Notes: generated by a model from the letters alone, not told the origin. Numbered from the stretch's first letter, positions 1 to 45,457 are shown. The stretch: DNA of 45,457 nt from a candidate division WOR-3 bacterium (GCA_026418155.1 JAOABV010000008.1:1-45457), one strand, 5' to 3'. Numbers and translations are program-made.

Positions 1-1
1 A

Positions 2-532
2 GTAGAAGCAGGAACCTTGATTGCAGATGGCAGTGCGGGAAATATTATTTTTACTGCTGAAGAAGAAGCCGGTTACTGGAGTGGGATTGTCTTTGATGAT
101 GGAACCAATGACTATCTGACCCGGCTTAATCATTGTATTGTCCAATATGGCGGCGATAATAATCATAATTACGGTCCAGCTAATATTGTTTGTGAAAATT
201 CGGCGCCAAGAATTACTAATACTCAAATTTGCCATGGCCGTGGTTGGGGAATGATTTTGCGTAATAGCACTTTAGACCCAGATAGTCTGAGAAGATATAA
301 CCGGTTCTATAATAATGACTCGGGAGATATTAGAGTTGATACGACTAAATTTTATCGGCCACTAATTGCTAACCGCAAAGAAAAAATTAATAATAAAAAC
401 GAACCCAAAGCAGATATGCGCTTAAAACCGAGGTCGCGACTCTCTTCCTTGACCAAAAATATTCTACCTCCTAATAGTAAAAATGACAGATTTCTTAAAA
501 TTAATCAGACAAAACCAAAGATAAAAGAATAA
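2..532 (+). CDS. Surface protein, parallel beta-helix type, C-terminal part (cut by window edge)
   Basis: The reading frame is open to the left edge (base 2), so the true start is outside the window; a TTG at 17 is internal. The visible 176 residues begin with the GTLIADG...IIFTA pattern followed by WSGIVFDDGT and LNHCIVQYGG. This is the alternating strand/turn pattern of right-handed parallel beta-helix proteins found on the surface of FCB-group bacteria. The last 60 residues are Lys/Asn/Arg-rich and low in complexity, and there is no FlgD-like sorting domain, unlike the surface proteins at 19981 and 45074. The substrate or function cannot be read from this part. The next gene starts almost 400 bases away, so this is probably the end of a transcription unit. 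Confidence 0.6.
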   Translation, partial: VEAGTLIADGSAGNIIFTAEEEAGYWSGIVFDDGTNDYLTRLNHCIVQYGGDNNHNYGPANIVCENSAPRITNTQICHGRGWGMILRNSTLDPDSLRRYNRFYNNDSGDIRVDTTKFYRPLIANRKEKINNKNEPKADMRLKPRSRLSSLTKNILPPNSKNDRFLKINQTKPKIKE

Positions 533-765
533 AGATAATTTCAATACTATTTATGTGAAAGTATACTCCCTTTTATTTTAGCATTAATTTTGCAATTAAT
601 AGCGTTGGATGAATTGTTTATCATTAAGAAAGAATAGATTTAAGCCATATCATAATAATCAGATATATTGCTGGATTCGTAAACTCCGATAGATTCATTG
701 CAATTATGAAATATTTTATACAAATTTAGCGTCTTTGGGCAGATTTTCAGTCTTATATTTTAATC

Positions 766-794
766 TTGACATCATAATAAATTTCTGTTAATAT
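766..794 (+). promoter_or_regulatory. Sigma70-like promoter upstream of DJ-1/PfpI gene
   Basis: A perfect TTGACA (766-771) is followed after 17 bases by TAATAT (789-794), giving a leader of roughly 110-125 bases before the DJ-1/PfpI start. Confidence 0.5.
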
Positions 795-817
795 ATTATG
801 CAAGTGTGATGTGATGA

Positions 818-862
818 TAGCAAATTATACGATTATTATATTTTCAGTCGTGTGATTTGCTA
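818..862 (+). promoter_or_regulatory. 15-bp hairpin in the leader of the DJ-1/PfpI gene
   Basis: Bases 818-832 pair with 848-862 over 15 consecutive positions (13 Watson-Crick and 2 G-U in RNA), with a 15-base loop. It lies inside the predicted transcript, about 20 bases after the presumed start point and about 60 bases before the coding start. It may be an RNA structure or a DNA operator. It is not followed by a U tract, so it is not a classical terminator. Confidence 0.5.
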
Positions 863-925
863 CCATTCAATAATCCACTTAAGAATTAAAAGAAAACTCA
901 TACTAACTAATTGAAACTGATGCTA

Positions 926-1543
926 ATGAAGAGAGCATTATATTTAATTTTAGGCAGTCAAATAGTTTTATTCTATTTCCTATTCGCTGAGACCGATTCG
1001 TTAAAAGTTAAAGAAGGTAAAAGATTTATTATGATTATTGCGCCGCGTGCTTTTCGTGATGAAGAGTTTAGGGTTCCATATGAATTTTTAACCAAAATCG
1101 GTCATAGAGTAAAAGTTGCGTCTCGAGACACGATTCTTGCGACAGGAATGCTGGGGTTAGCACTGAAACCACAACTTACAATAAAAGAGATTGATACCTT
1201 AAATTATGATGGGTTAATATTAGTTGGTGGAACAGGAGCATCTATTTACTGGGATGACCCAATAGTGCATAGATTAGTTAAGCATTTTGCTTCGAAGCCT
1301 AATAAAATTGCGGCTGCGATATGTATTGCTCCGATAACTTTTGCCCGCGCCGGTATCTTAAAAGGCAAAAAAGCCACAGTTTTTCAAGACCGATTTACCT
1401 TAAATGAGTTTAAAAAATATGGTGTAATCTATGTAAAAAGCGATGTTGTCGTTTCGGATAATATTATTACCGCTTCAGGTCCTGATGCGGCGATGAATTT
1501 TGCTAAAGCAATCGCAACTAAGATTGGAAAGATAAAGCCATAA
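926..1543 (+). CDS. Secreted DJ-1/PfpI family protein
   Basis: After an N-terminal hydrophobic segment (about residues 4-21, a signal peptide or anchor) comes a complete DJ-1/PfpI domain. It has a FIMIIAPRAF strand, an acidic DEE turn, YDGLILVGGTGA, and the nucleophile elbow AAAICIAPITFARAGIL with the conserved Cys. ASGPDAAMNFA closes the domain. Family members include glyoxalase/deglycase-like hydrolases, proteases and chaperones; the reaction cannot be fixed here. In-frame starts lie at TTG 911, ATG 920 and ATG 926. I prefer 926 because it gives a typical MKR n-region, but there is no clear ribosome site to decide. An exported location is unusual for this mostly cytosolic family, though known. 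The gene stands alone, with its own promoter and a hairpin leader. Confidence 0.82.
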   Translation: MKRALYLILGSQIVLFYFLFAETDSLKVKEGKRFIMIIAPRAFRDEEFRVPYEFLTKIGHRVKVASRDTILATGMLGLALKPQLTIKEIDTLNYDGLILVGGTGASIYWDDPIVHRLVKHFASKPNKIAAAICIAPITFARAGILKGKKATVFQDRFTLNEFKKYGVIYVKSDVVVSDNIITASGPDAAMNFAKAIATKIGKIKP

Positions 1544-1603
1544 TAAAAATTTTTTTGACTGTAGGAAAAGTTATAAGAGTTAAAAACACTTATCAATAAT
1601 TTA

Positions 1604-2041
1604 ATGAAAGCAGTTATCCAACGAGTCCTGCAAGCATCAGTCATAGTTGAGAGCAAGGAAGTTGCAAAAATAGATAACGGACTACTATGTTTTTTGGGAA
1701 TCCATAAATCAGATAATGAAATAAAGTGTATAGAATTAGCCAAAAAGATTAGCAACCTAAGAATTTTTGAAGACGAACAAGGCAAAATGAATCTTTCGCT
1801 AATGCAAACCCAGGGTGAAATTTTGGTGGTATCGCAGTTTACGCTCTATGCAGATTGTTCTTCAGGTAATCGACCTTCGTTTACAGATGCTATGGCTTGG
1901 GATTCTGCCCGTCAATTATACGAACGATTCATTGCGGAACTACAATATCTGGGTTGCAAAACGAAAAGCGGTATCTTCGGTGCTAAAATGAATGTGGTGT
2001 TGAATAATTATGGACCAGTAACTATTATTTTAGAAGTCTAA
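1604..2041 (+). CDS. dtd: D-aminoacyl-tRNA deacylase
   Basis: This enzyme hydrolyses D-amino acids (and glycine mischarged on tRNA-Ala) from tRNA in the cytosol, a translation quality-control step. The 145-residue length is standard. It starts with the family's MKAVIQRV strand, has SQFTLYAD at residues 77-84 and RPSF just after it, and ends with the NxGPVT motif (NYGPVT, 135-140) that forms the cross-subunit active site. The start is ATG 1604, the only one giving the conserved N-terminus; there is no clear ribosome site. It lies 60 bases after the DJ-1 gene and 114 before yicC, and probably shares their transcript. Confidence 0.95.
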   Translation: MKAVIQRVLQASVIVESKEVAKIDNGLLCFLGIHKSDNEIKCIELAKKISNLRIFEDEQGKMNLSLMQTQGEILVVSQFTLYADCSSGNRPSFTDAMAWDSARQLYERFIAELQYLGCKTKSGIFGAKMNVVLNNYGPVTIILEV

Positions 2042-2155
2042 GTTGCAATCTGAAATTAACCTCATTCCGATATTTAAAATTGATGCCTAATTAGAAATAG
2101 TAAAAACATTCACCAATAGAGTGAAAAAGTTAATTCAACGAAAGAGAACTTAACT

Positions 2156-3064
2156 ATGATTAGAAGTATGACCGGTGTTGGCCGGGCAGAAGCGAGTATT
2201 CCGCAACGCGGTATCAAAATCACCTGGGAGATTCGCTCGAGTAATCATCGGTTTTTAGAATTGAATATGAAATTACCCCCAATTTTAGATGGCTATGAGA
2301 ATAAAATTCGCGAAATTGTCCGACAAAATGTTTTTCGCGGAACATTACAATTATCAGTTACGATTCAGGGTGCGGATAATGAAAAAACATTGAATAATAG
2401 CCAGCCACGGTTGTTAACCTTGGACACAGACCTTCTAAATAATTTACTTCGGATAAGTAAAAAATTAAAAGATGAGTATAATATATCCGGAGAGTTGAAT
2501 GTTAATACAATTATATCATTTCCTGGTATAGTCATTCCGGCCAAGACAAACGAAGTTAATAAAAACGAAATGCTCTGGACCCGCACAAAGAGTGCTTTAG
2601 TTAAAGCCCTTACTGCGCTAAACAGAATGAAACGAGAAGAAGGAGATTTTTTGTATCGGGATTTTATTAAGCGAGTCAATAATATCCTTAAATTATTAAA
2701 AGATATTGAAAAACGAACCAAAATCGTGCGCCAGGAAATTAAGGAAAAAATCCTTGAAGAACGGATGATTTCTCCGCAAGCTGATAATAATAAGGATATT
2801 GAAAATCAGTTAGTGCCGTTAACTAAAAGTGATATAACTGAGGAACGAATCCGATTGTTAAGTCACACAAAAACCTTTATCCGAACAATAAAGTCGAAAC
2901 GGACGCAAAGTGTCGGACGAAAATTGGAATTTATCCTTTCTGAGATGCTTCGGGAAACCGAAACAATGTTAGCCAAGGCAAGAGATACGGCAATTAGTCG
3001 TGATGGTATTGCGATAAAAGAAGAAATCGACGCCTTAAAAGAACAAGTGCGAAATGTGGAATAA
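2156..3064 (+). CDS. yicC: YicC family endoribonuclease
   Basis: The N-terminus reads MIRSMTGVGRAE and continues with WEIRSSNHRFLELNMKLP, the signature of the YicC_N domain. The C-terminal DUF1732 half ends with the characteristic EMLRETETMLAKARD, then ISRDGIAIKEEIDALKEQVRNVE-like helices. YicC proteins are metal-dependent endoribonucleases. At 302 residues it is close to the usual ~290. In many bacteria yicC precedes gmk and rpoZ, and this order is kept here. A GAAAGAGAAC stretch before the ATG is a weak ribosome site. The central region (about 205-225) is slightly extended relative to the common form. Confidence 0.93.
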   Translation: MIRSMTGVGRAEASIPQRGIKITWEIRSSNHRFLELNMKLPPILDGYENKIREIVRQNVFRGTLQLSVTIQGADNEKTLNNSQPRLLTLDTDLLNNLLRISKKLKDEYNISGELNVNTIISFPGIVIPAKTNEVNKNEMLWTRTKSALVKALTALNRMKREEGDFLYRDFIKRVNNILKLLKDIEKRTKIVRQEIKEKILEERMISPQADNNKDIENQLVPLTKSDITEERIRLLSHTKTFIRTIKSKRTQSVGRKLEFILSEMLRETETMLAKARDTAISRDGIAIKEEIDALKEQVRNVE

Positions 3065-3088
3065 CTTCAAATTACCATCATCTAAAAA

Positions 3089-3697
3089 ATGATAATGACA
3101 CGATTGTTTAATGTTAAGCGAAAATCGATTATCTTTGTTTTGGCATCGCCCTCAGCCGCCGGCAAAACGACCTTGTGTTATGCGGCTAAAGCACGCGACA
3201 AAAATATCTGGTATTCAATATCAGTCACAACACGACCCAAACGACCTAAGGAACGAAACGGTCGTGAATACTATTTTGTTACCGAGCAAGAGTTCAATCA
3301 GTTGCTTAAATCTGGTGGGCTTTTAGAACATACTAAAATTTATGATGCTCGATATGGCACACCTAAAAAACCCATTGAAGAGAAATTACAACAAGGAAAA
3401 GATGTAATAATGGACTTAGATGTTAAAGGCGTTAAAGCCTTAAAACGGTTTTGGTCCCATACCGTGAGTATTTATATTTTGCCACCATCGATGGAAGAAT
3501 TATGGCTACGGTTAAAAAATCGAGATAAAGGTAGTTGGGAACAGTTACAAAAACGATTCGCTTCAGCAGAAAAAGAAATGAAAGTTATACCGCAATTTGA
3601 TTATTTAATCATTAATAAAAACTTAAAACAAGCAATTGACGACCTTTTAGCAATTATTCGAGCTGAGAGACTAAAAGTGTCAAGATTAGTTCTATGA
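3089..3697 (+). CDS. gmk: Guanylate kinase
   Basis: Phosphorylates GMP to GDP with ATP. The P-loop is SPSAAGKTT at residues 20-28, slightly altered from the usual GPSGAGKST. It is followed by SVTTRPKRPKERNGREYYFV, which contains the GMP-binding Arg and Tyr residues, then LLEHTKIYDARYGTP and a DLDVKGVKALK segment. The 202-residue length is normal. Starts at 3089 and 3095 (ATG) are both possible and differ by two residues. The stop TGA overlaps an ATG at 3694. The order yicC-gmk-omega supports the call. Confidence 0.93.
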   Translation: MIMTRLFNVKRKSIIFVLASPSAAGKTTLCYAAKARDKNIWYSISVTTRPKRPKERNGREYYFVTEQEFNQLLKSGGLLEHTKIYDARYGTPKKPIEEKLQQGKDVIMDLDVKGVKALKRFWSHTVSIYILPPSMEELWLRLKNRDKGSWEQLQKRFASAEKEMKVIPQFDYLIINKNLKQAIDDLLAIIRAERLKVSRLVL

Positions 3698-3954
3698 GAA
3701 CTCTGAAAAAGCGTTACAATACACTCCAAGGATACATCCGCATCGACAATATATCCGCATTAAAGAAGATTCAGCAAACCGAAAGGGAATTCCGTGACCT
3801 TATCCAATACCGGATAGGGCTAAATGGATTTTTATCTATTAACTCCAAGACTATATCGGTTATCTTCTTCATCTGCTACAAATTTTCATTCTTTGAATTA
3901 AAGACCATTGGGGTCAATAGCAGAAGAGTATCTTTTTCAGAAGTTTCTCTATGA
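3694..3954 (+). CDS. Doubtful small ORF between gmk and rpoZ
   Basis: An 86-codon frame starts at an ATG that overlaps the gmk stop by four bases (ATGA). It shows no recognisable domain. The C-terminal half contains a hydrophobic stretch (SVIFFICYKFSFF) but the composition is not convincing. All three frames between gmk and the next gene carry short open stretches, so this could equally be a decayed gene or untranslated spacer. It is listed because the overlap with gmk would allow coupled translation and because the 277-base gap is unusually long within an otherwise tight cluster. Confidence 0.2.
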   Translation: MRTLKKRYNTLQGYIRIDNISALKKIQQTEREFRDLIQYRIGLNGFLSINSKTISVIFFICYKFSFFELKTIGVNSRRVSFSEVSL

Positions 3955-3973
3955 ATTGTTAGAAAGGAGTGGT

Positions 3974-4330
3974 ATGAAATATGTTGAAATAGAAGAAATT
4001 TGGAAAAAATTTCCTAATAAATATCTTGCATTACTGAAGGCAGCAAAGGAGTCACGAAAAATTCTTGAAGCACAAAAAACGCCATCGGTTAAAGTTCCTC
4101 ATTCTGAAATTGAGAACGAAGACAATTTAACATCAACAAAATCGTCAATAACTCAAGAGACATCGAGGCAACGAGCACGCAATATTAAAGATATGGCCTC
4201 TCCAAAAACGAAGCCGGATGTTGAAAATGTTGCTCAGATTACCATTACCGAAAAAGTAGTTATTGCGGAAAAAGAAGAAACTAATCCTTACATTGCTGGC
4301 CTAAAAAGAGTCCTACGCTCGAAAGAATAA
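3974..4330 (+). CDS. rpoZ: Probable RNA polymerase omega subunit, with an extended linker
   Basis: The longest frame opens at 3908, but a clean ribosome site AGAAAGGAG (3961-3969) sits just before ATG 3974. From there the N-terminus aligns with omega: VEIEEIWKKFPNKYLALLKAAKESRKI fits the pattern V-x-E-x(3)-K-x-PN-(R/K)-(F/Y)-x(5)-AAK-x(2)-R-x-(I/L). The C-terminus NPYIAGLKRVL resembles the omega tail. Between them lies a polar, probably unstructured linker of about 60 residues, so the 118-residue protein is longer than usual (70-90). Position after gmk is the classical place for rpoZ. Omega binds the beta-prime subunit and aids polymerase assembly. The weak point is the divergent linker, so a different small coiled protein is not excluded. 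Confidence 0.62.
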   Translation: MKYVEIEEIWKKFPNKYLALLKAAKESRKILEAQKTPSVKVPHSEIENEDNLTSTKSSITQETSRQRARNIKDMASPKTKPDVENVAQITITEKVVIAEKEETNPYIAGLKRVLRSKE

Positions 4331-4652
4331 TGGTCGGATGGCAAAATTAATCTGATTGGTAAGTAAAAAAGTTATGAGAAATTATAGAGCAATTATATTC
4401 ACCCAAACTTTGATAAATTTTGCTTTGTGATTGGAACAGAATGTGTTTTTCTTCGATTCTTGATATAGATTTTATGACCATTAAGTTTATGAGTTCATTT
4501 AAATTCTTAACCAAAATTCGAGAGTTTTTTTGATGACGGAAAATAATAATTTGGAAATTGGATTATATTAAGAAATTTAACGACCTCTCGGATACGCGAT
4601 GAAATTATTATAGAAATTAGATATTTATTAATAGACTTTTTAGAGAATAGAA
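4331..4652. other. Intergenic region before dnaB
   Basis: There is no gene here that I can support. Just before dnaB, bases 4627-4640 (ATTAATAGACTTTT) repeat a 14-base word found twice in the tandem duplication upstream of the PIN-TRAM gene (7589-7636). No clean -35/-10 pair was found. The word may be part of a promoter or a binding site. Confidence 0.4.
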
Positions 4653-6071
4653 ATGAAAGAAAAGAATAGTAGTCAATCAGCCTTAACTTCAGTTGCGGCT
4701 CAAATCCAAAAAACGTTACCGCAATCAATTGAAGCGGAGCAAGCAGTATTAGGTGCGATGCTTTTAGACCCAGAAGCAGTTGTAAAGGCTTTGGAATTGG
4801 TTTCTGAGAGTGATTTCTATCTTCAATCTCACCGGCAGATTTTCCGAGCGATAACTAATCTTTTTGAGCGCAATGTCCAAGTTGATTTATTAACTACGGC
4901 AGAAGAACTGTCCAGAATGAAAGAACTTGATAATGTCGGTGGAAAAGAATATCTCTCCACATTGATTGATATGACAGTGACAACTGCTCATATTGAAGAA
5001 CACTGCAAATTAGTATTAGAAAAATCGATACAACGCAAATTAATTCAGACGGCAACTCAAATAATTACAGAAAGTTATGACCCAACTCAGCCAACCGACG
5101 AACTTTTAGACCGTGCCGAACATCTGATTTTTCAAATTAAAGAAAGGGGCATCAGAAAAGGACTGGTGGAAATAAAAGAAGTCTTTAACCCCATAATTAA
5201 AAAACTCGAGGAACGATATTCCAAAAGAACTCGGTCAGCAATGGGCTATGAGACAGGATTTGATAAATTAGATGAGATGACCAATGGTTTACAACCAGGT
5301 GATTTTATTGTTATTGCGGGTAGACCTGCTATGGGAAAAACTGCATTCGCTTTAAATATCGGTTTAAATGTCGCTGATCACTATAAACAACCAGTTGCGA
5401 TCTTTTCTTTAGAAATGACGACAGAAACTTTAATCGAAAGAATTATTTGTGCTAAATCACGCATTCCGTTTAATACTCTCAGAAAAGGATTTTTATTGTC
5501 GGATGCTGATTGGAGAAACTTGACTAATATTTCATCTTCATTAAAACAACTACCAATATATATTGATGATTCGCCTTCGCCTCGAATTTTAGAGATCAAA
5601 GCGAAAGCCCGACGACTTAAAGCCGAAGTCGGATTAGCCTTAATAATTATCGACTATATTCAACTCTGTCAACCAATTGGTCCGCCTTCAAGTCAAAGAA
5701 ATCGACAACAAGAAATTTCTGACATTTCCCGAGCACTGAAAGCATTAGCCAAAGAGTTAAATGTACCTGTGATTGCGCTCTCGCAACTTTCTCGCTTACC
5801 TGAGCGACGTGAAGACCGCAGACCACAACTGGCAGATTTAAGAGAATCAGGCGCAATTGAGCAAGATGCTGACCTTGTCTTATTATTATATCGCTCGGAA
5901 GTATATGCCGATTTTATAAAAAATATTGAGCCGGGAGTTGCTGAAATAATTATTGCAAAACAAAGAAATGGGCCAACCGGAACAATTAAGTTATCCTTTC
6001 TTAAAGAAACTATGAGATTCGAAAAATTAACCAAGGAAGAAGTGCCCGAGCCGATTATCGGTGAAGAATAA
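4653..6071 (+). CDS. dnaB: Replicative DNA helicase
   Basis: This is the hexameric 5'-3' helicase of the replication fork. The N-terminal domain starts at LPQSIEAEQAVLGAMLLDP (about residues 23-41) and runs to about 170. A linker leads into the RecA-like domain: ETGFDKLDEMTNGLQPGD, Walker A GRPAMGKT (223-230), FSLEMT, Walker B LIIIDYIQL, ALSQLSR with the sensor/Arg region, and LRESGAIEQDADLVLLLYR near the C-terminus. The 472-residue length is typical and no intein is present. The start ATG 4653 follows a weak GAGAATAG stretch. radA begins 62 bases downstream, so the two may be cotranscribed. Confidence 0.97.
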   Translation: MKEKNSSQSALTSVAAQIQKTLPQSIEAEQAVLGAMLLDPEAVVKALELVSESDFYLQSHRQIFRAITNLFERNVQVDLLTTAEELSRMKELDNVGGKEYLSTLIDMTVTTAHIEEHCKLVLEKSIQRKLIQTATQIITESYDPTQPTDELLDRAEHLIFQIKERGIRKGLVEIKEVFNPIIKKLEERYSKRTRSAMGYETGFDKLDEMTNGLQPGDFIVIAGRPAMGKTAFALNIGLNVADHYKQPVAIFSLEMTTETLIERIICAKSRIPFNTLRKGFLLSDADWRNLTNISSSLKQLPIYIDDSPSPRILEIKAKARRLKAEVGLALIIIDYIQLCQPIGPPSSQRNRQQEISDISRALKALAKELNVPVIALSQLSRLPERREDRRPQLADLRESGAIEQDADLVLLLYRSEVYADFIKNIEPGVAEIIIAKQRNGPTGTIKLSFLKETMRFEKLTKEEVPEPIIGEE

Positions 6072-6133
6072 TTTTTCTATTACTATGCAATGCTTGATTC
6101 AAATTATAAATAACTTGTCAATAATTTGGCCTA

Positions 6134-7543
6134 ATGACTAAAAAGTCAAAAACAGTATTTGTTTGCCAATCTTGTGGTGCGGAAAGTATAAAATGGTTAG
6201 GTCAGTGTCCGGCTTGTCAGGGGTGGGGAACTTTAGTTGAAGAAATTCGGACAAAGACTCAAGAACATAAGACTACTAAGACCTTAAAAAATCAACCAGT
6301 AATCTTATCGCAGATTACCGCAACGGAAAAATTACGATATACTACTGGCATTAAAGAGTTAGACCAAGTTTTAGGCGGCGGTATTGTTACTGGTTCTGTA
6401 ATCCTTATCGGTGGCGAACCAGGCATCGGAAAGACTACTCTCACTTTACAAATTGCTAATGCTATCTCCCAACTATCGAAGACAAATAAGGTCCTTTATA
6501 TAACAGGTGAAGAGTCCATAGAACAGGTCAAACTTCATGCCGAACGTTTAGGCATATCCAATGATAAGATATATCTTTTAGCCGAAAATGAACTTGAAAG
6601 TATCTTATCTCACATTCATTCAATCCGACCTATTTTAGTCGTTATTGATTCTATCCAGACTATTTATAGTTCTAATCTGGCATCCGCACCAGGCAGTGTG
6701 GCTCAAGTTCGCGAATGCACTGCTGAGATTATGCGCGTAATCAAAAAGGAAGCAATAGAAACAAACCTAAAAACTTCCGCTATTATTATTGGGCATATTA
6801 CTAAAATCGGTGCAATTGCTGGACCAAAAACCTTAGAACACATTGTAGATGTTGTGCTCTATTTCGAAGGTGATAAGTTTCAGCAATATCGCATCCTGCG
6901 AGCAACTAAAAACCGTTTTGGTTCAACCCAAGAAATTGGTGTTTTTGAAATGACTGAACAAGGTCTATCAGGAGTGGAAAGTCCATCACTTTTATTTTTG
7001 TCGCTTTCCAGACATAAATTTGATAACAGCAAAAAGATTGCTGGCTCAGTTGTAATTCCAACGATTGAAGGTAGTAGACCGATTCTTTTAGAAGTGCAAG
7101 CACTTACCGCACCAAGCTACTACTCGTTTCCTCAAAGAATTACAACCGGATTAGACCTGCGACGCTTAGCTATGTTACTATGTATATTAGAAAGATACTG
7201 CGGTATTAATGTCGGAAATCATGATGTTTTTATTAACACCAGTGGTGGTATAAAGATTTCTGAACCCGGAGCCGATTTAGGCGTAATGGTTGCAATCGCC
7301 TCGACTTATAAAAATAAACCAATAGCCAGTAATATTGCGATTGTTGGCGAAGTGTCATTATCAGGTGAAATTAGACCGGTTGTGCAAATGAAAAGTCGAA
7401 TTAATGAGTGTGCCCGAATGGGGTTTAATCAAATTATCGGACCGGCATATAGTTTTATGAAAGATGTTACGGATAAAATAAGCATTGAAACAATCGGCGT
7501 TAACACTGTGCGTGACGCCTTAGAAGTGCTCGGAATAATTTAG
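6134..7543 (+). CDS. radA: DNA repair protein RadA (Sms)
   Basis: A RecA-like branch-migration ATPase that processes recombination intermediates. The N-terminal C4 zinc finger uses C11, C14, C25 and C28 (CQSC and CPAC). Walker A is GGEPGIGKT at 93-101, Walker B is in ILVVIDSIQT, and the RadA-specific KNRFG motif is at 259-263. The C-terminal Lon-protease-like domain includes SGGIKISEPGADLGV and GEVSLSGEIRPV. Length 469 is normal. It follows dnaB and precedes a PIN-TRAM protein, an order related to the radA-disA-yacL neighbourhood of Firmicutes, but disA is missing here. Confidence 0.96.
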   Translation: MTKKSKTVFVCQSCGAESIKWLGQCPACQGWGTLVEEIRTKTQEHKTTKTLKNQPVILSQITATEKLRYTTGIKELDQVLGGGIVTGSVILIGGEPGIGKTTLTLQIANAISQLSKTNKVLYITGEESIEQVKLHAERLGISNDKIYLLAENELESILSHIHSIRPILVVIDSIQTIYSSNLASAPGSVAQVRECTAEIMRVIKKEAIETNLKTSAIIIGHITKIGAIAGPKTLEHIVDVVLYFEGDKFQQYRILRATKNRFGSTQEIGVFEMTEQGLSGVESPSLLFLSLSRHKFDNSKKIAGSVVIPTIEGSRPILLEVQALTAPSYYSFPQRITTGLDLRRLAMLLCILERYCGINVGNHDVFINTSGGIKISEPGADLGVMVAIASTYKNKPIASNIAIVGEVSLSGEIRPVVQMKSRINECARMGFNQIIGPAYSFMKDVTDKISIETIGVNTVRDALEVLGII

Positions 7544-7588
7544 AATAATGATTGTTAGAATAAATCCATTGGAATTTTGCACTAAGAA

Positions 7589-7636
7589 ATATATTAATAG
7601 ACTTTTATCATGATATATTAATAGACTTTTATCATG
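7589..7636 (+). repeat. Perfect 24-bp tandem duplication upstream of the PIN-TRAM gene
   Basis: Bases 7589-7612 and 7613-7636 are identical. Each unit contains ATTAATAGACTTTT, the same 14-base word seen directly before dnaB (4627-4640). The repeat ends 32 bases before the start codon at 7669. It may carry a promoter or operator element, or be a recent slip duplication. Confidence 0.9.
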
Positions 7637-7668
7637 ACAATCAAAAAGTTAGAATTTAAGGAGTTTTT

Positions 7669-8283
7669 ATGCTTTTTAGGAAAGAGAAGACATATTTATT
7701 TGACTGCCATGCTCTGGCTGATGGCAGAATTGTTGGTATTATTAAAAGTGGCTTAATTACTGGTAAATTTATTCTTTTGACCGAACCGTTAGCTTTACTA
7801 CATAAACAAGTTAATTTGGATGAAGCCAGTATCACCCGAATTAATGAAAATAGAATTCGAATCCAAGATATCCAAAAGAAAAACATAATTGTAATTAATA
7901 AACAGTTAAATAAACAAGAATTTACTCAATTAATAAAAAGATATCAACCACTTATTATTACTACCACCTATGAAATAAAAGAGAATTTGATTACTGCAAT
8001 GTCGGATACCAATCGTATTGAACTGAAAATTATCGCCCTGAATCAGTTGTATGAAATTCTTAAACCAGATTATTTGCCCGGAACTGAATTAAAAGTAATG
8101 GTAACAAAAAAAGGTAAAGAATTAGATGAAGGTATTGGTTATTTAGAAAGCGGAACTAAAGTTATTATTGCTGGAGGCGCAAAATCCATTGGCAAAGAAA
8201 TCGAAGTTATTGTTCAAGGCTCGTTAGAAACAACTGTGGGAAAACTTATTTTTGCGCGACCTAAATATATCGAGGTAAAATAA
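7669..8283 (+). CDS. PIN-TRAM (YacL-like) protein with a degenerate PIN domain
   Basis: The N-terminus LFDCHALADGRIVGIIKSGL matches the YacL-type PIN start (LDTSVLIDGRI), keeping both aspartates. The middle of the PIN domain is shortened. Where family members have a VDAKL aspartate and a TND motif, this protein has EFTQLIKRY and ITTTYEIK, so two metal-binding acids seem lost. The C-terminus (about 146-200) is a good TRAM domain: LPGTELKVMVTKKGKELDEGIGYLESGTKVII, then SLETTVGKLIFA. TRAM binds RNA. The length (204) is below the ~230 of a full soluble PIN-TRAM protein, and the membrane segments of Firmicutes YacL are absent. It is likely an RNA-binding protein whose nuclease activity is weakened or lost. 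A GGAG (7660-7663) precedes ATG 7669. Location next to radA supports the YacL assignment. Confidence 0.72.
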   Translation: MLFRKEKTYLFDCHALADGRIVGIIKSGLITGKFILLTEPLALLHKQVNLDEASITRINENRIRIQDIQKKNIIVINKQLNKQEFTQLIKRYQPLIITTTYEIKENLITAMSDTNRIELKIIALNQLYEILKPDYLPGTELKVMVTKKGKELDEGIGYLESGTKVIIAGGAKSIGKEIEVIVQGSLETTVGKLIFARPKYIEVK

Positions 8284-8399
8284 GAAAAAATTCTTGAGTC
8301 GTATTTTCAGAATATTTACAAAACAAAAAAATCAACGAAATAAAATCTCAACACCAGTCCAGATATAATAGGAAATCAGTCATTAATAAGAGATACCTT

Positions 8400-8421
8400 T
8401 ACCCTATTTTTGATTAGGGTA
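8400..8421. repeat. Short hairpin, 7-bp stem
   Basis: TACCCTA (8400-8406) and TAGGGTA (8415-8421) form a perfect stem around an 8-base loop. It lies about 115 bases after the PIN-TRAM stop. It could be a weak terminator, although no strong U tract follows. Confidence 0.4.
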
Positions 8422-8615
8422 TTAAATAAATTGAATTAAGTTTCAATCCTTTCCTAAGGTATTTCGTGTATACATTATTTCAATATTACGGACATTGCTA
8501 ATACCGACTCAGCAAAATTAATCAGAAATTCAGACGAAATTTCTCTTACAAAAATGTTCATTCAGTTAATTATAATCAAAAAAGTAGCGTCAAGAATTTG
8601 GTGTAAATTTTTTCC

Positions 8616-8720
8616 ATCAGGTAAGTTCTCATTTTTTCTTATTATTAAAATTGTCCGAAATATAAGATGTTCTTTTATTCTTAACATGACAAATCTAAAT
8701 TTATATAAAATATTATACAA
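8616..8720 (+). repeat. Dispersed intergenic repeat, copy A
   Basis: This copy shares with copies B (8869-9000) and C (24078-24212) the ordered blocks GT(A/G)(A/T)GTTCT, TTATTATTAAAAT, TTTATT(C/T)TTAA and CTAAATTTATATAAAATATTA. The spacing is nearly constant over about 100 bases. Copy A lacks the 5' GCTGA block seen in B and C. Confidence 0.75.
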
Positions 8721-8868
8721 GTACCTTCGGCTTTGATTATCCCATCATATTCTACTTGCATGGTGCTTTGTAACAATTGTTTCAGGATTTCTTATATGGC
8801 TTGAAATAACCATTGGTGGTTTTTGCTCTTCGTGTAAATAATCGTTGGTTATTAGCCATGGGTTATTT

Positions 8869-9000
8869 TCTTGCTGAAATGTAAGTTATATATTCATAGG
8901 TGTGTTCTCCTTTTTTGGTTATTAAAATTGTTATTTATCATAGGAGATTATACCCTTATTTTTAATATCTCAAGTTAGAATTTACACAAAATATTATATT
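8869..9000 (+). repeat. Dispersed intergenic repeat, copy B
   Basis: Aligns with copy C from TTGCTGA (8871) through GTTCTCC, GGTTATTAAAAT, ATCATAGGAGATTATACC, TTATTTTTAA and TTACACAAAATATTA at its 3' end. The order of conserved blocks and the similar length show common origin rather than chance AT-richness. Confidence 0.75.
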
Positions 9001-9262
9001 CTGCTCAAAAATAATAATGTTGACAAATTTATTCAAAAATGGTAAGATTTATACAATATTATTAAATAGTCTAACCCAAATGCAAGTAATCTTTATGCGC
9101 AGTAATTTAAGACAAAGAAGACAAAAAGTGAGTTTTTTGTTTTTAGGTTTATCTATAAATTCACTTTTTAGATTTATTCTCAAATTAACAAAGAATATCA
9201 AGTCACAAGTAAATTATGAATTAATTGTCGATTGATAAAGATGTATTTATAGGGGGCTTGTA

Positions 9263-10258
9263 ATGAGCAAAACTTTATCGGATATCGAAGCAGTTGAAGT
9301 GCTCGCTGAGGCAAGAAAAAAAATTGAACGCGAGATTGAAAAAGTAATTGTTGGACAGAAAAAAGTTATTGAAGAAATTCTTATTTGCCTTTTGTCAAAT
9401 GGGCACGGATTGATAATAGGTGTTCCTGGTTTAGCAAAGACATTGATTATCAATACCTTAGCACAAGTTTTAGATTTATCTTTTAATCGGATACAATTTA
9501 CTCCAGATCTAATGCCGTCTGACATCACGGGCACGGAAATTATTGAAGAGGACCCAGGAAGAGGAAAAAGGAATTTTCGTTTTGTGCCGGGTCCAATTTT
9601 TGCGAATATTGTTTTAGCCGATGAGATTAATCGGACACCACCAAAAACACAGTCAGCATTATTACAGGCAATGCAAGAGCGTAAAGTTACGGTCTCAGGT
9701 ATTACTCACCAGTTACCCTCGCCATTTTTTGTTTTAGCAACACAAAATCCAATTGAACAAGAAGGAACTTATCCTTTACCTGAGGCACAGTTAGACCGGT
9801 TTATGTTTAGTATCTATATAAATTATCCTTCAATTGAAGAGGAACTGGAAATTGTCAAGACAACTACATCGGCTTATATACCTCAATTGAATAAAGTGCT
9901 TAATAGCACTGAAATCTTAGACCTTCAGAGATTGGTCCGGCGAGTCCCGGTTGCGGATGATGTCATAAGATATGCTGTGGAACTGGTTGCTCTCACTCGT
10001 CCTTCTCAAGATGGTAAAGTGAAGTTTATTAATGATTGGGTGAGTTGGGGTGCTGGACCACGTGCCTCTCAATATTTAATACTTGGGGCAAAAGCGCGCG
10101 CAATTTTAGAGGGCCGTTACACACCTGACCGTGAAGATATCAAATCAGTTGCTCAAGCAGTTCTACGCCATCGAATCGTAACTAATTTCAACGCTGAAGC
10201 TGAAGGTATCAAAGCCGATGAAATTATTCGGAGATTAATTTTAGTAAAACCTGAATAA
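9263..10258 (+). CDS. MoxR family AAA+ ATPase
   Basis: A cytosolic AAA+ ATPase with chaperone-like roles, often working with von Willebrand factor A proteins. Visible motifs are VGQKKVIEEI at the N-terminus, Walker A GVPGLAKT, FTPDLMPSDITGTE, Walker B ANIVLADEINR, sensor 1 ATQNPIEQEGTYPLPEAQLDRF, and the C-terminal lid with WGAGPRASQ. Length 331 is typical. A GGGGG stretch (9252-9256) precedes ATG 9263. The usual partners (DUF58 and VWA genes) are not adjacent: the next gene is a YceD protein on the same strand 20 bases away. The partner is therefore elsewhere or absent. Confidence 0.95.
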   Translation: MSKTLSDIEAVEVLAEARKKIEREIEKVIVGQKKVIEEILICLLSNGHGLIIGVPGLAKTLIINTLAQVLDLSFNRIQFTPDLMPSDITGTEIIEEDPGRGKRNFRFVPGPIFANIVLADEINRTPPKTQSALLQAMQERKVTVSGITHQLPSPFFVLATQNPIEQEGTYPLPEAQLDRFMFSIYINYPSIEEELEIVKTTTSAYIPQLNKVLNSTEILDLQRLVRRVPVADDVIRYAVELVALTRPSQDGKVKFINDWVSWGAGPRASQYLILGAKARAILEGRYTPDREDIKSVAQAVLRHRIVTNFNAEAEGIKADEIIRRLILVKPE

Positions 10259-10278
10259 AAAACCAAAGTAGGATTGCT

Positions 10279-10719
10279 ATGAAAAGCCAATTAATTTTTA
10301 ATGTCTTAAAGATAAAAACTGAAAAAATGAGATATGACCTTGTAGTATCAGCAGAAGAATTAGAGATTACCAATTTAGACCTAATCGGTCCAGTCCGATT
10401 GACCTTTGACTTATATCGTAATGCCAACTCAATTATTTTGACCGGTTTTATTGACTTTACAATAAAACTTGTCTGTTCAAACTGCCTTAAAGTTTTTGAG
10501 CAGAAATTTTCTGAGAAGGTTTATCAAGAATATATTAGGGGAAAAGAACCGATTAAAGACTATTTCCAACAATTAGAAGACATTGACTTTGACCGCGAAT
10601 ATTATGATTCGGATTTTATTAATCTTACCGGAGTTATGCGAGACACCGTCGAATTAGCAATTCCTTTAGCTCCTTGGTGTAGCCCGGATTGCAAAGGAAT
10701 TGAAGAAAACACTGAATGA
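10279..10719 (+). CDS. YceD / DUF177 family protein
   Basis: The protein (146 residues) shows the DUF177 pattern: a beta-rich N-terminal half, FTIKLVCSNCLKVFEQKFSEKV around residues 55-77, and the C-terminal DTVELAIPLAPWCSPDCKGI with a Cys-x3-Cys-x-Gly element. YceD proteins are linked to 23S rRNA or large-subunit accumulation and are normally followed directly by rpmF (ribosomal protein L32). Here no L32 reading frame follows; a PEGA-domain gene comes next. The start ATG 10279 lies 20 bases after moxR, so cotranscription is likely. Confidence 0.85.
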   Translation: MKSQLIFNVLKIKTEKMRYDLVVSAEELEITNLDLIGPVRLTFDLYRNANSIILTGFIDFTIKLVCSNCLKVFEQKFSEKVYQEYIRGKEPIKDYFQQLEDIDFDREYYDSDFINLTGVMRDTVELAIPLAPWCSPDCKGIEENTE

Positions 10720-10762
10720 AAGCATACAAGTTGTTTCACTGTTATTGTTAATTTGAAAAAAT

Positions 10763-11233
10763 ATGAAAGTTAAGTTAATTTTATATGTGGTCTTAGGTTT
10801 AATAATAGTTTGTTTTCGATTAGGAGCACAGGATAACGGATTTTTATCGGTATATTCTGAGCCGAGTGGATTAAGAATTTATTTAGATGGTGATTTTATA
10901 GGAACGACACCAATTATAAATTATCCCTATAAACCAGGAGAATATAGTATTAGTATCTTTTCTTCTGATACGATTGAACAAAAGTATTGGCGCCTTACAA
11001 GTGGTAGTCTTGCTTCCCGACTTTCCGCATTATGGGATTTGAGTAAAGCAGGAGCCGGAACAAAGCGGGTTAAAATTAGTTCCAATCAAAACATCGAAAT
11101 TTTCTTCTCACTACCGAAAATAAATCGCACGCCAACAAAAGCGAAATTGCTAACTACTTGTTGTCTTGGAACTGGATTCTCATTTGCCTTTCTAATTGGT
11201 TATTTTGTCGCTAATCTGGTATCTGGAGACTAA
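10763..11233 (+). CDS. PEGA-domain exported protein
   Basis: A signal peptide or anchor covers residues 1-22 (LILYVVLGLIIVCFRLGA). It is followed by a PEGA domain (GFLSVYSEPSGLRIYLDGDFIGTTP, about 26-50, then YKPGEYSISIF). PEGA repeats are small beta folds found on surface and periplasmic proteins. The middle is unassigned. A second hydrophobic segment (LLTTCCLGTGFSFAFLIGYFVANL) ends the 156-residue protein, so it probably sits in the membrane with the PEGA domain outside. The next gene starts two bases after the stop, so the two are likely translated together. Confidence 0.75.
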   Translation: MKVKLILYVVLGLIIVCFRLGAQDNGFLSVYSEPSGLRIYLDGDFIGTTPIINYPYKPGEYSISIFSSDTIEQKYWRLTSGSLASRLSALWDLSKAGAGTKRVKISSNQNIEIFFSLPKINRTPTKAKLLTTCCLGTGFSFAFLIGYFVANLVSGD

Positions 11234-11235
11234 AA

Positions 11236-12351
11236 TTGCAATTTCAAAAGTTTTGGTCTCGACTTATGTTAATAATTACAATTCTGGTAATTATAACTAT
11301 TGCGTCCTTTTCTTTTATTGTTGCTGAGACCAATAGAATTAAGGGTAAAGAAGCAATGTTTTATAAAAAACTGGATAATCAACGGGTCTTATGCGAGTTA
11401 TGTCCGCGATATTGTGTAATTTTGCCTACAAAACGGGGCTTCTGCCGAAACCGGGAAAACCGCAACGGAACTTTATATTCAATAGTTTATAACCGTCCCT
11501 GCAGTATAGGCATTGAACCGATTGAAAAAGCGCCATTCTACCATTTTTTGCCGGGTGAAATGAGATTAACTTTAGCAACTGTTAGTTGTAACCAGCGATG
11601 TAAATACTGTCAGAATTGGCAACTTTCACAGGTTTCAGTTGAGGATATAGAAAACTATTATATGACACCAGAAGATGTCGTGCGTACTGCTCAAGAGAAG
11701 AATTTGAAGATTATCTGTTTTACCTATACCGAGCCGATAGTCTTTTATGAATATATGTATGATATTGCAAAATTAGCCAGAAAAGCCGGGATAAAAACTG
11801 TGGTCGTAACCGCAGGATATATTAATCCGGAACCATTAAAAGAATTATGTAAAGTGGTAGATGCAATTAAAATTGATTTGAAAGGTTTTACCGAAAAATT
11901 TTATGAAGAGGTCTGCCAGACTACTTTACAACCAGTTTTAGAAGCATGCAAAACGATTAAACAAGAAGGTATCCATTTAGAAATCGTCAATTTAGTCGTG
12001 CCAACATTAAATGATGATACTAATAAGATAAAAGAAATGTGTTTATGGATAAAAGAAAATTTAGGCACCGAGATTCCAATTCATTTCACGCGTTTCTTTC
12101 CTCAATACAAGTTACAAAATCTACCACCAACACCGATTTCATCATTAGAGCGCGCAGTAAAAATTGCTCAATCGACGGGATTGAAATATGTCTATATTGG
12201 CAATGTTCCAGGTCATAAATATGATAATACTTATTGTCCGACCTGCGCCAAATTGCTATTAAAAAGACAGGGCTACTCAATTGTGGAAAATAATATTATT
12301 AATAATAAATGTAAATTTTGTGGCACGAAAATTTATGGATTATTTAAGTAA
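11236..12351 (+). CDS. amrS: AmrS-like radical SAM enzyme (AmmeMemoRadiSam system), membrane-anchored
   Basis: The N-terminal hydrophobic segment (about residues 10-29) is followed by a Cys-rich stretch (CELCPRYC, GFCRNR), then the radical SAM cluster motif CNQRCKYCQNW. Further family signatures are CFTYTEPIVFYEYMYD, VVTAGYINPEPL, DAIKIDLKGFTEKFYEEVC, HFTRFFPQYK, and a C-terminal CPTC/CKFC pair that suggests a zinc site. The N-terminal IGIEPIEKAPFYHFLPG is characteristic of AmrS. The two partners of the system, Memo and AMMECR1, are not in the window. The reaction of AmrS is not established; relatives include pyruvate formate-lyase activases. The start TTG 11236 keeps the membrane segment; ATG 11266 would trim 10 residues. 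A membrane anchor on this enzyme is unusual. Confidence 0.85.
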   Translation: MQFQKFWSRLMLIITILVIITIASFSFIVAETNRIKGKEAMFYKKLDNQRVLCELCPRYCVILPTKRGFCRNRENRNGTLYSIVYNRPCSIGIEPIEKAPFYHFLPGEMRLTLATVSCNQRCKYCQNWQLSQVSVEDIENYYMTPEDVVRTAQEKNLKIICFTYTEPIVFYEYMYDIAKLARKAGIKTVVVTAGYINPEPLKELCKVVDAIKIDLKGFTEKFYEEVCQTTLQPVLEACKTIKQEGIHLEIVNLVVPTLNDDTNKIKEMCLWIKENLGTEIPIHFTRFFPQYKLQNLPPTPISSLERAVKIAQSTGLKYVYIGNVPGHKYDNTYCPTCAKLLLKRQGYSIVENNIINNKCKFCGTKIYGLFK

Positions 12352-12360
12352 TTAAGAATA

Positions 12361-13398
12361 GTGAAAAGTACAGTCTATTACATCCCTGTTAATAAAATTA
12401 ATGCTGTTTCTATAAACCAGGCAGTAGTTAATACAAATTTTATTTTTCAATTAATAAACGCAAAAAATATTGGAATTAAGGTTCACTTTGGTGAAGCCGG
12501 TAATAATAATTACTTAGAACCTAAATATGTTAAAATGTTTGTAGATTTAGTAAAAGCGAAAGGCAAAAACCCAACACTAATTGAAACCTCAACGCTTTAT
12601 CGCGGTCAACGCCAAAATCGGATATCTCATATTAAAATTGCTTATGAACATGGTTTTAATGAAAACAATGTTGGCGCGCCAATCGCAATTTTAGATGGCG
12701 AAAGAGGAGAAGCGTTCGAGGAAATTGAGGTTAGTTTAAATTATATTCGTAATGCAAAAATTGCCCGCGGGCTAAGAGATTATGATACCTTAATCAACTT
12801 AGCACATTTCAAAGGCCATTTTGTTGTCGGTTTTGGCGGCGTAATTAAAAACATTGCCATGGGACTCTCTGCTAAAGGTGGCAAATTAGAAATGCATTCA
12901 CAAACAAAACCTTTTGTCAAATTAGATAAATGTAATAAATGTGAAACCTGCGTTTCCGTCTGTCCCACTGATGCAATTATCATATCAGATAAGGGTGCTG
13001 AAATCAGTTCAACTTGTGTTGGTTGTGCCAGTTGTGTTGAAGTCTGTCCAGAAAATGCGATTAAGATTAATTGGAATGAAAGTTCAGAACTAACGCAAAA
13101 AAAAATGGCTGAATATGCCTGGGCAATTCTCAAAAATAGAGTGTCTTTGCATTGTAATTTTGCCTTAAAAATCACTCCCAATTGTGACTGTATGGATAGA
13201 ACCGAAAAACCAATTTTATCGGACATCGGTCTTTTTATTTCTTTAGACCCTGTTGCGTGCGACCAAGCAGTTTGGGACCGAACGAAAAATAAAATAAATG
13301 AATTGTATTCAGAAATAAACCCGGAAATTTTATTAGCATATTGTGAACAATTAGGCTTAGGCAATAGACAATATGAAATTTGTGAAATCCAGCAATGA
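12361..13398 (+). CDS. DUF362 protein with two [4Fe-4S] ferredoxin motifs
   Basis: The first 180 residues form a DUF362 domain: IGIKVHFGEAGNNNYL, PTLIETSTLYRGQRQ and LAHFKGHFVVGFGGVIKNIAMG. Next comes a 2x[4Fe-4S] ferredoxin insert with CNKCETCVSVCP (starting near residue 191) and CVGCASCVEVCP (near 220). The DUF362 fold then resumes with SDIGLFISLDPVACDQAVWD. Such proteins are found in strict anaerobes, and their substrate is unknown. The start is GTG 12361, nine bases after the amrS stop, so it is very likely in one operon with the radical SAM gene. An electron-donor role for AmrS is a reasonable guess, not shown by sequence. Confidence 0.85.
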   Translation: MKSTVYYIPVNKINAVSINQAVVNTNFIFQLINAKNIGIKVHFGEAGNNNYLEPKYVKMFVDLVKAKGKNPTLIETSTLYRGQRQNRISHIKIAYEHGFNENNVGAPIAILDGERGEAFEEIEVSLNYIRNAKIARGLRDYDTLINLAHFKGHFVVGFGGVIKNIAMGLSAKGGKLEMHSQTKPFVKLDKCNKCETCVSVCPTDAIIISDKGAEISSTCVGCASCVEVCPENAIKINWNESSELTQKKMAEYAWAILKNRVSLHCNFALKITPNCDCMDRTEKPILSDIGLFISLDPVACDQAVWDRTKNKINELYSEINPEILLAYCEQLGLGNRQYEICEIQQ

Positions 13399-13459
13399 TA
13401 AAAATTATTTCTAAAGATATACCACTAAAGCAAATTTGAGATTGTAAGGTAGAGAGATA

Positions 13460-14227
13460 ATGGATAACTTGAACAATTCCGAAGATTCGCCAATACAACA
13501 AGAACCAATCCAATTAAAAGAAACCGAATATCATATCCAGACCGAGACATTTTCTGGACCGATTGAATTACTGTTATATCTAATAAGAAAAGATGAAATT
13601 GATATTTTTGATATTCCCATTGCCAAAATTACTGATGATTATCTTGGTTATCTTCGGCAAACTGAAAAATTGAATTTAGAGCTTAGTTCAGATTTTTTAT
13701 TAATGGCGGTAGTCTTAATCCGGCTTAAAGTGCAACAGATGTTACCCAAAGTTCAAGAACCAGAAGAAATCCCTCAACCCATCAGTCTTGAAACCGTGTT
13801 GGCGGAATTTCAAAAATATGCGGGAATTGCGAGTTTCTTAAGTTCTTTAGAATCAAAACGATTAGAATCATTTCCTCGCAAAGGACCACCTTTAGAAGTT
13901 TTGCCCGAAGCAGGTGGTGATATTTATCTTTTAATATCTGCATTCCAAAATGTATTATCAAAAATTAGACCCAAACCGACTTTAGAAATTCAACCTATTG
14001 AGATTCGATTAGAAGATAAAATTACTGAACTGCGCCAAATTTTTATTCATAAACAGAAATTATTCTTTTCAGAAATTGCTCTTAAAGCACAAACAATTAG
14101 TGAAATTGTCATATTATTTATTGCCATCTTAGAATTAGTCCGATTGGGAGAACTTAGAGTAAAGCAAAGCGTCGAGTTTGCCGAGATTGAATTAGAGCGT
14201 AGAATACCTCTTGACATTTCCCAATAA
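13460..14227 (+). CDS. scpA: Segregation and condensation protein A
   Basis: ScpA is the kleisin of the SMC condensin that organises the chromosome. The N-terminal signature is clear: FSGPIELLLYLIRKDEIDIFDIPIAKITDDYLGYL (about residues 32-66), then SSDFLLMAVVLIRLKVQQMLP. The C-terminal winged helix (FSEIALKAQTISEIVILFIAILELVRLG) is also present. Length 255 is normal. The usual partner scpB does not follow; instead a consensus promoter overlaps the scpA end and reads into tRNA-Ser. Confidence 0.92.
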   Translation: MDNLNNSEDSPIQQEPIQLKETEYHIQTETFSGPIELLLYLIRKDEIDIFDIPIAKITDDYLGYLRQTEKLNLELSSDFLLMAVVLIRLKVQQMLPKVQEPEEIPQPISLETVLAEFQKYAGIASFLSSLESKRLESFPRKGPPLEVLPEAGGDIYLLISAFQNVLSKIRPKPTLEIQPIEIRLEDKITELRQIFIHKQKLFFSEIALKAQTISEIVILFIAILELVRLGELRVKQSVEFAEIELERRIPLDISQ

Positions 14228-14238
14228 TATTATATAAT
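14211..14238 (+). promoter_or_regulatory. Consensus sigma70-type promoter for tRNA-Ser
   Basis: TTGACA (14211-14216), 16-base spacer, TATAAT (14233-14238). Both hexamers are perfect. The -35 box lies within the last codons of scpA. Transcription would start near 14245, about 60 bases before the tRNA, and could continue into murA. Confidence 0.8.
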
Positions 14239-14303
14239 TATCCAGTAATAAATTTTAAGGTAATTAGGAATGAATAGGTTGTTGAGAGTATTACTTTTTA
14301 TTA

Positions 14304-14393
14304 GGAGAGGTGTCCGAGTGGCCTAAGGAGCACGATTGGAAATCGTGTGTGCCGTTAAAAGCGGCACCGCGGGTTCAAATCCCGCCCTCTCCG
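14304..14393 (+). tRNA. tRNA-Ser (anticodon GGA)
   Basis: The acceptor stem is GGAGAGG (14304-14310) paired with CCTCTCC (14386-14392), with discriminator G at 14393. The anticodon stem CACGA/TCGTG encloses the loop TTGGAAA, giving anticodon GGA (reads UCC and UCU). A long variable arm (TGCCG...CGGCA) marks a class II tRNA, as expected for serine. The T arm is GCGGG-TTCAAAT-CCCGC. CCA is not encoded. Confidence 0.97.
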
Positions 14394-14421
14394 TAAAATT
14401 AGTAAATAGCATATCGCGAAT

Positions 14422-15708
14422 ATGGATAAATTATTAATTAGAGGCGGAAATAGGTTACAAGGCAGAGTTAAGATTTCTGGTGCCAAAAATGCCACTTTGC
14501 CCTTGTTAGCCGCTTGTCTTTTGACCGATAAACCCTGCATTATAAAAGAAGCCCCTTTAGTGCAAGATATCAAAACAATGGTAGAACTACTTAAATCTTT
14601 AGGTGCTGAAGTTAAAATTAAAGACAATGACATTACCGTATGGGCAAAAAATAAATTAGTCCCGGAAGCGCCATATGAAATTGTTAGTAAAATGCGTGCT
14701 TCATACTATGTATTAGGACCTTTGTTAAGCCGATTTGGCGAAGCACGCGTCTATTTACCTGGTGGTTGTGCTATCGGTCCCAGACCAATTGATTTACATA
14801 TAAAAGGAATGCAAAGTTTGGGAGCTAATATAAAAATTGAGCACGGCTACATAGATGCTCACTGCACAAAATTATCCGGCACGGAAATATTTTTAGAAGG
14901 GAATATGGGACCGAGTGTCGGAGCAACCGCTAATGTAATGATGGCAGCAACTTTAGCCAAAGCCGAAACAACCATTATTGGTGCCGCATTAGAGCCGGAG
15001 ATCGTGGATTTGGCTAATTTTCTGAATTCTTTGGGTGCTAAAATTGAAGGTGCCGGAACCTCACGAATCAAAATTCAGGGAGTTGACGAATTAAATGGCG
15101 GGGAATGGACGCCAATTCCTGACCGAATTGAAGCAGGCACTTTCGCCTGTGCTGCAGTAATTACCAAGGGTACTGTGGAAATTGACAATTGCTATCCTGA
15201 GCATCTTGATGCGGTATTATTGACCCTTAAAAACATTGGCTGTGAGATTTCTTTTGATTCTAATCTTCCTACTCAACATCGGACTAAAACCATTAAAGTA
15301 AAAGCACCTGATTTACTAAAACCGGTTAATATTGATACCGCACCTTACCCAGGATTTCCTACAGATTTGCAAGCGCAATTTATGGCAGTTTTAACTGTTG
15401 CAGATGGCACCAGTATTATTACCGAAAACATTTTTCAATCAAGATTTTTACATGCTTTAGAATTAAGCCGAATGGGCGCAAATATCGAAATCAAAAACAA
15501 TACTGCGATTATCAAAGGAGTCAAAAAACTTACTGGAGCGCAGGTAATGGCTTCAGATTTAAGGGCATCCGCAGCTTTGGTTTTAGCCGGGTTATGTGCG
15601 GAAGGTGAAACAGAAGTTGCTCGTATTTATCATCTTGACCGAGGTTATGAAAACTTAGAGATTAAACTCAAAAATTTAGGTGCTTCGGTGCAAAGAGTTA
15701 AAGCATAA
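14422..15708 (+). CDS. murA: UDP-N-acetylglucosamine 1-carboxyvinyltransferase
   Basis: Catalyses the first committed step of peptidoglycan synthesis, transferring enolpyruvate from PEP to UDP-GlcNAc in the cytosol. K22 and N23 in SGAKNA match the PEP/sugar-binding residues. The active-site Cys is C116 in LPGGCAIGPRPIDLH, so the enzyme is of the Cys (fosfomycin-sensitive) type. Later motifs are DRIEAGTFACAA, PGFPTDLQAQFMA and DLRASAALVLAGL. Length 428 is typical. It starts 28 bases after tRNA-Ser and probably depends partly on the tRNA promoter. Presence of murA implies a cell wall. Confidence 0.97.
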   Translation: MDKLLIRGGNRLQGRVKISGAKNATLPLLAACLLTDKPCIIKEAPLVQDIKTMVELLKSLGAEVKIKDNDITVWAKNKLVPEAPYEIVSKMRASYYVLGPLLSRFGEARVYLPGGCAIGPRPIDLHIKGMQSLGANIKIEHGYIDAHCTKLSGTEIFLEGNMGPSVGATANVMMAATLAKAETTIIGAALEPEIVDLANFLNSLGAKIEGAGTSRIKIQGVDELNGGEWTPIPDRIEAGTFACAAVITKGTVEIDNCYPEHLDAVLLTLKNIGCEISFDSNLPTQHRTKTIKVKAPDLLKPVNIDTAPYPGFPTDLQAQFMAVLTVADGTSIITENIFQSRFLHALELSRMGANIEIKNNTAIIKGVKKLTGAQVMASDLRASAALVLAGLCAEGETEVARIYHLDRGYENLEIKLKNLGASVQRVKA

Positions 15709-15786
15709 GAAATGAATAGACTCATCTTTCTGAGTTTATGCCTTAATTACAATCTATTATGGAATTTAACAGGATTAAGAAATATC

Positions 15787-15795
15787 AAAGGAGGT
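15787..15795 (+). promoter_or_regulatory. Strong ribosome binding site
   Basis: AAAGGAGGT lies four bases before ATG 15800. It is one of the strongest Shine-Dalgarno sequences in this window, where many genes have none, so the HTH/zinc-ribbon protein may be well translated. Confidence 0.8.
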
Positions 15796-15799
15796 TTTT

Positions 15800-16363
15800 A
15801 TGCCGAATGACCCAAAGAATAAAATCGTTCGCAGTAAGATACCAAATAAATTAAAAGCCCGCTATGATTTAATAATTGATTTAATAAAGAACCAAAAATG
15901 TACGGCAATCGAAGTAGCACGAAGGTTAGGCTTGAGTCGTCAAAGAATCGGTCAAATCTTACATAAATTAGGAATTGCGACACCGCGGATGCGAAAAGTA
16001 AAGTTTGGTAATCCGCGTTATCGGTATTGTTCTATTTGTGGTGGTGAAAAATCGACCTATGCCTATATTTGCCGAAAATGCTATGATAAGAAAATCGCGA
16101 GCTTTCCGAAAAGGGTATTCTATTGCCCCGTCTGCGGTAAGCCTAAGTCTTCTAAAACTGGACATCGTTGCTGGCGCTGTTTTTTGAAATCAGTCCCGCG
16201 GGTGACTTTAACCTGTGAGACCTGCGGCAAAAAATTTAAGGTTTTGCTATCAATTGTTAATATTAGAAAACGAATCGGTCGACCAAGAAGATTTTGTTCA
16301 CGCAAATGTTTTATGGAATGGTGGAAAAGTCCCAATAAAAAGCAAACTTTAACTACAAAATAA
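15800..16363 (+). CDS. Helix-turn-helix protein with three zinc ribbons
   Basis: Residues 34-59 (CTAIEVARRLGLSRQRIGQILHKLGI) form a helix-turn-helix of the sigma-70 region 4 / MarR-like kind. Six cysteine pairs follow: C77/C80 with C91/C94, C109/C112 with C124/C127, and C139/C142 with C166/C170. This is consistent with three treble-clef or ribbon zinc sites in a row. The protein (187 residues) is basic throughout, so nucleic acid binding is likely. I do not recognise a named family. The stop TAA overlaps the ispG start by one base (TAATG), so the two are translationally coupled; whether it regulates isoprenoid synthesis is unknown. Confidence 0.75.
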   Translation: MPNDPKNKIVRSKIPNKLKARYDLIIDLIKNQKCTAIEVARRLGLSRQRIGQILHKLGIATPRMRKVKFGNPRYRYCSICGGEKSTYAYICRKCYDKKIASFPKRVFYCPVCGKPKSSKTGHRCWRCFLKSVPRVTLTCETCGKKFKVLLSIVNIRKRIGRPRRFCSRKCFMEWWKSPNKKQTLTTK

Positions 16364-17418
16364 TGAAGACGATTCCTGTCTTGGTCGGTTCGGTTCAAAT
16401 TGGTGGCGGAGCCCCAGTTAGAATTCAATCAATGGTAAAATCGAAGACCGAAGATTGCTCTGCCGTTATTCAAGAAATAAAAAGATTAGAAACTGCGGGC
16501 TGCGAAATTGTGCGCATTGCCATTCCTAATACCAATGCAATCCAAAATATCCCTAAAATAAAAGCCGAAACCAAAATTCCCATAGTTGCAGATATTCATT
16601 TTGACTATCGCTTAGCATTAGAAAGTATTAAAGCCGGAGTAGATAAGATACGAATAAATCCCGGTAATATTGGTGCAGAATATAAAATTAGAGAAATTAT
16701 CAAATCCGCAAAAGATAAGAATATTCCAATTCGGATTGGAGTTAATGCAGGTTCAATTGATAAAAGAATATTGACTAAATATAAAAATCGTGGGGTTGAA
16801 GCAATTTTAGAAAGTATTAAGCAAAGCCTTAAGACTTTTGAACAGGAAGATTTTACTAATATTGTGCTTTCCGCAAAAACTGCTAATGCTTTAGAGACCA
16901 TTGAAGTGTATGAGCGACTTGCGGAAATGTATCCCTACCCTTTACATATTGGCGTAACTGAAGCCGGTTTGCCTTTTGAAGGCGCAGTGCGTTCGACAAC
17001 AGCATTAGCAATTCTTTTAAATCAAGGAATTGGTGATACAATTCGGGTTTCTCTAACCGGTCCGTCAATATTAGAAGTAGAAACAGCCAAAGAAATATTG
17101 ACAAGTTTGGGAAAAAGAGAATTTGGGCCGGTTTTGATTAGTTGCCCAACTTGCGGGCGTTGTGAAGTGAATTTAGAAAGGATTGCCCAGCAAGTGAAAA
17201 AATATCTAAAACAGATTAAAAAGCCCATAAAAGTTGCGGTAATGGGATGTGTGGTGAATGGGCCGGGAGAAGCCAGTTCAGCCGATTTTGGCATTGCCTG
17301 CGGAAAAAAATCTGGAGTTATTTTCAAACAAGGAAAAATTATCAAAAAAGTTAAAGAAGAGAATTTAATTTCAGAATTTATTAGAATAATAAAAGATTTC
17401 ACACAAGCAAACGCTTAA
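16363..17418 (+). CDS. ispG: 4-hydroxy-3-methylbut-2-en-1-yl diphosphate synthase
   Basis: This [4Fe-4S] enzyme makes HMBPP from MEcPP in the MEP isoprenoid pathway. The N-terminal TIM-barrel half shows VQIGGGAPVRIQSMVKSKTED, IPIVADIHFDYRLAL and KIRINPGNIG. The C-terminal Fe-S domain has C261 and C264 (SCPTCGRC), C296 in MGCVVNGPGE, and E303 as the fourth ligand. Length 351 matches the short bacterial form without the plant/chlamydial insert. The start ATG 16363 overlaps the preceding stop. Confidence 0.96.
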   Translation: MKTIPVLVGSVQIGGGAPVRIQSMVKSKTEDCSAVIQEIKRLETAGCEIVRIAIPNTNAIQNIPKIKAETKIPIVADIHFDYRLALESIKAGVDKIRINPGNIGAEYKIREIIKSAKDKNIPIRIGVNAGSIDKRILTKYKNRGVEAILESIKQSLKTFEQEDFTNIVLSAKTANALETIEVYERLAEMYPYPLHIGVTEAGLPFEGAVRSTTALAILLNQGIGDTIRVSLTGPSILEVETAKEILTSLGKREFGPVLISCPTCGRCEVNLERIAQQVKKYLKQIKKPIKVAVMGCVVNGPGEASSADFGIACGKKSGVIFKQGKIIKKVKEENLISEFIRIIKDFTQANA

Positions 17419-17475
17419 TCATTAATCTGATTTCTAATTTTCGACGAAAACGGGTAGTTAGTAAAATGGAAAGCC

Positions 17476-17503
17476 TTGACAATTATATGCATTAAGTTAG
17501 AAT
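17476..17503 (+). promoter_or_regulatory. Sigma70-like promoter of the methyltransferase / glycosylase island
   Basis: TTGACA (17476-17481), 16-base spacer, TAGAAT (17498-17503). Transcription would start about 20 bases before the methyltransferase ATG. The island therefore has its own promoter separate from ispG. Confidence 0.65.
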
Positions 17504-17528
17504 ACAAACAGCAACAAAAAATAATTAT

Positions 17529-18464
17529 ATGAGATATTTAGAAGTAAATAGAATTTATAATATGGACTGCCGAGAAGGGATGCGCTATATAAAACCAGGT
17601 AGCATTGATTTAATAATTACCGACCCGCCATTTGCCATTGAATTTGAGGCGAAAAAATCAAATTATCATCGTTTACAATCACGAGTTTTAGAAGGCTATA
17701 ACGAAATACCGAAATCTCAATATTTAGATTTTACAATCCAATGGATGACAGAAGCTTACAAAGTTCTCAAAGAATCAGGAAGTATGTATCTATTCTCGGG
17801 ATGGAATAATCTTAAAGATATTTTAATAGCGATTGAACAAGTAAAATTTATTACAATCAACCATATTATTTGGAAATATCAATTTGGTGTGGTTACAAAA
17901 AGGAGATTTGTCACATCCCATTATCATTGTCTTTATGTATGTAAAAATGATAAAAAGCGAAAGTTTTTCCCCTATGCTCGATATGATAAGACAGCGAAAG
18001 ACAGAGAGGGTCGAAGCTTACATTATAGGGATAAAGAAGATGTTTGGTACATTAAACGAGAATATTGGAATGGCGATAAAAAAACGCCGACAAAACTTCC
18101 TTTCGAACTGATAAGAAAGATCTTGATGTATTCAAGCGAAGAAGGGGATGTTATCTTAGACCCATTTTTAGGTTCAGGACAAGTAGCAATAGTAAGTAAA
18201 ATGATGAATAGAAAATTCATTGGATTTGAAATCGTGAAAGAATATTACGATTTTGCTAAAGAGCGATTAGAAAAAAATATCTACCGAATTAAGGACACAG
18301 AACAATTAAAGAAATTTGCGCCACTCGATATGTTTGAATCTGAATTAGAAGATAAAGTTCCTATAATTATGACTTTTGATGTGCGGGAAAAAAGAGGAGA
18401 ATATGGATTTAAACAGAATACAAATTCTAATCGAAAGTTTAGCAAAAATAGGCCGAGAAAGTAG
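17529..18464 (+). CDS. Beta-class DNA methyltransferase (probably N6-adenine)
   Basis: The catalytic motif IV is TDPPF (residues 31-35) and precedes the AdoMet motif I, DPFLGSGQVA (211-220). The motif order IV then I defines the beta class (HinfI, CcrM, PabI-type enzymes). DPPF/DPPY is usual for N6-adenine methylation; N4-cytosine enzymes normally have SPP(Y/W). The target recognition region lies between (about 90-190, basic, with WKYQFGVVTKRRF and KTPTKLPFELIRKI). Motif X-like FIGFEIVKEYYDFAKERL follows motif I. Length 311 is right for an orphan or type II enzyme. There is no ribosome site before ATG 17529. The 3' end overlaps the next gene by 62 bases, so the two products are expected to work together. 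Confidence 0.88.
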   Translation: MRYLEVNRIYNMDCREGMRYIKPGSIDLIITDPPFAIEFEAKKSNYHRLQSRVLEGYNEIPKSQYLDFTIQWMTEAYKVLKESGSMYLFSGWNNLKDILIAIEQVKFITINHIIWKYQFGVVTKRRFVTSHYHCLYVCKNDKKRKFFPYARYDKTAKDREGRSLHYRDKEDVWYIKREYWNGDKKTPTKLPFELIRKILMYSSEEGDVILDPFLGSGQVAIVSKMMNRKFIGFEIVKEYYDFAKERLEKNIYRIKDTEQLKKFAPLDMFESELEDKVPIIMTFDVREKRGEYGFKQNTNSNRKFSKNRPRK

Positions 18465-19629
18465 AGAAGCACCTTCATTATATAATATTGAACCATTTAG
18501 ACATTTTTACTTTCAGGATGGGAGATTAAATGTCAGTGGACTTGATGATTTTGACGGTAAATTCTCAAGACGTGAAATATTGGTGAGGTATCTTCTCCTA
18601 AAGGCAGTTTTAGACCAAGGTCCTGATATGGTTGGTGTTAATGAATTATTAAGCCAAGTGATTTCATCGCTTTACAGAAGAGAAATCAGAATATTTCACA
18701 GACCGATAGATTTTTTCCAGGAACTGGGAATTACAATTGACCAAATTTTAGAAAAACATAATTCAGTAAAAGCAATAAGAGCGAATTTATGGGCTAAAAG
18801 CCAGAATACGAGACCAACCAAATATAATCTCTTTTTTGCCCAGTCTTCCAGAGGGATAGTTCCAATTAAACAAGTTTTAGATTATAGTATTCACCGATGG
18901 GGTGTTCCTCTTTGTATTCCTTTACTTTTAGAAAACGACTTACAAAAAGAGGGTAAGGAATCGAAACAACCACTAATTGATTATTTAGAATCATATGCTT
19001 CGGCGGAAATAATGGCTCAGGGACTAAAAGACCATTATCGATATGGCTTGGGTAGCGCAATCGGTGATAAAGCCTGCCATCTATTTGCAAAAATGTATGT
19101 GAGTGTTTTTAATCTTGTAAAACACAAAATAAATGATACAGGATGGACAGATATATCATATGAGACGCCATTTGACAGTAATGCTGGAAGAGTTTTGTTT
19201 AGAACTGGTTTTTTATTAGAATTTGCTAATCTTGAAGATTATAAGAAATGGAATGTTATTCAGAAGAGAATTGGGAAAGAAGGTATGCCTTATTATATTA
19301 GAGTGACAAATATCAGAGGGAAAAAAACTCAAAAAATTAAGCCGGAAAGCGAACTTTTTACATATTACAAAGATATTGTTAATAATTATCTAAAGATTGG
19401 TATGTCACCAAGAGCTGCAGAAATACAAAGAATGCCCACCCTAATTTTATATATTCTGAAGAAAAAAGGCTACCATTATTCGATCGCTGATTTTGATGAC
19501 GGACTTATGAAAATTGGAACAGAATATTGCAAAAATAATACTTCGCCCAAATGTCAAAATTGTCCGATTAAACAGCTATGCTTTGCGTTTAATAAAGATA
19601 AAAGTCTAATCAAAGAATATTGGACATAA
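18403..19629 (+). CDS. Putative HhH-GPD DNA glycosylase/AP lyase with Fe-S loop, paired with methyltransferase
   Basis: The protein (408 residues) is not a standard annotated family, but its landmarks fit the HhH-GPD superfamily. EILVRYLLLKAVLDQGPD (about 58-75) resembles the LLxxxLSxQttD helix of endonuclease III. AIGDKACHLF (219-228) resembles the hairpin VGRKTA and places K223 as the Schiff-base lysine. FDSNAGRVLFRTG (257-269) places D258 as the catalytic aspartate, as in (V/L)DxNxxRVLxR. The K-to-D distance of 35 is close to that of archaeal AGOG rather than Nth. Near the end C376-x7-C384-x2-C387-x5-C393 matches the Nth/MutY Fe-S loop (x6-x2-x5) with one extra residue. ATG 18403 follows GAGGAG closely; TTG 18376 or ATG 18379 are alternatives. 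It could excise a base at the site protected by the partner enzyme, or repair lesions. Confidence 0.65.
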   Translation: MDLNRIQILIESLAKIGRESREAPSLYNIEPFRHFYFQDGRLNVSGLDDFDGKFSRREILVRYLLLKAVLDQGPDMVGVNELLSQVISSLYRREIRIFHRPIDFFQELGITIDQILEKHNSVKAIRANLWAKSQNTRPTKYNLFFAQSSRGIVPIKQVLDYSIHRWGVPLCIPLLLENDLQKEGKESKQPLIDYLESYASAEIMAQGLKDHYRYGLGSAIGDKACHLFAKMYVSVFNLVKHKINDTGWTDISYETPFDSNAGRVLFRTGFLLEFANLEDYKKWNVIQKRIGKEGMPYYIRVTNIRGKKTQKIKPESELFTYYKDIVNNYLKIGMSPRAAEIQRMPTLILYILKKKGYHYSIADFDDGLMKIGTEYCKNNTSPKCQNCPIKQLCFAFNKDKSLIKEYWT

Positions 19630-19715
19630 TAATTTTGTGAAAATTATACTCGTTATCTTTTTTACTAACTGGTCTGAGGGGTACTCTCGGTTATCCTCAA
19701 GGTGAGCTGGTCGGC

Positions 19716-19764
19716 AAGCCGGAGGGCAAGCCGAGGGGCATACCCCTCGGCAACCCACCGGCTT
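19716..19764. terminator. GC-rich two-part hairpin, possible bidirectional terminator
   Basis: The layout is AAGCCGG-A-GGG-CAA, then GCCGAGGGG-CATA-CCCCTCGGC, then AA-CCC-A-CCGGCTT: a perfect 9-bp inner stem extended by GGG/CCC and by a 7-bp outer stem. It lies between convergent genes. No long U tract follows on either strand, so simple intrinsic termination is not certain. Confidence 0.6.
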
Positions 19765-19940
19765 ACCCTTCTAACCGCCCAATCTACAGATATTTAGATT
19801 GTCCTTTAAGTTACCGAATGATTTAACCTTCGGATTATCAATGAGATAACAGAATAAGTCGCCTAATCTTTTGCTTACCCGGTCAATCAGGCCGGTAGAC
19901 AAAAATCTTTAGCAGGTCGGACCTGTTTTAAGATTTTGGT

Positions 19941-19969
19941 GGGTGCAATCTGTGTAAAAGATTGCACCC
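19941..19969 (-). terminator. 10-bp hairpin after the minus-strand surface protein gene
   Basis: GGGTGCAATC (19941-19950) pairs perfectly with GATTGCACCC (19960-19969) around a 9-base loop, 12 bases past the stop of the minus-strand gene at 19981. Confidence 0.6.
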
Positions 19970-19980
19970 CTATCTTATTA

Positions 19981-20443
19981 TTATCTTACTAATACCATCT
20001 TTTGGGTTGCATCATATTCTTTTGTCTTTAGTTGGATAAAGTAAATGCCATTACTGACTGTTCGTTCTTCGTCATCTTTACCATTCCAAATCAAGTTATA
20101 AACTCCAGGACGGATAAACTCATTAACCAAAGTCTTTACCAGTCTTCCTGAAGCATTAAAGACTTTTAAGTCAACTTTACTTGGTGCGGTGAGGGAAAAG
20201 CGAATTGCGGTATTGGTTCTTAATGGATTCGGTTTTGGTGGATATAACATTTTATTCACGACCTCACGCGCATTAGCAGGCGTTTTTGTCAGAGAATCGT
20301 AGAATGCTCGGTCATAATTATACCAGACCGAGTAAGTAGCTCGCCCAACTGCGATATGTGTAGCAACTCCATGAGCATATAAGCGATTTATGCTTATACT
20401 AAGCAATACCAAGATGCAACTGATAATTATTGGTTTTTTTCAT
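19981..20443 (-). CDS. Short secreted protein with FlgD-like sorting domain, reading frame broken at an A7 run
   Basis: The C-terminal 80 residues form the type IX/FlgD-like module: NPLRTNTAIRFSL, VDLKVFNASGRLVKTLVNE, and NGIYFIQLKTKE with a final KMVLVR. The continuous frame starts only at a TTG (20412). A perfect ribosome site GAGGAGG (20449-20455) and ATG (20443) lie upstream in another frame, which stops after 14 codons. If one A is removed from the A7 run (20434-20440, T7 on the plus strand) the ATG joins the long frame and gives a textbook signal peptide starting MKKPIIISCILVLL. So the gene is real and either mutated, misassembled, or expressed by slippage. Between signal and sorting domain there are only about 45 residues, so it may also be a deletion remnant of a larger surface protein. 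Confidence 0.75.
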
Positions 20444-20461
20444 ATCTTCCTCCTCAAAAAT

Positions 20462-21598
20462 TTAATAATTTTTAATTTCAACATAATAAATATCGAAATC
20501 AGTTCCATTTGGGGGTGTGCCGTACCAACTCATGTGTTTTACATTTGTGTTGTCTATGACTACGGCCGCCTTGATACCGCCCCTATAAACTAAAATCGGA
20601 TTACACCAATTGCAATTCTTTGGTTTCTTTATTAATCTTGTGGAACCATAGCTTATATATATTGTGCCGGTGTTGTTAATAGCTATTCCCCAAGGCGTAG
20701 CCTGAGAGGCTGGGAATTCAGGTGCGGACCACGATTCATTTAGAGGCTTACACATATATATTAAAGCAGTGTCAACCCATGCAATATGAATGCCCCCTTC
20801 CTTATCCGATACTAAAACAGGCGAAGACGACATCCATCTATGAGGGATAATTGCCAAAGGCTGTGTCCAGTTGCCGGCCGTATCTCTCATAATATAAAAA
20901 ACTTTTGTGGCATAACCACCATCCCATTCATCCCACGCAACATGGACATTTCCTTTTATATCTGCAGTTATCGTGTGATTAGCATGGTATCCCTGCGGTG
21001 TAATCGGAATCGGGGATGTCCATAGGGCATTCACATCTTTCATAGAAAAGAAAATATAATCATTATATCCGCCAACACGCCAAACCATAAAAATTCTACC
21101 AATCGTATCAATATCTATCACCGGGATAACGTCACCTAAATATGTGCAGATCGTCTCTGGCGTTTCCCACGGAGTACTGTTAATCATTTTAAATGTGTAA
21201 AAAATTCGCCAATAGCCATCTGGTGATGCATCCTGCCAGACTAAATGGAGATTATCATTTCCGTCTACTTTTATACATGGAAAACGGGATGCTCGTGCGT
21301 TATTAGAAATATTAACTGGTGTTGACCAAATTCCACCTGCTGGTTTATAAGCATAAAGAATTTCCTGATTCCATTGATTACCTTGTTGTATACCATATGT
21401 ATTATCGGTCCACACCAAATGGACTGTTCCTCTTGAATCTACTGCAATTGAAGGATTTTCTGATCGTCCCGAATTATTTGATACATTTACTGGTTCAAGA
21501 TAATTTTCTTCCGGTTTTCTCTTACAAAAACTGGACAGAGATACAATAATCGCTAAAAGCACCACTAAAGACCTTACATATAAATGTAAATCCCTCAT
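20462..21598 (-). CDS. Exported beta-propeller protein with repeated Asp-box-like motifs
   Basis: The N-terminal hydrophobic segment (8-24) ends in SSFCKRKPEE, so this could be a lipoprotein with a non-standard lipobox (Phe before Cys) or simply secreted. The rest is built from about six repeats with the pattern (I/V)xVDxxGxxHLVWxD: IAVDSRGTVHLVWTD, IKVDGNDNLHLVWQD, IDIDTIGRIFMVWR, ITADIKGNVHVAWDE, VSDKEGGIHIAWVD and INNTGTIYISYG. This is the sialidase-like/BNR propeller repeat; no catalytic site is recognisable. No sorting domain is attached, but a gene consisting mostly of one begins 19 bases downstream. GGAG lies about nine bases before the ATG. Confidence 0.75.
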   Translation of the reverse strand: MRDLHLYVRSLVVLLAIIVSLSSFCKRKPEENYLEPVNVSNNSGRSENPSIAVDSRGTVHLVWTDNTYGIQQGNQWNQEILYAYKPAGGIWSTPVNISNNARASRFPCIKVDGNDNLHLVWQDASPDGYWRIFYTFKMINSTPWETPETICTYLGDVIPVIDIDTIGRIFMVWRVGGYNDYIFFSMKDVNALWTSPIPITPQGYHANHTITADIKGNVHVAWDEWDGGYATKVFYIMRDTAGNWTQPLAIIPHRWMSSSPVLVSDKEGGIHIAWVDTALIYMCKPLNESWSAPEFPASQATPWGIAINNTGTIYISYGSTRLIKKPKNCNWCNPILVYRGGIKAAVVIDNTNVKHMSWYGTPPNGTDFDIYYVEIKNY

Positions 21599-21610
21599 TT
21601 TTATTCTCCA

Positions 21611-21636
21611 ACTACTAAATCATACTACTAAATCAT
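21611..21636. repeat. 13-bp perfect tandem duplication
   Basis: ACTACTAAATCAT occurs twice in a row (21611-21623, 21624-21636), immediately upstream (in the minus sense) of the ribosome site of the propeller gene. Confidence 0.85.
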
Positions 21637-21707
21637 ACATAGGATCGAAAATTTGGCAATAGCTAAATTTTCATCAAAATCGATCTTTCTGAAATGACGA
21701 AGTTTAA

Positions 21708-21836
21708 TCATAATTTAATAAAGTTATCTGCCTGCTGAGCAAAAAGATTTGTGTAAAATAATAAGAGTACCATCAAAAAGCAAAAAACATTCCCTACTAC
21801 CTTTTTCTTATTATCTTCAAAAATCTTACTCAACAT
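21708..21836 (-). CDS. 42-residue orphan signal peptide
   Basis: ATG at 21836, stop TGA at 21708-21710. A GGAG sits about eight bases before the start. The product has a basic n-region (DNKKK), a hydrophobic core (VFCFLMVLLLFYTNLF), a good AQQA cleavage region, and only about nine residues after it. It may be the left-over start of a deleted exported protein or a genuine small exported peptide. It lies 110 bases upstream of the propeller gene on the same strand. Confidence 0.5.
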   Translation of the reverse strand: MLSKIFEDNKKKVVGNVFCFLMVLLLFYTNLFAQQADNFIKL

Positions 21837-21917
21837 AAATAGTCTCCATTACCTAAATCTTACAACAACAAATTTATTTTATCAAGTAAAACTTTTACAT
21901 TCTTTCTTCACATAACT

Positions 21918-21937
21918 AATTGATATATATATCAATT
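21918..21937. promoter_or_regulatory. 20-bp perfect palindrome
   Basis: AATTGATATATATATCAATT is perfectly self-complementary. It lies about 80 bases upstream of the orphan signal peptide ORF (minus strand) and about 115 bases after tsaD. It is a possible operator, though AT-richness makes chance occurrence easier. Confidence 0.35.
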
Positions 21938-22050
21938 TTTATCCTTGCTTTTTTCTCTCTTTATTCTCATAGGGGTAATCATAAAAGGGCTCTTTGAAAA
22001 AGCGGTGATAAGTAAAATTGTTCGTATCAAATAGAATTATTGGATAGAAG

Positions 22051-23052
22051 TTATAAAAGAAGTATGCGGGCTTGAGGAGTTAAGGATAAATCTGATGCGC
22101 CAAATCGTAAGAAGCGTTCAATCCCACATATTGCAATCATTGCACCATTGTCAGTGCACATTACGGGTTGGGGAAAATAAAATTTTATGCCATATATTTC
22201 ACCATATTCTGAAAGCCGACTGCGAATTCTTTTATTAATTGCAACTCCGCCAGAAACACCTATCTGATTAATTTTATAGTCACTGCTTACTTTTTTGACT
22301 TTTTCCCATAAGAAATCAATAACCGTTTCCTGAAAACTACAGGCAACATCTTCTGGTCGATAGTCTTTTGTGGCTTTGAGATAATATAATACTGCGGTTT
22401 TGAGACCAGAAAAACTAAAATTATATCCTGGCACTTGGGGTATAGGAAATTTGATTGTGCGCGAACCATTCACTGCTAATTTTTCTATAAAAGCACCGCC
22501 GGGATATGGTAAATTTAGCATACGGGCAACTTTATCATAGGCTTCTCCACAAGCATCATCTTGAGTTGAACCTAAAGTTTGATATTGGCAATAATCTTTA
22601 ACTAATATCAGTTCTGTGTGACCACCAGAAATTATTAGACTAATAAATGGTGGTTCAAGTTCAGGACACGATAAGAATAAGGAAAAGATATGGCCTTCTA
22701 AATGGTTAACACCAACAAATGGAATGTTAAGATTTATTGATAATGCTTTAGCAAATGAAAGCCCAACTAAAAGTGCGCCAACTAATCCTGGTCCATAAGT
22801 CACCGCAATTCCATCTAAATCTTGATAGGTCTTTTTGGCAACTGCCAGTGCGGTTTTAGTTATTGGGGCTATTAACTGAATATGGGCTCGAGAGGCAAGT
22901 TCTGGAATTACTCCGCCCAGTTGTGAATGGATATACTGCGAAGAAACAATATTGGCAAGAATATTTTCCATAGACAATTTCTTTCCAGGTTCATAAGTAA
23001 TAACACTAACCCCGGTTTCGTCACAAGATGTTTCAACTCCTAAGAAAATCAT
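22051..23052 (-). CDS. tsaD: tRNA N6-adenosine threonylcarbamoyltransferase
   Basis: The catalytic subunit of the TsaBDE system that makes t6A37 in tRNAs reading ANN codons. It starts FLGVETSCDETGVSV, has GGVIPELASRAH, the YGPGLVGALLVGLSFAKAL segment, the metal-binding NHLEGH, SGGHTELIL, and the C-terminal GVSGGVAINKRIR and TDNGAMIA. Length about 333 is standard. ATG 23052 gives the usual MIFLGVETSC start; a GTG at 23058 adds two residues. It lies 42 bases after the YbbR gene on the same strand. tsaB and tsaE are not in the window. Confidence 0.96.
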   Translation of the reverse strand: MIFLGVETSCDETGVSVITYEPGKKLSMENILANIVSSQYIHSQLGGVIPELASRAHIQLIAPITKTALAVAKKTYQDLDGIAVTYGPGLVGALLVGLSFAKALSINLNIPFVGVNHLEGHIFSLFLSCPELEPPFISLIISGGHTELILVKDYCQYQTLGSTQDDACGEAYDKVARMLNLPYPGGAFIEKLAVNGSRTIKFPIPQVPGYNFSFSGLKTAVLYYLKATKDYRPEDVACSFQETVIDFLWEKVKKVSSDYKINQIGVSGGVAINKRIRSRLSEYGEIYGIKFYFPQPVMCTDNGAMIAICGIERFLRFGASDLSLTPQARILLL

Positions 23053-23094
23053 AGTCACACCATATTTTTAACTTTTACATTTGTTCATTAAAAG

Positions 23095-24012
23095 TTAGTA
23101 TATTTTAATATTAAATATTTGTGGCTCACAACGCACCAAAAAGATACCTTTGGGTAGAATAATCTCAGCAGGTTCTTGATATTCGCCGATTGTGAATTTT
23201 GATAAATTGATTTGAACTTTAATATCATTGATTTGTAATTTTTGAATCCAACTTTTCGGACCGCGGACCGCAATTTGGACAGTCTTCGGTTCTAATCTTA
23301 CCTTATGCTGAATTGGAAGAATAATATTTATCGGCACATCGACAAAAAGACGAGTATCTTCAGTTTCTAAGGTTGCTCGAATGGTTACAGATTCGGGAAT
23401 CACCTTAAAATAATCGGCTTTTGGGGAAATTATTTTTAATTTGCGGATGATTTCTGTTGGAGTAAATTCAGAAACCAATAGCGATTCGGTAACAACTTGT
23501 CGAATAAACGGAATGTCTTCTTCAGGACCATAAAGGATTGGTGTATCTAAAACAGTTATATCAGTGATATAAAACCCTTTTTGAGTATCAGGTCGATAAG
23601 GAACAACCACGCTTACAGGTTTGCTTTCAAGTTTATCGATTAAGACTTCAACATATTCTGGTGTCGTTGACTTAAGTAAAACCGGCGTTGCAATACTTAG
23701 TTCATCCGGAGCAAGTTTGATACGATTTAATCCCGGTCGCATCATTGCTAAGTCAAGTTGGTAAATCGGCTTGTGCAAAAGCAATCTTAGGAAATCACTG
23801 CCTTTACCTGATAGTTGAACTTTGACATTAGAAGCACTGATTTGCTTGACTACTAAATGTTGGGGCAAATTAACAAATTTTATCGGTAAATCAATACTTA
23901 TGGTTTGAGGTCGCATTAGATTTGCTAAGACCCAGATGGTAAGGGCTAAGATTAATGATAAAATTATAAAGGGAATATTACTTAATAATATGCGCAGTCG
24001 TCGTCTACTCAA
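23095..24012 (-). CDS. YbbR-like domain protein, membrane-anchored
   Basis: One transmembrane segment (IPFIILSLILALTIWVLANL, about 14-33) is followed by an extracytoplasmic region of about 270 residues containing three YbbR-like repeats. PQTISIDLPIKFVNLPQHLVV opens the first, and each shows the (I/V)xVxVxGP-like strand pattern (VQLSGKGSDF, VLDTPILYGPEED, VQIAVRGPKSW). In many bacteria YbbR (CdaR) partners with the diadenylate cyclase CdaA, but no cdaA is adjacent here; tsaD is. The start is TTG 24012. A TTGACA (24043-24048, minus) followed after 18 bases by TAATAA lies just upstream, so the transcript may have almost no leader. Confidence 0.8.
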   Translation of the reverse strand: MSRRRLRILLSNIPFIILSLILALTIWVLANLMRPQTISIDLPIKFVNLPQHLVVKQISASNVKVQLSGKGSDFLRLLLHKPIYQLDLAMMRPGLNRIKLAPDELSIATPVLLKSTTPEYVEVLIDKLESKPVSVVVPYRPDTQKGFYITDITVLDTPILYGPEEDIPFIRQVVTESLLVSEFTPTEIIRKLKIISPKADYFKVIPESVTIRATLETEDTRLFVDVPINIILPIQHKVRLEPKTVQIAVRGPKSWIQKLQINDIKVQINLSKFTIGEYQEPAEIILPKGIFLVRCEPQIFNIKIY

Positions 24013-24077
24013 AGTATCTTATTATCTTTAATTAACAGTATTTGTCAAGATAGGGCTTGTTGATTTATTATATTCTC

Positions 24078-24212
24078 TTTTGCTGATATATAAGTTGTAT
24101 AATTTCACAAGTATGTTCTTCTTTTCTTATTATTAAAATCCGTGCATCATAGAAGGATGCACCTTTATTTTTAACATATCACTCCTAAATTTATACAAAA
24201 TATTAACATTAT
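24078..24212 (+). repeat. Dispersed intergenic repeat, copy C
   Basis: This is the fullest copy. It has nested inverted repeats: an inner stem GTGCATC...GATGCAC separated by 7 bases, a middle TTAAAAT/TTAAAAAT-type complement, and outer segments TTGTATAATTT near the 5' end against AAATTTATACAA near the 3' end. That is a MITE-like architecture. It shares block order with copies A and B. Confidence 0.75.
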
Positions 24213-24313
24213 CTCTTGGAGTGAAATCAATTTTAGCATTTTGCATTGTTAAGTATTCTATAATCTTGTAGGCATTAAATCCAATCGGTGGCAGTTTTTA
24301 AAAAGTAGTAAAA

Positions 24314-24358
24314 TTAGTCAAACGAATTATTGACTAACATTTAATTATATCCTATAAT
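24314..24358 (+). promoter_or_regulatory. Promoter with operator-like inverted repeat, HD hydrolase gene
   Basis: TTGACT (24330-24335), 17-base spacer, TATAAT (24353-24358). A perfect inverted repeat TTAGTCAA (24314-24321) / TTGACTAA (24330-24337) with an 8-base spacer overlaps the -35 box, placed as a repressor site would be. The ATG at 24367 is only eight bases past the -10, so the mRNA should be leaderless. Confidence 0.7.
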
Positions 24359-24366
24359 TTAGGTCT

Positions 24367-25026
24367 ATGGTTACACTTAATGTTGTTAAAAATGATAGTG
24401 AAGTTAACGCTTATATTATTCAGGCTGACCGTCATTTAGAAACGATTGGCTATACTGAGCACGGTACCAGACATGCGCGATTAGTTGCGAAAAATGCCAA
24501 GACGATTCTTTTAGAATTAGGATATAATGAGCGAATGTGCGAAATGGCAGCAATTGCTGGTTATTTACATGATATTGGTAATGTGGTCAGTCGTGAACGG
24601 CACGAACAAGTCGGTGCTTTAATTGCTAAAGACATCCTTAATCGTTTAGGTATGCCTCATAATGAAATTGCCGAGATCATTTCGGCATTGGGCAATCACC
24701 ACGAAGAGAATGGTAATCCAATATCAGAAATTTCGGCGGCGCTGATTTTAGCAGATAAATCTGATGTGCATCGTAGTCGGGTGCGCAATCCGGAATTCAT
24801 TAAATTCGATATCCACGACCGCGTAAATTTTGCGGTAAAAAAATCAGTTTTGAGTGTTAGTCGGCCGGAGCGTAAAATCACATTTGACTTGGTGATTGAT
24901 ACTTCAATTGCTCCAGTAATGGATTATTTTGAGATTTTCTTATCCCGAATGATTATCTCACGCCGCGCCGCAGATTTTCTCAAATGTAAATTTGAATTAG
25001 TAATTAATAACAGCCGACTAATTTAA
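24367..25026 (+). CDS. HD-domain metal-dependent phosphohydrolase
   Basis: The HD signature is complete: TEHGTRHARLV (first His), AAIAGYLHDIGNV (the HD pair), RHEQVGALIAKDIL, and ALGNHHEENGNP, with a final SAALILADKSDVHRSR Asp. Such enzymes hydrolyse nucleotides, cyclic dinucleotides or related phosphoesters; the substrate is not readable here. The last 70 residues are a mixed alpha/beta tail. It begins eight bases after a TATAAT box, implying a leaderless message, and its stop overlaps the next start (TAATG), so it is coupled to the DUF5665 gene. Confidence 0.88.
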   Translation: MVTLNVVKNDSEVNAYIIQADRHLETIGYTEHGTRHARLVAKNAKTILLELGYNERMCEMAAIAGYLHDIGNVVSRERHEQVGALIAKDILNRLGMPHNEIAEIISALGNHHEENGNPISEISAALILADKSDVHRSRVRNPEFIKFDIHDRVNFAVKKSVLSVSRPERKITFDLVIDTSIAPVMDYFEIFLSRMIISRRAADFLKCKFELVINNSRLI

Positions 25027-25352
25027 TGACTAATAACGATTTTGATAATAAGACAAACCCTAAAGATAATGAGAAGAAAACAAATTCTCAAAGGTCAGCA
25101 CCTAATTTCTGGAAGCAACTTGATGTCTTCGGAGTTAGCGAATTAATAACTTTTCTTAGAAATCCAACTAAGGTTTTCTTTATTAATTTATTGGCTGGTA
25201 TTGGTCGGGGATTAGGTTTTGCTTTGGGAATGACAATATTGGCAGCATTAGTCATTCTTGTTTTACGACGAGCCGTAAATGCGCCAGTGATCGGTGCTTA
25301 TATTGCCAAAATTTTAGAGGTAATTGACTACCAAAGACAAATGTATCGGTAG
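25026..25352 (+). CDS. DUF5665 family membrane protein
   Basis: The first 45 residues are polar and low in complexity. Then comes the family core ELITFLRNPTKVFFINLLAGIGRGLGFALGMTILAALVILVLRRAVNAPVIGAYIAKIL, with one clear membrane span (about 66-81) and an amphipathic end. The function is unknown. It overlaps the HD hydrolase by one base and precedes gatC by 45 bases. Confidence 0.75.
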   Translation: MTNNDFDNKTNPKDNEKKTNSQRSAPNFWKQLDVFGVSELITFLRNPTKVFFINLLAGIGRGLGFALGMTILAALVILVLRRAVNAPVIGAYIAKILEVIDYQRQMYR

Positions 25353-25397
25353 TATCTTTTAGAGTTCTATTAAGATGGAAAATAAAAATTAAAATTT

Positions 25398-25673
25398 ATG
25401 ATTACACCTCAAGTTTTAGCGAAGATTGCGCGTCTGGCAAAATTAGGCTTAACTTCTGAAGAATTAGTCGATTTATCTCAAGATATTGAAAAAATTATTC
25501 AATATTTTAATCAACTGAAAAGTCTTAATTTAGACAAAGTGATGCCTATGACTCATGCGGTGGAAATGACTTTAAGACTTAGAACAGATGAGCCGAAAGT
25601 CATACCAGAGGTTTGTAAATATTTACCCTATATAAAGACTAACTATTTTTCCGTGCCGATAATTTTAGAATGA
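25398..25673 (+). CDS. gatC: Asp-tRNA(Asn)/Glu-tRNA(Gln) amidotransferase subunit C
   Basis: GatC stabilises the GatAB amidotransferase. The 91-residue protein shows the family pattern: IARLAKLGLTSEEL at the N-terminus, DIEKIIQYFNQLKSLNLDKVMPMTHAVEM in the middle, and LRTDEP before the C-terminal strand that lies against GatA. It overlaps gatA by four bases (ATGA). Confidence 0.92.
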   Translation: MITPQVLAKIARLAKLGLTSEELVDLSQDIEKIIQYFNQLKSLNLDKVMPMTHAVEMTLRLRTDEPKVIPEVCKYLPYIKTNYFSVPIILE

Positions 25674-27136
25674 CAAATCTTAATTCAAATGTAATTGCCA
25701 ATAATGAAAGTTTATTAACTAATCTTTCTATAACCGAAATTCATAAAAAGTTAAAAAGCCGAGAAATTAGATTCTCCGAACTTGTTGATGCGGTTGTTAA
25801 TCGCATTAAAGCCGAAGACCAGAAAATTTGTGGCTATATTTCACTCTTTATTGAAGATGCCTATGCCCAGGCAAAAAGATTAGATGAAACAATTACAAAC
25901 TATGAAGAGATTACACCCCTTTTAGGTATTCCGATTGCAATCAAAGATAATATTTGTGTTAAGGATAAACTGGCATCTTGTGGTTCAAAAATTCTCAGTA
26001 ATTTTATTAGTCCATATGATGCAACGGCAGTTATAAGATTAAAACAGGCAGGTAGTATCATTATTGGTAAAACCAATATGGATGAGTTTGCTATGGGTTC
26101 ATCGAATGAGACTTCATACTATGGTCCTGTGGCTAATCCCAGAAATCCGGCTTATGTTCCAGGTGGTTCAAGCGGTGGTTCAGCGGCGGTTGTGGCTTAT
26201 GGGGGTGCTTGGGGAGCTTTAGGAACTGATACTGGTGGTTCAGTTCGATTGCCGGCATCTTTTTGTGGTGTGGTCGGACTTAAACCAACTTATGGCAGAG
26301 TTTCGCGATACGGACTAATTGCTTTTGCTTCTTCTTTAGATTGTATTGGAACTCTAACTCGCTCCGTGGAAGATACCGCATTAATCTTTGAAACTATTGC
26401 TGGTTTTGATGAAATGGATGCAACCTCAGTAAATTTGCCAGTTAAAAAAATTGAGTTTGACTATACTCTTTTTAAGGAATATACTTTAGGTGTTCCCAGA
26501 GAATATTTTGCTGAAGGATTGGATGCTAACGTTGCTAATATCATTGATGAAAGGATTAAGGCATTAGGCAAATTATGCAAATCAATCCGAGAAGTTTCTT
26601 TGCCTAATACTAAATATTCTATTGCCACTTATTATTTAATATGTACAGCAGAAGCATCTTCTAACTTAGCTCGGTATGATGGTGTAAAATACGGTTTACG
26701 CGTCAATGCACCATCACTAAGCGAACTCTACGACTTGACTCGGGAACAGGGTTTTGGAAAAGAGGTGAAACGAAGAATTTTGCTTGGCACCTATGGTTTA
26801 TCTAAAGGCTATTATGATGAATATTATGGCACAGCCCAAAAAGTCCGGAGTTTAATTAAGCAAGATTTTGATGAAGCATTTAAGTTATGCAATTTAATTC
26901 TAACACCAACTGCGCCAACTCCACCATTTAAATTGGGTGAAAAAATTTCTGACCCTTTGGCAATGTATCTTTCAGATGTTTATACAACTTCAGTAAATCT
27001 TGCCGGACTGCCAGCAATCTCAATTCCAGTTGGCGAAGTTGACGGTTTACCGATTGGAATGCAAATTATCGGACCAGCATTTGAAGAAGTTCATATTCTT
27101 AATTGTGCAAAAGTTATTGAATCTTTGTGTAAATAA
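25670..27136 (+). CDS. gatA: Asp-tRNA(Asn)/Glu-tRNA(Gln) amidotransferase subunit A
   Basis: This amidase subunit releases ammonia from glutamine. The Lys-cisSer-Ser triad is visible: Lys in PIAIKDN, Ser in GTDTGGSVRLPA and Ser in PGGSSGGSAAVVA. The flanking GKTNMDEFAMGSSNE and GLKPTYGRVSRYGL are typical of GatA. Length 488 is normal. The presence of gatCAB implies that glutaminyl- and/or asparaginyl-tRNA is made by the indirect route in this organism. gatB begins directly after its stop codon. Confidence 0.96.
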   Translation: MTNLNSNVIANNESLLTNLSITEIHKKLKSREIRFSELVDAVVNRIKAEDQKICGYISLFIEDAYAQAKRLDETITNYEEITPLLGIPIAIKDNICVKDKLASCGSKILSNFISPYDATAVIRLKQAGSIIIGKTNMDEFAMGSSNETSYYGPVANPRNPAYVPGGSSGGSAAVVAYGGAWGALGTDTGGSVRLPASFCGVVGLKPTYGRVSRYGLIAFASSLDCIGTLTRSVEDTALIFETIAGFDEMDATSVNLPVKKIEFDYTLFKEYTLGVPREYFAEGLDANVANIIDERIKALGKLCKSIREVSLPNTKYSIATYYLICTAEASSNLARYDGVKYGLRVNAPSLSELYDLTREQGFGKEVKRRILLGTYGLSKGYYDEYYGTAQKVRSLIKQDFDEAFKLCNLILTPTAPTPPFKLGEKISDPLAMYLSDVYTTSVNLAGLPAISIPVGEVDGLPIGMQIIGPAFEEVHILNCAKVIESLCK

Positions 27137-28579
27137 ATGCTAAATCCAATAACCAACCAAATTATCGATTGTAAATATGAAGTAATTATTGGCTTGGAAG
27201 TTCATATTCAATTAAAGACGAAATCTAAATGTTTTTGTTCTTGTCCGGTTGAGTTTGGCGGATTGCCTAATACTAATGTCTGTCCAATTTGTTTAGGATT
27301 ACCCGGAACTTTACCGGTTTTGAACCACAAGGCAGTAGAATTAGCCGTAAGAGCAGGCTTAGCCCTTAATTGTCAAATTGCGCAAAAGAGTAGTTTTGCT
27401 CGTAAGCACTACTTTTATCCAGATTTGCCCAAAGGTTATCAAATTACGCAATATAAAGAACCTTTAGCAATAAATGGTTTTATTGATGTCAATGGTTCAA
27501 AAATTCGAATTCGTCGGCTTCATTTGGAAGAAGATTCAGGAAAATCGATGCATTGCGGTAATGAGACTTTGGTCGATTTTAATCGTTGCGGAGTGCCTCT
27601 GATTGAGGTTGTCACTGAACCAGACATTCGAAGCCCGGAACAGACGGTTCAAGTGCTTCAAATGTTAAGACAAATATTACAATATCTTGATGTCTCAGAT
27701 TGTGATATGGAGAAAGGACATTTTCGCTGTGAGCCGAATATCTCTCTAAGAAGAGTAGGGGAGACAAAACTCGGGGTTAGAACCGAGTTGAAAAATCTTA
27801 ATTCGTTGCGCAGTGTCAGGGAAGGACTACAATTTGAAATTGAACGACAAAAAAAGATTTTAGATAATAACGGTATAGTTGTTCAAGAGACTTTATATTG
27901 GGACGAACAGTCTAAAACTGCTGGTCCAATGCGAGGCAAAGAAGAGAGTGAAGATTATCGTTATTTTCCTGAACCAGATTTGCCGGTTTTAGTAATTGAA
28001 GAATCAGAAATCGAAAGCATCAAAAGGTCTTTACCATTAATGCCTTGGCAAAGAAAAGCAATTTTGTTAAAAGATTACAATTTACCAGAAAGTATTGCCG
28101 AGATTATTGTTGAAACTAAGGAGTTTGCCGACTATTTTGATGCGATGTTAAAAGAGATTAACGATGCGCAATTAGTGGCAAATTGGTTAGTTACTGAAGT
28201 TCGGGCAGTACTTAACGAAAAGAGAATTGAGATTCAAGAATTCTCTGTTACACCCCATAAATTGGTTCAATTGTTAAAAATGCTTAAAGAAGAAAAGATT
28301 TCTAATCGAGTGGCAAAAGATATTTTTAATGAGATGATAGCCACAAATAAGAGCGCCTTAGAAATTGTTAGTTCAAAAGATTTGACATTAGTAGATGATG
28401 AAAACTTACTTTTTAATGCTGTGAGAGAAGTTTTAGATGAAAATCCAGATGTGGTGGCAAAATATAAAGCCGGTAAAACAACCGTGATAAGTTATTTAAT
28501 CGGTCAAGTGCAGAAAAAGACCAAAGGTAAACTTAAACCGCAAAAGATTCAAGAGGCAATTCAGAAACAATTACAATGA
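27137..28579 (+). CDS. gatB: Asp-tRNA(Asn)/Glu-tRNA(Gln) amidotransferase subunit B
   Basis: The kinase-like subunit that activates Glu/Asp-tRNA. It starts YEVIIGLEVHIQLKTKSKCFCSC and continues with NVCPICLGLPGTLPVLN, which supplies the zinc-binding cysteines. ARKHYFYPDLPKGYQITQY and RLHLEEDSGKS (phosphate/Mg region) follow, then FNRCGVPLIEVVTEPD. The C-terminal YqeY-like tail ends the 480-residue protein (GQVQKKTKGKLKPQKIQEAI). It completes the gatCAB operon. Confidence 0.97.
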   Translation: MLNPITNQIIDCKYEVIIGLEVHIQLKTKSKCFCSCPVEFGGLPNTNVCPICLGLPGTLPVLNHKAVELAVRAGLALNCQIAQKSSFARKHYFYPDLPKGYQITQYKEPLAINGFIDVNGSKIRIRRLHLEEDSGKSMHCGNETLVDFNRCGVPLIEVVTEPDIRSPEQTVQVLQMLRQILQYLDVSDCDMEKGHFRCEPNISLRRVGETKLGVRTELKNLNSLRSVREGLQFEIERQKKILDNNGIVVQETLYWDEQSKTAGPMRGKEESEDYRYFPEPDLPVLVIEESEIESIKRSLPLMPWQRKAILLKDYNLPESIAEIIVETKEFADYFDAMLKEINDAQLVANWLVTEVRAVLNEKRIEIQEFSVTPHKLVQLLKMLKEEKISNRVAKDIFNEMIATNKSALEIVSSKDLTLVDDENLLFNAVREVLDENPDVVAKYKAGKTTVISYLIGQVQKKTKGKLKPQKIQEAIQKQLQ

Positions 28580-29200
28580 AAACATATATACAATTTATAG
28601 GTTGGCAGTATTAATTGATGTCCAGATTATGATAGTGAACTTAAGAATAGTGCAGGATTTAATTATTAGAGTATATATTTGAATGCTAATATAACTGATT
28701 TTTGAGAGTGTTTTGTAACATAAATTCTTGATGAATTTATTATGGACCACAACATAGAAACAAATATAGACCATAAAATAGAATCTGATAAAGATAGTTC
28801 AAGACACTTTAAAGGCAAACGTTCAATGCTCTTCATAATAAACTATATAAACTTATGCTAAAAGCCATATTGGAAACACCTGTCCCTTTTAAATTCGCTT
28901 CTCGGATAATTTCTTTTGATACAGCCAATTACCTTATAATTTCACATAAAATTAAGGAAACATTTAAGTATACATTTACATTTTTATGATATGTTTTGAT
29001 TGAGATATTAAGAAGCCTTCTAAAAAATGAAAAAATGCGGTGGAGTTAGTAAAATCTGTCTTACTTTATCAAGTAGTTAATTGGTTTGGTTGGAGAGAGT
29101 TAGACTTGATTAATTGGGTATTTAAGATAATTTTTCTTTTCCATTTCAAGTATGGCGTTAGCAATTATCTTTGTATCTTTGACCAATAAAGCAAATATCA
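28580..29200. other. Intergenic region after gatB
   Basis: There is no supported gene. Two short frames (28742-28861 and 28855-28989, plus strand; about 39 and 44 codons) overlap each other and show no domain. No strong terminator hairpin was found after gatB. The region is probably decayed sequence that continues into the DUF169 pseudogene. Confidence 0.4.
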
Positions 29201-29776
29201 AATCACTATCTTAATATAAGCCGTATCACTTGCACCAGCACAAGGAATTGTTAAATTTGACTGGTTAGTAAGCTAAGTAATTATTGCACCATAAGCACAT
29301 ATATTGGAACTGGCCCCGGTTCTAAAGGTTAAATCTTTGCCGGTAGCAAACTCATATGCGCGCATAATGAGTAATGCTTGAATGCTATCAATGATTAGAA
29401 ACAAGATATCAGGTTTAAAACTTTCTAATGAACCTATTATGATATTTTTAATTTCGTTCACCTGTAATTTGGGTTTTATTTTAATAATGTTCTCGGCGAT
29501 TGCTCGTTTGTCCGATAATCGTTCTAAATATAACTGAATATCGCTTATATTCTTTTTTATGAATCCAAAATTAACTTGGGCAATCGTTCATCATATTTGG
29601 CTCGCAGGACAAGATAAAGTCCATTTGCTCTGACTGACTAAATGTATTATTTGACAAATACTAAGTTTTTCCTTAGGCGTGATGCCGATTTTTAAATCGT
29701 TAGCAGTTTTACAGAATTTTATACCGACCGGGTATAGTTTTAAGCGAAGAAATTTCTGAAAAATATTTACGCATTT
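29201..29776 (-). pseudogene. Decayed DUF169 family gene
   Basis: One minus-strand frame keeps the DUF169 order: FQKFLRLKLYPVGIKFCKTANDL, then EKLSICQIIHLVSQSKWTLSCPAS, KPDILFLIIDSIQALLIMRAYEFATGKDL, and finally NLTIPCAGASDTA. The frame is interrupted by two adjacent TGA codons (29588-29593), a TAG (29273-29275) and a TGA (29201-29203). The start also appears lost or shifted. Several independent stops argue for a dead gene rather than a sequencing error. It lies 3' of the permease gene, overlapping the permease end slightly, and was probably the last gene of that operon. DUF169 has no established activity. Confidence 0.72.
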
Positions 29777-29801
29777 TCGAGATCGTGTATTTATGGTCCT
29801 C

Positions 29802-30965
29802 TTAAAATAAACTTCCGTATATCCAACCAACTATAGTTGACAGAATAATTACTAACGCGATATAAGTTAGTGTCTTTTTAATACCCATAATACTTCGTAA
29901 AACAAGCATACTCGGTAAACTGACCGCAGGTCCAGCTAATAATAGGGACAGTGCTGGACCCTTGCCCATTCCACTACCTAAGAGCCCCTGAAGAATAGGA
30001 ACTTCAGTCAAAGTTGCAAAATACATTAATGCACCAGCAATAGCCGAAAAGAAATTAGCAATAAGCGAATTACCACCAACTAATGATGCTATAAACCGAG
30101 AAGGAATAACACCTGAATCAGTATTGGGTCTACCTAAAAAGAAACCAGCAAGAAAGACCCCAACAAAAAGTAACGGCACAATCTGCTGAACAAAAAACCA
30201 AGTGGAAAGAACCCAATCTTTTCGTTCTTGTTTGTTAAACCATTTTATGATAATAAAGAACAAAGTAATCAGTAGAATTGTTGTAAGATACCATTTGATA
30301 TTATAAATTGTGCTGTAGAATCCAATTGTTTCTTGGGGTTTTGACCAAGCTGCAAAAATGAGAATAAAAATCAAGGTGAGAAAATAAAATGCATTTTGTA
30401 TAAGGCTACGATTTTTAACACGAGTTCCAATCGCTATATTATCCTCATCTTCGACTTTTTTGTCTTTAAAAAATAGCGACATTAATAGCCCAATGATAAT
30501 TGAAAATACTAAGGCGCCAACCGCACGCGCAATACCCATTTCTAGTCCTAATATCCGTCCAGTGAGAATTATTGCTAAAACATTAATTGCTGGTCCGGAA
30601 TATAAAAATGTAGTTGCTGGACCAATACCAGCACCGCGGTTATATATTCCTGCAAACATCGGTAAAACAGTGCACGAGCAGACAGCAAGAATTGTACCGG
30701 AAACAGAAGCAACTCCATAGGAAAGTATTTTATTGGCTTTAGCACCAAAATATTTAATAACCGCTTCTTTAGATACAAACAAACTGATGGCACCAGCAAT
30801 AAAAAATGCTGGTATTAAACAAAATAAGACATGTTCCCGTGCGTATTCTTGGACTAAATAAAATGCTTCCAAAATCGCCGATTGAATTCTTGTTCTGCTT
30901 AACGGAACAAAGTAGAAAAGCAAAAAGACCAAAATAAATATTAATAGTTTTGTTCTATCTTTCAT
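29802..30965 (-). CDS. ArsP/DUF318-type permease
   Basis: A membrane protein (387 residues) with about 9-10 spans. Family signatures are VSGTILAVCSCTVLPMFAGIYNRGAGIGPATTFLYSGPAINVLAI in the first half and GMGKGPALSLLLAGPAVSLPSMLVLRSIMG in the second, an internal duplication of the GPA(x)N/S type. The CSC pair in the first half is typical. Members export arsenicals, organo-arsenicals or other soft metals, or have unknown substrates. It is the third gene after arsR and a CPRC redox protein, an arrangement typical for metal-responsive permease operons. The start ATG 30965 lies in a region duplicated at 31086-31111. Confidence 0.88.
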   Translation of the reverse strand: MKDRTKLLIFILVFLLFYFVPLSRTRIQSAILEAFYLVQEYAREHVLFCLIPAFFIAGAISLFVSKEAVIKYFGAKANKILSYGVASVSGTILAVCSCTVLPMFAGIYNRGAGIGPATTFLYSGPAINVLAIILTGRILGLEMGIARAVGALVFSIIIGLLMSLFFKDKKVEDEDNIAIGTRVKNRSLIQNAFYFLTLIFILIFAAWSKPQETIGFYSTIYNIKWYLTTILLITLFFIIIKWFNKQERKDWVLSTWFFVQQIVPLLFVGVFLAGFFLGRPNTDSGVIPSRFIASLVGGNSLIANFFSAIAGALMYFATLTEVPILQGLLGSGMGKGPALSLLLAGPAVSLPSMLVLRSIMGIKKTLTYIALVIILSTIVGWIYGSLF

Positions 30966-31111
30966 TCAGTCATCTCTTTTTTATCAGCAAAATTATAGCA
31001 TCAAAATTTCCGTCGGTTTGGTTATTGGTGCCAGTTTTTAGAGACAATATCTTGATATACTATTCTGAACATTTTTATGCTATCTTATCTTTCATTTATT
31101 CATCTCTTCTT
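30956..31111 (-). repeat. Duplicated permease start region (two direct copies, 130 bases apart)
   Basis: Bases 30956-30981 and 31086-31111 agree at about 22 of 26 positions. Each copy reads, in minus sense, AAGAGATGA-N3-AATGAAAGATA. The upstream copy overlaps the end of the redox gene and opens a frame MKDKIA that stops at once; the downstream copy is the real permease start, MKDRTK. The sequence between looks inserted. Confidence 0.65.
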
Positions 31112-31337
31112 CAATCCATTTTTTGATTTCTTCTTTAGATGGAATTCTGCCAGCCGATTTAATTTTTCCGTTAATGATTAATCCGGGTGTGCAAAGGATT
31201 TTGTATTCCATTATTCTCTTCATGTCCGTTATTTTTTGAACATCAGCCGGAACATTCAATTCGGCCAATGCGTCGAAGGTTCTTTTTTCGACTTCGGAAC
31301 AACGAGGACAGCCTGTTCCAAGAATTTTTATTTCCAT
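31092..31337 (-). CDS. Small thioredoxin-like redox protein (MTH895/TM0996 type)
   Basis: 81 residues with the motif GTGCPRCSEVEKRT (active-site CPRC at residues 10-13), then DVQKITDMKRIMEYKILCTPGLIINGKI, where the cis-Pro CTPGL loop is conserved. The compact glutaredoxin-like fold is typical of the small redox-active disulfide protein family. A third Cys in the CTPG loop is common in this family. It sits between arsR and a DUF318 permease, suggesting a role in metal(loid) reduction or handover. GGAGG lies five bases before the ATG. Confidence 0.9.
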   Translation of the reverse strand: MEIKILGTGCPRCSEVEKRTFDALAELNVPADVQKITDMKRIMEYKILCTPGLIINGKIKSAGRIPSKEEIKKWIEEEMNK

Positions 31338-31362
31338 AATTTCCTCCGATGATTTTTATAGT

Positions 31363-31727
31363 TTATTTCATCTTTTTGCCGAACCGACCAATTACACATT
31401 TATCCTCTTTTCGTAAAGAGAGGCGAGTTTTTAATCGTTTGGCATCAGCATCAAAAATATCACCCGATATCGCTGAAAATAAATCCAGAATAATTTTGTG
31501 CACCTTGTCAGCAGATTTTGTTATTGAGTAATAGACAAAACGTCCTTGTTTACGCTCGGTAACAAGACCAGCACATATCAGGATTTTAAGATGCCGTGAG
31601 ACATTGTATTGGTTTTCTTCCACGGAATCGATTATTTCACAGACACACATTTCACATTTTGCCCAATCTAATACCCAAAAATGCGTAGTCGAGTTTTGTC
31701 GGACAATGCCTTAAAAATATTAATCAC
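31363..31727 (-). CDS. arsR: ArsR family metal-responsive repressor, frameshifted
   Basis: The continuous frame (from ATG 31650) begins in the middle of the domain: CVCEIIDSVEENQYNVSRHLKILICAGLVTERKQGRFVYYSI, a clear ArsR winged helix with the metal-sensing CVCE helix. Upstream, in the next frame from GTG 31727, lies the missing N-terminus, INIFKALSDKTRLRIF. A single added base in the T5 run (31677-31681) joins both into a full-length ArsR (about 121 residues) reading TRLRIF-W-VLDWAKCEMCVCEII. So the gene is broken by one base, or the sequence has a homopolymer error. A perfect promoter lies upstream. Beyond the winged helix the C-terminus is basic and not assigned. Confidence 0.8.
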
Positions 31728-31786
31728 TTATAAATTTTGACTGCCTATTAACTCCTATCAATGCTTATATTTACAATAACGTATAC

Positions 31787-31814
31787 ATTATATTAAAAAC
31801 TTTCTATATGTCAA
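31787..31814 (-). promoter_or_regulatory. Consensus promoter of the arsR operon
   Basis: In the minus sense, TTGACA (31814-31809), 16-base spacer, TATAAT (31792-31787). Downstream bases contain GTATAC and a TTAT-N6-ATAA dyad (about 31765-31778), a plausible ArsR operator. Confidence 0.75.
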
Positions 31815-31858
31815 TTATAAATTTTGAGACATTACTCGAAGATATTTTTGATATTTAA

Positions 31859-31896
31859 TTTATAAGATTTAAATTCCTTTATAAAATTTAAATTCT
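31859..31896. repeat. 19-bp tandem duplication, 17/19 identical
   Basis: TTTATAAGATTTAAATTCC (31859-31877) is followed directly by TTTATAAAATTTAAATTCT (31878-31896). It begins one base past the stop codon of the NuoI-like gene. Confidence 0.85.
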
Positions 31897-31897
31897 T

Positions 31898-32524
31898 TTA
31901 GTATCCCCAGATTTCATTCAAAAAAGACTTTCGTCGACAATCAACACAAAGAATTCTTTGGTGTTGTGAGCGATAAGGAAGGTCTGAGTAGCGAGTAGCG
32001 AATAGTGAGGAATTAGTTTCTTCGGAAATAACTCCTAAATCCTTATATAAAGTCAAATACAAAGACGGATTCGCAAATGCGAGTTCACCAACTTTATGCG
32101 CAATCCATAAGAGTTGGGCTTTAGGTGCAACAACAGTTCCACAGATTTCACAAAATACCAATTCTTTTTCAATAATATTCTCATAGCCGTCTTTTTTAAT
32201 CTTGGCTAAATCGTAATCTTGAGTATGCTTTATTCCTTCTTGTGTAGAGCAATAATTAACACATTGGCCACAATAGATACATCTTTCTTGATAATGGATG
32301 ACCTTTCTGACTTTTCTTGGTATATCGTCTTCAATTGCGCGGGCTTTTGCCGGACAGACTTCAGCACAAGCACCGCATCCAATACATCTTGCTTCATTAT
32401 AGACAATTATGCCACGAAAACCTATAGGTGGTATCGAAGGCGCCTTGGGAAATTTTGCGGTATAAGGTCCCTTAAAGATTGCCCGAATTGCTTCACCTAG
32501 TTCTCTTAATTTCGGTTTTCTCAT
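31898..32524 (-). CDS. NuoI/MbhN-like 2x[4Fe-4S] ferredoxin subunit with an extra CxxC pair
   Basis: Two [4Fe-4S] motifs are at C47-C50-C53-C57 (CIGCGACAEVCP) and C82-C85-C88-C92 (CIYCGQCVNYC), the pattern of NuoI/EchF/MbhN subunits that wire electrons from outside to the hydrogenase small subunit. The protein (208 residues) is longer than usual. The extension carries C125/C128 (FCEICG) and C193/C196 (LCVDC), probably a zinc or additional Fe site. The N-terminal LRELGEAIRAIFKGPYTAKFP resembles the amphipathic helix that lies on the membrane. It is the last gene of the hydrogenase operon; in Mbh of Pyrococcus the homologue also comes last. Confidence 0.85.
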   Translation of the reverse strand: MRKPKLRELGEAIRAIFKGPYTAKFPKAPSIPPIGFRGIIVYNEARCIGCGACAEVCPAKARAIEDDIPRKVRKVIHYQERCIYCGQCVNYCSTQEGIKHTQDYDLAKIKKDGYENIIEKELVFCEICGTVVAPKAQLLWIAHKVGELAFANPSLYLTLYKDLGVISEETNSSLFATRYSDLPYRSQHQRILCVDCRRKSFLNEIWGY

Positions 32525-32553
32525 AATATCGCCTCAATTTTTGAGATTAAGAT

Positions 32554-32931
32554 TCATTGCTGTTCTTCTTCTGCTGATTGAGCAATTAGTTCTTTGTTAA
32601 ATTTATCCTGACCGAATTTATCCATCTTAGATTTATGCCACATTTTGATACCGAATAAAAGCGAACCTCTAGCTAAGGCATGCGCAGCTACAGGCATCGT
32701 AATTAAAATAAAAAAAGCACAAACTAAGGCTTTTATTCCCATGGAACTAAAGCCTTTGAAAAAGAAGATGCCGAGCATTAGTCCGCAAGTTCCTAAAGTG
32801 ACGCCTTTTGTTGCTGCCTGCATTCGATTATATAAATCAGGAAATCGAACTAAACCTAAACATCCTAATAAATCAAAGGTCACTCCAATGATAATTGCTA
32901 TCCAACCCAGCAGTGACCAAATGTTAATCAT
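32554..32931 (-). CDS. Mrp antiporter subunit G homologue (MnhG/MbhC-like)
   Basis: About 125 residues. The PhaG/MnhG domain shows WIAIIIGVTFDLLGCLGLVRFPDLYNRMQAATKGVTLGTCGLMLG and further spans, about three in total. The family's FPDxYxRxHAATK motif is kept as FPDLYNRMQAATK. Subunit G is part of the small ion-translocating membrane module shared by Mrp antiporters and group 4 hydrogenases. ATG 32931 with AAGGAG just upstream is preferred to TTG 32949. It overlaps the MrpF gene by eight bases. Confidence 0.9.
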   Translation of the reverse strand: MINIWSLLGWIAIIIGVTFDLLGCLGLVRFPDLYNRMQAATKGVTLGTCGLMLGIFFFKGFSSMGIKALVCAFFILITMPVAAHALARGSLLFGIKMWHKSKMDKFGQDKFNKELIAQSAEEEQQ

Positions 32932-33178
32932 CAAGACTCCTTCCTTCAAGATATTTAGCTAAGGCTAAAGTTCCAATAAAACTTAAAATAGCAATTGTTA
33001 CTGAGAGGTCCATCAAATAAGGAATATTATAGCGCAAAGCCATCAGTGCAGTAATACAAGTAAAAATGATACCCATAATATCAACGGCAATCACTCGGTC
33101 AGATATACTAGGACCTTTTAAGGCACGATATAAACAAAAGAAAGCACCAACTGATAATAATATTATTAATATCTCCAT
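32924..33178 (-). CDS. Mrp antiporter subunit F homologue (MnhF/MbhB-like)
   Basis: 84 residues with three predicted spans. The family core is ALKGPSISDRVIAVDIMGIIFTCITALMALRY (about 23-54), where GPSxxDRVxAxD is the MrpF signature. The C-terminus ends LAKYLEGRSLDD. Order F then G is as in canonical mrp operons. It begins 77 bases after the MrpE gene and overlaps MrpG. Confidence 0.9.
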   Translation of the reverse strand: MEILIILLSVGAFFCLYRALKGPSISDRVIAVDIMGIIFTCITALMALRYNIPYLMDLSVTIAILSFIGTLALAKYLEGRSLDD

Positions 33179-33254
33179 TTTTCTCCAAAATCATTCCACA
33201 GAACTGCTAATGTGAGGTTTATTATTTTCTGTGGTTTTTCATTAAAATTCATAA

Positions 33255-33743
33255 TTATTCAAAAATCTTTTTGAGATAATGTTCAAATGGTTTTACAATG
33301 CATTGAGTTGCTTTCTCCAAATCTTCATGCCGAATCCAAATCCAGTGGATATAAAGCGTATCGCCAACGATGTCAACGCTCATTGTACCTGGTGTCATAG
33401 TAATTGAATTAGCCAGTAAGGTACGGGCTAAATCGGTTTTGAGCATTGTTTTAACTTTGACAATACCTGGTTGTAGCGGTTTTTCTGGATGGATGACGCG
33501 ATAGGCAACATCTAAGTTCGCCTTAAGACATTCCCAGGCGAAAACCGGAATATAAATTAAAAACCAGAACAAACGATGTGGTTGCAGAATTTTAATCGGT
33601 CGATAAGTAAAATAACCACCGAAGACAATAGCAGCAATTAAGGCAACGAGTATCCCAACCCAAAGTGATGGTGGATAAAATGTCCATGTCAAAATTAACC
33701 ATAAGATAAAGGCTAATGCTAAAAAGCCGAACCGCTGTGACAT
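33255..33743 (-). CDS. Mrp antiporter subunit E homologue (MnhE/MbhA-like)
   Basis: 162 residues. Two membrane segments near the N-terminus (FLALAFILWLILTWTF and ILVALIAAIVFGGYF) are followed by the conserved cytosolic part: LDVAYRVIHPEKPLQPGIVKVKT, LARTLLANSITMTPGTMSVDI and YIHWI. These match MrpE closely. It follows the MrpC homologue by five bases. In classical mrp operons the order is A-B-C-D-E-F-G; here D and the A/B-type parts precede C, then E-F-G follow. Confidence 0.92.
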   Translation of the reverse strand: MSQRFGFLALAFILWLILTWTFYPPSLWVGILVALIAAIVFGGYFTYRPIKILQPHRLFWFLIYIPVFAWECLKANLDVAYRVIHPEKPLQPGIVKVKTMLKTDLARTLLANSITMTPGTMSVDIVGDTLYIHWIWIRHEDLEKATQCIVKPFEHYLKKIFE

Positions 33744-33748
33744 TGTAA

Positions 33749-34087
33749 TTAACCTTTTAGTTTTCTAATTTCAGAAATATCGAAGGTCTTATATTTTTCA
33801 TAAATACGAATAATTAATGCCAACATTACCGCAGTTGTGCCTAAGCCGATGACAATTGCGGTAAGGACTAAGGCTTGAGGAATGGGGTCAACGAAATTAT
33901 AATTCGCATCGACCCGAGTTATGATTGGTGCAAGCGCATTTTTCTTAAATCCGATGAAGGCAAATAATAAATTTATGCCATATTCAGCAATGCAAAATCC
34001 TATTGCTATTTTTAAGATGTTTCGTTTTGTAACAATAGCATAAAGCCCAACAATAATGAGTAAAATACAGGCAATAAATAAGAACAT
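33749..34087 (-). CDS. Mrp antiporter subunit C / NuoK homologue (MbhG-like)
   Basis: 112 residues with three spans: FLFIACILLIIVGLYAIV, NILKIAIGFCIAEYGINLLFAFIGF (with the conserved Glu of the NuoK family in span 2), and PIPQALVLTAIVIGLGTTAVMLALIIRIYEKY. DPIPQALVLTAIVIG is the MrpC signature. It lies three bases after the MrpB homologue. The subunit forms part of the proton/sodium path. Confidence 0.93.
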   Translation of the reverse strand: MFLFIACILLIIVGLYAIVTKRNILKIAIGFCIAEYGINLLFAFIGFKKNALAPIITRVDANYNFVDPIPQALVLTAIVIGLGTTAVMLALIIRIYEKYKTFDISEIRKLKG

Positions 34088-34090
34088 AGT

Positions 34091-34570
34091 TTACTCCTTT
34101 ATTAAATAGTGAGTTGCGGCTAATGCTAAAAAGATGCTAAGTAAACCAGCACCAACTTTGATACCAATGGCAATATTGGCTAAAGGAATTATTCCGGCAC
34201 TCAAGATTTTAAGTGGAATTCCTTTAGGTAAGATATTGGTAAAGAAGAAGACACCGGTTAATATTCCCAGGAGCGCAATAAAAAGAAACAGGAGACCACC
34301 AATACTTTCTAAAACTGAAGCAAAAAAATATGAATTCTTTTCTCTGATTTCAGCCGCCCCAAAAGCCAAAACTAAAAGAATGAACGAAGCCGATAGAATC
34401 ACACCGCCAGCAAAACCGCCTCCAGGGGTTAAATGGCCATGAAGAATAATATAACAACCATACAGAAAAATAAAACCGGCGATGAATCGTGAAATTGTTT
34501 TGACAATGACCGTCATACCATTTTCTCGGGTCTGGTGGGTTTTATTATTAGTAAAATTAGGATTTGTCAT
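34091..34570 (-). CDS. MnhB-domain protein (MrpB/MbhF-like)
   Basis: 159 residues. After a polar N-terminus (about 20 residues) come four spans with the MnhB signature YGCYIILHGHLTPGGGFAGGVILSASFILLVLAFG (about 38-72). HGHLTPGGGFQGG is the invariant MrpB motif. The start ATG overlaps the preceding gene by four bases. In Mbh of Pyrococcus this is MbhF. Confidence 0.93.
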   Translation of the reverse strand: MTNPNFTNNKTHQTRENGMTVIVKTISRFIAGFIFLYGCYIILHGHLTPGGGFAGGVILSASFILLVLAFGAAEIREKNSYFFASVLESIGGLLFLFIALLGILTGVFFFTNILPKGIPLKILSAGIIPLANIAIGIKVGAGLLSIFLALAATHYLIKE

Positions 34571-35097
34571 AGTCTTCCCCTGATTCTCATTATCGTTAAA
34601 ACACCTAAGACTGATGTAAATAATACCACTGCTTCACCAAAAGTATCATAGCCACGGTAATCTAAAATAATTGCAGCAACGATATTGGCAGCACCAGTTT
34701 GTGCCAGTCCGTATTCAATATATTGACGGGCAACTTTCATAATCGGTTCACCAAATGGCGGTAGGGCTCTAATACCATAAATTGTCAGCATGATAAATAA
34801 TGTTCCGAAAACAAAAAATGTGATAACGGGAAATATGGCTTCGGTTTGAATACCTTTACCAATTGTTGTATCAGTATGCGTCGTCTTTAAGATTGCTGCA
34901 GCAAAAAAGACCACGGTTAAAATTTCGACAACAATCTGAACAATTGCTAAATCTGGTGCTTGAACTAAAATGAACATAATTGCGACTGAAAAACCGACAA
35001 TGCCCAGAGCAACCGCAGCAGCCAGTAAATCTTTGATTTCAATCGCAACAATTGCTGCTGCAAGCATTGCAATTGATAGTAAATAGAGTTCAATCAT
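34567..35097 (-). CDS. MbhD/MbhE-like fused membrane subunit (DUF4040 plus MrpB-N type)
   Basis: 176 residues. The first half is a DUF4040 unit (three spans) with IEIKDLLAAAVALGIVGFSVAIMFILVQAPDLAIVQIVVEIL, where APDLAxxQxxVE is the MbhD/MrpA-C signature. The second half adds two spans and the MbhE-like TGAANIVAAIILDYRGYDTFGEAVVLFTSVLGVL. Here both halves are in one protein, which is common outside Thermococcales. The ATG at 35097 follows AGGAG and overlaps the stop of the antiporter gene by one base. Confidence 0.88.
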   Translation of the reverse strand: MIELYLLSIAMLAAAIVAIEIKDLLAAAVALGIVGFSVAIMFILVQAPDLAIVQIVVEILTVVFFAAAILKTTHTDTTIGKGIQTEAIFPVITFFVFGTLFIMLTIYGIRALPPFGEPIMKVARQYIEYGLAQTGAANIVAAIILDYRGYDTFGEAVVLFTSVLGVLTIMRIRGRL

Positions 35098-36710
35098 CAA
35101 GTACTCCTAAATCTTTTCGGATAAATTTTATTATAATAATAGACAATGCCAATCAATATTGAAATAATTAGAATAACCGGTGCTAAAGTGAAAGATAAAG
35201 GATTAAGATTAATTATCTCAATATTAAATAATTTTGTATTTATTAATGAAGGAATAACGATAACACGCCAAACTAATGGAATTACTAATACACCCAAAAT
35301 AATGCTTAAGATGACAAGAAATGCTGGAGGAAATAACATTGTGAAGTTAGGGTCACGAATGTGATGAAAATGTCTTTGCGTATCTTCTCTTGAGTTTGGT
35401 TGTAATGAGTATATGAGTTTTAATAAATAAATTGGCGTCACAATTATCCCGAAAATTATCACGATAAGAAATATCAATGGAACAAAATTTATGTTAAACA
35501 TTTTTATCTGAGAAACTCCTTCAATAAGCCACCACTTAGAAAAAAATCCGTTTAAGGGCGGAATTCCGATACTGGCTAAGGAAGCAATTAAAATGATTGT
35601 AAAGGTTAGCGGTAATTTAGTTCCAATATTATGAAAATCTTCTAAGCGTGTTGTCTTTATCCAATATTCAACGGAACCTGTGGCTAAAACAAGGGAAGGT
35701 TGAAAAGTTAGATAGTTGAGCAGATGATAAATACTACCGGCAATTCCATACAGATTGGCAGAACCAATGCCGATAAAGACAAACCCAATTTGACTAATAG
35801 AACCAAAGGTCAACAATCGATAAGCATCTTTTGAAGCCTTAGCCACTACAGAAGCAATAACGATACTTAAAGCCCCAAATCCCAGAATAATTAGTCGAAT
35901 TAAATAAGTATCTCTAATATCAAATATAAAATAAGAGATGCGGAATAAAAGATAGATACCAACTATTTTATCAATTACCATAGGAATAAATGTCATAACT
36001 GTAACGGGCGATTTCACTATTTTCAGAGTCCAAGTATGTAAAGGGATTATTCCAATTTTTCCAATGATACCTAATAATATTAATAAAAAAGAAACTACTA
36101 ATACTGGTGTGTTAGCAACTAATCTTGGTTCTGAAATAATAGATGTCACACCCTTAGAAAATAAAAGCATTAATATTCCTGATAGGATAAAGACATTAGA
36201 TATTCCTACGATTAAAAACATCGGATTAGTAATCGTAGATAATTTAACTATCTCTTTTTCAGTTTGTCCGCCAGCAGTAATCAAAATAAAGATATAAAGC
36301 ACAAGCAATGAGATGACTGAAATCAGAAATAAAAATATTAGATTATTAGCAATGATAATACTATTGCCAATCGATATCGTTATCAGGAGAAATAGATAAT
36401 AGATATTAAGATGTCGATAATTACGCATTGAGCGGAGTGAATAGAGCAGAATCATAAATCCTATGAGGGCAACACTTAAAACAATGACACTACTGAATTG
36501 GTCTAAATAAAACCCAAAATCGATATTTCGGAATGTCCAAAGTTTATGATATAAGACTTCGGTTTTGCGAGTAATGATAAAAAGATAAGTGGCATAATAT
36601 AAATTAAGAATTGTGCCTAAAAAGTTAAATTCATTTCGAAGCCAAGAGATAAAGAGACCTAAGAACCCGGCAAGGATGGGAATAATTGATAATAAGACTA
36701 ATGAGTTCAT
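35097..36710 (-). CDS. Proton/sodium-translocating antiporter subunit (MrpD/NuoN/MbhH-like)
   Basis: 537 residues with about 14 spans. The ND2/4/5 family core is visible at LLGIIGKIGIIPLHTWTLKIVKSPVTVMTFIPMVIDKIVGIYLLFRI, where the lysines in GKIG and VIDKIVG sit at the positions of the pump's key lysines. TFGSISQIGFVFIGIGS and ASLASIGIPPLNGFFSKWWLIEG follow. It is somewhat divergent from MrpD (the usual W-L-P-D-A motif is replaced), so the exact paralogue is uncertain. It overlaps the large-subunit gene by four bases and is cotranslated with it. Confidence 0.88.
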   Translation of the reverse strand: MNSLVLLSIIPILAGFLGLFISWLRNEFNFLGTILNLYYATYLFIITRKTEVLYHKLWTFRNIDFGFYLDQFSSVIVLSVALIGFMILLYSLRSMRNYRHLNIYYLFLLITISIGNSIIIANNLIFLFLISVISLLVLYIFILITAGGQTEKEIVKLSTITNPMFLIVGISNVFILSGILMLLFSKGVTSIISEPRLVANTPVLVVSFLLILLGIIGKIGIIPLHTWTLKIVKSPVTVMTFIPMVIDKIVGIYLLFRISYFIFDIRDTYLIRLIILGFGALSIVIASVVAKASKDAYRLLTFGSISQIGFVFIGIGSANLYGIAGSIYHLLNYLTFQPSLVLATGSVEYWIKTTRLEDFHNIGTKLPLTFTIILIASLASIGIPPLNGFFSKWWLIEGVSQIKMFNINFVPLIFLIVIIFGIIVTPIYLLKLIYSLQPNSREDTQRHFHHIRDPNFTMLFPPAFLVILSIILGVLVIPLVWRVIVIPSLINTKLFNIEIINLNPLSFTLAPVILIISILIGIVYYYNKIYPKRFRST

Positions 36711-37897
36711 TTACCGTATTTAGACCGTAGTTTTTCGGTTTTTTGCCAGGATAATTTTAATAAATCTTTTCCGGTATATCGAACTTTCCCATTTTCCAAT
36801 GCGACCATTCGTTCTGTGCAACAATAACAAGGGTCAACCGCTGCTAAACATAATGCGGCATCAGCAATAGAATAACCTTTAACGGCAACTTCATTAGACA
36901 CGATATTCATATAACTTGGCGCCCGGATTTTATGTCTTATCGGACTATTACTGCCATTACTTCGAACATAATGGAATACTTCACCCCGAGGTGCTTCAGC
37001 TCGACCAATGCCTTCACCGGGAACAATCTCATTAACTCGATTTTCAATTGGACCAGCAGGCATTTGTTTAAGACATTGCCGAATAATTTTTATTGATTCA
37101 AAACATTCTAAAAGCCGGACTTTGGCTTTGGCAAAGACATCGCCTTCTTCAACCACGATGATATTCCAATTTATTCGGTCATAGGCACAATGTGGGTCAT
37201 CTTTTCGCACATCAATGGCAACACCTGATGCTCTTGCGGTTGGTCCAACCACACCATAATTAATCGCGTCTGGTTTTGAAAGCACCCCAACATTTTCTAA
37301 ACGGGCATGAATGACAGGGTCATCTAAGACTGCTTTAGTAAACATCATTGTTTTGTTTTCGATTTCATTCAGGGCTTTTTCGATTTCAGAAATCTGTTCA
37401 GGCAAAATATCGCGTCTGACACCGCCGACTTTATTCATCGCATAGTGATTACGATTTCCGGTTATCCATTCAAATAAATCTAAAACCAATTCGCGATATC
37501 GCCATGCCCACATCCAGACTGTATTATAACCAATAAAATGGCCAGCTAATCCTAACCAGAGATAATGAGAATGGATTCGTTCTAATTCGTGAATTATGGT
37601 CCGAATATATAGTGCTCTTTCCGGAACCGAAATATTTCCAGCATCTTCAACCGCAAGAACAAATGCTAAAGGATGAGAATTAGAGCAGATACCGCAAATT
37701 CTTTCCACCAAAAACGGTATTTGGTCATATGTCATTTTGGGTGAAATAAATTCATGTCCGCGATGATTATAGCCGATATTTATTTCTAAGCCAATTACCT
37801 TTTCGCCTTCAACAATTAATTTGAAGAACTCGGGTTCTTCTTGAAGTGGATGATATGGTCCAATTGGAACTATTCTTTTATTGCTCATAATTGACAT
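36707..37897 (-). CDS. Group 4 [NiFe] hydrogenase large subunit
   Basis: Carries the H2-forming [NiFe] site. All four cysteine ligands are present: C68 and C71 (ERICGICSNSH) and C357 and C360 (DPCYCCTERM). This separates it from NuoD, which lacks them. YNHRGHE near the N-terminus is the conserved RGxE loop. After R363 there is a tail of 33 residues, similar in place and size to the peptide cut off HycE by the HycI endopeptidase, so nickel-dependent maturation is likely. No hyp or hycI genes occur in this window. GPTARASGVAIDVRKDDP is a family motif. Length 396 fits Mbh/Ech/Hyc-type subunits without a fused 30-kDa domain, which is a separate gene upstream. Confidence 0.94.
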   Translation of the reverse strand: MSIMSNKRIVPIGPYHPLQEEPEFFKLIVEGEKVIGLEINIGYNHRGHEFISPKMTYDQIPFLVERICGICSNSHPLAFVLAVEDAGNISVPERALYIRTIIHELERIHSHYLWLGLAGHFIGYNTVWMWAWRYRELVLDLFEWITGNRNHYAMNKVGGVRRDILPEQISEIEKALNEIENKTMMFTKAVLDDPVIHARLENVGVLSKPDAINYGVVGPTARASGVAIDVRKDDPHCAYDRINWNIIVVEEGDVFAKAKVRLLECFESIKIIRQCLKQMPAGPIENRVNEIVPGEGIGRAEAPRGEVFHYVRSNGSNSPIRHKIRAPSYMNIVSNEVAVKGYSIADAALCLAAVDPCYCCTERMVALENGKVRYTGKDLLKLSWQKTEKLRSKYGK

Positions 37898-37984
37898 CTA
37901 TCGCCTAAATCATAATATGCTCTGCAGTTGGAGAAAGTAAATCCGCTGATGTTAAATCGCATTGGAAAAATTTTAGCAATCATC

Positions 37985-38422
37985 TTATTCATAATCTCGT
38001 CTTAAAGGATATTTATCTTTAGGCCAATCTTCAGCGGTCAATAATGGTAATAAATTAGGATGACCTTCAAAATCAACACCTAAAAGTTCATGTATTTCCC
38101 GTTCAATCCAGTTTGCTGCCGGATAGAATGTTGCAAGCGACTGAATTTTCGGATTATCTTTTGAGACAAATGTTTTGATAGTAAAATAGGTTCCAATTTT
38201 GTCATAGGAGAAATGATACAGTATTTCAAATCCATCGCGCGTATCAATGCCAGTGGCAATTGATAACCTTAGTCCTTTATCCAGAAATAGAAACTTAGCA
38301 ATATCGACAATCTTCTCTTTCGGAATCGTAATATATAATCGTCGTTGGTTATGTTGAAATATATTTGCTTCAGGAAACTTCTGTTTAATTTCTTCTTGTA
38401 ATTTTACAGATTCGTTATTCAT
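37985..38422 (-). CDS. NuoC / 30-kDa-like hydrogenase subunit (MbhK-like)
   Basis: 145 residues. The C-terminal signature NWIEREIHELLGVDFEGHPNLLPLLTAEDW, followed by KDKYPLRRDYE, is that of the complex I 30-kDa subunit and its hydrogenase relatives (ERExxDhxGixFxGHP). The subunit packs against the large subunit and helps form the site. The N-terminal half is more divergent. An 87-base gap separates it from the large-subunit gene. Confidence 0.92.
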   Translation of the reverse strand: MNNESVKLQEEIKQKFPEANIFQHNQRRLYITIPKEKIVDIAKFLFLDKGLRLSIATGIDTRDGFEILYHFSYDKIGTYFTIKTFVSKDNPKIQSLATFYPAANWIEREIHELLGVDFEGHPNLLPLLTAEDWPKDKYPLRRDYE

Positions 38423-38473
38423 AATTCTTGGAGATAAAATTCACTTAAGTCTGATTTTACTAACATATGCTTA

Positions 38474-38890
38474 TCATAATTTCTGTAATGCTTTAACAAC
38501 ACCTAAGATAATTGCTTCTGGTTTAGGTGGACAGCCGGGAATATAGACATCAACTGGAATATGTCTATCATAAGGACCGACAACATTATAAGAATCTCTA
38601 AACATATGAATATCACACGCACAAGTGCCGACACCGATGACTAAACAGGGTTTAGGTGTTTGTTCATAGACTCTGATTATTCGGGGTAAAGTTTTTCGGT
38701 TGATAACGCCGGTTACTAATAACGCATCAGCATGGCGAGGAGAACCAACTAAAACAATGCCGAACCGCTCAACATCAAATCTGGGTGTGAGTGCGGCTAA
38801 AATTTCAATATCGCAATTATTGCACGACGCTGCCGCAACATGAAAAACCCACGGTGATTTTTTTAAGCCTAAAATTCTTAGATCTTTCAT
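38474..38890 (-). CDS. Hydrogenase small subunit (NuoB/MbhJ/HycG-like)
   Basis: 138 residues. It binds the proximal [4Fe-4S] cluster next to the [NiFe] site. The ligands are C23 and C26 (ASCNNCDIEI), C90 (GVGTCACD) and C120 (PGCPPKPE). SPRHADALLVTG and VDVYIPGCPPKPEAI are family motifs. The compact, single-cluster form without signal peptide or extra domain is as in group 4 hydrogenases and complex I. Confidence 0.95.
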   Translation of the reverse strand: MKDLRILGLKKSPWVFHVAAASCNNCDIEILAALTPRFDVERFGIVLVGSPRHADALLVTGVINRKTLPRIIRVYEQTPKPCLVIGVGTCACDIHMFRDSYNVVGPYDRHIPVDVYIPGCPPKPEAIILGVVKALQKL

Positions 38891-38976
38891 ATTAATCTGT
38901 TTTTAGCATCAGTTAAAATTATTGCCGCAATTTTCTAAGCATTGCCTTTTGATGTTTAGTGTAACCTGAATTCATA

Positions 38977-39891
38977 TCATAATCTTAAAAATGCTAAAAT
39001 TATTGATATCATTGATAATGGTGTTAGTCCTAACCAAAAGAACTTTAGTGCCTGGTCAACACGTAGCCGCGGGTTAGTGTTTTTTATGAGAATTATCAAC
39101 ACTATCAATAATAAAAACTCTGGAATTGCTTGTAATCTGGCTAATCCACCCCAGAATAGGGTAATTTCCAGACAAGGTAATAAAAATAACATCATTGCTT
39201 TTGACAATTTAAATAATCCTAAGGCAAAGCCCGAGTATTCAGTATAAACTCCTGCCATTAGTTCTTGTTCGGCCTCAGCAATATCAAACGGCACATAACC
39301 TAATTTTGCTTGCACGCAGATAATCAATACGATAAATGCGATTATGCCTGACACCGAGTAAAGCAAGGGACCGTTTATTTGCTGATATATCACAATATCG
39401 CCAATTCTAATAAGACCACCGGTTTTGATGACGACAGTTAGTATTGCAATAAGAAATGGTAGTTCGTAGCCAAAATAGAGAGTCATTTCGCGTGAAGCAC
39501 CAATGGCACTTAATGGATTTTTTGATGCCGAAGCACCAATAATAGTGGCTAAAGGTGGTATTGCTAATAAATAGATTAAGACAATTAGGTCACCAACAAA
39601 AGATTGGGTCGGGTTAAAGTTCATATAGAATAACATAACGGCAATTGCAGTTACAGCGCTCACGCTTAGAATTGGTGCCAAAAGAAATACGAATCGGGAT
39701 GCGCCTTCAGGAATTAATGTTTCTTTAGAAAGCAGTTTCAGAAAATCGGCAAACGGCTGATACCAGGGTGGACCAACTCGCCATTGGATTCGAGCAGACA
39801 CTTTGCGGTCAACCCAAGTTAATAAGAGACCAATTACAGCAGTAAAAAGAAACCCAGGAAAGATTAAAAACCAGAAAAGTATCTTCATCAT
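38977..39891 (-). CDS. NuoH-like membrane anchor subunit (MbhM/EchB/HycD-like)
   Basis: About 304 residues with eight spans. It links the hydrogenase arm to the ion-pumping membrane arm. Typical motifs are DRKVSARIQWRVGPPWYQPFADFLKLLSKE near the N-terminus, PLSAIGASREMTLYFGYELPF, and VPFDIAEAEQELMAGVYTEYSGFALGLFKLSK in the loop that contacts the large subunit. ATG 39891 is preferred over TTG 39909. It begins 25 bases after the polyferredoxin gene. Confidence 0.94.
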   Translation of the reverse strand: MMKILFWFLIFPGFLFTAVIGLLLTWVDRKVSARIQWRVGPPWYQPFADFLKLLSKETLIPEGASRFVFLLAPILSVSAVTAIAVMLFYMNFNPTQSFVGDLIVLIYLLAIPPLATIIGASASKNPLSAIGASREMTLYFGYELPFLIAILTVVIKTGGLIRIGDIVIYQQINGPLLYSVSGIIAFIVLIICVQAKLGYVPFDIAEAEQELMAGVYTEYSGFALGLFKLSKAMMLFLLPCLEITLFWGGLARLQAIPEFLLLIVLIILIKNTNPRLRVDQALKFFWLGLTPLSMISIILAFLRL

Positions 39892-39915
39892 ACTGCTATT
39901 TACTATCAATCAATT

Positions 39916-40386
39916 TCATGACCTACGCCAAAACGGTGAACGCGAGATAAATCTTTGACCAATGATTACTTTTTTAATCTCATCTTCAGTTAAGAATTTT
40001 AAGGCACCCGAGGCACAACTGGCAACACAACGCGGTCCTTCAGCACGGTCAGCACATAAATTACATTTCTGCGAAACATGATTAAAGAGATTTTTGTCCA
40101 GAACACCAAAAGGACAGGCTAAGATGCAAGATTTACAGCCTACACAATGAAAACTCGCTTGCAAGACTAAACCTTGGTCAGTAACTTTTAAGACTTCAAA
40201 TGGACAGGCAGAAGCGCATAGGGGTTCTTCACAATGCCGACAAGCCAGCGGTAAATTAACAGTTGCGGAAATATAACCGTAGCGAATCCGGGCTTCATTA
40301 AAAGCACTCCGACACGCTGATTCGCAAGAACGACACCCAATACAATAGTCTAAATCTAAAAATATTCGTCTGTGATTATTTGTCAT
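39916..40386 (-). CDS. HycB/CooF-like polyferredoxin (four [4Fe-4S])
   Basis: 156 residues with sixteen cysteines in four motifs: CIGCRSCESAC, CRHCEEPLCASAC, CVGCKSCILAC and CNLCADRAEGPRCVASC. The arrangement is that of electron-transfer subunits HycB, CooF and HydN, which pass electrons between a molybdopterin or CO dehydrogenase partner and a hydrogenase. Here its immediate upstream neighbour encodes a molybdopterin-oxidoreductase-like subunit and the downstream genes are the membrane hydrogenase, so it probably bridges them. Confidence 0.93.
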   Translation of the reverse strand: MTNNHRRIFLDLDYCIGCRSCESACRSAFNEARIRYGYISATVNLPLACRHCEEPLCASACPFEVLKVTDQGLVLQASFHCVGCKSCILACPFGVLDKNLFNHVSQKCNLCADRAEGPRCVASCASGALKFLTEDEIKKVIIGQRFISRSPFWRRS

Positions 40387-40423
40387 TGATATTCAGTCTA
40401 TCTTGGTTAATCTGTGATATCAT

Positions 40424-42094
40424 TTACTTAGTCAATCTTCCTTTAGCCATAGGCATTATAATTTCTTTTGTAAAATTGTCAATCTTTAAGGGAAAGAGCA
40501 TTCGGTTTTCTGGGGTGTTTGTCGATATTGAAACTGCATTTACCGGAACTGCATCAGTAATTTCTACAATGAATTCTTTGGTTTTGTTATCAACAGTTAG
40601 ATTAACTTTATCTCCTGTTCTTATTTGTAACATCTGGGCTGAAACTGGATTTATGTTCATTTTATTATCATCCTCTAAGATTCCGCGATAACTAAATGCG
40701 GATTCTTCACCTAAAACGATAAATTCACCGTTAGTTAGTTTGGTTGCTACTAAATGACTTTCGGCAAAACTTATTGCTCGGTTAATAAGATTTTCAATAT
40801 TAACCGTGGTCTTAAAAGTAAGTTTTGGATGGGAAAGAGAAAGATTAGGTTTTATTAGGTTAATAATATCTGTAATTGATTTACTGCCGCTAACCGGTGG
40901 TGCTAAAGGATTTAGTTGATTTTTTCCCCATAGTGAATTGAGCGTGCCTGATTTTTCTAAAAGTGAAGGCACAGGTAATGTATAGTTGGGAATGGAAAGA
41001 CGACGGCGATAAGTCGCAGTGGTGATAAAGAGTTTAAGTTTATTCAAGGTATCTAAAATATTGGGATAATAGAATGGAAAAATCTCGCCAAAGTTTATTA
41101 GAACTTTAATCTGCTCTTGATTTATCTTATCAATGATTTCTCCAAAAGTCGTCTTGGTTAAAGGCAGAGAAGTTAAAGATAAAGCACAGAATTTTTTATC
41201 TGGTGCAATGATTGATAATAATTGAGGTAAGGTTGCATAAAGTAGTGGGTCTTCAGTTTTACCCCAATCAATTGAGGTTAGGATAACACCGGGAGAGATA
41301 TTTGAGAGAGCCTTGGCAATCTCTTCAACATCCCTAAGATTGACACGGCAAATCTCAGTTAACTGGGGCAAAATCTTTTTGATATTATTAAGCGTTTTGT
41401 CGCCGAGTAATTCTTTGGATTGTTTTCCCATCATCGCAATTAGTGCTAAAAGTAATATCGGTTCAGTGCCGGGTTTAACTTGCAGAAATTTATTGGCAAA
41501 TCCCGCAATTTTACTTTTTACTGAATCAATATAATACAAGCGATGGTTACGGTCAGCATATTTAGCATCTAAGATTGGTTTGGCAATTAATGGTGTCTTA
41601 CTGAAAATATCTCCAATAATCAAAAATACTTTACTTGATGAAATATCTTTTAATTCGGCATATTTTACCTTATCCACAGTATAGTTAAAAAATGCTTCTG
41701 GTTCTACATAACTACGAGCAATCGTGTCAATTTTTAGTTGCTGGGCAAAATTCAAGATTAAACTTAGTTCTTCTAAAGAATTGTTTATATCATAAGTGAT
41801 GGCAATCTCGTCTGAAGCAAATTTAGATAAATTAGCAGAGATTTGAGCAATAGCATCCTGCCAATTAATCGAATTGTTATTTAATAGGGGAGAGGCTAAT
41901 CTTTTTTTGTCTTCTAAAATTTTGGTTGCCAAATTTCCCCGAGTGCATAATCTTCCTTGATTTACTACAGAGTTACGGTCATATTCAATCTTGCGAATTG
42001 AAAAGTCACCACGAGTAATCTGAGCAATGCTCAATTCACAACCATAGACACAAAAAGGACAAGTAGTCTTAATTATGTTTGATTCAATGCTCAT
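40424..42094 (-). CDS. Molybdopterin-oxidoreductase-like subunit (FdhF/NuoG-related), probably without active-site Cys/Sec
   Basis: 556 residues. The N-terminal Fe4S4 domain has C12, C15, C19 and C50 (CPFCVYGC and GRLCTRGN). A central region follows (IIGDIFSKTPLIAKPILDAK, LQVKPGTEPILLLALIAMM), and a C-terminal molybdopterin dinucleotide-binding-like domain (about 445-540) includes INPVSAQMLQIRTGDKVNL. Where formate dehydrogenases carry Sec or Cys (around 110-125) I find only IDTIARSYVEPEAFF, so catalysis at Mo/W is doubtful; it may be an electron-wiring or scaffold protein, as NuoG is. There is no in-frame TGA to suggest selenocysteine. The nearest relatives may be formylmethanofuran dehydrogenase B-like or Thermotoga Mbx-locus subunits. 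It lies between the flavoprotein and the polyferredoxin genes. Confidence 0.75.
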   Translation of the reverse strand: MSIESNIIKTTCPFCVYGCELSIAQITRGDFSIRKIEYDRNSVVNQGRLCTRGNLATKILEDKKRLASPLLNNNSINWQDAIAQISANLSKFASDEIAITYDINNSLEELSLILNFAQQLKIDTIARSYVEPEAFFNYTVDKVKYAELKDISSSKVFLIIGDIFSKTPLIAKPILDAKYADRNHRLYYIDSVKSKIAGFANKFLQVKPGTEPILLLALIAMMGKQSKELLGDKTLNNIKKILPQLTEICRVNLRDVEEIAKALSNISPGVILTSIDWGKTEDPLLYATLPQLLSIIAPDKKFCALSLTSLPLTKTTFGEIIDKINQEQIKVLINFGEIFPFYYPNILDTLNKLKLFITTATYRRRLSIPNYTLPVPSLLEKSGTLNSLWGKNQLNPLAPPVSGSKSITDIINLIKPNLSLSHPKLTFKTTVNIENLINRAISFAESHLVATKLTNGEFIVLGEESAFSYRGILEDDNKMNINPVSAQMLQIRTGDKVNLTVDNKTKEFIVEITDAVPVNAVSISTNTPENRMLFPLKIDNFTKEIIMPMAKGRLTK

Positions 42095-42130
42095 AGATGA
42101 AAATAAAAAGTAGTTGTTGTGGTGATATTA

Positions 42131-42190
42131 TCACTGATATCGTGGCAAATCGTCATAATCAATGTCATCGTGATATATTGGTTTCTTCAT
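42131..42190 (-). CDS. Possible 19-residue peptide between hydrogenase genes
   Basis: ATG at 42190, stop TGA at 42131-42133. The peptide MKKPIYHDDIDYDDLPRYQ is rich in Asp, Tyr and His. It sits in the 127-base gap between the flavoprotein and the molybdopterin-like subunit genes. There is no ribosome site. It may be only a chance frame, but the composition is not that of random AT-rich sequence. Confidence 0.25.
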   Translation of the reverse strand: MKKPIYHDDIDYDDLPRYQ

Positions 42191-42221
42191 AATATATCGG
42201 CATAATCATTTTTCTCATTTT

Positions 42222-43040
42222 TCATAAGAATGGGTCTTCAATATCTTTTATCTGTTCCCAAGTTAAGACTGGACCATCTTTACAGACAAAATATCTTCCG
42301 CATCGGCAGTGGCCACATTGACCAAGTCCGCATGACATATTCTTTTCCATTGAAAGATAAATATTCTTTTCATCGAATCCTTTTTCTAATAATTTAATTG
42401 TACCGAATTTCATCATTATGGGTGGTCCACAAACTACTGCCACCATATTCTTGACATCGCCTAATGGTTCATCTAATAAAATTGTAACTACGCCAACTTT
42501 ACCTTTCCAACTATCATCGCCAACATCAACTGTAAGTTGAATATCGGCTTCTTTCCAGGTTTTCCATTCAGGAATTTGTCGTTTATAAACAATATCTTGA
42601 GGGGTGCGCGCACCATAACGAATCAAGATCTTTTTATATTTCTTGGCATTTTGCATTAAGGCTAAAAATAACGAGCGCAAAGGTGCTAAACCCACACCGC
42701 CACCCAGAATCAAAACTTCACGATTTTCAAATTCTTCTAAGGGATACCTTTTACCAAAAGGTCCACGAATACCAACCACTGAACCAACAGGTAAATCAAA
42801 AAGCGCAGAAGTTACTTTGCCAACCCGCATAATGGTCATTTCCAGTTTTAATTTATCATAAGGTGACGAAGAAGGTGTAAATGGTGCTTCACCAACGCCA
42901 GGCACAGTCAATTCCACAAACTGCCCCGCAGAAAAAGAAAAGTCTTTATTCTTTAAGTCCAAGACAAAAGTCTTAATCGACGGCGTTTCATCAACAATGT
43001 CGGTAATGATTGCGGGAAATGGTTGATAGGGATTTATCAT
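42222..43040 (-). CDS. FAD/NAD(P)-binding electron-transfer subunit (sulfhydrogenase gamma / AsrB-like)
   Basis: 272 residues with the ferredoxin-NADP reductase fold. It starts NPYQPFPAIITDIVDETPSIKTFVLDL, typical of the gamma subunit of group 3b sulfhydrogenases. The FAD domain follows (about 1-100, with AGQFVELTVPGVGEAPFTPSS), then the NAD(P) domain with GGGVGLAPLRSLFLAL and VVCGPPIMMKF. A C-terminal [2Fe-2S] site of dihydroorotate dehydrogenase B type follows: MSCGLGQCGHCRCGRYFVC. It would exchange electrons with NAD(P)H. Pairing with the HydB/AsrA-like gene upstream is classical, but its place in a group 4 membrane hydrogenase operon is not. Confidence 0.92.
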   Translation of the reverse strand: MINPYQPFPAIITDIVDETPSIKTFVLDLKNKDFSFSAGQFVELTVPGVGEAPFTPSSSPYDKLKLEMTIMRVGKVTSALFDLPVGSVVGIRGPFGKRYPLEEFENREVLILGGGVGLAPLRSLFLALMQNAKKYKKILIRYGARTPQDIVYKRQIPEWKTWKEADIQLTVDVGDDSWKGKVGVVTILLDEPLGDVKNMVAVVCGPPIMMKFGTIKLLEKGFDEKNIYLSMEKNMSCGLGQCGHCRCGRYFVCKDGPVLTWEQIKDIEDPFL

Positions 43041-43160
43041 AATAATGACTAATGGCTAATGGCTAATGGCATATGGCTAATTAGTGGTTTCGCATTTTCG
43101 CGAAATGCTCGATAAGGATTTCTCATAATTATAGCTAATGGCTAATAACTAATGGCATAT
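43025..43160. repeat. TAATGGC repeats and duplicated start region of the flavoprotein gene
   Basis: A segment of about 32 bases beginning at 43025 recurs at 43111 with five mismatches. Both copies end in repeats of the heptamer TAATGGC (43051-43078 and 43136-43156). In the minus sense the upstream copy opens a 25-codon frame (ATG 43126, stop 43049-43051) starting MRNPYRAF, like the true gene start MINPYQPF. A hairpin GCATTT-TCGCG-AAATGC lies between them. Confidence 0.8.
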
Positions 43161-44260
43161 TATATGTTTTGCAATATCTTTCTTATATCAATTTTGCCTA
43201 AACAGACAGAAAAACATCGGCCACAACCTGAACAAGCATTAAAATTATAATCATTAAAAAAATTCATAAATTTACAATGAAACCGATTGCGAAATCGTTT
43301 CCAGAATTCGGCTCTTGGATTCATACCACCGCCCACCCGGGCATACGCAGAATAATAGCACGCATCCCAAACTTTATAGCGTTCAAATCCTTTAACATTT
43401 GCTGATTTTTCAATTGTGGTTTCACCTTGTTGAAATCCTTTCGGCTTTTCATTTTCTGCCAGAGGGGTATCATATAAAAGAAAACAGAAACAAGTGGGAC
43501 AAACCATTAAACAACCAAAACACTCAACACAAGTTTTCGCATGCTCCATCCAGAATTTTTCTTCTTTCTTTTCGTCAATTGCTTTTGCTAAATCTTTGCG
43601 CAAAGAACTCGGATTAATAGATTCCAGTAATGACACGGCTTTTTTTCTGCTTTCGTCTCTAAGAATTAAATCTTCAGACCTGGCTTCCCGAAACAGATGG
43701 TTAAAATCTCTTAAAAGCGATTCGCCTTTCTCACTGCTCGTTTCAAAAATATAACCATTGGGGATAACTGAAAAAATAATATCAGCATTTTCTTCAGGAT
43801 AAGGTTTCAGGCCTAAAAGATTACAAAAGCAGGTTTGTTCCGGCACAGGACAATCAACTGCAATAATAATTGTCTTTTCCAATTGTGATTGATAGAACGG
43901 TTCGCCAAACTCGTTTTCCAGATACATCTTCTGATGAACTTTTAACGGTCGCAAATCACAATTCTTGGCACCAAAGATAATCCGTGAAGATTGAGGCAAA
44001 GGAATATCAATTGTTGAGGTATCTTTTAATTCGGCAACTTTAATTTTGGGATTAAAGAAAAATCCTTTTAAGGACTCAACTGGTCTAATCTTTTGTAAAG
44101 ACTTTACTAAATCAGATTCCGGAATTGTTAGAAAAGTGGTATCTAATTTTTTATAATGGATTTTATTTTCTAATTGAATTGGATAATAAACTGTATAATT
44201 GTCAGCGAGTCTTAAGAACCAAGCGTGTAATTTATCTTTTGGCAAAAATAAAATTGACAT
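43160..44260 (-). CDS. Fe-S electron-transfer subunit (sulfhydrogenase beta / AsrA-like)
   Basis: 366 residues. The N-terminal two thirds match the HydB/AsrA family (SSRIIFGAKNCDLRPLKVHQKMYLEN, VDCPVPEQTCFCNLLG). Near the C-terminus are two [4Fe-4S] motifs: CVECFGCLMVCPTCFC and CSGCGRCFSVCLGKIDI, with WDACYYSAYARVGGGMNPRAEFWKRFRNRFHCK between. HydB-type subunits carry electrons between the flavoprotein and a partner enzyme in group 3b hydrogenases and in anaerobic sulfite reductase. As the first gene of this operon, it forms with the flavoprotein an NAD(P)H-reactive input module. Confidence 0.9.
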   Translation of the reverse strand: MSILFLPKDKLHAWFLRLADNYTVYYPIQLENKIHYKKLDTTFLTIPESDLVKSLQKIRPVESLKGFFFNPKIKVAELKDTSTIDIPLPQSSRIIFGAKNCDLRPLKVHQKMYLENEFGEPFYQSQLEKTIIIAVDCPVPEQTCFCNLLGLKPYPEENADIIFSVIPNGYIFETSSEKGESLLRDFNHLFREARSEDLILRDESRKKAVSLLESINPSSLRKDLAKAIDEKKEEKFWMEHAKTCVECFGCLMVCPTCFCFLLYDTPLAENEKPKGFQQGETTIEKSANVKGFERYKVWDACYYSAYARVGGGMNPRAEFWKRFRNRFHCKFMNFFNDYNFNACSGCGRCFSVCLGKIDIRKILQNI

Positions 44261-45005
44261 AAATTCTAAAATTAAGGACCAACAACACGAACTATAATCG
44301 CCTTCATTAAATCCCAGAACCGACTAATTTCTATACAAAACACGCTAATAACTTTAATGAAAAATTAAGATTTGTCAATAGTAATTTTAGTTAAATCTAA
44401 AAAATCTTACTGAAAATATCTGCGGAACAGTATGAATCTGAGAGGACACAGAACAATATTCTGTGATTGTAAAAAAATTTTAATGAAGAGAACGAGACTC
44501 TATTTATCAGAACAAAGTTTTCAAAGCAAGAACATAACAGTCAGGATAGCAGTAATTTTTATTTAGAATTTTTGCGTATTGAGAATTTGCTGGGCATGAT
44601 GACCTGGTTCCCTATAATCTGAATTATGACCGATGAGGCGACCTGAAAGATGGATAAGAAGTCTAATGCATAAACAGGCTAAAAAATACTCTAACCGCAG
44701 TTATAAGAGATGCTTTGTTTGGCAAAATCCTAAATATGCTTTAAGGTGCAACCTGAGATAATCTTTTCTACAACCTTCAAGACACAAGCCACGGCGGAGG
44801 GAGTCATACCATCATTTTGACCGATTTTTGCTTTAGTCTCTGTAATTCATATAGTTAAATCAAAATCCCGCCCGATTTTTTGTTATGGTATATGTATAAC
44901 TTTTTAATAATGAAAATAATGGAAATTTCCGAGAATACTTGAGTTCGTGTAGAGTCATAAGAGTCGTCTATTTTATTAGGTTTATGTAAATCGGATAATT
45001 AAACG
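44261..45005. other. Upstream region of the hydrogenase operon, with a possible coding remnant
   Basis: No full gene is present. On the minus strand, 44563-44700 keeps a 45-codon open frame without a start codon, containing the non-random string GHNSDYREPGHHAQQIL. It looks like the tail of a lost gene. The rest is featureless AT-rich DNA apart from the operon promoter. Confidence 0.35.
44351..44378 (-). promoter_or_regulatory. Likely promoter of the hydrogenase operon
   Basis: In the minus sense, TTGACA (44378-44373), 16-base spacer, TAAAGT (44356-44351). The -10 is weak (4/6). The leader would be about 85 bases before the ATG at 44260. No other good candidate was seen in the upstream gap. 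Confidence 0.45.
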
Positions 45006-45030
45006 AAGGGGGCGAAATTATCGCCCCCTT
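45006..45030 (-). terminator. Terminator-like hairpin after the right-edge surface protein gene
   Basis: AAGGGGGCGA (45006-45015) pairs with TCGCCCCCTT (45021-45030) around a 5-base loop. The 10-bp GC-rich stem in an AT-rich spacer, about 45 bases past the stop codon, marks a transcript end. Confidence 0.75.
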
Positions 45031-45038
45031 GAGGTTGA

Positions 45039-45063
45039 GTCTGACATCTTTTTGATGCCAGAC
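45039..45063 (-). repeat. Second hairpin in the 3' untranslated region
   Basis: GTCTGACATC (45039-45048) and GATGCCAGAC (45054-45063) form a 10-position stem with one mismatch around a 5-base loop, between the stop codon and the main terminator hairpin. Confidence 0.55.
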
Positions 45064-45073
45064 AAATTCTATT

Positions 45074-45457
45074 TTATTGGACGACGAGTTTGACTTCGCT
45101 GGAGTTTGTCGCATCTTCATACTTCAAGAAGTAAATACCATTGGCAAGTGATTTGGCACTGAGTCTGGTAGTATAAGTTCCGGCATTGAGATATTCGTCA
45201 GTTAAAGTTTCAATCAGACGACCAGAAGCATTGTAAAGTTTCATTGAGACTCTGCCTGCAACTGAAACCGTATAATTGATGGTAGTAAGTTTATTGAACG
45301 GATTGGGATTAATCTCAATAAGTTTTGAGATTTGAGTTTTGAGATTTGAGTTTTGAGTTAAGAGATTTAAGTTTTCTTTGGTAATGCCGTATTGCCAGAA
45401 TTCAGGTGTCTTATTACCTTTGAGTAAGTAGACCCTGCCATTAGCATAAGCCATGGC
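45074..45457 (-). CDS. Surface protein with FlgD-like C-terminal sorting domain (cut by window edge)
   Basis: The frame is open through the right edge, so only the last 127 residues are seen. The first part, AYANGRVYLLKGNKTPEFWQYG, looks like the last blade of a kelch-like propeller. A linker with short repeats (NLLTQNSNLKTQISKL; the DNA shows a 14-base unit repeated at about 45321-45370) leads to the sorting domain. This comprises INPNPFNKLTTINYTV, VSMKLYNASGRLIETLTDE and ANGIYFLKYED, then a final VKLVVQ. Such domains direct export and cell-surface attachment in FCB-group bacteria. Confidence 0.85.
   Translation of the reverse strand, partial: AMAYANGRVYLLKGNKTPEFWQYGITKENLNLLTQNSNLKTQISKLIEINPNPFNKLTTINYTVSVAGRVSMKLYNASGRLIETLTDEYLNAGTYTTRLSAKSLANGIYFLKYEDATNSSEVKLVVQ

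Follow-up and report, generated by a model that had tools for sequence, protein, structure and literature searches.

Nucleotides 17476-19629 of the window (the whole stretch of DNA analysed, 45,457 nucleotides, corresponding to contig C8 in the 1.74 Mb genome of a candidate division WOR-3 bacterium) carry a DNA methyltransferase gene and, overlapping its end, the gene for a protein that we call glycosylase-like. The pairing of the two genes is conserved, the catalytic-type residues of the second protein are invariant, and its place beside the same methyltransferase is taken elsewhere by other partners. We consider the pair a probable Type II-like restriction-modification system, compact in layout, whose restricting enzyme would be an HhH-GPD glycosylase/lyase. 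A base would be excised at a site shared by the two proteins, methylation would inhibit this excision and the strand would be cleaved. The HhH-GPD fold is supported, but not proven, by sequence profiles and a predicted structure.

Organization and conservation of the gene pair

The features of the locus, in coordinates of the window, are the following.

17476-17503, + strand: sigma-70-like promoter match TTGACA-16-TAGAAT, 5' of the gene pair (11/12 match; a lead only)
17529-18464, + strand: beta-class N6A/N4C DNA methyltransferase (M), 311 aa, from Pfam, PADLOC and PDB matches
17622-17633, + strand: motif IV of M, DPPF, residues 32-35 (P33-P34 invariant across 15 partner methyltransferases)
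18159-18179, + strand: motif I of M, DPFLGSG, residues 211-217 (D211, P212, G215 and G217 invariant across the 15 partner methyltransferases)
18403-19629, + strand: predicted divergent HhH-GPD/Fe-S glycosylase-like protein in the putative R (restriction) position, 408 aa, from its homologues, a MutY C-terminal match and a structural model
19036-19080, + strand: region of the putative HhH hairpin YRYGLGSAIGDKACH with the candidate Schiff-base Lys K223 (codon 19069-19071), invariant
19165-19203, + strand: GPD-type segment TPFDSNAGRVLFR, matched by an HhH-GPD profile, with the candidate catalytic Asp D258 (codon 19174-19176) and N260
19528-19581, + strand: predicted [4Fe-4S] cluster loop C376-x7-C384-x2-C387-x5-C393, four Cys invariant

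An earlier sequence-only reading of this DNA had described a beta-class methyltransferase with both motifs, overlapping a 408-residue protein by 62 bases, and it was right on the coordinates, the motifs and the overlap (18403 to 18464). M matches the Pfam family N6_N4_Mtase (PF01555, E=1.8e-43), the Type II MTase model MTase_II of PADLOC (E=2.4e-68) and CcrM in the PDB (E=1.2e-26). By sequence it is a beta-class amino-methyltransferase of the N6-adenine or N4-cytosine type; as to the target base, its best matches mix N6A enzymes (CcrM, DpnA) with N4C enzymes. The promoter proposed for the pair is present, but it carries no weight as evidence, with 7 promoter-like sites in the surrounding AT-rich stretch versus 11.3 in shuffles. 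The operon contains no ordinary restriction nuclease, as had been noticed, and is flanked by ispG upstream and by an unrelated opposite-strand gene downstream (names read from translations). Between murA and ispG, positions 15800-16363 encode a protein of 187 residues that contains a helix-turn-helix and several cysteine pairs resembling zinc ribbons.

Genome searches led to the identification of 15 intact homologues of the glycosylase-like protein, the window's included, the others being 53-62% identical to it. Their hosts are WOR-3, Aminicenantes and relatives, a Nitrospirae bin, DPANN/Aenigmarchaeota, Thaumarchaeota/Nitrososphaeria and Methanocaldococcaceae. The distribution is patchy: homologues occur in 4 of 147 genomes of the window's own phylum and in 1 of 246 and 2 of 247 genomes of two other phyla. 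The conserved neighbourhood with a methyltransferase that the pairing hypothesis called for was found, a beta-class enzyme adjoining the gene at all 15 intact loci. The two genes are co-directional at 14 of these, overlapping by at most 62 nt or separated by at most 16 nt, and divergent at locus L012. No separate restriction nuclease lies beside the pair at the loci read. Its neighbours are housekeeping genes that vary between genomes, such as ileS/trm1 (L042), EF-2 (L009) and nth with argG (L011). By analogy, this patchy spread among varying housekeeping neighbours is the behaviour of solitary mobile restriction-modification cassettes. Viral, plasmid and phage collections contained no homologue of the glycosylase-like protein except for a 39-residue match to the Fe-S end in one phage record.

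Motifs and predicted fold of the glycosylase-like protein

The GDK with K223, the FDSNAGRVLFR with D258 and the four-Cys loop, which had been picked out as HhH-GPD landmarks, are all present and are more than chance resemblances. The sequence-only reading had staked its case on the conservation of K223 and D258, and both, together with all four Fe-S Cys, are invariant in an alignment of the 15 homologues. The notable database matches of the window's protein are C-terminal only, to the end of MutY (E=3.8e-6) and to the EndoIII Fe-S loop. Across the family the mutY C-terminus model is matched by 15/15 members, EndIII_4Fe-2S by 12/15 and the Pfam HhH-GPD model PF00730 by 0/15. When the family was compared by hhalign with a home-made alignment of MutY, MIG and Nth it scored E=1.9e-5, a significance that comes mainly from the Fe-S end. 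With this end excluded, segment 255-284 around D258 is the best HhH-GPD profile match of the protein, equalled by 2 of 200 column shuffles; FD258SNAGRVLFR here faces LDGNVKRVLAR of MutY, and the pattern D-x-N-x2-R-V-L-x-R is common to it and E. coli MutY. One hhalign path, of low posterior, sets IGDK (K223) on VGRK of Nth/MutY. The LLxxxLxQxxD-like helix (Q72), also among the proposed landmarks, does align in register with the Nth/MutY helix, but not significantly (27 of 200 shuffles score as high), and we rejected it as independent HhH-GPD evidence. The position of the MutY catalytic Glu (E37) is apparently Ala68 in a low-confidence alignment, so that Lys chemistry would be favoured.

The protein departs from Nth and MutY in its spacing. 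K223 and D258 are 35 residues apart, versus the usual 18-20. Two insertions enlarge it, one of about 70 residues ahead of the hairpin and one of about 65 following the Asp: Q72 to K223 spans 151 residues (79 in Nth) and D258 to C376 spans 118 (54 in MutY). A first AlphaFold run on 12 sequences gave a pLDDT of 48, at which a fold search is meaningless, and was replaced by a second run on a 20-row alignment led by a Methanocaldococcaceae homologue, which gave a model of moderate quality (pLDDT 71.5, pTM 0.73). In a Foldseek search of this model against the PDB, EndoIII-3, MutY (three chains) and NTHL1 account for 5 of the 42 listed matches, all with E>1; the best of the HhH-GPD matches, 4uob, has E=1.1, prob 0.41 and TMt 0.47 (TM at most 0.47). 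These families make up about 40 of the 177,635 distinct PDB sequences, and treating them as no more than three independent families still leaves a chance of about 1e-6 or less for such an enrichment. A viral structure library gave no match to the model. The check that had been proposed, by profile and by predicted structure, points on both counts to HhH-GPD/Fe-S glycosylases, with no single structural match significant, and the protein is very probably a highly divergent member of this group carrying large insertions. A plain housekeeping copy of Nth or MutY was rejected, the protein being too divergent and always linked to a methyltransferase. A PabI homologue was likewise rejected, no PabI/HALFPIPE match having been found by sequence or model search.

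Exchange and loss of the methyltransferase partner

Within the window's phylum, an M of the window's kind (E<=1e-45) occurs in 14 of 147 genomes, and the loci other than the window's are without the HhH gene. Clade-1 methyltransferases 54-76% identical to the window's M pair instead with proteins of two other families, R129 and R138. The R129 family (205-210 aa) follows M at L129:873-1505, L130:872-1492, L131:244-861 and L132:2232-2852, with broken copies at L133 and L128. The R138 family (216 aa) adjoins M at L138 and is fused to its C-terminus in two genomes, giving the single-chain proteins L135:781-2271 and L136:781-2277. Neither family has a match in Pfam, NCBIfam, PADLOC or the PDB. Both display PD-(D/E)XK-like motifs when read by eye, FDG-x5-WDFKAH in R138 and YDxxI...FSxK in R129; R138 is a putative PD-(D/E)XK nuclease and R129 is probably an undescribed restriction enzyme. 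Window-type methyltransferases of this range of identity therefore serve at least three unrelated partners.

In a maximum-likelihood tree of M, the enzymes partnered by HhH, R129 and R138 proteins are intermingled, the partner having changed 10 times, and a single clade of HhH-partnered M is rejected (p=5e-45). The placement of the long-branch rows L012/L015 and of the phage rows is uncertain, and the intermingling does not need them. The M of L046, which has an HhH partner, groups with the R138 fusions L135/L136 (support 95/86). Reciprocally, HhH proteins that are still 53-62% identical are partnered by M from groups with only 25-40% identity to the window's M, ranging from DPPF to TSPPY types. 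Restriction enzymes and protecting methyltransferases exchange partners mutually when they share a site, and this mutual exchange would place the glycosylase-like protein in the restriction (R) slot. That the partner of M can be exchanged is what one expects if it is a restriction enzyme; calling its place the R slot draws on analogy and on the R129 and R138 motifs read by eye.

A separate arrangement was observed at L139:641-1866, where a truncated M of the same clade has as neighbours a fragment of an R138 protein and a nuclease of the PLD type (PF13091, E=3.9e-13). This suggests a further partner turnover.

M is also found without the HhH gene, whereas an intact HhH gene was never seen without M (15 intact loci). 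Five phage contigs (L068, L069, L070, L071 and L072) carry an orphan M that is 51-73% identical to the window's, which fits a role in protecting the phages from systems of this group. In the group that contains Methanocaldococcaceae, M abuts trm1 at L143 and L145, at precisely the place occupied by the HhH gene in L042, whose M is almost identical. At L014:1203-3130 an IS607-like element (TnpB-like and MerR/serine-resolvase-like ORFs) splits the glycosylase-like gene, and M is open over the part that the contig covers; at L015 the glycosylase-like gene is frameshifted and M is open. Decay of R is also known for PabI systems (PMC10273834).

Proposed mechanism, alternatives and known systems

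In the mechanism that we propose, M marks the host copies of a short sequence by methylating an amino group. The glycosylase-like protein would probably bind the same sequence when it is unmethylated, the large insertions between the conserved helices probably providing the sequence recognition. A base would be flipped out and excised through D258 and K223, and the strand would be broken at the abasic site by K223 or by a host AP endonuclease. A Lys and Asp pair is used for excision plus beta-elimination by the bifunctional members Nth, OGG1 and AGOG. Avoided 4-mers were compared in samples of seven genomes, the G000 sample being L160-L179 and the G338 sample L180-L199. AGCT alone among the 4-mers shows clear depletion in G000 as well as G338 (observed/expected 0.22 and 0.29) relative to the comparison genomes G094 and G316 (0.91 and 0.77). 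Depletion in other carriers is inconsistent, G111 equalling its genus mate G110, G148 being near normal and the small G320 sample (L042) being AGCT-rich, so that AGCT is a lead only for the recognition site.

None of the three outcomes that the sequence-only reading had named as refuting it (an unrelated predicted fold, K223/D258 not conserved, homologues never beside methyltransferases) was observed. It had offered both restriction and repair of damage linked to methylation. Repair in the manner of MIG.Mth or Vsr would have the glycosylase remove lesions or mismatches at the methylated site (for example deaminated N4mC or N6mA, or off-target alkylation) and not act as a restriction enzyme. 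The nearest known relatives are indeed repair enzymes, there is the MutY/MIG C-terminal similarity, and MIG-type T/G mismatch glycosylases are likewise Fe-S HhH-GPD proteins encoded beside a DNA methyltransferase (PMC2714593). MIG proteins, however, are about 220-260 aa long and match MutY over most of their length, whereas the window's family is about 405 aa and highly divergent, with two insertions of about 70 residues that would be unusual in a lesion scanner. The three MIG-like loci that we fetched (L152-L154) all have a C5-cytosine methyltransferase, and L152 a separate PLD-type restriction endonuclease beside it, while in the window's family all partners are of the N6_N4 type with no endonuclease. 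We favour restriction over lesion repair because of this difference and because the same M clade takes two other, unrelated partner families in the same slot; many genomes, moreover, keep M without the glycosylase-like gene. Repair is therefore an unlikely explanation. The L152 genes (L152:732-3651), for a PLD restriction endonuclease, a C5 methyltransferase and a MIG-like glycosylase, lie in a row on the Caldicellulosiruptor plasmid pCALKR01 and make a convenient control for the repair explanation.

It is also improbable that the protein restricts without being a glycosylase, having retained the HhH/Fe-S scaffold for binding DNA while cleavage is hydrolytic or depends on another factor. The evidence for the R slot is independent of chemistry, that for the fold is partial, and the very large insertions could house another active site; yet no nuclease domain was found in the protein with Pfam, NCBIfam, PADLOC or the PDB, and the glycosylase/lyase residues K223 and D258 are among the invariant ones. 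Least of all do we expect a regulatory or orphan pair, with M serving the host and its neighbour regulating methylation, for example as a ROS1/Demeter-like, demethylase-type glycosylase that takes out the methylated base, or as a type IV-like enzyme directed at methylated DNA. In favour of such a pair, ROS1 and EndoIII have the Fe-S HhH-GPD architecture in common, ROS1 is a weak PDB match, and the orphan M of phages shows M by itself to be tolerated. Against it, a glycosylase that attacked the host's own sites next to a constitutive M in one operon would damage its own genome, and the patchy, horizontally spread distribution with partner swapping fits restriction better.

Restriction by base excision is described for the PabI family (R.PabI, R.CcoLI and HpPabI, of the HALFPIPE fold). 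In its two-gene systems R removes a base where the site lacks methylation, and lyase action breaks the strand; these systems are patchy in hyperthermophilic archaea and bacteria and their R is often decayed (PMC10273834, PMC4357717). The window's pair resembles them in its proposed two-gene logic and in its patchy distribution, but PabI enzymes have the HALFPIPE fold and other catalytic residues, whereas the window's protein is of the HhH-GPD/Fe-S type and occurs with several methyltransferase groups. We found no report of an HhH-GPD restriction enzyme in the open-licence literature, where PabI is the sole base-excision restriction family with a methyltransferase partner, MIG is treated as repair, and Brig1 and Brig3 as defence glycosylases of the uracil-DNA-glycosylase superfamily; a 2023 review covers PabI-type enzymes only, with no mention of HhH proteins. 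Base-excision restriction itself being known, what would most likely be new, judging from sequence, is a different, repair-derived fold. We lean, with some reserve, towards the view that such restriction has a second evolutionary origin, in the HhH-GPD repair fold. An Fe-S glycosylase/AP-lyase would have become sequence-specific and sensitive to methylation, and would be swapped freely with other restriction partners that sit next to the same N6A/N4C methyltransferases in bacteria and archaea. If so, immunity by base removal would exist in a second, fold-independent form, and immunity by damage could be recruited from ordinary repair enzymes. Sequence specificity would, as far as we know, be a new property for the HhH-GPD superfamily, and a glycosylase possessing it would be a useful tool. 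How a lesion scanner turns site-specific and methylation-sensitive would become a testable question, with exchangeable partners available beside closely related methyltransferases.

Three further comparisons can be made. With MutY and endonuclease III the protein shares the C-terminal Fe-S loop and its preceding helix and the D-x-N-x2-R-V-L-x-R pattern of MutY, and on the low-posterior hhalign path its K223 falls at the position of the Nth nucleophile; it differs from them by an extra N-terminus, in addition to the two large insertions, the long Lys-Asp spacing and the missing PF00730 match. The archaeal 8-oxoG glycosylase AGOG is also a non-canonical HhH protein with a long Lys-Asp spacing (K140-D172, 32 residues, against 35 here) and bifunctional Lys chemistry (PMC9638937). 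AGOG differs in being all-helical, and the Pfam and PDB searches gave no AGOG match to the glycosylase-like protein. To our knowledge AGOG has no C-terminal Fe-S loop and no link to a methyltransferase. Brig1 and Brig3 are, like the enzyme proposed here, DNA glycosylases serving phage defence, but they belong to the uracil-DNA-glycosylase superfamily, excise phage-specific modified bases and are described with no mention of a methyltransferase partner (PMC11078745, PMC13160076).

At one of the loci of the pair (L011:6599-7222) a genuine endonuclease III gene, nth, lies directly upstream of M and overlaps it, an arrangement that may be due to chance or may possibly serve AP-site processing.
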